This document shows, in pieces, positions 1 to 64,000 of a DNA stretch of 64,000 nt. Made by a program: the position numbers and the translations under genes. The stretch is taken from NCBI GenBank assembly GCA_902543375.1, contig CACBYE010000001.1, positions 163,862 to 227,861 on the forward strand. The letters run 5' to 3'. The stretch's first letter is position 1, and the number at the start of each line of letters is the position of its first letter. A model generated the notes under the pieces. That model did no database searches. It was not told the DNA's origin and saw nothing but the letters and a program-made list of their open reading frames with translations. This DNA comes from an uncultured Pelagibacteraceae bacterium (lineage in GTDB: Bacteria > Pseudomonadota > Alphaproteobacteria > Pelagibacterales > Pelagibacteraceae).

Positions 1-1007
1 TTCATCCATTTATATGGTTTATATTAAGGCTATTAACTGGAGTCAGTATGGTTTGTATGTACACAGTCGCAGAAAGTTGGCTTAATGATAGATCCAGTAA
101 TAAAAACAGAGGAAGTGTTTTATCAATTTATATGGTCATCCTTTATGGTTCAATCGGTATTGGAATGTTTTTGTTAAATTTTAGTACTCCAAAAAATTTC
201 CAACCTTTTATATTGGTTTCTGTAATCACTTCAGCAGCATTAATACCTATTTTACTTACTAAAAAGAAACCACCAACTTTTAAAAAAATAACAGCCATGT
301 CTCTTAATGAGCTTTATAAATCCTCTCCATTTGGGATAGTTAGTTCTTTTTTTTATGGAACCATTCAGTCTGCATTATTTACTTTGCTAGCAGTTTATGC
401 AACTTCAATGAATTTTACTATTTTTGAAATTTCGATTGTTACTTTTTTGTTAGCAATTTCTGGAGCTATTGCTCAATTTCCTGTTGGAAAAATATCAGAT
501 TTTTATGACAGAAGAAAAGTTATAATTGCATCTACTTTTGGTGCTGCAATATTTGCCGTTTTTACAATATTTGTTTCTGGACAAATGTATTTACCTGACG
601 GTTTAGCTACAAGTAAAACCTGGTTTTATATCTTTTTTATTTTTTTTTCTTTTTGTAGTTTGCCCATGTTTTCACTAATTCTTGCTCACACAAACGACTA
701 TATTACAAAAGATAAATTTGTTGCTGCAGGTGCAGGGCTTCAGTTCGTATTCGGTTTAGGTGCTATAAGTGGTCCTTTTTTATGCTCAATATTTATGGAT
801 ATTGTTGGTTCTAATGGATTTTTTATTTTTTTATTTTTCTTTCATTTTTTGATTGGAATATTTGGAATTTATAGAATGAGAATTAGACCAACAATTGAAA
901 ATCCTGATTCTCAATTCGTAGCTATGCCTCAGACAATTACGCCAGCTGGTATTGAACTAAATCCAACCACTGAACCTATAGAGGAACCAATAAAAGAAGA
1001 AAATTAA
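1..1007 (+). CDS. MFS transporter, 5'-truncated by window edge
   Basis: ORF 48..1007; the same frame is open to the left edge (HPFIWFILRLLTGVSMVCMYTVAESWLND), so the listed Met is internal. Multi-TM MFS sequence. Confidence 0.85.
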   Translation, partial: HPFIWFILRLLTGVSMVCMYTVAESWLNDRSSNKNRGSVLSIYMVILYGSIGIGMFLLNFSTPKNFQPFILVSVITSAALIPILLTKKKPPTFKKITAMSLNELYKSSPFGIVSSFFYGTIQSALFTLLAVYATSMNFTIFEISIVTFLLAISGAIAQFPVGKISDFYDRRKVIIASTFGAAIFAVFTIFVSGQMYLPDGLATSKTWFYIFFIFFSFCSLPMFSLILAHTNDYITKDKFVAAGAGLQFVFGLGAISGPFLCSIFMDIVGSNGFFIFLFFFHFLIGIFGIYRMRIRPTIENPDSQFVAMPQTITPAGIELNPTTEPIEEPIKEEN

Positions 1008-1013
1008 AGAAAC

Positions 1014-1649
1014 TTAGACAAGTTTATCTATATGTTTTGACATTTTGAGTAAAACTTGTTTTTTACTTAATTTATCTGTTCTAATTAAGATTGCATCTTT
1101 TACTCTAATTAATGGACTATTTTTTCTTTTTTTATCCATCACGGTTCTTTTATTAAGTGAATTTCTCACGTTTTTTAATGGAACTTTCTTTTTTATATCC
1201 AACCATCTTCTATAGCTTGCAATCTTAACATCACATTTAAAATAAAAAGCTAAATCATATTTAGGGTTTTTAGCTAATATTTTACTTGCAATATCTCTTC
1301 CCTCAACGCAAATTTTTTTATTTTTTTTAATCAATTTTTTTTGAAAAATATTTATAATTTTTCTAACATTCTTATTCTTAGCTAAAGAACTAACGTGGTT
1401 ACTAATTTTTTCAGAATGTAAATCTAATTTATCTATTTTATTGTATGAAATAGTCCTAAATTTTTTTTTTAGAAAATTTATATTATTTGTTGGATTATGA
1501 CTAATAATTTCTCTACTAGCATATCTATACAAAAGTCCTGAATTTATCAGTAGTAATTTATATTTTTTAGAAATGAGTTTTGCTGCAGTACTTTTTCCGC
1601 TTGCTGACTCTCCGTCACAAGCAATTATTAATTTTTTAAATTTTTTCAC
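1014..1649 (-). CDS. cmk: Cytidylate kinase
   Basis: P-loop DGESASGKSTAAK, CVEGRDIAS motif, cmk-like length 211 aa. Confidence 0.85.
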   Translation of the reverse strand: MKKFKKLIIACDGESASGKSTAAKLISKKYKLLLINSGLLYRYASREIISHNPTNNINFLKKKFRTISYNKIDKLDLHSEKISNHVSSLAKNKNVRKIINIFQKKLIKKNKKICVEGRDIASKILAKNPKYDLAFYFKCDVKIASYRRWLDIKKKVPLKNVRNSLNKRTVMDKKRKNSPLIRVKDAILIRTDKLSKKQVLLKMSKHIDKLV

Positions 1650-1823
1650 ATAGCTTTAATAATGTTTAGATCTGTTTATTGCAAAAAAAATTATGAGTTT
1701 TGGGAGTTTTAAACAAAGATAATCGCTTACAGGTTGAAACCCAAAATAAGCACTATTTAATAAAAGTAAAAACTGAATTATTGCAAGTATCTCAAATATT
1801 TGCTTCTATAAGAGTATAAAAAA

Positions 1824-2561
1824 ATGACATTAAAAAAAATTAAACAAAAAAAAACAAAAAAGAAAGCAGCAATTGGCAAAATTATTAAACTTGCACCAAA
1901 ATCTTTTTTGAGTAGCGCAATTTCTAATTATAAAAAAAATAAAGAACTTAATAAAATTAAAGCTATTAAATTAGAGAAATTAAAAGAAAAAAATCTTATT
2001 CTAAAAGAGAGAAAAGAACTAAAGATCTGGGAGGAAAAACTTACTAAAGAAAATAATAAATTAAAACTTATTGAGGATGAATTGAGATTAAAAGAAAAAG
2101 AGATCAAAATTAAAGATGACGCACAAAAGCTAGAGGCATCGCGATTGGTAAAAAAAGACGAAGAATTAATATTAATTAGTAAAGAATTAAGAGCTAAAGA
2201 AAAGGAATTAAAGCTAAGAGATGAAGCACAAAATAGAAGAGATATCGATTTGAAAGTTAGAGAAGAAGAGCAAAGAACCCTTGAGCTTAAAGAAAAAAGA
2301 AGAAAAGAAAGAACCCTAAAAATGATTAAGGAAGAGGAGGAAAAACAGAAAGAACTTGAGTATATCAAAATAAAAGAATGGGAAGAAAAATTTGATAGAG
2401 AACAAAAAGCAAAAGAACATAGAGAAAATTTAAGAGAGGAAAGATTAAGACAAAAAGAATTAGAAAAGCTTCAATCTTTTGAAAAAAAGGAGACTTCTGT
2501 TGATAAAAACCTTTCTTCTGGATTAGAAAAATTTAAAATAGATGTTACAAAAGAAAATTAA
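1824..2561 (+). CDS. Lys/Glu-rich coiled-coil protein of unknown function
   Basis: 245 aa, highly charged heptad-like sequence with internal 35-aa repeat. Confidence 0.7.
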   Translation: MTLKKIKQKKTKKKAAIGKIIKLAPKSFLSSAISNYKKNKELNKIKAIKLEKLKEKNLILKERKELKIWEEKLTKENNKLKLIEDELRLKEKEIKIKDDAQKLEASRLVKKDEELILISKELRAKEKELKLRDEAQNRRDIDLKVREEEQRTLELKEKRRKERTLKMIKEEEEKQKELEYIKIKEWEEKFDREQKAKEHRENLREERLRQKELEKLQSFEKKETSVDKNLSSGLEKFKIDVTKEN

Positions 2562-3679
2562 TTTTTCTGATTAGGAAAATAATCCTTTAAATCACCTTCT
2601 CTATAAACATCAGCTGTGCAGCAATGAACACCACCTCCAAAAGCATATGCATCTCTCAATTCAACAGGTACAACTTCCATTCCTAATTTATCAAGTTGTT
2701 CAGCTTGGTAAACTTCGCTTTTTTCAACACAAACTGTTTTTGGATTAAGAACTAACACATTCATTGATAACCATACTGATGAATAACAAAGTGGGGGTGG
2801 TTCGTTATGAGCAGGTTGAGCACTATCGATTATTTTCCAACCATTATCCTCAAATAATTTTCTTTGTTTCTTTGGAAGTCTTCTTTGAGGATTATTTATA
2901 ATTAGCCCTTCTTTAATCGGTGTAAAAGTTGCATCAATATGAATTGGGTAAGGATCTCCAGGAAAATTAACTGTATGAATTCTGTGATTTTTAAAATGTC
3001 TTTTGAGCCAATCAATACCTTTTAAATTAGTTGTAAAACCGTGTTGTACAACTAAGTCCTTGCCAAATCTTAAAACATCTGCTGCATCAAATAGTGGCTC
3101 TTCCTCTGTTGTTACAAAAAATTTTTCCTCAGTCCATTGAAGCCTCTTTTGAATTCCAATCTTGTCCGACAAATAATCTTTACGGTAATCAATATCCGTT
3201 AATCTTGGTTTTGGGGCAGTTTCATGACACATATTTTTGTCTTGTTCAAAATATTTTTGAATAAGAGGTCTATAATTCAAATATTCAAACCATCTACATC
3301 TATAACTCATTGTAGCTTCAAGCATTTCATTGCCAACTGTAAGTATTACATCTCTTGCAGGCATACATCCAAACATACTTTCAACTTCCCAATCAGGAGT
3401 AGAAATTTTTTGATTATGATTTAAAGGTACCGGTCGATCGACTGTAATCCCTCTTTTTTCAAGCATTGAAGCAAAATTATTTAACAACTCATTAGCTTTA
3501 TCAATTGTATCCTTTGTACGAGGTCCGTGAGAACCTTTCATTTCTGAGTCCTCTGGAACTTTAGCATCCAAAGCTGGTTCTGGTGCTGGAATACAGCTGC
3601 CATCTGCTTTTCCAACAATTACGTGTTTAAGTGGATCCCACTCGTTCCAACTATTAACGATTATTTTTTCTTTACTCAT
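2558..3679 (-). CDS. Amidinotransferase, glycine amidinotransferase (AGAT)/StrB1-like
   Basis: NSWNEWDPLKHVIVG, HIDATFTPI and terminal GGGVHCCTAD catalytic Cys motif. Confidence 0.85.
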   Translation of the reverse strand: MSKEKIIVNSWNEWDPLKHVIVGKADGSCIPAPEPALDAKVPEDSEMKGSHGPRTKDTIDKANELLNNFASMLEKRGITVDRPVPLNHNQKISTPDWEVESMFGCMPARDVILTVGNEMLEATMSYRCRWFEYLNYRPLIQKYFEQDKNMCHETAPKPRLTDIDYRKDYLSDKIGIQKRLQWTEEKFFVTTEEEPLFDAADVLRFGKDLVVQHGFTTNLKGIDWLKRHFKNHRIHTVNFPGDPYPIHIDATFTPIKEGLIINNPQRRLPKKQRKLFEDNGWKIIDSAQPAHNEPPPLCYSSVWLSMNVLVLNPKTVCVEKSEVYQAEQLDKLGMEVVPVELRDAYAFGGGVHCCTADVYREGDLKDYFPNQKN

Positions 3680-3688
3680 TATTATTGA

Positions 3689-4594
3689 TTAATTTAAAGC
3701 TATAAACCTTTTATTCCATCGCATTACTAAACTGTAATAAATTAAAGAAATAAAAAGGAAAAAACCTCCTACGATAGTAAAGGAATCAGGCACCTCATTA
3801 ATTCCTAAGATTGGTAACCATACCCAAAAAATTCCCCCAATTACTTCTGTTAAAGAGAGTAAGGTCAATTCTGCTGCTGGAATAGCTTTAGAGCCAATAG
3901 AATACAGAATTAATCCTGTGCAAACCAATACTCCATGAAGTGAAAATAACGCCCCATTGTAACTCGTTGAAAAAAATACTTGCTTGGTACTAAGCAGCAC
4001 TACTGATGCAAAAATAAAACAAAAAAAACCCGAAAAGGCTACTGTGGTAAACTTTGGTGTTTCAGTTCTCCATCTTAAAGTAACAGAAAAAACTGAAAAT
4101 CCGATTGATGATAACATTCCAAAAATAAATCCAACTACAGAATTGGATCCAGAGCTTCCAAAAGCCATAATTATAATTCCAATTGTTGCGATAAATATAG
4201 AGATCCAAACATTTAGTGAAATTTTTTCTTTAAGAAATAAAAAGGCTAGTAGCGCAGTAAAGAAAGGCATAGCTGCTAGACAAAGTAATGTTATAGCTGC
4301 TGAAGTATTTGTGATTGAATAAATAAAACTTATCATCGCGACTCCTAACCCTGATCCACCGATGATACCTGAATAGCCCATTTTGAGATAATTTTTATAA
4401 AATTTTAATCCCTCTTCAAAATATAAATAAAGATTTAATAAAATAAAAATTGTTAATCCCCTTCCAAATATATATTGCCACGGTACCTGGTTAGGACTAT
4501 CCATATATCTCACTACTAGAGGTCCAAAAGACCATAAAATTCCAGCAAATAATACTACTGGCACTGCAATTTTAGGATTTTTTAATTCGAGCAT
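3689..4594 (-). CDS. EamA/DMT family transporter
   Basis: 301 aa, about 10 TM, two EamA-like halves. Confidence 0.8.
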   Translation of the reverse strand: MLELKNPKIAVPVVLFAGILWSFGPLVVRYMDSPNQVPWQYIFGRGLTIFILLNLYLYFEEGLKFYKNYLKMGYSGIIGGSGLGVAMISFIYSITNTSAAITLLCLAAMPFFTALLAFLFLKEKISLNVWISIFIATIGIIIMAFGSSGSNSVVGFIFGMLSSIGFSVFSVTLRWRTETPKFTTVAFSGFFCFIFASVVLLSTKQVFFSTSYNGALFSLHGVLVCTGLILYSIGSKAIPAAELTLLSLTEVIGGIFWVWLPILGINEVPDSFTIVGGFFLFISLIYYSLVMRWNKRFIALN

Positions 4595-4786
4595 TTTGGG
4601 AGATTATTATAAAAATTAATAACTACAACAAAAATGAGAAAGTCTGATTTAAATTTTAATTAGACTGGTTTGATAAAGCATAATCGATATTGCAAATATT
4701 AGATTTTACTTTTCCATTTGAAGTTGTGTTAAAAATATTTTTAAATGATGATTGATTGAACTTTATTTATTATGTAATTAAATTTA

Positions 4787-5185
4787 ATGGATTTAGAGAT
4801 ACTTAACATTGCCGCCAACACCGATAACAATAGAAATATTAAAAATCGAACACACATTTCAAAATTGAAAAACTCTTTGTGTGGAGATGAGATGCAAATT
4901 GAACTTATTATAAAAAATAGAAAAATTTTAGACTTCGGGTATCAAGGAAAGTCCTGTGTATACTGCCAAGCATCAGCAAGTTTGCTATCGAAGATTTCAA
5001 TAAATAATCAAAAAGAAAAGATTAATAATTTATGTGATGAAGTTGAATTTTATTTTGATGATACTGTAAAAATTTCTGATAAAAAATGGATTTCTTTAAA
5101 AAAATTAATTAAAAGTAAAAATATTAATAAAAAAGATTGTATATTGTTACCTTTTAAAACATTAAAAAAGATAGTATCTATTTAA
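4787..5185 (+). CDS. NifU/IscU/SufU-like iron-sulfur scaffold protein
   Basis: Three conserved Cys contexts: LCGDEM, GKSCVYCQASASLL, KDCILLPFKTLKK. Confidence 0.75.
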   Translation: MDLEILNIAANTDNNRNIKNRTHISKLKNSLCGDEMQIELIIKNRKILDFGYQGKSCVYCQASASLLSKISINNQKEKINNLCDEVEFYFDDTVKISDKKWISLKKLIKSKNINKKDCILLPFKTLKKIVSI

Positions 5186-5188
5186 AAT

Positions 5189-5653
5189 ATGGGTAATCCG
5201 AAACAGTCTCTTTTAGCTTGTTTGTTTTCAATAATTACAATTGGGATTTTAACTTTTTTAACTTACAGAACTGAATTTGGAATATTTTTATTAGCCTCAT
5301 TTGGATCATCAATGGTCCTTCTTTATGGATATCCTGAGAGTCCATTTGCCCAACCGAAAAATGTTTTTTTTGGTCATTTAGTTACTACAATTGTAGGTTT
5401 GCTTTTTTTAAACTTTGTCCCATTGCCGGTCTTTTTAACTATTCCGTTAGCCGTAGGATTTGGGGTAGGACTTATGATCTTATTAAACGTCACTCATCCA
5501 CCAGCAGGTGGTAATCCAATAATTGTAATAATTGGTAGCGTGTCTTACGATTACCTGCTCAGTCCTGTAATATTAGGGTCAGTGATAATTATAATTTTTT
5601 CAATAATTATTAACAAATTTATTTTAAAAAAGTCTTATCCAAGCCAAAAATAA
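5189..5653 (+). CDS. HPP family membrane protein
   Basis: THPPAGGNP motif, four TM segments. Confidence 0.8.
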   Translation: MGNPKQSLLACLFSIITIGILTFLTYRTEFGIFLLASFGSSMVLLYGYPESPFAQPKNVFFGHLVTTIVGLLFLNFVPLPVFLTIPLAVGFGVGLMILLNVTHPPAGGNPIIVIIGSVSYDYLLSPVILGSVIIIIFSIIINKFILKKSYPSQK

Positions 5654-5662
5654 TTTGTTTGC

Positions 5663-5674
5663 TTGAGATCTCAA
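5663..5674. promoter_or_regulatory. 12-bp perfect palindrome TTGAGATCTCAA upstream of formate dehydrogenase
   Basis: Perfect self-complementary dodecamer about 50 bp upstream of ATG 5723. Confidence 0.3.
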
Positions 5675-5722
5675 AATAATGTTAGATGTACTTTATAAAT
5701 ATATAAATATACAGGAGAATAA

Positions 5723-6922
5723 ATGAAAATATTATGCATATTATATGATGATCCAAAAGGCGGAATGCCAAAATCATATGCACTTTCACAACTACCAAAG
5801 ATAGATAAATATCCAGATGGAATGACTTTACCTTCACCTAAGGGGAGAGATTATACTCCTGGACAATTACTAGGTTGTGTATCTGGTGAGCTTGGATTAA
5901 GAAAATTTTTAGAAAGTAATGGTCATGAGTTGGTAGTGACTAATAGTAAAGATGGAGATGGATGTGAGGCTGATAAACATATTGTCGATGCTGATATTGT
6001 TATTTCTCAACCTTTCTTTCCATATTATTTAACAAAAGAGAGAATTGCTAAAGCTAAAAATCTTAAGATGGCAATCACAGCAGGAATTGGTTCTGACCAC
6101 GTAGATTTACAAGCTGCAATGGATAATAAAATCGATGTTGTAGAGGTAACATATTGTAATTCTAGATCAGTGGCTGAACACATTGTTATGATGATTGTTT
6201 CGATGGTGAGAGATTACCACAATCAACATAGGATTGTTAATGAGGGTGGCTGGAACATTGCTGATGCCGTTCAAAGATCATATGACGTTGAAGGTATGCA
6301 TATTGGAACAGTTGCAGCAGGACGTATCGGACTAGATGCATTAAGAAAGATGAAGCCATTTGACGTTCATTTACACTATTTTGATAGACATAAATTACCT
6401 GACTCAGTTGAGAAAGAGTTGAATCTTACTTTTCATGAGTCTGTAGAATCAATGGTAAAAGTATGTGATGTAGTGACAATTAATTGCCCTCTTCATCCTG
6501 AAACAGAGAACCTATTTGATGATGCAATGATAGGTAAAATGAAAAAAGGTGCTTATATTGTAAACACCGCAAGAGGAAAAATCTGTAATCGTGATGCAAT
6601 TGCAAAAGCCTTAAAAAGTGGTCAATTAAGTGGTTATGCAGGAGATGTATGGTTCCCTCAACCAGCACCTAATGATCACGTATGGAGAAGCATGCCTAAT
6701 CAAGGAATGACACCTCATACTTCTGGAACATCTTTAACAGCACAATCAAGATATGCTGATGGAGTAAGAGAGATATTAGAGTGTTTCTTTGAAGGTAAAG
6801 AAATCAGGAATCAATATTTAATTGTCAAAGATGGTCAATTAGCTGGTATGGGTGCTCACTCGTATAGTAAAGGTTCAGCTACAGGCGGATCAGAAGAAGC
6901 AGCTAAATACAAAAAAAAATAA
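5723..6922 (+). CDS. fdh: NAD-dependent formate dehydrogenase (D-2-hydroxyacid dehydrogenase family)
   Basis: GTVAAGRIGLDALRKMKPFD, ITAGIGSDHVDL, PHTSGTSLTAQSRYADG. Confidence 0.9.
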   Translation: MKILCILYDDPKGGMPKSYALSQLPKIDKYPDGMTLPSPKGRDYTPGQLLGCVSGELGLRKFLESNGHELVVTNSKDGDGCEADKHIVDADIVISQPFFPYYLTKERIAKAKNLKMAITAGIGSDHVDLQAAMDNKIDVVEVTYCNSRSVAEHIVMMIVSMVRDYHNQHRIVNEGGWNIADAVQRSYDVEGMHIGTVAAGRIGLDALRKMKPFDVHLHYFDRHKLPDSVEKELNLTFHESVESMVKVCDVVTINCPLHPETENLFDDAMIGKMKKGAYIVNTARGKICNRDAIAKALKSGQLSGYAGDVWFPQPAPNDHVWRSMPNQGMTPHTSGTSLTAQSRYADGVREILECFFEGKEIRNQYLIVKDGQLAGMGAHSYSKGSATGGSEEAAKYKKK

Positions 6923-6939
6923 TTCTTAATAAAATTATT

Positions 6940-6969
6940 AAAGGTAGTTACTGAAAAGTAGCTACCTTT
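6940..6969 (+). terminator. 13-bp stem with GAAA tetraloop downstream of fdh; weak U-tract
   Basis: AAAGGTAGTTACT-GAAA-AGTAGCTACCTTT, fully paired with one G-U. Confidence 0.6.
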
Positions 6970-7010
6970 AAAATCTGGACTTATCATAACGAATTTGTTT
7001 ATGATATTTT

Positions 7011-7586
7011 ATGAAATATTTTTTAATAATTCTCTTTTTTTTAATCAATACAAATCTTTCTCATTCTGCTCAAAAAGATAAGGCATATTTTGCTGGAGGG
7101 TGTTTTTGGTGTGTTGAAGAGTCGTTTGAAAAATTAAAAGGGGTTGAAGAGGTTATTTCTGGATATTCGGGCGGTATTACTGAAAACCCGACTTACAAAG
7201 AAGTAACATATGGAAAAACTGGTCACTTCGAAGTTGTAGAAATAATCTACGATAAAAAAGTTATTTCATTTAAAGAATTGTTAGAAAATTTTTGGGTTAA
7301 TATTGATCCATTTGATGCTTATGGTCAATTTTGTGACAAAGGATATAGTTATAGATCAGTTGCATTTTATCAAAATGATGAAGAAAAAAAATTAATAGAA
7401 AAAGATATAAAAGATTTACAAAATAAATTTAAAAAAAAAGTTGTAACATATGTTAGAAATTTTGAAAAATTTTATGAGGCAGAGGAATACCATCAAGATT
7501 TCTATAAGATAAAACTAGAAAGATATCTTAGATACAAAAAAGCGTGTGGAAGAGAAGAATTATTAAAAAGAATCTGGAGTCAATAA
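7011..7586 (+). CDS. msrA: Peptide methionine sulfoxide reductase MsrA with N-terminal signal sequence
   Basis: AYFAGGCFWCVEESFEKLKGVEEVISGYSGG. Confidence 0.95.
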   Translation: MKYFLIILFFLINTNLSHSAQKDKAYFAGGCFWCVEESFEKLKGVEEVISGYSGGITENPTYKEVTYGKTGHFEVVEIIYDKKVISFKELLENFWVNIDPFDAYGQFCDKGYSYRSVAFYQNDEEKKLIEKDIKDLQNKFKKKVVTYVRNFEKFYEAEEYHQDFYKIKLERYLRYKKACGREELLKRIWSQ

Positions 7587-7591
7587 ACTTT

Positions 7592-9046
7592 ATGAAGAAT
7601 AATATGAATTGGAATTTCGATAACTCTTATTCAAGATTGTCTGATGCATTTAAAGAACATATTGAACCTATTGCCGTAAAAAATCCTGAATTAGTTTTAA
7701 TGAATGAGGATTTAGTTAAAGAATTAAACTTGGACTTTTCCAAAATCGATAAAAATGAATTAGCAGCTTTATTCACTGGTAATATTCTTCCAGAAGGGAG
7801 TAATGCCATTGCTCAAGCTTATGCTGGTCACCAATTTGGACATTTCACAATGTTAGGAGATGGAAGAGCAGTTTTAATAGGAGAACATTTAACGAAAAAT
7901 AATGAGAGATACGATATTCAATTTAAAGGTTCAGGTAAAACGGCATTTTCAAGAAATGGTGACGGCAGAGCTGCACTGGGTCCAATGTTAAGGGAATATA
8001 TAATTAGTGAAGCGATGCATCACCTAAATATTCCATCAACGAGAAGTTTAGCAGTTGCTAAAACAGGTGAGGAAATAATGCGTGAGACTCCATTGCAAGG
8101 CGCTATCTTAACTAGAGTGGCATCAAGTCATATTAGAGTTGGAACTTTTCAATATGTTGCAGCACGTGATAAAAAAGATGAATTAGAAATTTTACTTAAT
8201 TATGTGATTAAAAGACATTATCCAAAACTAACAAATTCAAAAAATAAAGCTTTAGACCTTTTGAACGTACTTATAGATAAACAAATTGATCTTGTAGTTA
8301 ATTGGATGCGTGTTGGTTTTATTCATGGTGTTATGAATACTGATAACATGACAATTTCTGGTGAAACAATCGATTATGGTCCATGTGCATTCATGGATAC
8401 CTATGACCCAAAAACAGTTTTTAGCTCAATTGATAAGATGGGAAGATATGCTTATTGTAATCAACCAGCTATTACAAAATGGAATCTTTCAAGATTTGCT
8501 GAGTGTTTAATTCCATTTATTGATCAAGATGAGAACAAGGCGGTTAAAAGTGCAACAGAATTAATTGAAACTTTCGGCAAAAAATATGAAGAAAAATGGT
8601 TGAAGATGATGAGAAAAAAACTTGGATTATTAGGTGAAGATAACAAAGATAAATTTTTGATTGTTGATTTGCTCACTTGGATGCATCAAAACAAAGTAGA
8701 CTATACAAATACTTTTTGTCATTTAATGAATCTTAAAGACTATGATGATGACTTATATAAAGATGATAATTTTCAAAAATGGAAAAAAAATTGGCTAGAG
8801 AGATTAAAACTAAAAAATAATACTCAAGAAAATTATACAAAATTAATGAGAAGTGTTAATCCTCTTGTGATTCCCAGAAATCATAAAATTGAAAATGCAT
8901 TAGAAAAAGCCAACAATAGTAATCTTGAGCCATTTAATAAACTATTAAAAATTTTAAAAGCACCATATGACCTGCAAGAAAATATTTCAGATTATCTGAA
9001 AATGGACACCTATTTAAAAGATTACAAAACTTTTTGTGGTACTTAA
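7592..9046 (+). CDS. selO: SelO/YdiU family protein adenylyltransferase (pseudokinase)
   Basis: YAGHQFGHFTMLGDGRAVLIGE, KGSGKTAFSRNGDGRAALGPMLREYI; start moved to internal Met (ORF track starts at 7544 inside msrA). Confidence 0.92.
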   Translation: MKNNMNWNFDNSYSRLSDAFKEHIEPIAVKNPELVLMNEDLVKELNLDFSKIDKNELAALFTGNILPEGSNAIAQAYAGHQFGHFTMLGDGRAVLIGEHLTKNNERYDIQFKGSGKTAFSRNGDGRAALGPMLREYIISEAMHHLNIPSTRSLAVAKTGEEIMRETPLQGAILTRVASSHIRVGTFQYVAARDKKDELEILLNYVIKRHYPKLTNSKNKALDLLNVLIDKQIDLVVNWMRVGFIHGVMNTDNMTISGETIDYGPCAFMDTYDPKTVFSSIDKMGRYAYCNQPAITKWNLSRFAECLIPFIDQDENKAVKSATELIETFGKKYEEKWLKMMRKKLGLLGEDNKDKFLIVDLLTWMHQNKVDYTNTFCHLMNLKDYDDDLYKDDNFQKWKKNWLERLKLKNNTQENYTKLMRSVNPLVIPRNHKIENALEKANNSNLEPFNKLLKILKAPYDLQENISDYLKMDTYLKDYKTFCGT

Positions 9047-9055
9047 CTTTATTAA

Positions 9056-9757
9056 TTAACTAGAAAATTTTTTCCAATTTTCGACTGGGGGAACTAAATG
9101 TTCAAGTGTTGAGGAGTCTTTTGCTAAAAATACTATATCTGCTGAAATTGATATTCTTTCAGAATTAGACTTTCCTTGTTCTGTGCCATGAATTGTTTTA
9201 GAAGGAAATATCAACAAATCATCTTCTTTAGTATCAAATACAACTTTACTTGAATTTAATATATCTCGTTTTTTAAAAATATTTTCTTTAGCCAAAGATC
9301 TTGAATCAAATAATTGAGGAATAAATTCATTATGTTTAGAATTGTCAAAAAACATAATTTTAGCATCATCTTTTTGTTTCTTTAAGTAAAATGCAATAGA
9401 AAGATGCGACTGATCATGTGAATGATTATCAATGTGTTCAGTTTGTTTTGAAATTGTTGCCCACGACCTCTGAAAATAAAGATCAAGTTTTATATGGTTC
9501 ACTGATAAACTTTCTAAATATTCTAAAATACAATTATTAATTTGAATAAATAAATTTTTAAATTTTGGATTATTGTGCAAATATTCAAATCCTTGCGTAT
9601 CTCCTGTCCAAGCTTTTGTTGCTGATTTATAATCTAAATTTTTACTTTTTTTTTCCATTAATCTAACTTCTTCAATCATTTCATTTTTTTCATTTTCTGA
9701 AAGTGAGAGCGTCGACTTATAGACTGTGAGAGGAAAAAAATTAAAAATTTTTTGCAT
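9056..9757 (-). CDS. Putative 2OG-Fe(II) oxygenase
   Basis: HIDNHSHDQSHLSIAFYL and distal HGTEQG...R motif, FFPLTVYKS N-terminus. Confidence 0.7.
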   Translation of the reverse strand: MQKIFNFFPLTVYKSTLSLSENEKNEMIEEVRLMEKKSKNLDYKSATKAWTGDTQGFEYLHNNPKFKNLFIQINNCILEYLESLSVNHIKLDLYFQRSWATISKQTEHIDNHSHDQSHLSIAFYLKKQKDDAKIMFFDNSKHNEFIPQLFDSRSLAKENIFKKRDILNSSKVVFDTKEDDLLIFPSKTIHGTEQGKSNSERISISADIVFLAKDSSTLEHLVPPVENWKKFSS

Positions 9758-9767
9758 TTAGAGTTTT

Positions 9768-10871
9768 TTATAGCACGTAAGGTTCTGGTCTTGCTTTTGC
9801 ACCTAATACTCTTTCTACTGCCATATTTGAAATATCAATCGATTGATAAGAGCCTGTTGTAATTAGCTCTGTCAAAGCTCTTCCAATTCCTGGTGCTTGC
9901 ATTAATCCTCTTCCAGTAAAACCGGTTGCTAAGTATACGTTTTCAAATTTAGGATGTTTTCCTACAACTGCATTATTATCTAATCGATTACAATCATAAT
10001 AACCTGCCCAACCACCAGTTAACTTCAATTCTTCAAATGCAGGAATTCTTTTAGCTAAAGCAGGCCAAACTAGTTCCTCAAAATCATCCCAGGCTGGTTC
10101 CAGATCTGTAGCATCAAAAACTGATTTTGGTGAACCAGCTAAATACTCTTTTCCTTCAGGTCTCCAATAAACACCTGTTGTTAAATCACCAGTTAATGGC
10201 ATCTCAGGAATATGTTTTGGACACTTAATCCTAAAAACTGTATGCTTTTGAGGCTCTACTGGAATATCTTCCAATAATTCTTTTGTCCAACATCCAGCCG
10301 CAGATACTATCGTTTTAGCTTTTATTTCTGATAAAGATTTCACTTCACCTTTTATGAATTCTGCACCTTGCTCTATCGCTTTACTTTTTAATGCAGTATG
10401 AAAAAGAAAAGGATCAATCCATCCCTCACTTTTATTATCAGTAAATGTAGCAGTTTCTATTCCTTCTTTATTAATATATGGAAAAAATTTATCTAACTCA
10501 GAACCTTTGATGTTTTTTGTTCCTGCGTAACACGCTTTATGATTTTCCAGAGCTTTATATTGTTCTTCCGCATGTTCAGGGCCAAACATTAATAAATATC
10601 CATTAGGTACCATGCTTGCAGTAGGATTAGGATTTTTTTCCGTTTTGAGTAATTCTGGTATTTGAAAAATAAATTCTCTGGCAAATTTACCTAACAAAAT
10701 ATTTTCTGTTTGAAAAAATTGTCTTCTAAAACCGCCAAGAGAAAGGGGGAAAGATGCTGATTTATAAGTTGGGTCTCTCTCAATTACTTTAACTTTTCTT
10801 CCCTCTTTAGATAGAAAATAAGCAGTCGCTGCACCAATTATTCCCCCACCAACTATTACAACATCATCCAT
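9768..10871 (-). CDS. FAD-dependent oxidoreductase (DAO family)
   Basis: VVIVGGGIIGAATAYFLSKEG dinucleotide fold; ATGFTGRGLMQAPGIG C-terminal motif. Confidence 0.85.
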   Translation of the reverse strand: MDDVVIVGGGIIGAATAYFLSKEGRKVKVIERDPTYKSASFPLSLGGFRRQFFQTENILLGKFAREFIFQIPELLKTEKNPNPTASMVPNGYLLMFGPEHAEEQYKALENHKACYAGTKNIKGSELDKFFPYINKEGIETATFTDNKSEGWIDPFLFHTALKSKAIEQGAEFIKGEVKSLSEIKAKTIVSAAGCWTKELLEDIPVEPQKHTVFRIKCPKHIPEMPLTGDLTTGVYWRPEGKEYLAGSPKSVFDATDLEPAWDDFEELVWPALAKRIPAFEELKLTGGWAGYYDCNRLDNNAVVGKHPKFENVYLATGFTGRGLMQAPGIGRALTELITTGSYQSIDISNMAVERVLGAKARPEPYVL

Positions 10872-11339
10872 TTAATTTAGTACCATTAAGTTATAGTTAA
10901 GAAATAAAGCATAGAAACACCAAAGTAAATATGGAATCATTAAGTAATAACTTACAAAATTGACACGTTTAAATCTAATAATCAAAATTATTATCAAAGT
11001 TATCAAAATCACAAGAACAACTAATGCAAAGAATATTTGATGTAGTCCAAAAAAAACAATACTCCAAGTTGCATTAAAAACTATATGTATAAAATAAATG
11101 TAAATTGTATTTACATCTTTTTTTTTACTATGCCAAAAAAACCAAATAGCTAATGTCATCATTATGTAAAGTGTTGTCCAAACAGGAGCAAATATCCAAT
11201 CTGGTGGATTATAATTCGATTTAACAAGTCCAGAGTACCAAGGCTCTTTTAAGCTTATAGAGACTAAACCACCGATAAATGATGCAGAAAAAGTGACAAT
11301 TAAAAAAAGAATCAATGAATAAAATTTATTTTTTAGCAT
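10872..11339 (-). CDS. tspO: TspO/MBR family protein
   Basis: SLKEPWYSGLVKSNYNPPDWIFAPVWTTLYIMM; internal Met preferred as start. Confidence 0.85.
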   Translation of the reverse strand: MLKNKFYSLILFLIVTFSASFIGGLVSISLKEPWYSGLVKSNYNPPDWIFAPVWTTLYIMMTLAIWFFWHSKKKDVNTIYIYFIHIVFNATWSIVFFGLHQIFFALVVLVILITLIIILIIRFKRVNFVSYYLMIPYLLWCFYALFLNYNLMVLN

Positions 11340-11363
11340 ATTAGTATTATACATCTTTATAAT

Positions 11364-12125
11364 ATGAATAAAAAAACTATTTGGATTACAGGTGGTAGCA
11401 CAGGAATTGGTAAAGCTTTAGCAATAAAATTTGCCAAAGAAGGTTGGAATGTTGCAATATCTGCAAGACGTGAAAATTTACTTAAAGAAACTTGTGGAGA
11501 GCATGAAAATATTAGTTCTTTCCCATTAGACGTAACCGATAAGAATAAATGTAAAGAAGTTTTTCAAAGTATAGTAGATACTTTCCAGAGTGTAGATATT
11601 TGTTTTTTCTCAACTGGTACATGGGATCCCAAGAAAGAAAAAGATATTGATGTTGAACAAATTGAAAATGTATTTAAAGTAAATTTTTTTGGAACATTAA
11701 ATAGTATTAAAGCTGTAGAGAAATATTTTAAAGATAGAAAAAGTGGGACAATAACTATAGTCTCCTCTATTGCTGGTTACCGAGGATTACCTAATTCAAC
11801 TGGATATGGGCCATCAAAATCAGCTTTAAATAATTTAGCTGAAAGTTTATATTTTGATTTTGGTAGATCGAATGTTCGAGTGTGTCTTGTTTCACCAGGT
11901 TTTATTAAAACACCGATGACTGACAAAAATGATTTTAAAATGCCTTTCTTAAAAACTTCTGAATATGCTGCAGAAAAAATTTATGATGGTTTAGTAAACA
12001 AAAATTCTTTTGAAATTCATTTTCCAAAATCTTTAACAACTATATTGAAAATATTAAGTTTCTTACCAAACAAAATTTATTTTGGCTTAATTGGGAAACT
12101 TACAAAATATCAAAAAAAAAATTAA
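11364..12125 (+). CDS. Short-chain dehydrogenase/reductase
   Basis: TGGSTGIGKALA, YGPSKSALN motifs. Confidence 0.9.
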   Translation: MNKKTIWITGGSTGIGKALAIKFAKEGWNVAISARRENLLKETCGEHENISSFPLDVTDKNKCKEVFQSIVDTFQSVDICFFSTGTWDPKKEKDIDVEQIENVFKVNFFGTLNSIKAVEKYFKDRKSGTITIVSSIAGYRGLPNSTGYGPSKSALNNLAESLYFDFGRSNVRVCLVSPGFIKTPMTDKNDFKMPFLKTSEYAAEKIYDGLVNKNSFEIHFPKSLTTILKILSFLPNKIYFGLIGKLTKYQKKN

Positions 12126-12670
12126 TCTTTTACAAAAACAACAGTTAATTCAGCGACTTTGAAACCAAACTTAGTCATTGTAGCCCTGTTAATTGCTACA
12201 CGTTCATCTTGTTTAAAAATCCAATCATCAAAAGTAATTTTCATCTCTTTACCTTTGACCGGAACTAATAAAACATATTCAAATTTAAAGGCTGGACCAT
12301 ACGAATATCCTTTAGCTTTACCAACAACATCTCCTGCCGTACCCTCATAATTATTTTCATCAATTTTAGTAATCTGCCATTGTCTAGTTTGAATTTCCCC
12401 ATCATCCCAGTTAAATTTTTCGTCGAGTATCAGTTGTTTACCATCCCATTTTCCATTTAAATCTGCAGAAAATTGTCTTGTGACTTTTCCAGATCTATTT
12501 TGAAGCACACCCCAAGCTTTTACATTGCCGGACAAATAATTTTCAATAATCAATCTAGGTTCTTTATTTTTAAAATCTTCTGGTTTCATAGCGCTATTTT
12601 TTGAGCAGTTTGTAATTAAGAAAAGAAAAATTATCAATAAAATTGATTTGCTATTTTTAAGTTTAATCAT
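12122..12670 (-). CDS. DUF3833-like lipoprotein
   Basis: Lipobox LITNCSK; FKFEYVLLVPVKGKEMKITFDDW pattern. Confidence 0.75.
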   Translation of the reverse strand: MIKLKNSKSILLIIFLFLITNCSKNSAMKPEDFKNKEPRLIIENYLSGNVKAWGVLQNRSGKVTRQFSADLNGKWDGKQLILDEKFNWDDGEIQTRQWQITKIDENNYEGTAGDVVGKAKGYSYGPAFKFEYVLLVPVKGKEMKITFDDWIFKQDERVAINRATMTKFGFKVAELTVVFVKD

Positions 12671-12686
12671 TCGTTTCCTTTAAAGA

Positions 12687-13865
12687 TCATTTATTTTGAA
12701 GTGAAAATTGAATTAAATCTATATTTTTCGATTTAAAACCTGCCTCACAATAAGAAAGGTAAAATTCCCACATTCTTTTAAAAGTTAAATCAAATCCTTG
12801 TTTTTTAATTAAATCCCACTTCTTATTAAATTCATTTCTCCATATTGCCAATGTATCAGAATAATGATCTGCATAGGAGTCATATGACTTAATAGCTAGA
12901 CCATTTTCTGAGACACATTTATTAATAATATTCTTACTTGGTAAAAAACCTCCAGGAAAAATATATTTTTGGATAAAGTCTGTCTTGTTTTTATATCGGT
13001 CAAACATATTATCATCTATTGTAATAGCCTGAATAGCAGCTCTTCCATCATCTGATAGATTGTCTTTAATTGTTTTAAAATAACTTTCTAGGTAATTTTG
13101 TCCAACAGCTTCTATCATTTCTATTGAAGCTATTGAATTATATTTATTTTTTAAATCTCTATAATCTTTAATTTCAATATTTACTTTTTCGTTTAAGCCA
13201 CATTCGTGAATTCTTTTTTTTGTATATTCAAATTGTTTTTTCGATATAGTAATACAATCTAATTTAACATCATATTTTTTTCCTAAATATTCAGCAAAAC
13301 CACCCCAGCCACATCCAATCTCTAAAATTTTGTCACCGTTATTTGGTTTTATTAAATCTATTAATTTTTGATATTTATTATTTTGTGCATTAGACAAGTC
13401 TTTATTTCTCTCATCAAATATTGCACTTGAATATGTTAAAGTTTTATCAAGCCATAGTGCAAAAAACTCATTGCCTAAGTCGTAATGTTTTGAAATATTA
13501 TCTTTGCTTCGACCTCTGGTGTTTTTAATAAATATATTTTTTACGTAATTGACCGTTGGAAAGTCTAATAGACCTGAAAATTTGTAAATTATTTTAATAT
13601 TTCTTGCTGTGATTTCGATCAAGTTTGAAAGATTATCAGTTTCAAATTCATCCCTCATATAAGATTCTGCAAAACCAACACTTCCTCCTTTTATTAAGTT
13701 GAAAGTAAAATTTGGTTTTTTAATCCTTAAAACTGATTTTAAAGGACTATCTGGGTTTCCAAATTTTAATAATTCACCATTATATTTTGTGATCTCTAGA
13801 TACCCGTGCTCAATATCTCTTAAAATTTTGAAGACAATTTGATCTGAAAAGTTATATAGGCCCAT
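12687..13865 (-). CDS. Cyclopropane-fatty-acyl-phospholipid synthase family methyltransferase
   Basis: ISKHYDLGNEFFALWLDKTLTYSSAIF, LEIGCGWGGFAEYLG. Confidence 0.9.
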   Translation of the reverse strand: MGLYNFSDQIVFKILRDIEHGYLEITKYNGELLKFGNPDSPLKSVLRIKKPNFTFNLIKGGSVGFAESYMRDEFETDNLSNLIEITARNIKIIYKFSGLLDFPTVNYVKNIFIKNTRGRSKDNISKHYDLGNEFFALWLDKTLTYSSAIFDERNKDLSNAQNNKYQKLIDLIKPNNGDKILEIGCGWGGFAEYLGKKYDVKLDCITISKKQFEYTKKRIHECGLNEKVNIEIKDYRDLKNKYNSIASIEMIEAVGQNYLESYFKTIKDNLSDDGRAAIQAITIDDNMFDRYKNKTDFIQKYIFPGGFLPSKNIINKCVSENGLAIKSYDSYADHYSDTLAIWRNEFNKKWDLIKKQGFDLTFKRMWEFYLSYCEAGFKSKNIDLIQFSLQNK

Positions 13866-14626
13866 TAATTCTCAAAAGTAATATTATTCTTGATTTTAAG
13901 TTTTTTTTTTACAAATTTTATTCCTTTAAGCCATAATTTAAAGGCTTCAAAATGTATCGCCGATATAATTTTAAATGTCATTAATGGGTGTTTTATGTAT
14001 GATTTAAGTAGTTCTATGGTTGTAAAATCTACCCTTTTTCCTTCTTGTGATGCAAATAAAATTTTTTCATTTTGCTGATATTGATCAATAATGACTGAAA
14101 TTTTTTCAGAGGGTTTTAAGATTCTAAAAAAATAATTACAATTCATTTCAATAAACGGAGACACATGAAATTTTTTGAAACAGTTGTGTTGTAGCATGTT
14201 ATTTTTCTCTACTCTAAAAATATAAGTATGTTGTTCTCCAAAAGTATTTTTTACCTCATATAATACTGAAATTAAATTTTCATTATGATCATAAACAAAG
14301 AAAACACTAAGAGGATTAAACACATAACCAAAAATTCTTGGATAGCACAAAAGCTTTATTCTTATATTTTTTGAAAAGATGTTATTTTCCTCTAAATTTT
14401 TTTTCACCCATTCAGTCAAAGATGAGCCATCTCTTTGACCATGATCTTTGTCAAAAAAACTAATTAGATTAAACTGATTATATGAGAAAAAACTTATATT
14501 TTTATTCAGATTATTTAGATCAGATAAATCGATTAATAATGAAAATACACTGTACTTAAAATAATGTTTTTTTGGTTTAAATCTTTTGTGTATTACCGTT
14601 CCATTGTAAATTGAGCTAGTCATCAA
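13865..14626 (-). CDS. DUF1365 family protein
   Basis: YNGTVIHKRFKPKKHYFKYSVFSLLIDL; PRIFGYVFNPLSVFFVYD. Confidence 0.85.
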   Translation of the reverse strand: MMTSSIYNGTVIHKRFKPKKHYFKYSVFSLLIDLSDLNNLNKNISFFSYNQFNLISFFDKDHGQRDGSSLTEWVKKNLEENNIFSKNIRIKLLCYPRIFGYVFNPLSVFFVYDHNENLISVLYEVKNTFGEQHTYIFRVEKNNMLQHNCFKKFHVSPFIEMNCNYFFRILKPSEKISVIIDQYQQNEKILFASQEGKRVDFTTIELLKSYIKHPLMTFKIISAIHFEAFKLWLKGIKFVKKKLKIKNNITFEN

Positions 14627-15857
14627 GGTTTTTTAGCATTTCAATTGATGATTTTATTCCATCTTCATGAAAACCGTAACCAAAATAACTACCACAAAAA
14701 AGAATATTTCTTTTATTTTGCAAATTTTTAAGCTTACTTTGATAATCTAAAGCAGATTGATCAAAATATGGGTGAGTGAATTTAACTTTTTTCAAAATTT
14801 TTGTTTCATCAATATCGAGGTATGGATTTAGTGTAAGAAATATATTTTTCTCACATTCTAAATTTTGGAGTAAATTTAACCAATAAGTGATTGAATTTTT
14901 TTCAATTTCATTTTTCTTCATAGAAGAGTTCCAAGCACACCAAGCGTTCTTGTTTTTTGGCATAACTGTCTCATCTGTGTGTATATAAGCAAAATTTTCT
15001 TTATAACTGAAATTTGACAAAACTTCTTTCTCTTGATCAGTTGGATTTTCAATCATTGATAATGCTTCGTCCGCATGTGTTGCAATAATTACTTTGTCAT
15101 AATCAAAAAATTCATTTTTTCCACCGTAATACAAATCAATACCACTTGTTTTACTGATGATTTTATTGACTTTATAATTTTTAAAATGTTCTCCACTAAT
15201 TTTTGATAGGATCTTTTTTACATATGACCTGCTTCTATTTGAAACTGTGTACCATTGTGGTCTATTTTTAAGTTTAAATAATCCATGATTTTGAAAAAAT
15301 TTTAAAAAGAATTTCAAAGGCATCTTATTCGCAGCATATGGTGGCATCGACCAAATTGCTGACACCATAGGTATTAAATGATAATTGATAAATTCTTTTG
15401 AAAGATTGTTTTTAATCAAATAATCACCCAATGTGATTTTTTCATTTAAATTATCAAGTTTGTCAGATTTTTTATAAAATTTTATAATATCAAAAAACAT
15501 TTTCAAAAATTTAATATTAAATAAATTCATCTTATTAGAAAAAATTCCATTTAATCCTTTTCCACAGTATTCAAAGTTTGAGTCTTCTACTGATACAGAA
15601 AAAGACATGTTGCTTTTTTCAATTTCAATTTTATTTTCATTGAAAAAATTAATTAAATTTGGATAAGTTTCGAAGTTAAACACAATAAAGCCTATATCTA
15701 CTGGAACTTTTTTATTTCCAATCATAAGCTCAATTGTATGTGAATGACCACCAAAGTGATCTCCTTTTTCAAATAAATCTACATGATTTTTTTTTGAAAG
15801 ATAATAAGCAGCACTTAATCCTGAAATGCCTGAACCAACTACAGCAATTTTCATCAA
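14616..15857 (-). CDS. FAD/NAD(P)-binding amine-oxidase-like protein
   Basis: IAVVGSGISGLSAAYYLSKK, DIGFIVFNFETYPNL, GSYFGYGFHEDG. Confidence 0.85.
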   Translation of the reverse strand: MMKIAVVGSGISGLSAAYYLSKKNHVDLFEKGDHFGGHSHTIELMIGNKKVPVDIGFIVFNFETYPNLINFFNENKIEIEKSNMSFSVSVEDSNFEYCGKGLNGIFSNKMNLFNIKFLKMFFDIIKFYKKSDKLDNLNEKITLGDYLIKNNLSKEFINYHLIPMVSAIWSMPPYAANKMPLKFFLKFFQNHGLFKLKNRPQWYTVSNRSRSYVKKILSKISGEHFKNYKVNKIISKTSGIDLYYGGKNEFFDYDKVIIATHADEALSMIENPTDQEKEVLSNFSYKENFAYIHTDETVMPKNKNAWCAWNSSMKKNEIEKNSITYWLNLLQNLECEKNIFLTLNPYLDIDETKILKKVKFTHPYFDQSALDYQSKLKNLQNKRNILFCGSYFGYGFHEDGIKSSIEMLKNLDD

Positions 15858-15860
15858 TAA

Positions 15861-18731
15861 TTATGCTGCATCTTCTTTAAATTCATCCATGCTAGGACAT
15901 GTGCAGAAAATATTTTTATCACCATAAACGTTGTCTACTCTTGCAACTGGTGGCCAAAATTTATTTATTTTTAAAAATTTAGCTGGATAAGCAGCCTCTT
16001 CTCTAGAATACTTGTGTGTCCAATTATCAGAAGCTAACTCAGTGTCAGTATGAGGAGCGTTTTTAATTGGATTATCAACTTTATCAAATTTACCAGTTTT
16101 AATTAGATCAATTTCTTGTTTAATCTTAATTAAGGTGTCACAAAACCTGTCTAGCTCTGACAAGTTCTCACTTTCTGTAGGTTCAATCATCATTGTTCCA
16201 GCCACAGGCCAAGACATTGTTGGTGCATGAAAACCAAAATCAATTAATCTTTTTGCGATATCTTCTTCAGTGACTCCCGTTTCTGATTTGATTGACCTAA
16301 TATCAATTATACATTCGTGAGCAACATTACCATTTGAACCTTTGTATAAGATTGGATAATGATCTTTCAGTCTTTCAGCAATATAATTTGCATTTAGTAT
16401 CGCAACTTTAGAAGCTAGTTTTAATCCCTCTGATCCCATCATTTTTATATACATCCAAGAAATTGACAAAATACTTGAGCTTCCCCATGGAGCAGCAGAC
16501 ACAGCTCCAATTCCCGTTGCTGGACCACAATCTTTCACAACTGGATGATTAGGCAAATAAACTTGTAGATGTTTTTTACATGCAATAGGTCCCATACCTG
16601 GTCCACCCCCACCATGAGGGATACAAAATGTTTTATGTAAATTTATATGACAAACATCCGGACCAAAATTTCCAGGTTTAGCGATACCAACTAATGCATT
16701 CAAGTTTGCCCCGTCCATATAAACTTGCCCACCATGCTTATGGATTAGTTCACATATATCCATAATTTTTTCTTCAAATACTCCATGAGTAGATGGATAT
16801 GTGACCATCAAGGCTCCTAAATTTTCTGAATGAAGCTCTGCTTTTTTCTTTAAATCATCAAAATCGACATTACCTTCTTTATCACAATTAACTACAACCA
16901 CTTTCATTCCAACCATTTGTGCACTAGCAGGATTGGTTCCATGTGCAGAGCTTGGTATTAAACATATGTTTCTATTTTTTTCACCTCTATCTAAATGATA
17001 TTTTCTGATTACCATTAGTCCTGCATATTCGCCTTGGGCACCTGCATTTGGTTGAAGTGAAACTCCGGAAAAACCAGTAATTGATCTTAACCAGTTTTTT
17101 AAATCAGTGAATAATGTTCTGTATCCCTCCATCTGCTCAATAGGTACAAATGGATGGGGCTCAGCTAATTCTCTCCAGGAGATAGGTATCATTTCTGCAG
17201 TGGCATTTAATTTCATAGTGCAAGAGCCTAACGCTATCATGGTTCTGTTTAGAGCTATATCCTTATCCTCTAACTTTTTAAGGTATCTGAGCATTTCTGT
17301 CTCAGAACGATATGAGTTAAAAACAGGATGTTCTAAATATTTAGAAGTTCTCAGTAAACTTTTTGGTAAATTGGGTAAACTTACTGTTGGATCTTCTTTT
17401 TTTATGGATTCTGCTGCATTAAAAATTTTTAATAGTTGATTTACTCTATAAACATTTTTCTTCTCATCAAAAGAAACAGTAAGCATCTCAGAGTTTACTT
17501 TTCGAATATTAACTTTTTGATTTAAAGCATTTTTATAAATTTGATCAGTCTTTTCTTTGGTAATAATTGTAACAGTATCAAAAAAGTAATCAGAATATAT
17601 TTCATATCCAGATTGTTTTATTTTATCAGCGAAATTTTTTGCTAATTGAGAAACTCTTTCAGAAATTTTCTTAATTCCATCTGGACCATGATAAATAGCA
17701 TAGGCTGCTGATACTATGGCTAACAATGCTTGAGCGGTACAAATATTACTTGTAGCTTTGTCTCTTCTGATATGCTGCTCTCTAGTCTGTAGTGACAATC
17801 TATAAGCCTTGTTTCCATGCCTATCTACTGAAACGCCAACTATTCTACCTGGCATAGATCTTTTGTATTCATCTTTTGTTGCAAAAAATGCTGCATGTGG
17901 TCCTCCATAACCCATTGGAATACCAAATCTTTGTGAACTACCAACTGCAATATCAGCGCCAAGTTCTCTCGGTGTTTTAAGCTTTGCAAGCGCAAGAAGA
18001 TCGCAAGCTAAAATAGCTTTACCATTTTTTTTATGAATTTTGCTTATTGCCTCGCTTGGATCTTTAATATCTCCCAAAGTTCCAGGATACTGTAATATTC
18101 CACAAACTATATCCTCTTTTAATTGTTCTAAAACTTTATCTTCATTTCCAACAAGAACTTTGAGACCCATAGGCTCTGCTCTAGTTCTTATAACCTCAAC
18201 AGTTTGAGGGTGACAATTTTCTGAGACAAAAACCAAATTACTATCACTTTTATCAAGTCTATAACTTAAACCCATAGCCTCTGCTGCCGCTGTACCTTCA
18301 TCGAGTAAAGATGCATTTGCAATATCCATTCCTGTAAAATCAACAATCATTTGTTGAAAGTTTAAAAGCATCTCCAGTCTTCCTTGAGCCACTTCTGGTT
18401 GATAAGGCGTATATGATGTGTACCAGCCTGGATTTTCCAATATATTTCTTAAAATTACGTAAGGTGTATATGTACCATAATAGCCCATGCCGATGAAATT
18501 TGAGTAAATTTCATTTTTTTTAGAAATTACTTTTAATTTTCTTAATGCTTCGTATTCTGAATTAGACTCACCAATATTAAGTTCACCCTTAAACTGTATT
18601 TTTTCTGGAACAGTACTATTAATTAAATCATCTAATGATTTATAATTTAATTTTTTTAACATTTTAGATTGATCATCTTCAGATGGACCAATGTGTCTTT
18701 TTATAAAATCTTTTTCAGAATTATGTAACAT
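15861..18731 (-). CDS. gcvP: Glycine dehydrogenase (aminomethyl-transferring), P protein
   Basis: 956 aa; INLHKTFCIPHGGGGPGMGPI PLP motif; FIKRHIGPSEDDQ N-terminus. Confidence 0.97.
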   Translation of the reverse strand: MLHNSEKDFIKRHIGPSEDDQSKMLKKLNYKSLDDLINSTVPEKIQFKGELNIGESNSEYEALRKLKVISKKNEIYSNFIGMGYYGTYTPYVILRNILENPGWYTSYTPYQPEVAQGRLEMLLNFQQMIVDFTGMDIANASLLDEGTAAAEAMGLSYRLDKSDSNLVFVSENCHPQTVEVIRTRAEPMGLKVLVGNEDKVLEQLKEDIVCGILQYPGTLGDIKDPSEAISKIHKKNGKAILACDLLALAKLKTPRELGADIAVGSSQRFGIPMGYGGPHAAFFATKDEYKRSMPGRIVGVSVDRHGNKAYRLSLQTREQHIRRDKATSNICTAQALLAIVSAAYAIYHGPDGIKKISERVSQLAKNFADKIKQSGYEIYSDYFFDTVTIITKEKTDQIYKNALNQKVNIRKVNSEMLTVSFDEKKNVYRVNQLLKIFNAAESIKKEDPTVSLPNLPKSLLRTSKYLEHPVFNSYRSETEMLRYLKKLEDKDIALNRTMIALGSCTMKLNATAEMIPISWRELAEPHPFVPIEQMEGYRTLFTDLKNWLRSITGFSGVSLQPNAGAQGEYAGLMVIRKYHLDRGEKNRNICLIPSSAHGTNPASAQMVGMKVVVVNCDKEGNVDFDDLKKKAELHSENLGALMVTYPSTHGVFEEKIMDICELIHKHGGQVYMDGANLNALVGIAKPGNFGPDVCHINLHKTFCIPHGGGGPGMGPIACKKHLQVYLPNHPVVKDCGPATGIGAVSAAPWGSSSILSISWMYIKMMGSEGLKLASKVAILNANYIAERLKDHYPILYKGSNGNVAHECIIDIRSIKSETGVTEEDIAKRLIDFGFHAPTMSWPVAGTMMIEPTESENLSELDRFCDTLIKIKQEIDLIKTGKFDKVDNPIKNAPHTDTELASDNWTHKYSREEAAYPAKFLKINKFWPPVARVDNVYGDKNIFCTCPSMDEFKEDAA

Positions 18732-19111
18732 TAGGTATTATTCTCCTTCGCAAATTTATCATAGTCATCTTTGTTCATTAAAGAGTCCATTTCAGATTTA
18801 TCTTTTATTTTTAATTTGAAGAACCAAGCAGAATTTTCAGGGTCTTGATTTATTTTGGATGGATCATCTACAATTTCTTGATTTATATCTACAACCTCAC
18901 CACTCACTGGAGTATAAACATCACTTGCAGCTTTAGTAGACTCTACAACTCCTGCAGTACCATCTTTTTCAACATTAGAACCTTTTTCCGGTAGCTCTGC
19001 AAACACAATATCTCCTAGCATCTCTGTTGCATGCTTTGTAATGCCGATTGTTGCAACACCACTCTCTAATTTTATCCATTCATGCTCTTTAGAATATTTC
19101 ACTTCACTCAT
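18731..19111 (-). CDS. gcvH: Glycine cleavage system H protein
   Basis: [19 protein letters not shown] lipoyl site. Confidence 0.97.
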
Positions 19112-20214
19112 TGATTTACTCCTTTTACATAACTTTTTTTATAAAATGGTAAACTGCAAATGTTTGCTGCATATTTTTTACCTCTAACCTCTAAAAATAC
19201 TTTAGTATTTTTTTTTGAAAATTCATTTTCTACATAACCCATTGCCACAGGTCCATTTACACTCGGCCCAAATGTACCACTAGTAATTTCTCCAATATGA
19301 ACATCTGATTGGTTGAATATTCTTGTTTTTTCTCTGGCAATTATTCTTCCCTCAGGTTTAATCCCAACTCTTATTTTGGTGACACCATCATTTAATTGTT
19401 TAATAATTATGTCCGAACCAATAAAGTCACCTTTGGAAATTCTTTCTTTTGAAATTGCCCATTTCAAATTCGCTTCAACTGGAGTTTTATCTTTATCAAG
19501 ATCATGACCATACAAGCATAGGCCAGCTTCTAATCTTAGAGTATCTCTTGCTCCTAAGCCTGCCAATTTAGATCCTTTATTAATTAATTCTCTGGTCAAT
19601 TTTTCTGCAAAGTTATTTGGAATTGATATTTCAAAACCATCTTCACCTGTATACCCCGATCGAGTAATGTATACTTTCTGATTATCAAATAAGAACCAGT
19701 TTCCAGACATAAAATTTAAATCTTTTACCCCATCAACATCTTCATTTAAGATTTGTGATGATTTAGGTCCCTGAATTGCTATTAAAGATCTATTTTCATC
19801 CAAAACCATTTTGTACTTTTCTTTTAAAAGTTCCTTTAAAATTTTAAAATCATTGTCTTTACACGCTGCATTAAGAATTATTAAAAAACCTTCATCAATT
19901 TTTGTAATGATTAAATCATCTTGTATCCCAGCATCTTTATCCATTAAGAAGCTATATTTAGAGTGATTTAGTTTCAAATTTTTTAAATCTAATGGAAAAA
20001 TTTTTTCTAAATCTTTGATTAGCTCATCACCACCATAAATAAACAATTGACCCATATGTGAAACATCAAAAATACCAGAGTGATTTCTTGTAAATTTATG
20101 CTCCTCTACAATACCTTCAGAATATTGGATTGGCATCTGATAACCTGCAAATTCAACAAATTTTGCGTTACAATCTTGGTGTAATTGGTAGAGCGATGTT
20201 TTTTTTGTTTCCAT
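19108..20214 (-). CDS. gcvT: Glycine cleavage system T protein
   Basis: [27 protein letters not shown]. Confidence 0.97.
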
Positions 20215-20228
20215 ATTAACTCATTTTA

Positions 20229-20371
20229 CCCATCTGTATATTTGCCTGAGAGTTTTGCTCCTTCGGCGAGAATTAAATCTCTTTCCAGAGTTAATATGTT
20301 ACGGTCCTTTTTGCCTGAGAGATTCCTGGGTGGTTGCTCCTTCGGCGCTACGATAATCTGTAGTCTCTCCC
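20229..20371 (-). ncRNA. Tandem (two-aptamer) glycine riboswitch in gcvT leader
   Basis: Minus strand GGGAGAGAC...GCCGAAGGAGCAACC...AATCTCTCAGGCAAAAAGGACC, then a second CTCTGGAAAGAG...CGCCGAAGGAGCAAAACTCTCAGGCAAA. Confidence 0.95.
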
Positions 20372-20404
20372 GTAATTCAATATTCCTATAAGTATCTTAA
20401 AATG

Positions 20405-21286
20405 TCAATTGGAAACGATTTCCTTAGGTTTTTTTAAAAGTGTGTAAAACTGAAGTAATACAGCAAAAAGTATTATTGCACCTCCTATCAATCCATATAT
20501 TGAGGGTATTTCGCTAACAAAAAGAAAAGCCCAAATAGGACCAAGAACAGATTCGGATAGCATAATTATTCCAACCATTGCAGAGGGGGTTGTTCTAGCG
20601 CCAATAGTTATAAATATAAAACCAAAACCTATTTGAAAAAATCCAGCTAAAAAACCTAAAAAAATATCATGTGGTGAAATCATTATTGTTGTTGAAAGTG
20701 ATAAACCAATGAGACATGAACTTATACCTGCAACGAACTGTGCTGGGACCATATCAACTGATGGAAATTTTCTAACGATCATTATCAAAACCGCAAAAGT
20801 AATTGGCATTGTGAAAGCTGCTAAATTTCCAGATAATTCTCCTGGAGATAATGAGTTTCCAACCATTAACAGCACTCCAGACATTGCTAGAATAATTGAA
20901 GTTAAAGTAATTAAATTAATTTTTTCTTTTAAGAAGAAGAAACCAAATATAGCTAAAAATAAAATTTGAAGTGATATGATGAAATTAGTGTTAGCAACAG
21001 TAGTGTTATACATAGCAAAAACATAACCACAAAAACCAATAGATAATATTAATCCACCAATAAAACCTGGTAATCCAGAATCATAAAACGATTTTAAAAC
21101 TTTGCTCTTATAAGTGATTATCAAAAAAGTTAAAACTGTAAGAGAAAAAAATAAGGATCTCCAAAACAATATTTGCCATAATGTTGCTCCCTCAAAAGAT
21201 TTTACTATTAGTCCACCAAAGCTTAAACTAAGAGCACCGAAAAATATCAGTAATGGACCGGGTAAACTTTTTAAAATATTCATCAA
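20405..21286 (-). CDS. EamA/DMT family transporter
   Basis: 293 aa multi-TM EamA-like. Confidence 0.8.
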   Translation of the reverse strand: MMNILKSLPGPLLIFFGALSLSFGGLIVKSFEGATLWQILFWRSLFFSLTVLTFLIITYKSKVLKSFYDSGLPGFIGGLILSIGFCGYVFAMYNTTVANTNFIISLQILFLAIFGFFFLKEKINLITLTSIILAMSGVLLMVGNSLSPGELSGNLAAFTMPITFAVLIMIVRKFPSVDMVPAQFVAGISSCLIGLSLSTTIMISPHDIFLGFLAGFFQIGFGFIFITIGARTTPSAMVGIIMLSESVLGPIWAFLFVSEIPSIYGLIGGAIILFAVLLQFYTLLKKPKEIVSN

Positions 21287-22227
21287 ATTTGAGAAATTAA
21301 GTTTTGAGTTTCTAGTTCATACAGTTTAAAAAGGTTTTCTGCACTATTTAAATCGACCTCTTGAAATTTAATTCTTGAGCCAGGTGTTAATTGAACTAAT
21401 TTGTCATAATCAGCACTTATAACTACACCAATCTTGGGATAACCCCCAATAGTGCCATGATCTGAAAGCATTATAATTGGATTACCATCAGCCGGTACTT
21501 GTATTGCCCCCTTAATCAAACCCTCAGATCTAATATTTGTATCAACTATATTTTCTATTTTTTTTCCCTCTAATCTCATTCCCATACGGTCAGATAATTT
21601 AGAGACTTTAAATTCATTTTTAAAAAAAATTTTTTTCCCTTCCTCAGAGAAATAATTAAAATTTGTTCCCTTAATTACTCTGATATTTTCTATCTTTGTA
21701 TTAATATAATTTAATTTTTTATTTACATAGTTTGTATTAATTTCTTTAAGATTAATTTTTTGATTATCAGATATTTTCTCTCCCTTATTAGAACCTATAT
21801 TTGCTTTTGTATTTATTGAACAACTTGACCATTGAAATTTTAAATCAAACTTACCAGATATTGCTAGATATCCATATACAGATTTATTTGTTGATATAAT
21901 ATCTAATTCATCATTATTTTCTAAAATAAAAGATTGGTAACATTCTCCATTAATTAAATCATTACCTTTTTTAATTTTAAAAGTAACATCACCGGTGATA
22001 ACAATATTTAATTTGTTTCCATGATATTTCAAATGAGGACCCTGATAAGCAAATTCTATCACGGGATAATTATGATTATTTCCAGCAAGTTTATTAGCTA
22101 ATAAATAACTTCTATTATCCATGGCTCCACTAAATGGAACTCCTATATGATAAAGGTTACTTCTTCCAAGATCTTGAAAAGTTGAGTTAATACCAGCTCT
22201 TATTATTTCAAAATAATTTTTACTCAT
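21283..22227 (-). CDS. pxpC: 5-oxoprolinase subunit C (PxpC, KipA-like carboxyltransferase)
   Basis: FEIIRAGINSTFQDLGRSNLYHIGVPFSGAMD; SDHGTIGGYPKIGVVI; internal Met preferred. Confidence 0.88.
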   Translation of the reverse strand: MSKNYFEIIRAGINSTFQDLGRSNLYHIGVPFSGAMDNRSYLLANKLAGNNHNYPVIEFAYQGPHLKYHGNKLNIVITGDVTFKIKKGNDLINGECYQSFILENNDELDIISTNKSVYGYLAISGKFDLKFQWSSCSINTKANIGSNKGEKISDNQKINLKEINTNYVNKKLNYINTKIENIRVIKGTNFNYFSEEGKKIFFKNEFKVSKLSDRMGMRLEGKKIENIVDTNIRSEGLIKGAIQVPADGNPIIMLSDHGTIGGYPKIGVVISADYDKLVQLTPGSRIKFQEVDLNSAENLFKLYELETQNLISQI

Positions 22228-22894
22228 GATAATTTTGATATTTCTCCTTCGTAATTCTTTTAAATGAGACTGAATCACCTGGATTAATTAAATTAGGCTC
22301 ATTTTCTTTAGAACTATTAAAAATATTCAGAGGAGTATTGCCAATAATATTCCACCCCCCAGGACTTTCAAAAGTATAGATATTTGCAAATTGCTCGGTT
22401 ATCCCAATTGAACCTTTTGGTACCTTAATCCTAGGAGTACCAAGACGTTTAGCTCTTAAATTTTTATCCAAATCTCCAAGAAAAGGCATTCCTGCAATAA
22501 AACCTGTCATATAGCAAAAAAATTCTTTGTCAAAAAAACTCTCATATATTTTTTCCTCTTTCATCTGAAGTTTTTCTTCTAGTCTTTTTATATCTAAGGA
22601 AAAATCCTTCTCACAACAAACAGGAATTTCAAACTTTTTATTTTGAATACTATCATCATTAATAATTTCAATATTATCAATAATCTTTTTGAGTTTATTA
22701 AAATTAATTTTTTTTAGATCAAAAGAAATAATTAATTTATTATATGATGGAGTAAGATTATTTACTCCTACAATATTTTTGTTTTGAATAGTTTTAAAAT
22801 ATCTTATTACTTGACTATTAATCTTTCTGTTTACCTCTTTTCCAAAATCACAATATAAAGCTGCGTCACCAAGATTTGATATATTTTTTATCAT
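22220..22894 (-). CDS. pxpB: 5-oxoprolinase subunit B (PxpB, KipI-like)
   Basis: GFIAGMPFLGDLD, PRIKVPKGSIGITEQFANIYTFESPGGWNIIG. Confidence 0.9.
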   Translation of the reverse strand: MIKNISNLGDAALYCDFGKEVNRKINSQVIRYFKTIQNKNIVGVNNLTPSYNKLIISFDLKKINFNKLKKIIDNIEIINDDSIQNKKFEIPVCCEKDFSLDIKRLEEKLQMKEEKIYESFFDKEFFCYMTGFIAGMPFLGDLDKNLRAKRLGTPRIKVPKGSIGITEQFANIYTFESPGGWNIIGNTPLNIFNSSKENEPNLINPGDSVSFKRITKEKYQNYHE

Positions 22895-22915
22895 GCCATG
22901 TTATACTGAAGAATA

Positions 22916-23695
22916 GTGACTATTGAAATTAATATAAATTGTGATTTAGGTGAAAAATCTAAACATCATTCTAACAAACATGATCCTGAATTACTTGAGA
23001 TTGTCAATTCAGCAAATGTAGCATGTGGTTATCATGCTGGTGATGAAGAAACTATGAATACAATTGTAAAAATATCAAAAAAAAATGGTGTTAGTATTGG
23101 AGCGCATCCATCTTTTAATGACCCTGAAAATTTTGGTAGAGAAAGAATGAATTTATCTGACTCAGAGATAGAAAAATTAATAATTGATCAATATGAGATT
23201 CTTCAAACAATTTCATCTAATCATGGTGAAAGTGTAACTCATATAAAGCCACATGGTGCACTAAATAATATGGCATGCGAAGATATCGATTTAGCGACAA
23301 CATTAGCAAAAGTAATTAAAAGGATAAATCCTGAGTTGATTTATTTGGTGCCAACTGGATCTAAAATGGAACACGCTGCTAAAAAGTTAGATTTGAAAAT
23401 CGCCTGTGAAATATTTGCAGATAGAAATTATGAAGATGATGGAAATCTTGTATCAAGAAAAAAGCCACATGCTTTAATTACAGATCCGGAGCAAGCAAAA
23501 AACCATGTATTAAAGATGGTTCAAACTCAGTCACTTAATTGTCACAGCGGAAAACAAATACCTTGTGAAATCGACTCCGTGTGTATACATGGTGATAATA
23601 AAAGTTCTCTAGCAACAGCTAAGTCAATTAAAACTTACTTGCTAAATAACAGAATTGAACTTAAAACATTAAACAGAATGAAAAAATTTATATGA
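22916..23695 (+). CDS. pxpA: 5-oxoprolinase subunit A (PxpA, LamB/YcsF family); GTG start
   Basis: ININCDLGE, NVACGYHAGD, HIKPHGALNN, VCIHGDN. Confidence 0.92.
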   Translation: MTIEININCDLGEKSKHHSNKHDPELLEIVNSANVACGYHAGDEETMNTIVKISKKNGVSIGAHPSFNDPENFGRERMNLSDSEIEKLIIDQYEILQTISSNHGESVTHIKPHGALNNMACEDIDLATTLAKVIKRINPELIYLVPTGSKMEHAAKKLDLKIACEIFADRNYEDDGNLVSRKKPHALITDPEQAKNHVLKMVQTQSLNCHSGKQIPCEIDSVCIHGDNKSSLATAKSIKTYLLNNRIELKTLNRMKKFI

Positions 23696-24183
23696 TTAAA
23701 AACTTACTTTTCTCTTTGATTGTTTCGACTTTTTTATTTTCAAACTTGTTTGCTGCAGGCTCTAGTGATAGTAGCTCTTCCAATACCGAAACCAAATATG
23801 ATATGGCGGTAACGCATATTAAAGTAGCAAAAAAATTTGAGGAAAAAGATAAAATTGAAAAAGCAAAGAAAAGATATGAGAAGGCTCAAAAACTATTACT
23901 TCAATCAAATAAAAAATATCCTAACAAAGCTGATACATTAAATTATTTAGGTTTTACTACTCGAAAACTTGGAGATTTTGAAAATGGTGAAAAATATTAT
24001 TTACAAGGTTTAAAAATCGACCCTAAACACATAGGTATCAATGAATACCTGGGGGAGTTATATGTTGCAACAAATAGACATAATCTTGCAGTTGAAAGAC
24101 TTGAGGTGCTTAAGGGTTGTAATTGTAAAGAATATGATGATTTGAAAGCCATAATTGCTGGTAAAAAAGTTTCAAAATATTAA
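23692..24183 (+). CDS. Secreted TPR-repeat protein
   Basis: Signal peptide then LNYLGFTTRKLGDFENGEKYYLQGLKIDPKHIGINEYLGELY. Confidence 0.75.
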   Translation: MIKNLLFSLIVSTFLFSNLFAAGSSDSSSSNTETKYDMAVTHIKVAKKFEEKDKIEKAKKRYEKAQKLLLQSNKKYPNKADTLNYLGFTTRKLGDFENGEKYYLQGLKIDPKHIGINEYLGELYVATNRHNLAVERLEVLKGCNCKEYDDLKAIIAGKKVSKY

Positions 24184-24243
24184 TTCATAATTTAAAAGAC
24201 ATCTAAAAGTTTATAATATAAATTATTTAAATAAGTTATTAAA

Positions 24244-24855
24244 TTGTTAGAAGAATCTCTCATACTACTACAAATTATTTTCATAGATATTATCTTAGCT
24301 GCAGATAATGCAATTATAATTGGTCTAATTGCTGCTAACTTTGTGCCTAAGAATAGAAAATTAATTATTTTCTGGGGTGTTGTAGGTGCACTTGTTTTTA
24401 AAGTTTTATTTGCTATTTTTGCAACTTATCTTTTCCAATTTTACTGGGTAAAAATTATTGGAGGACTTTTATTGATATGGATTGTGAACGATTTAAGAAA
24501 AGATTTATTTGAAATTAAAAAAATTAAATCACCAACCAAAAAATCTAAAGAGCCATCTTTTATAAAAAGTATTTATAAAGTTCTTTTTGCAGATATAACA
24601 ATTAGCTTTGATAATGTCATAGGTGTAGTGGGTGCTGCGAAAGGAAATTTTGGTTATATGATGTTTGGACTTATTTTATCAGTTGTCTTAACGGGTGCAC
24701 TTGCAACATATCTTGCAAATTATATTCAAAAACACCTTTGGATTGCATATGTTGGTTTAGGTTTTATTTTACTCGTTGCATTACAACTGATTATCGGTGG
24801 GTTGAGTGATTACGGTGTTCTATCGATTAATGAAACATTCAAAAAATATTTTTAA
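24244..24855 (+). CDS. TerC family (YjbE-type) integral membrane protein; TTG start
   Basis: IIFIDIILAADNAIIIGLIA, ADITISFDNVIGV. Confidence 0.85.
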   Translation: MLEESLILLQIIFIDIILAADNAIIIGLIAANFVPKNRKLIIFWGVVGALVFKVLFAIFATYLFQFYWVKIIGGLLLIWIVNDLRKDLFEIKKIKSPTKKSKEPSFIKSIYKVLFADITISFDNVIGVVGAAKGNFGYMMFGLILSVVLTGALATYLANYIQKHLWIAYVGLGFILLVALQLIIGGLSDYGVLSINETFKKYF

Positions 24856-24977
24856 CCATATTATTTGTTGATAAAATAACAATTTTTTAAGAGAAATTAA
24901 ATAATTTGCTTATTGAAAGTTTCTGAAATTTGGTTTTAATTTAGATTTTAAAAATTGTTAACAATAAAAGGATAATA

Positions 24978-26168
24978 ATGAGAAAATTAATTATTGCTGC
25001 ATTTATGTTTGTGTCGAGTTTTGGAACAAATTTGATGGCAGATGGTCATTCAATTAAGATGGGGATTATCTTAGGATTTACTGGTCCTATTGAATCTTTA
25101 ACACCAGCTATGGCTGCTTCTGCTGAATTAGCTTTTAAAGAAGCTTCAGATTCAGGATCACTATTAGGTGGAAAAAAAATTAAACCAATTAGAGCAGACT
25201 CAACTTGTGTAGACTCTGCAGCGGCAACAGCAGCAGCAGAAGGTGTTATTTCACAAGGTGTAACAGCAATTATGGGAGCTGATTGTTCAGGTGTAACAGG
25301 TGCAATAGCATCTAATGTTGCAATACCAAATGGTGTTGTGATGATTTCACCTTCAGCAACTTCTCCAGGTTTAACAGCTCTTGATGATAAAGGATATTTT
25401 TTTAGAACAGCTCCATCAGATGCAAGAGGTGGACAAATCTTAGCTGATGTTACTAAAGATAGAAAAATTAAAAGTGTTGCGATCACTTATACTAATAACG
25501 ACTACGGGAAAGGTTTAGCAGATGTTTATAAAGCAGCTGTTGAGGCTCATGGTATTAAAGTTACTACAGTAACTGCACACGAAGATGGTAAAGCAGACTA
25601 TTCATCAGAAGTTGCTACATTAGCTTCAGCAGGTGGAGATGCAGTAGCAGTAATAGGTTACTTAGACCAAGGAGGTAAAGGTATTATTCAAGCATCTTTA
25701 GACTCAGGCGCATTTGATAGATTTATTTTATCAGATGGTATGATTGGTCAATCTTTAGTTGATGCATTTGGAAAAGATTTGAATAAATCTTTCGGCTCAT
25801 TGCCTGGTTCAACGGGAAAAGGAGCTGGAGTATTTGCTAAAGTAGCAAGTGCTGCTGGTATAGATAGTTCTGGTCCTTATACAGGTGAGTCGTATGATGC
25901 TGCTGCTTTAATAGTTTTAGCAATGCAAGCAGGTAACTCAACCGACAGAGCGTCAATTGCAAAAAATGTAATGGATGTTGCTAATGGTCCTGGAACAAAG
26001 ATTTATCCAGGTGAGCTTAAAAAGGGTTTAGATTTGTTAGCTAAAGGTAAAAAAGTCGACTACGAAGGTGCAACTGGAGTTACTTTTACCAGCGTCGGTG
26101 AAGCTGAAGGTTCCTTCTTAGAACAAGAAGTTAAAGGCGGAAAATTCAAAACTAAAAAACAAAGATAA
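24978..26168 (+). CDS. Liv-type ABC transporter substrate-binding protein (system 1)
   Basis: Signal peptide; GIILGFTGPIESLTPAMAASAELAFKEA; periplasmic binding protein type 1 fold pattern. Confidence 0.88.
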   Translation: MRKLIIAAFMFVSSFGTNLMADGHSIKMGIILGFTGPIESLTPAMAASAELAFKEASDSGSLLGGKKIKPIRADSTCVDSAAATAAAEGVISQGVTAIMGADCSGVTGAIASNVAIPNGVVMISPSATSPGLTALDDKGYFFRTAPSDARGGQILADVTKDRKIKSVAITYTNNDYGKGLADVYKAAVEAHGIKVTTVTAHEDGKADYSSEVATLASAGGDAVAVIGYLDQGGKGIIQASLDSGAFDRFILSDGMIGQSLVDAFGKDLNKSFGSLPGSTGKGAGVFAKVASAAGIDSSGPYTGESYDAAALIVLAMQAGNSTDRASIAKNVMDVANGPGTKIYPGELKKGLDLLAKGKKVDYEGATGVTFTSVGEAEGSFLEQEVKGGKFKTKKQR

Positions 26169-26189
26169 TTTTTTATCTATAATGGATTA

Positions 26190-26222
26190 AACCCCTAACA
26201 TCTTTGATGTTGGGGGTTTTTT
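26190..26222 (+). terminator. Rho-independent terminator after SBP gene
   Basis: AACCCCTAACATC-TTT-GATGTTGGGGGTT then T run. Confidence 0.9.
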
Positions 26223-26292
26223 AAAAAAATAGATATTTATCTGCCATATACATGGCCCAAGCAATAGCAGCACCTGTAATAATATATTTCAT
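26221..26292 (-). CDS. Putative 23-aa membrane microprotein downstream of livM
   Basis: ATG..TAA on minus strand encodes MKYIITGAAIAWAMYMADKYLFF, 4 nt after livM stop; not in supplied ORF track (too short). Confidence 0.45.
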   Translation of the reverse strand: MKYIITGAAIAWAMYMADKYLFF

Positions 26293-26296
26293 AGTC

Positions 26297-27667
26297 TTAT
26301 TTTATTTCTATTTTTTCAGGAAGTATACCCTTTGGTCTATATCTCATAATTAATAATAAGCCTATTCCCATCATTAAAAATCTGAAATAAGGAACACTTT
26401 CAATTAAATGAACTTTTAAATAATGCGTATCTTCTAAACCTGCTGTTGTTAGATTGACCAAATACAATCCAATTGGTGCTGCCTCAATCCATAAAAACCA
26501 AACTACAAAACCTCCAAGAATTGCTCCAAAATTATTTCCACTTCCACCAACAATCACCATTACCCAAATTAAAAAAGTGTATCTCAAAGGTCTATAGCTT
26601 CCTGGTGTAAATAATCCATCTTGAGTTACAAGCATAGCTCCAGCAATTCCAACTATTGCAGATCCCAAAACAAAAATTAACAAATGTTGTTTTACTACAT
26701 TTTTTCCCATAGCATTGGCAGCTTCTTCATTATCTCTAATAGCTCTCATCATTCTTCCCCAAGGAGAGTAAAGAGCTTTTTGAGTTAAGATTAAAAGAAT
26801 AATTACAACAACTAAAAACAAACCTGAGTAACAAAGTTTTACAAATATTGATGATCCCTCAATTACAAATTGATTAAGAGCTGATTGTCTTTCTATAATA
26901 TCTGAAATCAAATCCAGTTTTCCAGAATTAAATTTTTCAACTAGATTTATAAACCAATCTGTTTGTTGTAAATTTACTTCATAGGGAGCAGGACGTTTTA
27001 AGCCAATAACATTTTTAACACCTCTAGTAAGCCAATCTTCATGTTTTATAATTGCTATAACTATTTCTGATATTAGTAATGTGGCTATCGCTAAATAATC
27101 AGCTCTTAATCCAAGGGCTACTTTTCCAATGACAAAAGCCAATCCTCCAGCAAAAAAAGCTCCCACGATCCAAGAAAAAATTATTGGCAACCCTAACCCA
27201 CCTAGAAATCCAGTTCTCGCTGGATTTACTTCCTCAATTGCCTCAATACCAGGTGCAGAAACAAATCGTATAATAATTATTCCTGAAATAATTATTGCAG
27301 CAATCGCATAATTTCTAATTTTAGATTTTTGATATTTTTTGAGAACAAATCTAACAACTAAAACAATTCCAACAATAAGAAATAAACTTAATAAAATATT
27401 TATGCCCCCTGCATTCCAAGCCTCTTGAACTGGATTAACAGAAATCAAGACTGCAGCAAGACCTCCTAAGGCCGTAAAGCCCATTATCCCAAAGTTAATT
27501 AAACCAGCATAACCCCATTGGATATTAGCACCCATCGTCATGACAGCTGAGATCAAACAAAGATTAAATATAGATAAAGCAATATTCCATGATTGAAATA
27601 TACCAACAAGGATAATTAATCCCATCATAATACTGTAAGCTGCAATTACATTTAAATTTTTTCTCAC
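26297..27667 (-). CDS. livM: Liv-type ABC transporter permease LivM (system 1)
   Basis: GYAGLINFGIMGFTALGG, GRMMRAIRDNEEAANAMGKN. Confidence 0.88.
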   Translation of the reverse strand: MRKNLNVIAAYSIMMGLIILVGIFQSWNIALSIFNLCLISAVMTMGANIQWGYAGLINFGIMGFTALGGLAAVLISVNPVQEAWNAGGINILLSLFLIVGIVLVVRFVLKKYQKSKIRNYAIAAIIISGIIIIRFVSAPGIEAIEEVNPARTGFLGGLGLPIIFSWIVGAFFAGGLAFVIGKVALGLRADYLAIATLLISEIVIAIIKHEDWLTRGVKNVIGLKRPAPYEVNLQQTDWFINLVEKFNSGKLDLISDIIERQSALNQFVIEGSSIFVKLCYSGLFLVVVIILLILTQKALYSPWGRMMRAIRDNEEAANAMGKNVVKQHLLIFVLGSAIVGIAGAMLVTQDGLFTPGSYRPLRYTFLIWVMVIVGGSGNNFGAILGGFVVWFLWIEAAPIGLYLVNLTTAGLEDTHYLKVHLIESVPYFRFLMMGIGLLLIMRYRPKGILPEKIEIK

Positions 27668-28674
27668 AATGTCTTTCCTTTAAATATTCCTGATGGTCGA
27701 TACAACAATACTATTACTAATATTGAGAAAGATACTGCAAATTTATAATCAGTTGAGAGTAACTGAATTAAACCATCAGGCTCCAGGTTTTCTGGTAAAA
27801 CATACATAAAAAATTTCTTATATGCATAAGTCAGAAGTATTTCCGAAAAAGCAATTACATAACCTCCTAGGAAAGCTCCAAAAGGATTGCCAATTCCACC
27901 AACTATAGCAGCGGCAAATATTGGGAGCATGTTGTTGAAATAAGTAAATGGTTTAAAACTTTTATCCAAACCATACAAAACTCCCCCTGTTGTGGCTAAA
28001 ATTGCAGCAATCATCCAAGTTATCATAACAACCTTTTTTGGATCTATTCCAGAAAGTAATGCTAAATCCTCATTATCTGAATAAGCTCTCATACTTTTTC
28101 CAGTTTTTGTTTTGTTTAAAAACCAGAATAAAATTGAAACTAAAATTATTGTGACTACAATTGTAATTACTTGCGTTGACTTAATAGCAAGTCCCTCATT
28201 TAAACCAGTAATATCTTTAAATTCACTTGCCCTAATCAAAAATTTTTCACCATCAAAAAATCTTCTATCTGAAGGACCAATTATAATCCTTACCACAGCT
28301 TGAGTAACAAACATTACTCCAATACTTACCATCGCTAATTGAACAGGAGGGCTTTTATTTAATCTGTAATATTTAAATACAAACTTATCAATAATTAACA
28401 TATATAAACCCATAAACAAAATTCCAAAAGGTATTGCTATTAGTGCAGTGGGTAAAAAACCAAGTGATAGACCAAGAGACTGAAAGTACCATGTAAAAAA
28501 TATTGCAACCATCGTACCAAACGACATCATGTCTCCAGTTGCAAAGTTTGCAAAACGCAGTATCCCGTAAATTAAAGTAACAAATATAGCTCCAATTGCT
28601 AATTGAGATCCATAAGTAAGAGCAGGAACAAAAATATAATTTAATAAAAGAATTAATGCGTTTACAATATCCAT
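27664..28674 (-). CDS. livH: Liv-type ABC transporter permease LivH (system 1)
   Basis: FANFATGDMMSFGTMVAI, KTGKSMRAYSDNEDLALLSGID. Confidence 0.88.
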   Translation of the reverse strand: MDIVNALILLLNYIFVPALTYGSQLAIGAIFVTLIYGILRFANFATGDMMSFGTMVAIFFTWYFQSLGLSLGFLPTALIAIPFGILFMGLYMLIIDKFVFKYYRLNKSPPVQLAMVSIGVMFVTQAVVRIIIGPSDRRFFDGEKFLIRASEFKDITGLNEGLAIKSTQVITIVVTIILVSILFWFLNKTKTGKSMRAYSDNEDLALLSGIDPKKVVMITWMIAAILATTGGVLYGLDKSFKPFTYFNNMLPIFAAAIVGGIGNPFGAFLGGYVIAFSEILLTYAYKKFFMYVLPENLEPDGLIQLLSTDYKFAVSFSILVIVLLYRPSGIFKGKTL

Positions 28675-29382
28675 TTAACCTCCTAAAAAAGAGCTTCTTA
28701 CTTTTGGATTGTTCAATAATTCTTTACCAGTACCTGAGTACCGATTTTCACCGGTGACTAGTACATATCCTCTATCAGAAATATTAAGGGCTTGTTTTGC
28801 ATTCTGTTCCACCATTAAAATTGCAACATTCGTCTTTTTTACCTTAATGATATGATCAAAAAGTTCATCCATTACAATTGGAGAAACTCCTGCAGTTGGT
28901 TCATCTAACATTAGCACTGTTGGTTTGATCATAAGGGCTCTTCCCAAAGCAACTTGTTGTCTTTGACCTCCCGATAATTCTCCCACAAATTGTTTTCTTT
29001 TTTCAGTCAAAATAGGAAAAAGATTATAAATTTCGTCAATTACTTTTGTATAATCTTTATTAACTAGAAAGGCTCCCATCTCTAAATTTTCCTCAACTGT
29101 CATCCCTGCAAATACATTTTTTGTTTGAGGTACAAATGAAATTCCTTCTTTAACTCTATCTTGCGGAGAAAGTTTTGTAATATCTTTGCCATCAATAATT
29201 ACAGAACCTGATTTTAGATTTAATAAACCTAACATTGCTTTCATTGCAGTGGATTTTCCAGCTCCATTAGGCCCGAGAATGGATACTATTTCTCCTTTTT
29301 CAACATTAACAGAGCACGAGTTAATTATGTCTGGACCTCTGCCATATCCACCTGTCATGTTATTTCCCTCAAAAAATGCCAC
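28675..29382 (-). CDS. livF: Liv-type ABC transporter ATPase LivF (system 1)
   Basis: GPNGAGKSTAMK, LSGGQRQQVALGRALM, LMLDEPTAG. Confidence 0.9.
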   Translation of the reverse strand: MAFFEGNNMTGGYGRGPDIINSCSVNVEKGEIVSILGPNGAGKSTAMKAMLGLLNLKSGSVIIDGKDITKLSPQDRVKEGISFVPQTKNVFAGMTVEENLEMGAFLVNKDYTKVIDEIYNLFPILTEKRKQFVGELSGGQRQQVALGRALMIKPTVLMLDEPTAGVSPIVMDELFDHIIKVKKTNVAILMVEQNAKQALNISDRGYVLVTGENRYSGTGKELLNNPKVRSSFLGG

Positions 29383-29384
29383 AG

Positions 29385-30170
29385 TTAATTATCCTTTAAT
29401 TTTGATCCTCTACCCAAATAGCTTTCAATAACTCTTTCATCCCTTTTTGCATCTTCTACAGAACCTTCAAATAAAACAGATCCTTCTGCCATAACGATTA
29501 CTGGATCACATAATCTTCCAATAAAATCCATGTCATGCTCAATCATACAAAAAGTATAACCCTTCTCTTTGTTTAATTTTTCAATAGCTGATCCGAGATC
29601 TTTTAACAATGTTCGATTAACACCAGCTCCTACTTCGTCTAATAAGACTAATTTAGCATCAACCATCATTGTACGACCTAATTCTAGCAATTTTTTTTGA
29701 CCCCCCGACAAATTTCCTGCTAATTCATTTTTTAAGTGCTCTAAATTTAAAAAATTAACAACTTCTAAGGCTTTTTCTTTAATCAGATATTCTTCTTTTG
29801 CTACTAAAGAGGGCTTAAGTAAAGCACTCATTAATTTTTCTCCAGATTGATTACCTGGTACCATCATTAAATTTTCTAAAACCGATAAATTTGTAAATTC
29901 ATGTGCAATTTGAAAAGTTCTTAAGAGTCCTTTTGAAAATAATTCATAGGATGGTAAATTGGTAATATTTTCATTGTCGAATAAAACATGACCTGCAGAT
30001 GATTTTAGATTTCCTGCAATTAAATTGAATAAGGTAGTCTTGCCAGAGCCATTAGGTCCTATTATACCAGTTATTGTACCTTTCTTTACCTTTAGTGAGC
30101 AATTAGATACTGCAGCCAATCCACCAAAATATTTTGATAAGTTTTTAATTTCTAAAATGTTGTGTTGCAT
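29385..30170 (-). CDS. livG: Liv-type ABC transporter ATPase LivG (system 1)
   Basis: GPNGSGKTTLFNLIAG, LSGGQKKLLELGR, LLDEVGAG. Confidence 0.9.
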   Translation of the reverse strand: MQHNILEIKNLSKYFGGLAAVSNCSLKVKKGTITGIIGPNGSGKTTLFNLIAGNLKSSAGHVLFDNENITNLPSYELFSKGLLRTFQIAHEFTNLSVLENLMMVPGNQSGEKLMSALLKPSLVAKEEYLIKEKALEVVNFLNLEHLKNELAGNLSGGQKKLLELGRTMMVDAKLVLLDEVGAGVNRTLLKDLGSAIEKLNKEKGYTFCMIEHDMDFIGRLCDPVIVMAEGSVLFEGSVEDAKRDERVIESYLGRGSKLKDN

Positions 30171-30182
30171 TCCTTAATAAGA

Positions 30183-30941
30183 TTATAATCTCTTATAAAT
30201 CTTTCTAAGTGATTTTTCCAATAATCTATAATAGCCTGATTTCCTCAATTCATTAACACCTTGCCAATTGAGACCTCCTGGAGTTTGTTCATTGACTAAA
30301 TTTTTTAAAGGTTTCTTTGAATTTAAAAGTGCTAGCTCAGCTAATGCTGAATACAACAAAGTTACATATTTTTGAGCATCTGATTTATTTGTTTTTTTTC
30401 TAGTCAACCAATTTGATAAAACAGCTAATAATTCGTAAAAAGAAGCCATAGTTCCCGATATAGCCCAAAAGTTTTTTGATAATTTTTCATTTTTAATTTC
30501 AATTGTTGTTCCAATTTTATCAAAAAAACTTTTGACCTTTTTATTAGGAGGGAATATTGCTACTGGACCTTTGCCTAGTCTTATTGGAGGCATTGGGATA
30601 GCTCTTATAATAATTATTTTTTTTTTAATTAATTTTTTTAATTTCGGGTAATTTGTTGTAGACATAAAACTAATAACAGTTTGTTTTTTTTTGAAATTCA
30701 GTTTTGGTAATATGCTCTCACCAACCTTGGGCAAAACACCAAGAAAAATCCAATCTGACTTAGCAATCACAGCCTGGTTATCTTTAGCGATTATAATCTT
30801 TTTGAATTTTTTTTTTAAATATTGCGCCTTTTTTTTATTTCTTGGTGAAATAATTATTTTATTGTGCGAAATTTTTGAATTACATATTCCAGTGATAACA
30901 TCTGTAACAATATTACCAGTTCCTATAAATCCTAAGTTCAT
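30183..30941 (-). CDS. Pyrroline-5-carboxylate reductase family protein
   Basis: MNLGFIGTGNIVTDVI; RAIPMPPIRLGKGP; EQTPGGLNWQGVNELRK. Confidence 0.75.
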   Translation of the reverse strand: MNLGFIGTGNIVTDVITGICNSKISHNKIIISPRNKKKAQYLKKKFKKIIIAKDNQAVIAKSDWIFLGVLPKVGESILPKLNFKKKQTVISFMSTTNYPKLKKLIKKKIIIIRAIPMPPIRLGKGPVAIFPPNKKVKSFFDKIGTTIEIKNEKLSKNFWAISGTMASFYELLAVLSNWLTRKKTNKSDAQKYVTLLYSALAELALLNSKKPLKNLVNEQTPGGLNWQGVNELRKSGYYRLLEKSLRKIYKRL

Positions 30942-30976
30942 AGTTTAAATTACATTATGGGAGGGTTTATTTGAAC

Positions 30977-31008
30977 AAAAAAAAAGGCTGGGTTAAACCC
31001 AGCCTTTT
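30977..31008 (-). terminator. Rho-independent terminator of porin-like gene
   Basis: AAGGCTGGG-TTTAA-CCCAGCCTT followed by T-tract on minus strand. Confidence 0.9.
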
Positions 31009-31031
31009 AAATTTTAAGTTTAAAAAATTAG

Positions 31032-31694
31032 TTAAAATGATTTAACTAATGATAATCTAGCAGTAGCACCACGCATATTGGTAACTGTTATAGTGTTCTT
31101 ATCAGTTTGACCGTTATTTGCTGATACACTATCAAATTCATGATATGCTAGTTCAGCTCTGACAGCAACACCGTTATCTGCTTCATGCTCATAACCTATA
31201 GCATATTGTTCACCATCTGTATTTCCTGGATCTTTATAAGTTCCTGCATTTTTAGAAGTTATATTGATATCCATTGTTGAAAAACCAAGCTTAGCATAAA
31301 CACCTATATCTGTTTTTAGTAAAGCATAGATTGTAGTTAATTCTTCGAAAGCTGCTTCAACTTCAATATCAGTTGTACCGTCTCCGCCTTCACCGCTGTT
31401 TATGTTTTTTGGAGTATCAACATCGCCAAAAACATAATCAACACCTACTGCAAAGTTATCATTAAAATTAAGCTCTGCAAAGATTGAAGCATATCCATCA
31501 ACGAATGCAGCTCCATCTTTTTTCGTAGTTCTCTCTAATGTACCACTTACGTTAGTATTTTCCTCTTTACCATCTGCACCATACAGACCGTAATTACCTG
31601 TTACTCCCAGTGAACCTGATAAACTAGACAGATCAACTGCGAAAGCAGATGTAGAAAAGACTATAGCAGCGAGAGTTGCAAAAATTTTCTTCAT
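31032..31694 (-). CDS. Outer-membrane beta-barrel (porin-like) protein
   Basis: Signal peptide MKKIFATLAAIVFSTSAFA; beta-rich sequence ending ATARLSLVKSF. Confidence 0.7.
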   Translation of the reverse strand: MKKIFATLAAIVFSTSAFAVDLSSLSGSLGVTGNYGLYGADGKEENTNVSGTLERTTKKDGAAFVDGYASIFAELNFNDNFAVGVDYVFGDVDTPKNINSGEGGDGTTDIEVEAAFEELTTIYALLKTDIGVYAKLGFSTMDINITSKNAGTYKDPGNTDGEQYAIGYEHEADNGVAVRAELAYHEFDSVSANNGQTDKNTITVTNMRGATARLSLVKSF

Positions 31695-31940
31695 TATTAG
31701 TCCCTTTGTTTAATATTAAACTTATATATATATTGTGGATTTTTAACACAATTGAAATTAATAAGAAAAATAATTTTTTGGAAATTTAATGTTTTTGATT
31801 ATTGTTGCAAAATTACCACTAAAAAAATGTTGAAATATCTAGTTTTTTTGAACTAAACAATTTTTACACCTAAAGTTGCATAAAAATATTTACCATCTCG
31901 GTATCAGACAATTTACTTTTAATCTTTGATTCCTTTGGCT

Positions 31941-32852
31941 TTAATTAAAAAAAGACCCTCGTATTCTCAAAAGTTCTCTGCTCAAGTCTTTATTTTCCTT
32001 AAAAGGCTTTCTTCCGTGTAGCCAAAAATAATTATTAGCTATTACTGAGGAACCAACTGGTAATCTTGTAATGATCTTATGATTGCTTTCCTCTAAACTA
32101 TCTGACAATTTTTGCAAAAAAACTCCTTGTCTCATGTTTTTTGGTTCAGGAAATTGATCAATATACGAAATTTGGGCTCTACCATTTTTATCAGATGAAA
32201 ATACTGGATGCTCAACCTTATAATTAATATTTTTACTTTTAGGGGACCCCCAAATAAAATTCTCTTTTGCGCATGGATCGTTAAATAATTCATCGCAATG
32301 TTCCCAATCATCAAGATGAAGCATGGCTGATTCTCCACCTTCTACATTTTTTTCTTCTAGTTTTGACATCAATAACCAATCAGTCTTTTCTTTTACATAT
32401 GTTCCATCAGTATGTAAATCCATGTTCGTATAAGCTTTTCTAAGATAAGAGTCACTTTTGTCTTCATGTTTAACATGAAACCTTGCATAATATTTTCCAG
32501 CCATAGCATCATGATTAGGTACGCCAATTAAATGTGCCACTGCTGTGGAAAGTTTTATCAAAAAATTATTATCTGTTTTAGAGATTAGGTTTTTTGGTTT
32601 AATTATAAAACAACCTGTATTTCTATCTCGAACAATTTCATTAATAAATTTAGATAATCTATTTTTGCTTAAATCATCCAAGCTTTTAGCAATGGTAAAT
32701 CTAGTGAAAGGCTTATACTCTAAGGCCGTAATATCAAATTTATTAAATGGGAATATGAGTTTGTTTAAAATTTCCTCACTTATATCAATATTTATTATCC
32801 TTGAAGATTTATCGTTTAAACTAATTTCAAAACCATCAATTTTTTCTATCAT
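31941..32852 (-). CDS. CsiD/GlaH-like Fe(II)/2OG-dependent oxygenase (glutarate 2-hydroxylase family)
   Basis: NHDAMAGKYYARFHVKHEDKSDSYLRKAYTNMDLHTDGTYVKE; LHLDDWEHCDELF; NNYFWLHGRKPF. Confidence 0.85.
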   Translation of the reverse strand: MIEKIDGFEISLNDKSSRIINIDISEEILNKLIFPFNKFDITALEYKPFTRFTIAKSLDDLSKNRLSKFINEIVRDRNTGCFIIKPKNLISKTDNNFLIKLSTAVAHLIGVPNHDAMAGKYYARFHVKHEDKSDSYLRKAYTNMDLHTDGTYVKEKTDWLLMSKLEEKNVEGGESAMLHLDDWEHCDELFNDPCAKENFIWGSPKSKNINYKVEHPVFSSDKNGRAQISYIDQFPEPKNMRQGVFLQKLSDSLEESNHKIITRLPVGSSVIANNYFWLHGRKPFKENKDLSRELLRIRGSFFN

Positions 32853-33172
32853 AAGTAAAAATTAAAAAGTGATAATATGATACCAGAGAAAATAGTTGGG
32901 TAAACTAAATTTTTTCTGGTTAGATAAAAAATGACTATAGCCAAAAAGACAACTATAAATCTTATAAAGTAATCCACTTCATTTAAAGACCCTGATGGAA
33001 AAATTATCATTCTTGCAATAAGTGCTGCTAATGTTGAGTATGCGAGACAATTAAACCATCTAAATATTTTTGAAGTTTCTTTGATTTTTTCCGCGCTTAT
33101 AACACCTAAGAATCTGGAAAGATATGTTGCTAAAGATGTGACTATAATTACAATTATAATATTATTTGCCAT
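32849..33172 (-). CDS. azlD: AzlD family branched-chain amino acid exporter subunit
   Basis: Small 3-4 TM protein overlapping azlC; TYLSRFLGV. Confidence 0.8.
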   Translation of the reverse strand: MANNIIIVIIVTSLATYLSRFLGVISAEKIKETSKIFRWFNCLAYSTLAALIARMIIFPSGSLNEVDYFIRFIVVFLAIVIFYLTRKNLVYPTIFSGIILSLFNFYL

Positions 33173-33866
33173 TCTTTTCTCCAACAAAAAAAGCAATTGT
33201 GCCTGCAAAAAAACCACCAAATAAAATGCACCACTCAGGAGATAAGAAATAAAACATTGGTCCTATAATCGCTCCTAATATGACAGATAAAGTTATTTGA
33301 GTAGTTTTCATTGCACTTAACATCATGCAGGTAAAATAGATTGGATTAATTATAGCTAAACCAATAAGGATATCTTCATTAATAAAATCAGATGCTATAT
33401 AGCCAACAACTGTTGCTAATATTGCAACCGACCACGTTGCTGTCCCAATGCCTATCCAAAAATCTATCCTATTTTCTTTTTCAATTACTTCATAATTGTC
33501 TTTCATAATAAGCCAAGAGGAGACAGCAATGAAGTGACATGATAAATAGTATTTCCATCTAGGTTGATTTTCATGTATCAGTAAAGGCATTAACGCCACT
33601 GTCATTGGATATAATCTTGCATTAACTAACCAAACAGCTAAAAAAATATTTATCAATGATGCACCAATCAACATTGATTCAGCCATGACTAACGATCCAG
33701 GTAAAGCATAAGTCAAAAAAGTAGAAAAAATGCTTTCTTGAACTGTGAAACCTAAACTTTTTAATAATGCACCAATTGCAACAAAACTAGCTGCTAGAGC
33801 AATAGCTGGACTTCCCACACCTTTAATTGATTTAAAACCCTTAAAAAAATATTTTTTATCGATCAT
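33162..33866 (-). CDS. azlC: AzlC family branched-chain amino acid exporter subunit
   Basis: GFTVQESIFSTFLTYALPGSLVMAESM; NARLYPMTVALMP. Confidence 0.85.
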   Translation of the reverse strand: MIDKKYFFKGFKSIKGVGSPAIALAASFVAIGALLKSLGFTVQESIFSTFLTYALPGSLVMAESMLIGASLINIFLAVWLVNARLYPMTVALMPLLIHENQPRWKYYLSCHFIAVSSWLIMKDNYEVIEKENRIDFWIGIGTATWSVAILATVVGYIASDFINEDILIGLAIINPIYFTCMMLSAMKTTQITLSVILGAIIGPMFYFLSPEWCILFGGFFAGTIAFFVGEKNGK

Positions 33867-34651
33867 TAACCACCTAGAAAAAGGCGACCCACATCAGGAT
33901 TACTTAAAAGATCATCACCTTCACCAGCAATTGCTGTTTGACCGGAAACTAAAACATATCCAATGTCAGCAAACTCAAGTCCTTTTTTTGCATTTTGCTC
34001 AACTAAGATGATTGTTTTTTTTTCATTTACCTGCAGATCTCTTAAAATTTCAAATACCATTTCAATATATCTTGGCTCCAACCCAATTGATGGTTCATCG
34101 ACTAATAGTACGGAGGGTTTCATTACTAAAGCTCTAGAAATTTCTAGCAAACGTCTCTCCCCGCCAGATAATACTTTAGCAGGTTGATTTCTTCTATTCC
34201 TTAATCTCTCATATTTTTCAAATATTCTCTCTGCTTCTTGATAAGACTCATCTGTATTTTCTTTGATATATCCACCCATTAATAGATTTTCTTCAACAGT
34301 CATGTCAGGGAATACTGAATTATCTTGAAGAATGTATGCAATACCTACTGATTTTAATTTTTCAGCTGGTGTAAGATTTGTAATTTCTTTTCCATCTAAT
34401 TCAATTTGTCCAGAAAAAATGTTTGTAAACCCATATATTGAATGAAGAATTGTTGATTTACCTGCACCATTTGGTCCAATCAAACACAAGGACTGGGCTT
34501 TTTTTACGAATAAATCAAAGTTATGAAGTATTTCCATTTTGCCATAACCAGCATTTAAATTTTTGATTGTTAAATGAATTTCATCTGGAGCTAAATTTTT
34601 AAGCTCTTCTGCTGTCGGAGCTTTTCCTAAAACCTCATACTGATTTGTCAT
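33866..34651 (-). CDS. livF: Liv-type ABC transporter ATPase LivF (system 2)
   Basis: GPNGAGKSTILHSIYG, LSGGERRLLEISRALV. Confidence 0.9.
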   Translation of the reverse strand: MTNQYEVLGKAPTAEELKNLAPDEIHLTIKNLNAGYGKMEILHNFDLFVKKAQSLCLIGPNGAGKSTILHSIYGFTNIFSGQIELDGKEITNLTPAEKLKSVGIAYILQDNSVFPDMTVEENLLMGGYIKENTDESYQEAERIFEKYERLRNRRNQPAKVLSGGERRLLEISRALVMKPSVLLVDEPSIGLEPRYIEMVFEILRDLQVNEKKTIILVEQNAKKGLEFADIGYVLVSGQTAIAGEGDDLLSNPDVGRLFLGG

Positions 34652-35391
34652 TATTGAGCTCCTAGATACGCGTCTATTACACGTTTATCACTTTTTATTT
34701 CATCTGGTGAACCATTTGCTAGCATCTTTCCATGAGCTAAACAAAAAATATTTTCTGCTAATTGCATTATCACTCTCATATTGTGTTCAATGACCAAAAG
34801 AGTAATTCCGAAATCTTGATTTACTTTAATTAATCTATCTATAATTCCATTAATTAATGTAGGGTTAATCCCAGCTGTTGGCTCATCCAATAATAACATT
34901 TCTGGCTCATTCATTAATGCCATAGCTAATTCCAATAATTTCTGCTGCCCAAAGGATAAATCACCTGCTCTTAAATTTCTTTTTTGATATAAACCCACAA
35001 AATTTAATAAATTTTCAGCCTTTTCTGTGAGTTCTTTTGGTATTGTTGAAAAGATTTTCATTAAACTCTCATCACTACCTTTGTGGCTGATCAACATATT
35101 TTCTACACAATTAAGCTTTCCATAAATTCGAGTTTGTTGAAAAGTTCTTAACAATCCAAGTTTTGCTATGACTGGAACTGGTAGCTCTGAAACCTCTTTA
35201 TCATTAAATTTGATTGAACCATTATCAATTGGGTATGTCCCAACTATCGAATTAAATAATGTTGTTTTACCAGATCCATTAGGACCAATTAATCCAACTA
35301 TTCTACCTTTTTCAACATTCATTGAAATATCAACATTGGCTTTAACACCACCAAATGATTTACTAACATTACTAACTTCTAGAATGCTCAT
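34651..35391 (-). CDS. livG: Liv-type ABC transporter ATPase LivG (system 2)
   Basis: GPNGSGKTTLFNSIVG, LSFGQQKLLELAMALM. Confidence 0.9.
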   Translation of the reverse strand: MSILEVSNVSKSFGGVKANVDISMNVEKGRIVGLIGPNGSGKTTLFNSIVGTYPIDNGSIKFNDKEVSELPVPVIAKLGLLRTFQQTRIYGKLNCVENMLISHKGSDESLMKIFSTIPKELTEKAENLLNFVGLYQKRNLRAGDLSFGQQKLLELAMALMNEPEMLLLDEPTAGINPTLINGIIDRLIKVNQDFGITLLVIEHNMRVIMQLAENIFCLAHGKMLANGSPDEIKSDKRVIDAYLGAQ

Positions 35392-36446
35392 TTAAGCTCC
35401 ACTTGTGCTTTACGGTCTTTCTCGTCCACAATTTCACCAAATCTCTCAGGATATTTTTCCCTTAACCATCCCATTATCCCCTCTGGAAAATAAATAACTA
35501 TAACTACAATTAAAACTCCTAGTGCAACATATTGCCAACCTAAGAAGAATGTCCAAAACCCCTCTTTAAAAATATGAAACACTGTTGCACCAATTATTGG
35601 TCCCCAAAGAGTTCCCTTTCCACCTAAGATTGCCATTAAAACCATGAAAACTCCCATCTCTCTTCCATCAAATGCAACATCTGTTGAGTCAATATATCCA
35701 ACCAAGCCACCCATGATTCCTCCAGCTAAACCACAGAAGAAAGCTGATATCATCCATCCAACTATCTTATACTTCATTGTTTCAATTCCCATAGCCTCAG
35801 CTTTATCTTCATTATCTCTAATTGCATTTAAAATTAATTTAAATCTGGTCGAGTAAATTCCTCTTACAGCTATAAAGGTTAGTACGAGAACAAAAAAACT
35901 TAGGAAATAAAAAAATTCACCTCTTGAGTCTAAACTTCCTACATCGGGGAATGGTGGAGTAGTGAATCCTTGGCCAGCACCAATAATTTCAATTCCTCCA
36001 GAAATCTCACCTGCTGCAACTCCTAGTCCTAATGTGCAAATTGCAAAATAATGCCCTCTAAGTCCTAAAATAGAGTAACCAATTAAGCCTGCTACAATTG
36101 TTGGTACAACTGCAGCAACTACCAATCCAACGGCCATTCCCTGAAAAAATTGCGCTGGGGTATGAACAAATGTTTTTTCTCCACCACTTTCAGTCCACTC
36201 AGCTAATGGAAAAAACATTCCAACTTGAACGGAGGCACATAGATACATTCCAAGTCCATAAAATAAAATATTACCAAAAGAATTATAGCCCATTTCACCA
36301 CCTTGAATATTCCATGTGGTTGCTAAAACTATTAATACACAAAGAATTGAAAGTTGAACTTTAAAGGCTGGAAACAAGAATGGAGCGGCTATACCAAAAA
36401 TTAATATTCCAACATATAAAATTAAATTATTTTTGCTAATACTCAT
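35388..36446 (-). CDS. livM: Liv-type ABC transporter permease LivM (system 2)
   Basis: GYNSFGNILFYGLGMYL, RFKLILNAIRDNEDKAEAMGIE. Confidence 0.88.
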   Translation of the reverse strand: MSISKNNLILYVGILIFGIAAPFLFPAFKVQLSILCVLIVLATTWNIQGGEMGYNSFGNILFYGLGMYLCASVQVGMFFPLAEWTESGGEKTFVHTPAQFFQGMAVGLVVAAVVPTIVAGLIGYSILGLRGHYFAICTLGLGVAAGEISGGIEIIGAGQGFTTPPFPDVGSLDSRGEFFYFLSFFVLVLTFIAVRGIYSTRFKLILNAIRDNEDKAEAMGIETMKYKIVGWMISAFFCGLAGGIMGGLVGYIDSTDVAFDGREMGVFMVLMAILGGKGTLWGPIIGATVFHIFKEGFWTFFLGWQYVALGVLIVVIVIYFPEGIMGWLREKYPERFGEIVDEKDRKAQVELK

Positions 36447-37336
36447 TTTAAATACTCTCTTTTTCTTGAAAGTTTAAATCTTCTATAAACAAGTATTAAA
36501 ACTAACAATAAAAACACTGACCCAATTCTAAATTCTGTGCCCAGTATGTAATCTGCAAATTCTTCAAATACACCTAAGCCCATCCCTGACATTGCAACAC
36601 CAGGTAAGTTTCCTAATCCTGCAACAATAACAATCATAAAAGATCTAATTGTATAAGGAAGTCCCATATAAGGGTGAATTGTAAAAGTGATGGAAATTAA
36701 CGCACCAGCAACGCCACATAGGGCTGCATTAATACCAAAGGTTGCTGCATAAACTTTTTCTGTATCTACACCTAAAATCTTTGCTGCTCTTGCATTTTGT
36801 GCTGTAGCTCTAATCGCGCGACCAAGCTTAGATTTTTTCATATAAATTACTAAACAAATTGCAAATAAAATACTTATAAAAGCTGAAAATATTTTTGAAT
36901 TAGGCAAAACAACATTATTATTAAATAACATAGTTGTTCCATAATCTGAATTTGCAAGAACCACATCAGCTCCAAAAGCAAAGTTCATTAATTGCATGAA
37001 AAGAATACTTATTCCAAAAGTTGCTAAAATAGAGATAAATAAATCTCTATCTACTACTTTATTAATTACGAGTTTGTAAATTGCTATACCAACAAAATAC
37101 ATTACTACTGGAGCAACAATGACTCCCCAAGCTGGATGAATTCCATATAGATACATGAAATAAGCAATGTAACCACCTAATATAACAAGATCCCCTTGAG
37201 CAATATTAATTATATTCATTACTCCCCATTGAAGTGCCATGCCATATGCAATCAATGCAAATAATATTCCAAGTAAAACTCCATCCAAACATGCTTGAAC
37301 AGATATCATTGGATATTGGAAGACCATGAAATCCAT
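36443..37336 (-). CDS. livH: Liv-type ABC transporter permease LivH (system 2)
   Basis: NIINIAQGDLVILGGYIAYF, LGRAIRATAQNARAAKILGVD. Confidence 0.88.
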   Translation of the reverse strand: MDFMVFQYPMISVQACLDGVLLGILFALIAYGMALQWGVMNIINIAQGDLVILGGYIAYFMYLYGIHPAWGVIVAPVVMYFVGIAIYKLVINKVVDRDLFISILATFGISILFMQLMNFAFGADVVLANSDYGTTMLFNNNVVLPNSKIFSAFISILFAICLVIYMKKSKLGRAIRATAQNARAAKILGVDTEKVYAATFGINAALCGVAGALISITFTIHPYMGLPYTIRSFMIVIVAGLGNLPGVAMSGMGLGVFEEFADYILGTEFRIGSVFLLLVLILVYRRFKLSRKREYLK

Positions 37337-37352
37337 AATGAACCTTTTAAAA

Positions 37353-37388
37353 AAATACCCCCTAAATATAATAAATAAGGGGGTATTT
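37353..37388 (-). terminator. Intercistronic hairpin with U-tract between SBP and livH
   Basis: AAATACCCCC...GGGGGTATTT followed by T-tract on minus strand. Confidence 0.8.
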
Positions 37389-37400
37389 ATAGATTTGTTT

Positions 37401-38639
37401 TTATCTTTTAGACCATGAAGGAATTGGGTGAATTAATTTAGCCGATGCCCATTTAGTTGGAGCAACAACTTTATTTTCACATTTTCCTGCATCATCACAC
37501 ATTACTTGAAAAAGTACCATTGGTTTATCAACATTCTGACCACCTTCAGCAAATTTTATGTTTCCATAAAAGGTTTGCATGTTTGTGGCTGCAAGAGCAT
37601 CTCTTACTTTCTTTTGATCAAAAGAATTTGCTCTTTCAAATGCATCTTTAAATACCAATAGAGCAGCTGATGATTCCGCTGCTTGATATGGAGGCGCGTA
37701 TCCAAACTCTTTTGTAAAGTCTGCGTCATAAGTCATACCATCTTTAAAGAATTTATCTTTATAAGTTAGTGTTTTATGCCACTGAGAAGCACATAAAGCA
37801 TATTGTGAGTTTTTACCATGTTGCTTTGACAATTTAGCTGCATCACAGTGTGTCATAGCTAACATTGGAACATCTACCTTCATCTCAGATATTTGTCTAA
37901 TAGCAGTTAGTGCACCTTTAGTATGGCCTGAAACCACTAAAACATCTGGTTTCATTTGTTTCACTTTTACTAAAGTCGCTGCCATATCGTTTAGCTCTTT
38001 TGGTAACTTATCGTCGATTACTTTTTTAGAGCCTGTTCTTTTAATTGCATCTAAAACTCCAAGTCTTACGTCTTGAGAAAACGCATCCTGTTCAAATGCC
38101 ATTGCAACTGTTACACCTTTTCCATTATTCTTTTCAACTGCTAGATCAATAGCAACATCAAGATATAAATTAGCAGGAGCTAATACAGCAAATAGATACT
38201 TGTAACCTTTTGTAAACAAAGATCTAGATGCACCATTTGCTTCAACCATTGGAACACCATACTTTTCAGTTACCGGAGCTATTGCTTTAGTTAATCCAGA
38301 ACTATATGGCCCAAGCATAAACTCAACACCATCTTGTGATATAAGTCTTTCTGCAAGTTGTGCTGCTCTTTTTGGGTTTGACTCATCATCGTAATAAATA
38401 ATGTCAAACTTATAAGTTTTTCCACCAACTTTAACTCCACCCATGCTGTTAATTCTATCAACGGCCATATTGTAACCGTTTTGAGTATGAACACCATTAG
38501 ATGAATATTTTCCAGTTAATGAAATAGCTGCACCTAACACAATCTTATCACCAACTACTTTTGCAAGTGATACAACTGAAGTTGAGAATAAAATCGCTAA
38601 TGCAGAAATAAAACTTAAAATTATTTTATTTAATTTCAT
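37401..38639 (-). CDS. Liv-type ABC transporter substrate-binding protein (system 2)
   Basis: Signal peptide; LGAAISLTGKYSSNGVHTQNGYNMAVDRIN. Confidence 0.9.
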   Translation of the reverse strand: MKLNKIILSFISALAILFSTSVVSLAKVVGDKIVLGAAISLTGKYSSNGVHTQNGYNMAVDRINSMGGVKVGGKTYKFDIIYYDDESNPKRAAQLAERLISQDGVEFMLGPYSSGLTKAIAPVTEKYGVPMVEANGASRSLFTKGYKYLFAVLAPANLYLDVAIDLAVEKNNGKGVTVAMAFEQDAFSQDVRLGVLDAIKRTGSKKVIDDKLPKELNDMAATLVKVKQMKPDVLVVSGHTKGALTAIRQISEMKVDVPMLAMTHCDAAKLSKQHGKNSQYALCASQWHKTLTYKDKFFKDGMTYDADFTKEFGYAPPYQAAESSAALLVFKDAFERANSFDQKKVRDALAATNMQTFYGNIKFAEGGQNVDKPMVLFQVMCDDAGKCENKVVAPTKWASAKLIHPIPSWSKR

Positions 38640-38729
38640 TTTATTTCCTTCTGTTATTAATTAATTAATATCTAATTAAATAAAGAAATTCACACTAATG
38701 CAAGTGTCAAAAATTACAGATCAATAAAT

Positions 38730-39344
38730 CTAATATCGTTGGGTAACAACAATTATTAACGCTATAATTACTAAAACACTCGCAGAGATTGTATTAATTG
38801 TTTTTGGATTTGCTTTTATCCATATTATTAATTTCTGAGCAAGAATTGCATAACCTATCAAAGATAAGAAATCTAAAACAATATAAGTTGTAATTAGTAT
38901 TATAAATTGACTTAAATAGTTTGAGCTAAAATCTATAAATTGGGGAAATATAAAAGGAAAAAACATCCAGGCTTTAGGACTTGTTCCTGCAACAATAAAA
39001 CCATCTCTAAAAAAAGATAAGTTGCTCTTTTTACTCTCTATTTTATTTTTTATGTCGTTAGGTCTAGACTTATAAATATCATAAGCAAGATATAATAAAT
39101 AAATTATTCCTATCCATTTAAAAATATTTAAAAATATTGAGCTTTCTGAAAAAAAGGATCCAATTACAAAGATTACTAAGGTTGCTTGAACTAAGTTTGC
39201 AGATACATCTCCTAGTGCAGACCATACACATCTCCCAACCCCATAATTCATTGAATAAGAGATAATAACGATTCTAGGGCTACCTGGAGTGATAAATAAA
39301 AAAATGATAATTTGTAAATAAAGAATAAAATCTAAGGGAAGCAT
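38730..39344 (-). CDS. LysE/RhtB family amino acid exporter
   Basis: LFITPGSPRIVIISYSMNYGVGRCVWSALGDVSANLVQ. Confidence 0.85.
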   Translation of the reverse strand: MLPLDFILYLQIIIFLFITPGSPRIVIISYSMNYGVGRCVWSALGDVSANLVQATLVIFVIGSFFSESSIFLNIFKWIGIIYLLYLAYDIYKSRPNDIKNKIESKKSNLSFFRDGFIVAGTSPKAWMFFPFIFPQFIDFSSNYLSQFIILITTYIVLDFLSLIGYAILAQKLIIWIKANPKTINTISASVLVIIALIIVVTQRY

Positions 39345-39345
39345 A

Positions 39346-39402
39346 TAAAAAAAAAGATAGTCCTTAAAAACCGGGAGCTAAAGATGGCTAAGAAGGACTA
39401 TC
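39346..39402 (-). promoter_or_regulatory. Terminator-like hairpin immediately upstream of LysE-type start codon (candidate attenuator/leader)
   Basis: Perfect 10-bp arms GATAGTCCTT/AAGGACTATC then T9 and ATATG on minus strand; extended -10-like TGATATACT just upstream. Confidence 0.5.
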
Positions 39403-39440
39403 AAAAGACAGTATATCAGGACCTAAAAAAAATGCATTAA
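39384..39440 (+). CDS. Putative 18-aa ORF MAKKDYQKTVYQDLKKMH (leader peptide or microprotein)
   Basis: GGGAG 6 nt before ATG; ends 26 nt before the DUF2805 ORF; start lies in loop of the hairpin. Confidence 0.35.
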   Translation: MAKKDYQKTVYQDLKKMH

Positions 39441-39466
39441 AGATTTTTATCAATTATAAAGGATTT

Positions 39467-39763
39467 ATGAAAAAAAAAGGTCACAGGCCAATAACCCGTA
39501 TTAAGAACCCTGAGCCAAATATTGAAGATCCAGATTGGGTCATTTGGGCTGCTTGGGCAGATAGGATCACTTTCGAAGAAATTGAAAAAAAAACTGGATA
39601 CAAGGAATCTGATGTTATCAAAATAATGAGAAGGTCAATCAAGCCTTCTTCATTTAGACTGTGGAGAAAAAGAGTAAATCAGAAAAGTATTAAACATAGA
39701 AAAAAGTTTGAATATTCTAGAAAACAAATTACTAGCAAAATTAAAAAAGGTGATTATCTTTAA
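39467..39763 (+). CDS. DUF2805/TIGR03643-type small basic protein
   Basis: DPDWVIWAAWADRITFEEIEKKTGYKESDVIKIMRRSIKPSSFRLWRKRV. Confidence 0.75.
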   Translation: MKKKGHRPITRIKNPEPNIEDPDWVIWAAWADRITFEEIEKKTGYKESDVIKIMRRSIKPSSFRLWRKRVNQKSIKHRKKFEYSRKQITSKIKKGDYL

Positions 39764-39766
39764 TCT

Positions 39767-40021
39767 ATGAAAAAAGTAACAATTTATACTGGACCAATGT
39801 GCAACTATTGTGAGGCTGCAAAAAGATTATTAATTAGAAATAATACATCTTATAACGAAATTAATATTGCTAATGTCGATGGAGCAATGGATGAAATGAT
39901 TAAGAGAGCTAATGGAAAAAGAACGATTCCACAAATATTTTTTGATGATCAACACATCGGTGGTTATGATGAAGTTAGAGCACTAGAAAAAGAAAATAAA
40001 TTACAAGAATTATTAAAATAA
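39767..40021 (+). CDS. grxC: Glutaredoxin 3
   Basis: VTIYTGPMCNYCEAAKRLL; TIPQIFFDDQHIGGYDE. Confidence 0.93.
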   Translation: MKKVTIYTGPMCNYCEAAKRLLIRNNTSYNEINIANVDGAMDEMIKRANGKRTIPQIFFDDQHIGGYDEVRALEKENKLQELLK

Positions 40022-40025
40022 TTTT

Positions 40026-40394
40026 TTATTTAGCTTTAAAGGTTAAACAAACACCATTGTTACAATATCTTTTACCAGTTGGACGTGGTCCATCATCAAA
40101 GATATGACCGTGATGTGCATCGCAATTTTTACAATGATATTCGGTACGTGCATAACCTAATAAATGATCCGTTTTAGTTTCAAAAACATTTGGTAATGAT
40201 TGATAGAATGACGGCCAACCTGATCCACTTTCATATTTAGTTTTTGACTCAAATAATTTTATTCCACAATTAGCGCAATGATAGTATCCATCGCGTTTTT
40301 CATTATTCAATTCACTTGAACCCGGTCGTTCTGTCCCCTCCTCAAACATTATTAACTTCTGTTCGGCTGAAAGATTAGGATTTTTTTTATTCAT
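40026..40394 (-). CDS. msrB: Peptide methionine sulfoxide reductase MsrB
   Basis: CANCGIKLFESKTKYESGSGWPSFY; RYCNNGVCL. Confidence 0.95.
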   Translation of the reverse strand: MNKKNPNLSAEQKLIMFEEGTERPGSSELNNEKRDGYYHCANCGIKLFESKTKYESGSGWPSFYQSLPNVFETKTDHLLGYARTEYHCKNCDAHHGHIFDDGPRPTGKRYCNNGVCLTFKAK

Positions 40395-40397
40395 TTA

Positions 40398-41294
40398 TTA
40401 TAATAATTTAGCACACGATTGATGTAAAAAAGAGTGTAATTCAACAAGTTTAGCAGTATCTTTATTGTAACCACCACCCAAAACTCCGCAGAGTGGAATT
40501 CGTTTTGAAAAAAAATTTTCTGTAACAATCTCATCTCTTTTCTTAATACCTTCATCTGAAATCTTTAATCTACCTAGCCGATCATTAAAATGGATGTCAA
40601 CTCCTGCAATATAAAAAACAAAATCAAAATTTTCTTGATTTAATTTATTTAAATGTGGTTTTAATATTTCAAGATATTCTTTATCTTCCAGATCATTTTC
40701 AAGCTCCACATCACAGTCGCTAATTGATTTTTTTGCAGGATAATTTGATTTTGAATGCATGCTAAAAGTAAAAACATTCCTGTTATCTTTAAATATGTCA
40801 GAATTTCCATTACCCTGATGAACATCTAAATCTAAAATTAAAATTTTTCCAGCTAACCCTTTTTCCAATAAATATTTTGATGCCACAGCTACATCATTGA
40901 AAACACAATAACCTGCTCCACCGTTATAATTTGCATGATGACTGCCTCCAGCAGTGTTGCAAGCTATACCAGTGCTAATTGCCAACTTAGAGGCTAATAC
41001 TGTGCCACCGGTTGCTACATAAGACCTTTTAATAACACTGTCTACTAATGGAAATCCTATTTTTTTTACTCCATTTTTATCCAAAGTTTTATTTCTTATA
41101 TCCTTAATATATTTTTCGGAATGTGCTCTCAACAAAGTTTCTTGAGAGCACGGATAGGGCTCATAAAATTTTTTTACTATTTTTTTCTCAATTAGATAAT
41201 TTGCTAAATCACCAAATTTGTTTATTGGAAATTTATGGTCATCACCAATCTTTGCAAAATAATCCTTATGATTGACAACTGGTAGTTCCATCAT
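40398..41294 (-). CDS. Histone deacetylase-like / acetoin utilization family amidohydrolase
   Basis: TAGGSHHANYNGGAGYCVFNDVAVA; LDLDVHQGNGNSDIF; GVLGGGY. Confidence 0.9.
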   Translation of the reverse strand: MMELPVVNHKDYFAKIGDDHKFPINKFGDLANYLIEKKIVKKFYEPYPCSQETLLRAHSEKYIKDIRNKTLDKNGVKKIGFPLVDSVIKRSYVATGGTVLASKLAISTGIACNTAGGSHHANYNGGAGYCVFNDVAVASKYLLEKGLAGKILILDLDVHQGNGNSDIFKDNRNVFTFSMHSKSNYPAKKSISDCDVELENDLEDKEYLEILKPHLNKLNQENFDFVFYIAGVDIHFNDRLGRLKISDEGIKKRDEIVTENFFSKRIPLCGVLGGGYNKDTAKLVELHSFLHQSCAKLL

Positions 41295-42244
41295 TATTCA
41301 ATAACACGAATTGGTTTTCCGTTTACACAAGCCTCGAGAGACTCAATCATTTGACTGTAATAAATGTGATAATTTTCAGCTGTGACATATCCGATGTGAG
41401 GTGTCAATAATACATTAGGCAAAAATCTTAACTTATTATTTTCAGGTAAAGGTTCTTTTTCATAAACATCTAATCCAGCTCCTGCAATTTCATTAGTTGA
41501 TAATGCAATAATCAAATCATCTTCACTAACTATTGTGCCTCTAGAGGTGTTAATAAGAAATGCTGTTTTTTTCATTTTATCCATTTCCTTCAATGTAATA
41601 CAATTTTTATATCTCTCACCACCTTGAACGTGAATAGAGAGAAAGTCAGAGTTTTTTATTAAATCTTCTTTGCTAGATGGTAAAACATCTAATTCTTTAC
41701 ATGTGTCCAAATTTAAATTTTCGCTCCATGCCATGACTTGCATGCCAAATGCTTTACCGATTTTTGCAACTTGAGATCCAACTTTACCAAGACCAATTAA
41801 ACCAAGTATTTTTCCTTTCAGCTCTACTCCAACAGTAGTTTGCCAATACCCTTGGTACATATTATCTATTTCCTCTTTAAGATTTCTAGCCAATCCAAGT
41901 ATTAAAGCCCAAGTTAACTCAGGTGTTGGATTTAGATTGCTATCAGTTCCACTTATAATAATTTTCTTTTTTTTTGCAGTTTCAAGATCAATTGATTTAT
42001 TTCTTAATCCGGTAGTAATTATAAATTTTAACTTAGTCAAATTTTCCAATAAATTTTTGGTAATCGGAGTTCTTTCTCTCATTATCAATAAAGCCTCAAA
42101 GTCTGCTAGTTTATCAAGTGCATCAGCTTCATCCTCAAATGGCTCACTAAATATTTTAATTTCGTATTTCCCTGCTAATTTTTCAAGATCAACGAATTGT
42201 TGAGAAACATTTTGGTAATCGTCTAGAATTGCAACTTTAAGCAT
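41294..42244 (-). CDS. D-2-hydroxyacid dehydrogenase
   Basis: GLIGLGKVGSQVA, INTSRGTIVSEDDLI, LTPHIGYVT. Confidence 0.88.
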   Translation of the reverse strand: MLKVAILDDYQNVSQQFVDLEKLAGKYEIKIFSEPFEDEADALDKLADFEALLIMRERTPITKNLLENLTKLKFIITTGLRNKSIDLETAKKKKIIISGTDSNLNPTPELTWALILGLARNLKEEIDNMYQGYWQTTVGVELKGKILGLIGLGKVGSQVAKIGKAFGMQVMAWSENLNLDTCKELDVLPSSKEDLIKNSDFLSIHVQGGERYKNCITLKEMDKMKKTAFLINTSRGTIVSEDDLIIALSTNEIAGAGLDVYEKEPLPENNKLRFLPNVLLTPHIGYVTAENYHIYYSQMIESLEACVNGKPIRVIE

Positions 42245-43136
42245 TTTTAATCTTTTTGTTCGAAAGAGTTATACCTGCAATAATAAATATTGCTCCTAAT
42301 AAATGATAAATCATAAATTTTTCGTCGAATAAAATTATAGCCATTATTGAACCAAAGACTGGCATGAGATGCAAAAAAACTCCAGCTCTGTTTGCTCCTA
42401 TTATTGATATGCCTTTTATCCAAAAAAAGAATGATGCAAGACCAGGAAATATCACCACATAAGACAAAGTAAGAATAAAAGGTTTGCTCATTACAATCTG
42501 ATTTCCTAAGTTTATCTCTAAAATATAAATGGGTATCAAAAAAATTAAACCAGTTATAATTACAACTTCTAAAAGAGTTATTTGGGAAATTTCATATGTT
42601 TTTTTTTTAAGTAAAGCTGAATAAAGAGCCCATGCAAACATTCCAGCTGCCATTATCAAGTCTCCTCTATTGAAAGCTAAACTTTGAATAACCTCTAAGT
42701 TAGACTGGGTAATAATTGATATAACTCCTAGAAGAGATAAGATAACTCCAAAAATCTGAAACCTATTTGTTTTTTCAATACCTAATATTGCTGAGATGAA
42801 CATGATCCAAACAGGTATAGTAGAAATCATTAAGACACCACTTATTACCTGCATATAATATAGGGAGTAATAAACAGTAGAATTAAAAATTGTTATACTG
42901 GTAATTCCTAAAATTATAAAAAAACCAATATTTTCTAAAATATAAACTTTTTTTTTCAAAATTTCACGAAATGTAAATGGTAGTAAAATCAATCCAGCGA
43001 ATAACCATCTAAAAAAATTTAGTGAGAAAGGTGGTATTTCATAAGTGCTTGCAGCTTTACCTACAATAAAATTACCCGACCAAAATAGTGTAGTTAAGAT
43101 AAGTAGTATATAAGCTAAGTTATTCTTTTCTTTCAC
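42237..43136 (-). CDS. EamA/DMT family transporter
   Basis: 299 aa multi-TM; FWSGNFIVGKAAS; RAGVFLHLMPVFG. Confidence 0.85.
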   Translation of the reverse strand: MKEKNNLAYILLILTTLFWSGNFIVGKAASTYEIPPFSLNFFRWLFAGLILLPFTFREILKKKVYILENIGFFIILGITSITIFNSTVYYSLYYMQVISGVLMISTIPVWIMFISAILGIEKTNRFQIFGVILSLLGVISIITQSNLEVIQSLAFNRGDLIMAAGMFAWALYSALLKKKTYEISQITLLEVVIITGLIFLIPIYILEINLGNQIVMSKPFILTLSYVVIFPGLASFFFWIKGISIIGANRAGVFLHLMPVFGSIMAIILFDEKFMIYHLLGAIFIIAGITLSNKKIKNA

Positions 43137-43141
43137 AAAAA

Positions 43142-44383
43142 TTAAGAAAATCTTAATGAACTGTAAGGATCTAAATTTAAATTAGTGTTTTCTTTGGCAA
43201 TCATTCCGGAGATAATCTTTCCAGATATTGGTCCCAATGTCCATCCCAAATGATGGTGCCCAAAACAATAAAAAACATTTTTATGATTTTTGGATGGACC
43301 CATTACTGGTAAAAAATCTGGTAAAGTTGGTCTAAATCCTAACCACTCATCCTCATGGTCAGGTAGATCTCCGAGCATATATCTAGCATTATTAATTAAA
43401 TTTTTTATACGAGGTTTTGAAAGAGGGTTCTTCAAGCCACCAAATTCTACTGTACCAACTACTCTTAGTCCTTGTTCCATCGGTGTAATTCCAAAACCTC
43501 TATTAGAAAAAATTACTGGTCTTTGTAAAAGGTGATCACAGTTTTTAAAATGCACATGGTAACCACGTTCAGTATCTAAAGGAATTTTTTCATTTAATTT
43601 GTCAGTCAATTTTCTTGAAAATGCCCCACAAGCTATCACTACTTTATCAAACATGAATTGATCTCTTTCAGACTTTAATATTGGTTGTTGTTCTTTAAAT
43701 TCGATATTTTTAATGTCCAGTTTTTCAAATTTTCCTCCTTTTTTTAAAAATAACTCAAAAAATTTCAGAAGTATCTTTTTTGGGTTTCTTGCATGTCTAG
43801 CATATGGATAATATACACCTGCATGATAAAAGGGTTTCAAATTAGGTTCTAGATCATGAATTTCTTTTTTATTTACAAGCTGTTGATGAACTCCTAATTC
43901 ATTCCTTACATTTATTTCTAATTCTCTGCTCTTTAAGTCCTTATCGTTCCAAATATAAAGTATACCTTTATTTTCTACCAAACCATCGAGATCTATTTCA
44001 TCAAATAGTTCGTCGTATGCAGGTAATGCTAAGTCTAAAATTTGATGCATGTTTTTTGCAGTATGCATCATTTTATTTTTAGAAGTATTTAATATAAATT
44101 TTACAAACCAAGGAATCATTTTTGGTATATAATTCCATTTGAGCGCCAGCGGCCCTGTTGAACTCAACAGCATAGCTGGCACATCTGTTAAAACATCAGT
44201 TCTATTTAAAGATAGAGAGGCGTAAGGTGAAAAATGACCAGCATTTCCATATGATGCTGCTGGGCTACCAGGATTATCTCTATCAAAAATGGTTACTTCA
44301 TACCCTTTTTTTTGTAAAAATAATGCATTTGAAATACCTTGAATACCAGCTCCAACTATTCCTACCTTAAGTTTGTTGTCCAT
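43142..44383 (-). CDS. FAD-dependent oxidoreductase, D-amino acid dehydrogenase (DadA)-like
   Basis: KVGIVGAGIQGISNALFLQKKGYEVTIFDRDNPGSPAASYGNAG; WLGFRPTLPDFLPVMGPS. Confidence 0.85.
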   Translation of the reverse strand: MDNKLKVGIVGAGIQGISNALFLQKKGYEVTIFDRDNPGSPAASYGNAGHFSPYASLSLNRTDVLTDVPAMLLSSTGPLALKWNYIPKMIPWFVKFILNTSKNKMMHTAKNMHQILDLALPAYDELFDEIDLDGLVENKGILYIWNDKDLKSRELEINVRNELGVHQQLVNKKEIHDLEPNLKPFYHAGVYYPYARHARNPKKILLKFFELFLKKGGKFEKLDIKNIEFKEQQPILKSERDQFMFDKVVIACGAFSRKLTDKLNEKIPLDTERGYHVHFKNCDHLLQRPVIFSNRGFGITPMEQGLRVVGTVEFGGLKNPLSKPRIKNLINNARYMLGDLPDHEDEWLGFRPTLPDFLPVMGPSKNHKNVFYCFGHHHLGWTLGPISGKIISGMIAKENTNLNLDPYSSLRFS

Positions 44384-44433
44384 AAATCAACTATATAATG
44401 AAATTTCAAATCTAATTAAGCGACAAATTATAC

Positions 44434-45558
44434 TTATGCGATAGATTGTTGACTATGAGTTTTGGCACTCATCACAATTCCAAATCCTATCATCGTTGCC
44501 AACATTGATGAACCACCATAAGACATTATAGGTAAGGGTGAACCAACAATAGGAACTAAACCTAGAACCATACTCATATTTATTACTATATATATAAAAA
44601 TTGATGTCCCAAAACTATAACAGAACAATTTTGCGAAATAACTTCTAGAAAGCGCGCCAATTCTTATGACTCGGTATATAATTATCGCATAGATTAAAAG
44701 TAATACAATTGAACCAATAAAACCAAACTCCTCTGAGAATAATGTAAATATAAAATCTGTATGTTTTTCTGGTAAAAATTCTAAATAACTTTGTGTTCCT
44801 TTTAAAAAACCCTTTCCTGTAATACCCCCTGAACCTACAGCTATTTTTGATTGAATAATCTGATAGCCAGCCCCCAAGGGGTCTCTGTCAGGATTAAGAA
44901 AAGTTAACACTCTAAGTTTTTGATAAGGTTTTAGAAAAGAAATAATAATTGGTAATGAAATTATTGATAATAAACAAGAATAAAAAAAATATTTATGATT
45001 TAATCCAGCAAACCACAACACAACTATACCACTTACTGCGATAAGTAATGAAGTGCCCAAATCAGGCTGTATGATTACTAAGCTCATTGGAACAAAAATA
45101 ATTATTAATGAAAAAGAAATTGCATAAAATGAATTTACATGTTGCATTTTCATTCTATGAAAATATTTTGCTAAACATAAAATGATAAAAATTTTCATCA
45201 ATTCAGATGGTTGGAGGTTTAAAAAATAAAGATCAATCCATCTTTTAGACCCTGATGCAGTAATACCAAAATTTACGGTCCAAATTAACATTCCTAAAAT
45301 AATTGCGTAAGATAAATATCCAAGAGAGAACCAAAATTTAATGTTAATAAACGAAATCACAATCATCATTGAAAAGAAAACAATAAATTTGATGAAGTGA
45401 CTTTTTGTATGAAATAATACTTCGCCTCCATCAGTAGAGTACATTGTTGCAAGACTAATAAATCCTAAGATTAAAAGACATGTTAAAAGTACATAATCTA
45501 AATTTCCAAATTTTTGGAAAAAACCATTTTTGTTGTTAAATCTTCTGTATTGGTACAT
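44434..45558 (-). CDS. rodA: Rod shape-determining protein RodA (SEDS)
   Basis: QPSELMKIF, QPDLGTSLL, PEKHTDFIFTLFSEEFGF, MSYGGSSM. Confidence 0.95.
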   Translation of the reverse strand: MYQYRRFNNKNGFFQKFGNLDYVLLTCLLILGFISLATMYSTDGGEVLFHTKSHFIKFIVFFSMMIVISFINIKFWFSLGYLSYAIILGMLIWTVNFGITASGSKRWIDLYFLNLQPSELMKIFIILCLAKYFHRMKMQHVNSFYAISFSLIIIFVPMSLVIIQPDLGTSLLIAVSGIVVLWFAGLNHKYFFYSCLLSIISLPIIISFLKPYQKLRVLTFLNPDRDPLGAGYQIIQSKIAVGSGGITGKGFLKGTQSYLEFLPEKHTDFIFTLFSEEFGFIGSIVLLLIYAIIIYRVIRIGALSRSYFAKLFCYSFGTSIFIYIVINMSMVLGLVPIVGSPLPIMSYGGSSMLATMIGFGIVMSAKTHSQQSIA

Positions 45559-47432
45559 TAGATATCCAAATATTTTTTGTTGTCATAATTTTTTCTTATT
45601 TCATGTCTATCAACAATCATTTTAAATAATTCTTTAGCTAAAGGAGCTGCAACAGTTCCACCAGAGCCACCATGTTCTATAATTATACTTAACGCATACC
45701 TTGGACTTTTATACGGCCCAAAAGCTACATATAAAGCATGATCTCTCTCTTCATAAGGAATTTGAAATGTTTTAAGATCTAACTCACGATCTTGCTCAGT
45801 TATTTTCTTGACCTGTGAAGTTCCAGTTTTTCCTGCAAATTGGTATTTAGGATCATTTAATCGAGATCTGTAGGAAGTTCCCCTTGGTTCATTTGTTGAA
45901 CTAAACATGGCATCCTGAACAATTTTAATATTACGAGCTTTTTTATATAACGGTGTAAACTTATCTTCATATTGATTGTCATCATTTGCCACTATTTTAG
46001 GATAAATTTTGTATCCACCATTAGCTATTTGTGCGGTCATTAAACATAATTGTATTGGAGTTGTTTGAATAAATCCTTGGCCAATACCAGTAATTATTGT
46101 TTCACCAAGAACCCAATTTCTTCCTAATGCATTTTTTTTCCATTCTGTATTGGGAATTAAACCCTTCTTTTCATTATCAAATATATTTCTAAAAACTTTC
46201 TCACCTAATCCAAATTTTTTTGCAGTAACGCTTAATCTATCTACACCTAATCGCCTTGCGACTTCATAAAAATATGTATCACAGGATTGCTTCATCGCTT
46301 CTCTTAAATTTACAAATCCATGTCCTTCTTTTTTCCAACAATGATAAGTTTGCCCATACAGTTCCAACGGATTTTTGTGTCCTTTGCATTGGACTGTAAA
46401 ATCTTTTCCAATTACTTCATTTTCTAAAGCTGATAAGGCAACTATAGGTTTTATAGTTGACCCTGGGGAATAATTTCCAGACAATGATTTATTAACTAAA
46501 GGCTTCATTGGATTGTTTCTTATAAGTTGCCAATCATCTTGACTTATTCCAAATACAAAAGAGTTGGGATCAAAAGATGGGGAAGAATGCATTGCAATTA
46601 TTGCACCTGTGTAAATATCCATTACGCATATAGATCCTGCTTTTTCTTTTAGTAATTCATTAGTTAATTCCTGAATTTTTGTATCTATTGTAAGTTTAAT
46701 TGTTTCTCCTTTGTCTCCTTTTTGAAATGCTAATTGGCTAATTCTTCTTCCATAAGCATTGACCTCATACCGTTCTACAGAATTTGATCCAATTAAATTT
46801 TTCTCAAATGATTTTTCTAAACCTGTTTTTCCAACTTTTAAACCAGGTACAAATTTTTCTTTTATATTTTTATTTGTTAAAAGATCATTCTCATTCGCCT
46901 GACTAACATATCCCAAAACATGAGTAAAATTTTCTTTATACGGGTAATCTCTAGATATTGAAATAACTGGTTTAACTCCATTAAGATCATATAGATGGTT
47001 ATTTATTTTTGAAAATTTTTCCCAACTTAAATTATCTGCTACAATTAATGTTTCCCAAGGTTTTATCTCATTCTTTTTTTTTATAATTTTTTTAAATTGT
47101 TTTTCACTTAAATTTAATAATTCTTTAACACGATAAATTACATATCTAAAATCCTCCACTTCTTCTGGTATGATATGAAGTTGATAAGCCTCAAAATTTC
47201 CAGCAATAGTGTTTCCAAAATAATCTTGAAACTCACCTCTGATAGGAGGTAGTTTCCACTCTCGAATTCTATTTTTATCAGAAAGTGTTAAATATTTTTT
47301 ATTTTCTTTAACTTGTAAAAAAAATAATCTACTAACTATTCCACCAAGAATTATGATTTTAGCTGTCGCAAGAATAAACATTCTACGATTTAAAGAATTT
47401 AATTTAGTTGCGCTGTCACTTATATTAATCAT
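45558..47432 (-). CDS. mrdA: Penicillin-binding protein 2
   Basis: YSPGSTIKPIVALSALE, FAGKTGTSQ, YGRRISQ. Confidence 0.95.
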   Translation of the reverse strand: MINISDSATKLNSLNRRMFILATAKIIILGGIVSRLFFLQVKENKKYLTLSDKNRIREWKLPPIRGEFQDYFGNTIAGNFEAYQLHIIPEEVEDFRYVIYRVKELLNLSEKQFKKIIKKKNEIKPWETLIVADNLSWEKFSKINNHLYDLNGVKPVISISRDYPYKENFTHVLGYVSQANENDLLTNKNIKEKFVPGLKVGKTGLEKSFEKNLIGSNSVERYEVNAYGRRISQLAFQKGDKGETIKLTIDTKIQELTNELLKEKAGSICVMDIYTGAIIAMHSSPSFDPNSFVFGISQDDWQLIRNNPMKPLVNKSLSGNYSPGSTIKPIVALSALENEVIGKDFTVQCKGHKNPLELYGQTYHCWKKEGHGFVNLREAMKQSCDTYFYEVARRLGVDRLSVTAKKFGLGEKVFRNIFDNEKKGLIPNTEWKKNALGRNWVLGETIITGIGQGFIQTTPIQLCLMTAQIANGGYKIYPKIVANDDNQYEDKFTPLYKKARNIKIVQDAMFSSTNEPRGTSYRSRLNDPKYQFAGKTGTSQVKKITEQDRELDLKTFQIPYEERDHALYVAFGPYKSPRYALSIIIEHGGSGGTVAAPLAKELFKMIVDRHEIRKNYDNKKYLDI

Positions 47433-47931
47433 TTAAACTTTTTAAAAACCTCTTAAAAAATATTGAAAATACTATGTAAAATAAAAATGTAAAAAAATTA
47501 TTTATTATGAAAAGTGTAATATCTAATTCATAAGAAAAAAATAAAAATAAAACTGAAAAATTAATTGAGTTAATCAAACTAATTATAAACAAAAAATAGA
47601 ACCAATCTTTTATTAAATTTGGGCTAATTGTTATATTTCTAAGATAAGTAGCAAATATACAAATTAGTATATATGATAAAGAACTTAAACCCAAAGGTAG
47701 ACCAACAACAGTATCATTAAATAGACCTGCTAAAAAAACTAAAAGATAATCAAATCGATGATATGCTTTTAAAACAAAATAAAAAATTAATATAAATGGA
47801 AAATTAAATGAAAAGTAATCAATGTTTAGGTAATTTAAATCAAATTCATTAAATACAGATATAAATAAAGCAAGAATTGGTAGCCAAGTATATATCTTGT
47901 ACAATAAATTTTTCTTTTCAAACTTAATCAC
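47425..47931 (-). CDS. mreD: Rod shape-determining protein MreD
   Basis: FLAGLFNDTVVGLPLGLSSLSYIL; position between mreC and mrdA. Confidence 0.88.
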   Translation of the reverse strand: MIKFEKKNLLYKIYTWLPILALFISVFNEFDLNYLNIDYFSFNFPFILIFYFVLKAYHRFDYLLVFLAGLFNDTVVGLPLGLSSLSYILICIFATYLRNITISPNLIKDWFYFLFIISLINSINFSVLFLFFSYELDITLFIINNFFTFLFYIVFSIFFKRFLKSLND

Positions 47932-49144
47932 TTATTTTTCCTTTTCTCATAATGCACTCTTTATATTCTGGAGTACCTACTTTAAAACCCTTACTAAAAA
48001 GTTTTTTTGATTGACACTTTGCGCTATAGATTAAATTTAATCTTAAAAATTCTAACTCTTCTTGATTTAAATCGTGTTGTTGAATAACATTTTTTTGAAA
48101 TTCATTTTCTGCTTTTAGTATCTCAATTTGTTTAGTTAGTTCATTACTCAAAGTATTTAATTCTTTGTTCTCCTTTAGAAATTTGGTGTTACTTTCTTCT
48201 AGAATTTGCAATTCATCGCTTATCAGGTCTAATTTTATTTGTTCAGTATTTGAAGATACATTTGTTTGGTTATTTTCCTCAATTTCAACAGTTGTAGGCA
48301 TTAACTCATCAATCTCTGCAAAAACATATTTTAATTGAGTAAAATCGCTATAAAAATTTATCAAAATTTTTTCATTTTCATTTTTAAGATCGACAGTTCC
48401 GACAGGAGTTCCACTTCTGAAAATTGAGCCTGTCCCTGATGTATATGCAATTCCTTCATCATTGATTTTGTTAATTAAATCGTTTTTGATATATTTTATT
48501 TCACCTTTTTTATCTCCATTACCAACAACAATTGCTTGAACATTTCCAGGTATGATAGAAACTGGAATATTTGAATTTAAATCAGTTAATAACAATACTC
48601 TTGAATTTGTATAATTTACTTCGATAACTCGTCCAACGAGGTAGTTTCTATCATAAATATTTGTTCCTATCTTTATTTTTTCTTTGCTTCCTTTATTAAT
48701 TATAATTGATCTTAGGAAAGGACTTTCGTGATCTACAATTACTTTTGCTAAAATCTTATTTGAAGTAAAGCTATAGCCGTCAATAAGACTTTTGAGTTCC
48801 TCATTTTCACTTTTAATAATTTTTGTTGAAATATTTTCAGATTTTAATTGATCTAATTCTTCTTCGATTCTTTTAAAATCTTGATAAAAAGTGCTATATT
48901 CATTTAAATTTAAATATGAAGATTTGATAAAATTTTCTGGAATTGAAACTATAAAGGAAGACCTGTAAACAATTTCTTTTATAACTGACTTCGTTACGGT
49001 TATTGCCTTGAAATTCAAATTTGATAGAACAATTATAAAAATTGAAAAAAATGCTAAAGTTAATAAAGAAAATTTTTGTTTAGTGCTTTTTTTTAAAAAA
49101 GCAGATCTTATTGCTATTATAAAATCATCTCTGCTTTCGGCCAT
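47924..49144 (-). CDS. mreC: Rod shape-determining protein MreC
   Basis: N-terminal TM + coiled coil + VGRVIEVNYTNSRVLLLTDLNSNIPV; adjacent to mreB. Confidence 0.93.
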   Translation of the reverse strand: MAESRDDFIIAIRSAFLKKSTKQKFSLLTLAFFSIFIIVLSNLNFKAITVTKSVIKEIVYRSSFIVSIPENFIKSSYLNLNEYSTFYQDFKRIEEELDQLKSENISTKIIKSENEELKSLIDGYSFTSNKILAKVIVDHESPFLRSIIINKGSKEKIKIGTNIYDRNYLVGRVIEVNYTNSRVLLLTDLNSNIPVSIIPGNVQAIVVGNGDKKGEIKYIKNDLINKINDEGIAYTSGTGSIFRSGTPVGTVDLKNENEKILINFYSDFTQLKYVFAEIDELMPTTVEIEENNQTNVSSNTEQIKLDLISDELQILEESNTKFLKENKELNTLSNELTKQIEILKAENEFQKNVIQQHDLNQEELEFLRLNLIYSAKCQSKKLFSKGFKVGTPEYKECIMRKGKISD

Positions 49145-49149
49145 CTTTC

Positions 49150-51761
<2,612 letters not shown>

Positions 51762-51847
51762 ATAAATATTTTTAGTGCCCGAAATATACAACCTATCGTT
51801 TAGATTGCAAAATAAAATAATTATTTTAGCCCAATTTAATCAATAAT

Positions 51848-52891
<1,044 letters not shown>

Positions 52892-53440
52892 TTATTTGAA
52901 TGTTTGAGCACCTCTGGTCATAGCTATTGCCCCAGTTCTTGAGGTGCTTGTAAGACCATAGGGTTTTAATTTTCTACTCATTTTGTCAATTTCTCTTCTT
53001 AAAGCAGTTATTTGTATAACCACTGATTTATTTGTTTTGTCTAAAATTACAGGATTAAATTTTTTGCATTCTTTAAGACACTTATCTATCTTTTTTTTCT
53101 GTGCAACAATTTTAAGTAATGCCATCTCTTTAAAAATAACATTTTTATCTTCTCTTTTAAAATCAGCAACTTTATGAACTGGAACTAGTTTTTTCAGCTG
53201 AAGTTTAATTTGATCAATAACTTGTGGTGTTCCTGTTGTTACGATGGTAATTCTTGAAATATTTTTTGTTGCATCAACTTCCGCAACAGCTAAAGACTCA
53301 ATATTATATCCTCTGCCAGAAAATAACCCAACAACCCTTGCCAATACACCAGACTCATTATCAACCCAAACAACAAATATATGAGTATCTAATTTTCCTT
53401 TTTTAGTGGGAATACTATATGCTGATTTTGGGGATGACAT
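52892..53440 (-). CDS. ilvH: Acetolactate synthase small subunit
   Basis: NESGVLARVVGLFSGRGYNIESLAVA. Confidence 0.95.
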   Translation of the reverse strand: MSSPKSAYSIPTKKGKLDTHIFVVWVDNESGVLARVVGLFSGRGYNIESLAVAEVDATKNISRITIVTTGTPQVIDQIKLQLKKLVPVHKVADFKREDKNVIFKEMALLKIVAQKKKIDKCLKECKKFNPVILDKTNKSVVIQITALRREIDKMSRKLKPYGLTSTSRTGAIAMTRGAQTFK

Positions 53441-55206
53441 TAAACTAATGACTTCCCTTTGCCAGTAATTTTGTTTTCCTCTTTGTCACTTGGACCTAAA
53501 ATCATCTGATTATGAGGTTTTCCAGATGGTATCATTGGAAAGCAATTTTCATTAGGATCTACATGACAGTCAAATATAACGGGGCCTTTGTAGTCAATCA
53601 TCTCTTTTATTTTGTCATCTAATTCATCTGGATTATCTGCCTTGATACCTTTACATCCATAAGCCTCAGCTAATTTAACAAAATCAGGTAAAGCTTCGGA
53701 ATAACTTTCTGAATAGTTTTTTTCATGTAGAAGTTCTTGCCATTGTCTAACCATTCCCATGTACTGATTATTCAATATGAATATTTTTATAGGCAAATTG
53801 TACTGAACTGCTGTAGACATTTCTTGAATTGTCATTAATACAGATGCTTCACCTGCAATATCGATTACAAGTTTATCTGGATGAGCAATTTGAACGCCTA
53901 CTGCAGCTGGAAGTCCATATCCCATAGTTCCAAGACCACCTGATGTCATCCATCTATTAGGTTTATTAAATTTATAGTGTTGTGCAGCCCACATTTGATG
54001 CTGACCCACTTCAGTTGTAATAAATGTATCTTGATTTTTTGTAAGCTCATATAATCTTTTTACAGCATGCTGAGGCTTAATTTCTTTATCGCTATTAATA
54101 AAGCCCAAAGAATCCTTGGTTCGCCATTTTTGGATTTGTTCCCACCATTTTGAAATTCTTTGTTTATTCGAATCTTTTAATCCATTTTGTTTTTTATCTA
54201 TTTTCTTGATAGCTGACTTTATTACTTCATTAACATCTCCAACTATTGCAAGATCTACTTTTATAATTTTATTAATTGACGATGGATCAATATCAATATG
54301 AACTTTTTTTGATTTTGGAGAAAACTCATCGATCTTACCTGTTATTCTGTCGTCAAATCTTGCACCAATGTTAATTAGCAAATCACAATCATGCATTGCA
54401 TTATTAGCTTCATAAGTTCCATGCATACCTAGCATTCCGATAAATTGATTATCATCCCCTGGAAATGCCCCTAGCCCTTGTAGAGTTGATGTTATTGGAA
54501 AACCAATTAATCTAACAAACTCTTTTAAAGTTTCACTAGCCTGAGGACCTGAATTTATTACTCCACCTCCAGTATAAACAACTGGTTTTTTTGCTTTTAA
54601 AATCAAATCAATTAATTGATTAATTTCATCTTCAGAAAATTTATTATGTATTTTTCCATTTAATTTTTTTTCTTTTTTAAATTTTGTATAATTAGTTTTT
54701 GCAAATTGTATATCTTTTGGAATATCAATTAGTACAGGTCCAGGTCTTCCAGTTGTTGCTACTTTAAAAGCTTCATGCATCACTTTTGGTAATTCTTTAA
54801 TATCTTTAACTAACCAATTATGTTTTGTGCAGGGTCTCGTGATCCCTGTGGTATCGCACTCTTGAAAAGCATCAGTGCCTATTAAATGAGTAGGTACTTG
54901 ACCAGAAATACAAACTAAAGGTATTGAGTCCATATAAGCATCAGTCAATGCTGTAACAACATTAGTTGCACCGGGTCCTGATGTTACTAAAACTACTCCA
55001 GGCTTGCCTGATGATCTTGCATAACCCTCTGCTGCATGGCCGGCTCCTTGCTCATGTCTAACTAGTATATGTTTAATTGATGAATGATTTTTAAGTTCAT
55101 CATAAATTGGTAAAACTGCTCCACCTGGATAACCAAAAATATATTCAACCTCTTGATCTTCAAGACATTTAAATACAATTTCAGCACCAGTATATAATTT
55201 AGACAT
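53440..55206 (-). CDS. ilvB: Acetolactate synthase large subunit
   Basis: ThDP enzyme; RHEQGAGHAAEGYARSSGKPGVVLVTSGPGATN. Confidence 0.96.
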   Translation of the reverse strand: MSKLYTGAEIVFKCLEDQEVEYIFGYPGGAVLPIYDELKNHSSIKHILVRHEQGAGHAAEGYARSSGKPGVVLVTSGPGATNVVTALTDAYMDSIPLVCISGQVPTHLIGTDAFQECDTTGITRPCTKHNWLVKDIKELPKVMHEAFKVATTGRPGPVLIDIPKDIQFAKTNYTKFKKEKKLNGKIHNKFSEDEINQLIDLILKAKKPVVYTGGGVINSGPQASETLKEFVRLIGFPITSTLQGLGAFPGDDNQFIGMLGMHGTYEANNAMHDCDLLINIGARFDDRITGKIDEFSPKSKKVHIDIDPSSINKIIKVDLAIVGDVNEVIKSAIKKIDKKQNGLKDSNKQRISKWWEQIQKWRTKDSLGFINSDKEIKPQHAVKRLYELTKNQDTFITTEVGQHQMWAAQHYKFNKPNRWMTSGGLGTMGYGLPAAVGVQIAHPDKLVIDIAGEASVLMTIQEMSTAVQYNLPIKIFILNNQYMGMVRQWQELLHEKNYSESYSEALPDFVKLAEAYGCKGIKADNPDELDDKIKEMIDYKGPVIFDCHVDPNENCFPMIPSGKPHNQMILGPSDKEENKITGKGKSLV

Positions 55207-55259
55207 TCAAGCAATCTAGCTGAAGTTGTGCTAATTGGTCAAGACTAAGTAGAGAATAT

Positions 55260-56168
55260 CTAAATTTTTTTTAAGAGCTTTTCCAAACCAGCTGGATTAA
55301 CTTTATTCCAATCTTTCATATGTCCTCGAGCCCAAGTGCTCTGTCTTTTGGCATATTGTCTAGTCTTTATTGATATTTTCTCTATTAATTGTTCTGTTTG
55401 GATTTTTTTTTGAAGATATTGTTTAATCTCACTTATCCCAATTGCTTTGCTAAGGCTTTTATTTTTTGGAACTTTCAATTTGATAAATTTTTTAACTTCT
55501 AAAATTGCACCTAGTTTAATCATATTTTCAGATCTCTTATTTATTCTGTCTATTAAATCTTTCCTCGGAAAATCAATACAAATTTTAAAAAAATCATTAT
55601 GATCATAATTTGACTTAGTGTTTTTAAACCAACTAATCATAGATTTTTTTGTAAAAGATTTAATTTCATATGCTCTTAAAGATCTTTGCACATCTAGAGA
55701 ATTAATTTGATTTTTAATCAAAGGATCTATCTCTATTAACTTTAAAAAAAATTTTTTTTGTCCTACTCTTTTATGCAAACTTCTTACTTTATTTCTGAAA
55801 TTAATAGGAATTTTAGGAATATTTACTAAACCATCCGTCAAAGCTTTAAAATAAAGACCAGTGCCACCTACCAATATTGGTATTTTTTTAATTTTTCTAC
55901 ATAGCAAAATTTTTTGGTTTGCTAACTTAAGCCAATCTCCTGTTGAGAAATTTTTTTTTGCATTTTGAAATCCATATAAATGATGTTTGACATTTTGAAA
56001 ATCTTTTTTAAAAGGTCTTGCTGTTAAAACCTTTAATTCTTTATAAACTTGCATACTATCGGCATTAATAATCTGACCTGAAATTTTTTTTGCTAATCTA
56101 ACAGCAAATTTAGATTTTCCAGATGCAGTAGGTCCATAAATTAAAATAATTTTGGATTTTAAATCCAT
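55260..56168 (-). CDS. miaA: tRNA dimethylallyltransferase
   Basis: IYGPTASGKSKFA, NADSMQVYKEL, GGTGLYFKAL. Confidence 0.94.
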   Translation of the reverse strand: MDLKSKIILIYGPTASGKSKFAVRLAKKISGQIINADSMQVYKELKVLTARPFKKDFQNVKHHLYGFQNAKKNFSTGDWLKLANQKILLCRKIKKIPILVGGTGLYFKALTDGLVNIPKIPINFRNKVRSLHKRVGQKKFFLKLIEIDPLIKNQINSLDVQRSLRAYEIKSFTKKSMISWFKNTKSNYDHNDFFKICIDFPRKDLIDRINKRSENMIKLGAILEVKKFIKLKVPKNKSLSKAIGISEIKQYLQKKIQTEQLIEKISIKTRQYAKRQSTWARGHMKDWNKVNPAGLEKLLKKI

Positions 56169-56171
56169 GTA

Positions 56172-57584
56172 TTAATCTAACTTGATACCAATATATCTTT
56201 TTTGATTTTGGCTGTTATAAATGACAAGTAAAATAGTTTTTTGATTACTTTTTAAAACCTGTTTAAGAATTTGATCTAAATCCTCTGCCACCCTAATCTT
56301 TTGCTTTTGTGCCTCTAAAATAATACTATTTATTTCTATAGAACCGATTAAAGGACTATCTTTTTCAATACTAGTAATCACTAATCCATTTGTTTGATTA
56401 GGTAATTTTCTAGACTTGATATCTTCATCAGAAAGTTTTCTAACTTTAATTTTTAAATTTTCAATAATAGTTTCTTTGGGTTTTGCTTCTTTCTTTTTTG
56501 TAATTTTAAAGTCTTCTGAGGTTTCTAATCTTCCAAGTGTAATTGTTTTAGTAACTTCTTTTTTATTCCTCCAAATCTTTACTTTTACTTTTTTACCAAC
56601 CTCGGTTCTTGCAACAATTATAGGAAGTTCTTTCATTTGTCTTATTCTTTCACCATTGAATTCTAAAATAATATCTCCACTTTTGACTCCAGCTTTTTCT
56701 GATGGACTATTTGGTGCAACGCTTGCTACCAAAGCTCCTCTGGGTTCATCTAAATTTTCCACCTCTGCTATCTCTTTTGTAACGTCTTGAATTCTTACTC
56801 CAAGCCATCCTCTTTTTGTTTCACCAAACTTAATTAATTGATCAATTACAATTTTTGCACTATTCGATGGTATTGAAAAACCAATTCCCACATTTCCACT
56901 TCTACCAAGAATAGCAGTATTAATTCCAATCACATCACCGTTCATATCAAATAAAGGCCCTCCTGAATTTCCGGAATTAATTGATGCATCAGTTTGAATA
57001 TAATCTTCGTATCTAGACAATCCAATTGATCGATTTCTTGCAGAAATTATTCCTGAAGTCACTGTCCCACCTAATCCAAATGGATTACCAATAGCCATTA
57101 CCCAATCACCTATTCTTGCTTTATCTGAATCCCCAAATTTTACAGGTAGAAACGTCTCTTTAGAATCTATTTTTAATATCGCAATATCCGAAAGTGGGTC
57201 AGCGCCAATAACTTTAGCATTAAATTTCTTTTCACCATTGACTTGAACTACTATATCCTCAGCACCTTCAATTACGTGATTATTGGTTACAACTATACCC
57301 TTTTCATCTATGATAAATCCTGAACCCAGCGCAGAAGATTGCCTTTCTTGTGGTGTTCCAAATTCTTTAAACATATCTTCAAATGGTGAACCTGGAGGAA
57401 ATTGAAAATTTGGAAAAGGATTACTTCTAGTAACAACAGTTTGAGTCGTAGAAATGTTTACCACAGATGGCATCAATTTTTCTGCTAGATCAGCAAATGA
57501 ATTAGGAATATTTTGAGAATTAGAGAAAGTTGAAAAATTGAATATTAGTATTATTGAAATAAGAGTAGTTTTAATTTTTCTCAT
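56172..57584 (-). CDS. DegP/DegQ-type periplasmic serine protease (Do family)
   Basis: TNNHVIEGAEDI, DIAILKID, INSGNSGGPLF; PDZ domains. Confidence 0.93.
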   Translation of the reverse strand: MRKIKTTLISIILIFNFSTFSNSQNIPNSFADLAEKLMPSVVNISTTQTVVTRSNPFPNFQFPPGSPFEDMFKEFGTPQERQSSALGSGFIIDEKGIVVTNNHVIEGAEDIVVQVNGEKKFNAKVIGADPLSDIAILKIDSKETFLPVKFGDSDKARIGDWVMAIGNPFGLGGTVTSGIISARNRSIGLSRYEDYIQTDASINSGNSGGPLFDMNGDVIGINTAILGRSGNVGIGFSIPSNSAKIVIDQLIKFGETKRGWLGVRIQDVTKEIAEVENLDEPRGALVASVAPNSPSEKAGVKSGDIILEFNGERIRQMKELPIIVARTEVGKKVKVKIWRNKKEVTKTITLGRLETSEDFKITKKKEAKPKETIIENLKIKVRKLSDEDIKSRKLPNQTNGLVITSIEKDSPLIGSIEINSIILEAQKQKIRVAEDLDQILKQVLKSNQKTILLVIYNSQNQKRYIGIKLD

Positions 57585-57585
57585 T

Positions 57586-57771
57586 TTAATTTTTCGCGTA
57601 ATAAATTACTACAAATCCTATTAATGCAAAAACTAATCCACCAGTTCGCAACTGATTGTCTTTGATCAACTCCAGCTTTCTAAGCATATTTTTCATTTTT
57701 GATGGAAATAAGGCATATAAAATTCCCTCAACAAATAAGAAAAGACCAAAAGCAATGATCAATTCCTTCAT
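57586..57771 (-). CDS. DUF2065 family small membrane protein
   Basis: 61 aa, FLFVEGILYALFPSKMKNMLRKL; between degP and hflC. Confidence 0.85.
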   Translation of the reverse strand: MKELIIAFGLFLFVEGILYALFPSKMKNMLRKLELIKDNQLRTGGLVFALIGFVVIYYAKN

Positions 57772-57777
57772 GAAAAT

Positions 57778-58647
57778 TTACTCAGTTTGTGGTTTTATGT
57801 TTCCAAAGAATTTAAAAAACTCACTATCTGGAGATAAAATTAGTGATGTTTCTCCACCAATTAATGCTTTTTCGTAAGCTTGCATTGCTCTATAAAATGC
57901 AAAGAACTCAGGATCTTGACCAAACGCACCAGCAAAGATATTGTTTCTTTTCCCATCTCCCTCACCTTTCATAATCTCTGATTTTTTTTGAGCCTCGGCT
58001 AATATTACAGTCACTTCCTTGTCTGCTGTTGAGGTAATAGTGACTGCCATTTCTGCACCCCTTGCTCTAAATTCTTTTGCTTCTCTTTCTCTTTCAGTTT
58101 GCATTCTTCTAAAAATAGCATCACTGTTTGCCTGAGGAAGGTCGGCTCTTTTAATTCTAACATCATTAATTTTAATTCCAAAATTTTCAGCCTCATTATT
58201 TACACCCTCTTGAATAAGAGCCATTTGCTTAGTTCTATCTTCCGATAGTAGAGTTTGTAATTCTTGTTGACCTAAAACATTTCTTATTCTTGAGTTTATA
58301 ATTGTTGCAAGTCTCGATCTTGCAACTCTTTCGTTCCCTACTGATATATAAAATTTTAAAGGGTCAATTATTTGAAATCTTGCAAAAGCATCTACGATTA
58401 ATCTTTTTTGATCTGAAGCAATAACTTCTTCTGGAGGTGTATCAAGGTTTAAAATTCTTTTATCTAAGAAAACTACATTTTGAATAAACGGAATTTTAAA
58501 ATTCAAACCAGGTTTTGAAATTATTCTTTTAGGATCACCAAATTGTAACACAATCGCTTGATTTACTTCTTTAACTATAAAAATCGAAAAGAACGCTACT
58601 GCTGACAAAGCAACTAAGATACCTACAGTTATTTTACTCATATTCAT
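57778..58647 (-). CDS. hflC: HflC protease modulator
   Basis: QAIVLQFGDPKRIISKPGLNFKIPFIQ; SPHFH domain. Confidence 0.94.
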   Translation of the reverse strand: MNMSKITVGILVALSAVAFFSIFIVKEVNQAIVLQFGDPKRIISKPGLNFKIPFIQNVVFLDKRILNLDTPPEEVIASDQKRLIVDAFARFQIIDPLKFYISVGNERVARSRLATIINSRIRNVLGQQELQTLLSEDRTKQMALIQEGVNNEAENFGIKINDVRIKRADLPQANSDAIFRRMQTEREREAKEFRARGAEMAVTITSTADKEVTVILAEAQKKSEIMKGEGDGKRNNIFAGAFGQDPEFFAFYRAMQAYEKALIGGETSLILSPDSEFFKFFGNIKPQTE

Positions 58648-58648
58648 A

Positions 58649-59758
58649 TTAGTTAGTCGCTTTCTTTTTTAATTCAGGTAAAGGTAAATATGGAACTACT
58701 CCTGAGCCTGCATTTTTTTCGATAATAACTTTATCTATATCGGCTAAAACTTTTTCCATTGTCTCTAAATACATTCGTTCTTGAGTTACAGATTTTGCCA
58801 TCTTATATTCATTATAAATTGCTAAAAATCTACTAGCTTCACCTTCTGCTTTTGCAACAACTTCTTTTTTGTATGCTTCTGCAGCTTGAAGAATTTTTTC
58901 TGCTTCCCCACGAGCTCTTGGGATAACATCATTTGCATATGCTTCAGCCTCATTTTTTGATCTTTCCATGTCAGCCCTAGCAGCTTGTACATCCCTAAAT
59001 GCATCAATTACTTGATCCGGTGGATCTGCTTTTTGTGTTTGCACCTGTGTTATTTGAATACCACTTGTATATTCATCCAAAATTTTTTGGATAATTTCTT
59101 GTGTATCTGTCTCGATGAGTGATCTACCCTCTGTTAAAATTGGTTGAATATTAGATCTTGCAATTACTTCTCTCATTGCAGTTTCTGCAGCAGCTTTAAC
59201 AGTGCCTTCTGGATCTTGAATTTTAAACAAAAAATTTCCAGCATCTTTTATCACCCAGAAAACAGAGAAATCAATATTTACGATATTTTCATCGCCAGTT
59301 AACATTAAACTTTCTTGAGGCACGTCAGCAACTCCACCCGATGAGGTAAAACCACTATCTCTTTCAGATCTAAATCCAATATCAATTCTATTAACCTTAG
59401 TTACTTTTGGGGTTAGAACAGATTCTACTGGGAAAGGAATATGGTAATTCAAGCCTGGTTGAGTAGTTTTTACAAATTTTCCAAATCTGAGCACTACCCC
59501 TTGCTCGTCAGGCAGAACTCTATAAAGTCCACTTGCTAACCACACAAAACCTAAAATTATTAATACTAATAAAGCTTGTTTTCCACCGGAAGAACTTCCT
59601 CCAGGTAAAAATTTTTTTATTTTTTCCTGAAATTCTTTTATGATCTTATCAATATCTGGTGGCCTAGGACCTCTACCAGATCCATTTCCGCTTCCACCGC
59701 TACCACCTGGGGGTGTTCCCCAAGGACTTCCTCCACTTTGTCTAAAATCGTCTGACAT
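58649..59758 (-). CDS. hflK: HflK protease modulator
   Basis: Gly-rich N-terminus; DEQGVVLRFGKFVKTTQPGLNYHIPFP. Confidence 0.94.
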   Translation of the reverse strand: MSDDFRQSGGSPWGTPPGGSGGSGNGSGRGPRPPDIDKIIKEFQEKIKKFLPGGSSSGGKQALLVLIILGFVWLASGLYRVLPDEQGVVLRFGKFVKTTQPGLNYHIPFPVESVLTPKVTKVNRIDIGFRSERDSGFTSSGGVADVPQESLMLTGDENIVNIDFSVFWVIKDAGNFLFKIQDPEGTVKAAAETAMREVIARSNIQPILTEGRSLIETDTQEIIQKILDEYTSGIQITQVQTQKADPPDQVIDAFRDVQAARADMERSKNEAEAYANDVIPRARGEAEKILQAAEAYKKEVVAKAEGEASRFLAIYNEYKMAKSVTQERMYLETMEKVLADIDKVIIEKNAGSGVVPYLPLPELKKKATN

Positions 59759-59809
59759 ATGGCAATCTATATAATGTCTTTATAAGGAAAAACAAGTTAA
59801 GATCTAATT

Positions 59810-60634
59810 ATGCCAAAGGAAAAACCAGAATTAAGTGACGCAATGAAAGCTCAAATGAGGAGAAAAACGCCAGAAAAAAATCCAATAAAAGGCACTAAGT
59901 TCACTATTGCTATTTCTAGTGCCAAAGGGGGTGTTGGAAAATCTACTTTTGCAACAAATTTAACTTTAGCACTTAAAAAAATTGGGTGTAGAGTTGGTTT
60001 GCTCGACGCAGACATTTACGGACCATCTGTGCCCAAAATGTTAGGAATTAATGAAAAACCTAAAAGTGATGGACAGAAATTAGACCCCGTAATTAAATAT
60101 GACGTTCAGTGCATGTCTATTGGTTTTCTTACTGACCAACAAACGCCTATGATTTGGCGAGGACCTATGGTGACTAGTGCAATTAAAACTTTTACTCAAA
60201 AAGTAAATTGGAAAGATCTAGATTTTATTATTGTGGATATGCCTCCAGGAACGGGAGATACACAATTGACTTTTTCGCAAGAAATAAAAATAGATGGGGC
60301 AATTATAGTTTCAACACCTCAAGAAGTTGCTTTATTAGATGTTGTAAGAGGTATTAAGATGTTTGATAAACTTGGGGTAAAAATTTTAGGTTTAGTTGAT
60401 AATATGAGTTTTTTTGTTGGAGATGATGGTAAAAAATATAAGATTTTTGGTGAAGGTGGTGTCAAAAAAACTTCAGAAGAATTTCAGAAAAATTTTTTAG
60501 GTGAAATTCCTATTAATTCTGAAATTGGAAAATGTGGTGACGAGGGAAAGCCTATCGTAGAGTCAGATGTTAATCATGAGATTTCAAAAATATATTTAGA
60601 TTTTGCTAAAATAATTAAATCAACCTATCTTTAA
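59810..60634 (+). CDS. mrp: Mrp/ApbC family P-loop ATPase (Fe-S carrier)
   Basis: [42 protein letters not shown]. Confidence 0.94.
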
Positions 60635-61562
60635 AATCAAAAGCCTCCATTAATTCATTCCATTCTCGTTTTGATAAACCTGAATCTTCTAAAGAAATTT
60701 TTTTTCCTTTAGCCAAATTTTGAATAATTATTTTTCCCTTAGCCGATACTTCTGTTCCACCTACTCTGTAATCCATAAAAGCATCATAAGTTATCGGAAC
60801 CCACTTTTTTAATGTATCTAACATAATATCTGCATAAACTCTAATCTCGTATTGTGCATGATGATCCGCTCTTAATCTTAAAAAATTCATAAGATTTAAA
60901 AGATCTGTTTTCCAATACCATTGAGTATAAGTATTCAATGTCAAGTTCATTCTTGCAAGTTCTCTTGCCAAACCTTTTTTATCCTCATCGATAGTGGATC
61001 CGTCATATTTTTCATTTAGCATCGTTTCATAATTTGCATAAGTTCTCTCAGCATCATTTTTTAACAGTTCTAAAACTTCATTTGCTTGATCACCTTCCAA
61101 AATATCTCCTCTACCTTGTCTATTGGATGTTGATTGAGCAGCAAGATTTTCTTTTGTTGGTAGATAGAATTCTTTATCTAAAATTGAATACCTTGCAGAA
61201 TATTCATTTACATTTGCAGTTCTATGTCTAATCCATTGACGAGCAATAAAAATTGGTAGTTTAATATGATATTTAATTTCGCACATCTCGAATGGCGTAC
61301 TATGCCAATGTCGCATTAAGTATTTAATTAAACCTGCATCTGTAGAAACTTGTTTAGTACCTTTGCCGTAAGAAACTCTAGCTGACTGAACAATTGAAGT
61401 ATCATCTCCCATATAATCAACAACTCTTACAAAACCATGATCAAGAGCAGGCAACGCCTCATAAAGAATTTTTTCTAATTCAGGTGAAGTTACTCTTTTT
61501 GTTGAATTGCTTTGTAATTGTTGATTTTTTATATCTGCTTGTTGTTCTTTAGTTAATTTCAT
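60615..61562 (-). CDS. thyX: FAD-dependent thymidylate synthase; start corrected to internal Met
   Basis: [15 protein letters not shown] ThyX signature; ORF-track N-terminal 41 aa is antisense to tmRNA. Confidence 0.94.
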
Positions 61563-61619
61563 GATTGTTATTGAATCTCTTGCAATTACTTTTATATTAA
61601 TAAAGTTGGATTTCCAACT

Positions 61620-61863
61620 ATGACGATAAACGAATTTCGTAATAACCATTGCGGACGTGGGGGCAGTACCCACCACCTCCACCATTTACAACTTATGGGG
61701 GTGAACTAGATTCGACGAGTGACTAAAGGCTATTCTTTCGTTCGGAATTGTTCCTCCGAAAAGGGCTAATTTATAATTGCTAACGAAAGTTACGCACTTG
61801 CTGCTTAATTAACTTTGTTAATTAAGTAAACGGGGTCTGGGGCACCTGGCAACAGAACGCCCC
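61620..61863 (+). ncRNA. ssrA: Two-piece (circularly permuted) tmRNA: acceptor piece ending ...CCACCTCCACCA at 61684, 12-nt intervening segment, coding piece from 61697
   Basis: GGGGGTG (61697-61703) pairs with CACCTCC (61674-61680) with G3-U70; tag GCTAACGAAAGTTACGCACTTGCTGCTTAA = ANESYALAA*; P5-like hairpin 61806-61826; 5' limit approximate. Confidence 0.92.
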
Positions 61864-61924
61864 TTTTTTTTTAAATTATAATTATTTGGATTGCTTTTAT
61901 TTTTTTATTTTATAGTTTGTTCTT

Positions 61925-61987
61925 ACCATATCTCATGGTGAAAAAGAGGCCGATATCGCATCGGTGAAAAGCGAGTTTTGGAAAACT
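61925..61987 (+). promoter_or_regulatory. Structured leader: tandem 25-nt H-type pseudoknot candidates plus a third small hairpin, upstream of 63-aa ORF
   Basis: Units 61925-61949 and 61950-61974 with matching fold and compensatory changes; AGTTTTGGAAAACT at 61974-61987. Confidence 0.65.
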
Positions 61988-62001
61988 AACAAGGAGAGTG
62001 T

Positions 62002-62193
62002 ATGAAAAGAATGCACAGAGTACTAAGTTTGTTTAGCCGAGGCTCAAAAAATGCAAGGCTAAATCAACTTATGTTTCGGAACACAAAAACCATAAACGCT
62101 AATGACAATGGTACAAGCGGTTATGTAGTTAAAACAGGAAAAAATACTGGAAGAGTATTGGGACATATAAGAGGTAGGTCTAAAGTTATTTAA
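62002..62193 (+). CDS. Small basic protein of unknown function (63 aa)
   Basis: SD AAGGAGA at 61991-61997 then ATG; no family recognised. Confidence 0.65.
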   Translation: MKRMHRVLSLFSRGSKNARLNQLMFRNTKTINANDNGTSGYVVKTGKNTGRVLGHIRGRSKVI

Positions 62194-62207
62194 ATTCACT
62201 ATGTTAT

Positions 62208-62232
62208 GGGGCATCTGGAAACAGAATGCCCC
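62208..62232 (+). other. Hairpin motif resembling tmRNA 3'-end motif (22/25 identical)
   Basis: GGGGCATCTGGAAACAGAATGCCCC vs GGGGCACCTGGCAACAGAACGCCCC at 61839-61863. Confidence 0.75.
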
Positions 62233-62237
62233 AAAAC

Positions 62238-62609
62238 TTATTTTAGATATTTTTTTAAATTTGGCTTAAAATAATTTGGTCCTTTCATTACTTTACCAAG
62301 CTCATTATATATAGGTTTACCTTTTTTATCTAATTTACTCATATTTGAATTTTGAACTTCAGCAAAACATATGTCTAGATTAATACCAAAAGCATGTCCT
62401 GCGCCGTAAGTCACATAAAGAATATCAGTCAATGCATCAGCAATTTCAACTATATCTTTTTTATCTAACGCTTCTTTCAATTCATCCAATTCCTCTTGAA
62501 TAAGATTTAATCTTAATTTATTTATTTTGTCAGTGCTCAAAGATGGTCTCAATTTTACCTCTTGGCCAAAAGTTTTCATAAAAACCCCAACTTTCTCAAA
62601 ATTTGTCAT
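62238..62609 (-). CDS. MazG-like / phosphoribosyl-ATP pyrophosphohydrolase-like protein; start corrected
   Basis: NLIQEELDELKEALDKKDIVEIADALTDILYVTYGAGHAFGI. Confidence 0.82.
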   Translation of the reverse strand: MTNFEKVGVFMKTFGQEVKLRPSLSTDKINKLRLNLIQEELDELKEALDKKDIVEIADALTDILYVTYGAGHAFGINLDICFAEVQNSNMSKLDKKGKPIYNELGKVMKGPNYFKPNLKKYLK

Positions 62610-62662
62610 TTTGCTCCTGTAAGTTATTGAATTTTTAATATATATATATTGATTATTTATCA

Positions 62663-64000
62663 ATGAAATTTCGTAAAGAATTTGACAGTATTGGATCAAT
62701 AAATGTACCAAACGATAAATATTGGGGAGCATCAACTCAAAGATCAAAAAAATATTTTGATATAGGAGAATTTTTAGTAAGACCTATATTAATTAAATCT
62801 ATTGCAATTATTAAAAAAGCTGCTGCAAAAGTTCATTTTAAAGAAAAACAAATTTTACCTAAAATTTCAAGAGCAATAATTTCTGCGTCAAATGAAGTTA
62901 TTTCAGGTAAACTAGATAATCATTTTCCATTAAAAGTGTGGCAAACAGGATCAGGAACTCAAACAAACATGAATGTGAATGAAGTAATTGCAAATAGGGC
63001 GATAGAAATTTTAGGAGGTAAAAAAGGTTCAAAAAAACCAGTTCATCCTAATGATCATGTAAATAAGTCCCAGTCCACTAATGATGTATTTCCGACTGCA
63101 ATGCATATAGCTATAGCAATTGAAACAAATAATAAATTACTACCGTCTTTAAAATTACTTAATAAAGAACTAAAAAAAAAAGTTTCAGAGTTCAAGAATA
63201 TTATTAAAGTTGGAAGAACACATCTACAAGATGCTACTCCACTTTCATTAGGTCAAGAGTTTTCTGGTTACCAATCTCAAATTGAAGAAAGTATTAAAAG
63301 AATTGTAAAAGCTTTGGATGAAATTTACATGCTAGCACAAGGAGGAACCGCTGTTGGAACTGGAATTAACACTAAACAAAATTTTGACAAAAAAGTGATT
63401 AATGAGATTAGAAAGATTACTAAATTACCGTTTAAACCTACAAAAAATAAATTTGCAGCTTTAGCTGCACATGATGAAATAGTCAATTTTTCAGGAACAT
63501 TAAATACCGCTGCTGTAAGTTTAATGAAAATTGCAAACGATATAAGGTTTTTAGGTTCGGGTCCTAGAGCAGGTTATGGTGAACTAATTCTACCAGCAAA
63601 CGAACCAGGCTCATCTATTATGCCTGGTAAAATAAACCCTACACAATCAGAGGCTGTCACTATGGTTTGTGTCAAAGTAATTGGAAATCACAATGGAATA
63701 ACTATGGCTGGGTCGCATGGACATTTCGAGTTAAATGTATTTAAACCTTTAATTGCTCACAACATTTTACAATCAATTGATTTGTTAGCGGATAGTATTA
63801 AAAATTTTACCTCTTTTTGTGTAAAGGGAATAAAAGCAGATAAATCAAAAATCAAAGAATACCTAGACAATTCTTTAATGCTTGTGACTGCTTTAGCACC
63901 TGTTATTGGATACGATAACTCTGCTAAAATTGCTAAGTTAGCCCTTAAAAATAAAACAACATTAAAACATGAGGCAATAAAATCAAAACTTATAAATGAA
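62663..64000 (+). CDS. fumC: Fumarate hydratase class II, 3'-truncated by window edge
   Basis: Open frame of 446 codons to window end, not in ORF track; [61 protein letters not shown]. Confidence 0.95.

Follow-up and report, generated by a model that had tools for sequence, protein, structure and literature searches.

The genome of an uncultured Pelagibacteraceae (SAR11) bacterium contains, within the 64,000-nt stretch analyzed here (the window), two directly adjacent RNA pseudoknots that form the leader of a small gene. Each is of the H-type, with the loop of a short hairpin pairing with its 3′ tail, and both helices (P1 and P2) of both units covary. The arrangement is that of a tandem cis-regulatory leader, with at least two copies located 5′ of an ORF with a Shine-Dalgarno (SD) sequence, on the same strand and at a conserved position. 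The pseudoknot structure and the leader role are well supported. As for its function, we favor, though with slightly less than even confidence, a tiny translational riboswitch of a new class that senses glutamine or nitrogen status; the ligand is an inference, without binding data behind it.

A two-piece tmRNA (61567–61866) is followed by a short transcription unit consisting of the pseudoknots, an SD, an ORF and a hairpin. The features, identified from the sequence unless otherwise indicated, are:

61886–61916, plus strand: weak sigma-70-like promoter, TTGGAT, 19 nt, TATAGT
61925–61949, plus strand: mini-pseudoknot unit 1, ACCAT-ATCTC-ATGGT-GAAAAA-GAGG, comprising P1 (61925–61929/61935–61939), loop (61930–61934), A-rich L3 (61940–61945) and P2 (61931–61934 with 61946–61949); also supported by covariation and descriptor scan
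61950–61974, plus strand: mini-pseudoknot unit 2, CCGAT-ATCGC-ATCGG-TGAAAA-GCGA, comprising P1 (61950–61954/61960–61964), loop (61955–61959), L3 (61965–61970) and P2 (61956–61959 with 61971–61974); also supported by covariation and descriptor scan
61991–61996, plus strand: Shine-Dalgarno AAGGAG, unpaired in the conserved structure and about 16 nt 3′ of the last pseudoknot unit
62002–62193, plus strand: ORF of a 63-aa basic small protein, net charge +13, family NGTxxYxIKxG (translation and homolog searches)
62208–62232, plus strand: GC-rich hairpin past the stop codon, at which the transcript probably ends

An initial sequence-only reading of this locus had claimed two adjacent 25-nt H-type pseudoknots at 61925–61974, with 16/25 positions identical between the units, differences confined to paired positions or the linker, and an SD and ORF downstream. 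All of these claims held. Seven of the nine differences are at paired positions (1–15, 3–13, 9–23 and the 25th base, opposite U7) and two are in the linker. The claim of a promoter-like TTGGAT...TATAGT held only in part, as the hexamer TTGGAT matches the consensus at 3/6 positions with a spacer of 19, and a consensus scan made no call at the window promoter. Relatives have stronger promoters at the same place (TTGACA, about 17 nt, TATATT or TATAAT), which end a few nucleotides upstream of unit 1. Transcription therefore probably begins with unit 1 or immediately upstream of it.

The hairpin at 62208–62232 is identical at 22 of 25 positions to the tmRNA 3′ hairpin (61839–61863). At a pnp locus (L050, L052), the tmRNA hairpin recurs in identical form after the small gene, with no tmRNA found nearby. 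Prophage insertion at the tmRNA is not supported as the source of this hairpin, since the pnp locus has the same hairpin and no tmRNA was found in the surrounding 19-kb stretch; BLAST searches against phages, with the tmRNA region and L166 as queries, gave no match. The likeness may reflect a shared terminator or a copied tmRNA end. Elsewhere in the window, an Rfam glycine riboswitch and rhtB sRNA motif are located on the minus strand (20292–20382 and 39338–39420).

A descriptor scan of both strands identified only one tandem in the window, at 61925/61950, while 120 dinucleotide-shuffled strands yielded two tandems in total, or ∼0.03 expected per 64-kb window on both strands. The pairing holds in 98.8% of pair cells across nine SAR11 leaders, and eight pairs have changed on both sides. 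In a wider set of 21 leaders from SAR11, another alphaproteobacterial family (f10) and viral contigs, 98.1% of pair cells are paired, with both-side changes in 11 of the 18 pairs. This set contains 72 double-change cells, compared to a shuffled mean of 20.1 (0/500 shuffles as high), and has a covariation score of 0.562, compared to ≤0.085 in slid controls. The homologs therefore support the proposal that an unknown small gene has a structured leader with covarying tandem pseudoknots; compensatory changes occur in all four helices. None of the outcomes named as counter-evidence occurred: compensatory change in homologs is strong, close relatives retain the second unit, and, as regards novelty alone, there is no match to any Rfam family.

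The module consists of a P1 of about 5 bp that closes in A-U/U-A, a loop of 4–5 nt with a terminal C, a 6-nt A-rich L3, and a P2 of 3–4 bp whose first pair is C-G. The constant elements are the A-U/U-A pairs by the loop, the last loop C that pairs with the first tail G, and an AAA preceding that G. These invariant positions lie mostly within the pseudoknot core and could be purely structural. Arrays contain two, three or four units. In one genus, an additional hairpin is found within the linker of unit 2, and in a relative (L236) the place of unit 1 is taken by a plain hairpin only.

A covariance model identified the leader in 74 of 397 genomes of the family, and it is also present in a second family of the SAR11 order (L137–L139). 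In f10, 21 of 32 genomes carry it 5′ of an ORF of 39–41 aa, and in genus g9 the gene behind it encodes a different protein, of 48 aa; the window's protein family is absent from these g9 and f10 genomes. A Methylophilales bin also carries the leader, possibly through misbinning, which we suspect because the neighboring genes resemble those of SAR11 genus g12. A stricter pattern found arrays of 2–4 units 5′ of ORFs of 29–66 aa in 29 viral stretches. Among 399 phylum and 290 class genomes, the module pattern matched SAR11 and f10 only, and the reversed pattern had zero matches in the same genomes. In nearly all cases, the array is located 20–40 nt upstream of an SD-bearing ORF, on a fixed strand. 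RNA model matches at L294–L296 and L187 are weak and were judged false. An implied link to tmRNA-fumC intergenic regions is corrected by these results: the motif is not specific to such regions, and travels with the small gene through unrelated neighborhoods and also in viral contigs.

A single-sequence search found homologs of the window ORF in 60 of 197 family genomes, and a profile search recovered them in 222 of 298 genomes of the order; the protein family is nearly universal in SAR11. The 63-aa family has no Pfam or NCBIfam match, and Pfam and PDB searches returned nothing credible (calmodulin EF-hand loop matches with E-values of 0.008–0.2 were judged spurious). It matches phrog_32989, a PHROG of unknown function, and is common in pelagiphages, usually leaderless and within late gene clusters. 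AlphaFold2 predicts a helix and a weak β-hairpin with a pTM of 0.35, and the model is therefore too weak for a fold search. The small gene sits in neighborhoods that differ among genera, such as downstream of pnp or upstream of an rlmN-like gene (both named from their sequences), and in these it is a stand-alone unit with its own hairpin, preceded in most by the tandem structure.

Most arrays lie 5′ of tiny basic ORFs of 29–66 aa from several families, with net charges of +5 to +13. The N-terminal basic helices of some of these peptides are alike (L303 and the window, L308 and L309; 0/500 shuffles as high). In cyanobacteria, glutamine riboswitches regulate a small protein that inactivates glutamine synthetase (PMC6316151). 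Homology of the array-linked peptides to IF7-like glutamine synthetase inactivating factors was suggestive by eye and failed shuffling and profile tests. No peptide matched the cyanobacterial IF7A family (NF052599) in NCBIfam, and alignments to an IF7A sequence that itself matches NF052599 at 2.7e-36 were no better than shuffles. As separate observations, a family of 38–41 aa peptides with a terminal ENRWGYK (L329–L408) is widespread in marine viral contigs and mostly leaderless. Additionally, TGCATA-like, DNA-operator-like repeats, up to three and spaced about 9–13 nt, occur just upstream of the small gene at L123–L132, L058–L060, L141, L061, L062 and L143–L145; the carriers are leaderless small genes 3′ of a probable A-type Fe-S carrier gene, plus some leader-bearing ones.

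Searches of the window leader against Rfam, at gathering and permissive thresholds, gave chance matches only (RT-17, RT-18). The glutamine riboswitch RF01739 had no match there by gathering or E-value search, and its conserved core GTTCA...GGAAGTAG...GAAGGAACGC is absent from the window leader, while present in L035, L149, L297 and others. There was no Rfam match to glutamine-II (RF01704), and no gathering-threshold match to preQ1-I, SAM-II/V or guanidine-III in the window or in ten array-bearing loci. A frameshift-stimulating pseudoknot is excluded, as the element lies upstream of the SD and start codon of the ORF, not in the coding region.

The connection to glutamine comes in part from other members of the same small-gene family. 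RF01739 lies directly 5′ of this gene in two SAR11 genomes (G012 and G040) and at 11 viral loci, with scores of 46–62 bits (cut-off 35). In genus g12, to which G012 belongs, three other genomes (G023, G032 and G048) carry mini-pseudoknots in place of the glutamine riboswitch. The two RNAs are also found in series on one contig:

L297, 3262–3430, minus strand: array and glutamine riboswitch upstream of Gcw_chp-amtB

Here, three mini-pseudoknots precede RF01739 (66.4 bits), followed by Gcw_chp and an ammonium transporter (PF00909, 1.3e-88), with no small ORF between the array and Gcw_chp-amtB. Divergent genes, which we take to be gltB and gltD from sequence and gene order, lie alongside. The use of the glutamine riboswitch by the same gene family and its co-location with the array at amtB are thus established, although the amtB association rests on this single contig, which may be contamination of its bin. 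Leader exchange and co-location favor, without proving, the view that the modules report glutamine or nitrogen status. As glutamine-riboswitch leaders occur as alternatives, the first suggestion of a likeness to tandem riboswitches of unrecognized class was a reasonable hypothesis; riboswitch status remains unproven.

In f10, both RNAs occur together in genomes at different genes, which counts against simple equivalence. The glutamine riboswitch lies 5′ of a CP_ATPgrasp (PF14403) gene in 11/11 f10 genomes examined (L415–L427). Likewise against equivalence, the second small-protein family (ENRWGYK) was predicted to lie under glutamine riboswitches as well and had none in 80 viral loci. In a separate MAG (G791), three identical glutamine riboswitch loci (L428–L430) lie among phage structural-like genes, perhaps reflecting a virus binned into the MAG.

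In the mechanism that we propose, transcription yields a short monocistronic mRNA whose 5′ leader is this element, a repeated minimal H-type pseudoknot module. Each module would act as a tiny aptamer whose pseudoknot is stabilized by a nitrogen-sufficiency signal, most likely glutamine; the stabilized array would change translation of the downstream ORF, and tandem copies would sharpen the response. The 63-aa basic protein of the window may, in turn, modulate nitrogen metabolism. Structure, covariation, tandem arrays, distribution and position before small ORFs are shown, while the ligand, the direction of regulation, the translational mechanism and the protein function are all inferences. Control is likely to be at translation or mRNA stability, since start sites are probably at the array and the SD is free about 16 nt after it. 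No terminator-like hairpin was found on the plus strand between the array and the ORF, nor was any conserved expression platform or switch partner identified, the SD being unpaired. An alternative hairpin (AAAAGU/ACUUUU) was rejected as a conserved platform, as it is present in some lineages only. A bolder reading, to which we give clearly less than even weight, is a third, structurally unrelated glutamine riboswitch class, whose module of about 25 nt may be the smallest aptamer known in nature, present in 2–4 copies in SAR11, a second alphaproteobacterial lineage and their viruses, where it would set the levels of small proteins that tune nitrogen assimilation.

The main rival, a serious and possible one, is autogenous control, in which the small basic protein binds the modules of its own mRNA as repeated binding sites and represses translation. 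In its favor, nearly all arrays precede a very small, strongly basic ORF, several of the peptides are alike in their N-terminal basic helix, and repetition of a simple structured element is characteristic of leaders that bind proteins, as argued for mini-ykkC (PMC2864571). Against it, the same RNA lies upstream of several ORF families, including in g9 and f10 without the window's protein family, the L297 array precedes Gcw_chp-amtB without a small ORF, most phage homologs are leaderless, and the same gene can bear a glutamine riboswitch instead.

A riboswitch for another ligand (an amino acid, nucleotide or ion), with the glutamine-riboswitch overlap being coincidental or a second input, is unlikely. 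The serial placement of the two RNAs at L297 and their joint presence in f10 genomes are as expected of two inputs; however, a shared signal is the simplest explanation for the exchange of leaders within one gene family and one genus. Similarly doubtful is a constitutive 5′ stabilizer or standby element that protects the short transcript or places the ribosome without sensing. The promoters of relatives, the free SD and the lack of a conserved switch partner are consistent with it, but the invariant A-U/U-A, loop C and AAA, together with duplication to four units, exceed the needs of stabilization, and exchange with a known riboswitch argues for regulation. An independent small RNA, or an element acting at the DNA level, with no part in controlling the ORF has only the variable gene neighborhoods in its favor and is very unlikely given the nearly fixed position and strand before an SD-bearing ORF and a P2 covariation that a DNA hairpin does not need.

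The leader is undescribed in the open-access literature that we searched, supplementary tables and subscription papers being outside that scope. SAR11 RNA surveys list other motifs (PMC2704228; main text of PMC6429828). For HTCC1062, Table 1 of PMC2704228 gives the tmRNA intergenic region as thyX-tmRNA-COG4696 and lists no small gene in it, and the survey's choice of genome would therefore have missed the leader. SAR11, among the most abundant cell types of the ocean, reportedly lacks PII and responds to nitrogen limitation without it (Smith et al. 2013, cited in PMC13198564 and PMC5120137), such that how it senses nitrogen stays open. If our reading of the leader as a glutamine riboswitch is correct, the module would fill part of this gap, would rank with the smallest repeated RNA sensing modules found in nature, and would point to small proteins, under the control of both host and virus, as a hidden layer. 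A conserved RNA module common to SAR11 and marine viral genomes, and exchangeable with glutamine riboswitches, is a directly testable candidate.

Several known RNAs resemble the modules in part. Tandem pseudoknots are found in the tobamovirus 3′ UTR and in cyanobacterial tmRNA; these are likewise small, H-type and head-to-tail, but differ in location and function and have no homology. The T4 gene 32 leader pseudoknot mediates autogenous control at the mRNA 5′ end by a nucleic-acid-binding protein (gp32). It is also a compact H-type pseudoknot at a 5′ end, although it is single and unrelated in both sequence and protein. H-type pseudoknots underlie the glutamine-II, preQ1-I, SAM-II/V and guanidine-III aptamers (PMC6698751). 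PreQ1-I, SAM-II, SAM-V and guanidine-III share with the modules a compact fold with an A-rich strand in the groove, but are larger, depend on class-specific residues that are missing here, and are not 25-nt repeats. Glutamine-II (Downstream-peptide, RF01704), a translational ON switch (PMC6698751), is a pseudoknot leader 5′ of very short ORFs in marine cyanobacteria; unlike the modules, it is a single aptamer of about 60 nt with other conserved bases. Glutamine-I (glnA motif, RF01739) has a three-way junction and a conserved core that are missing from the much shorter, repeated module. Despite these differences, it is also marine, can be tandem, leads the same small-gene family elsewhere, and stands in series with the modules at L297.
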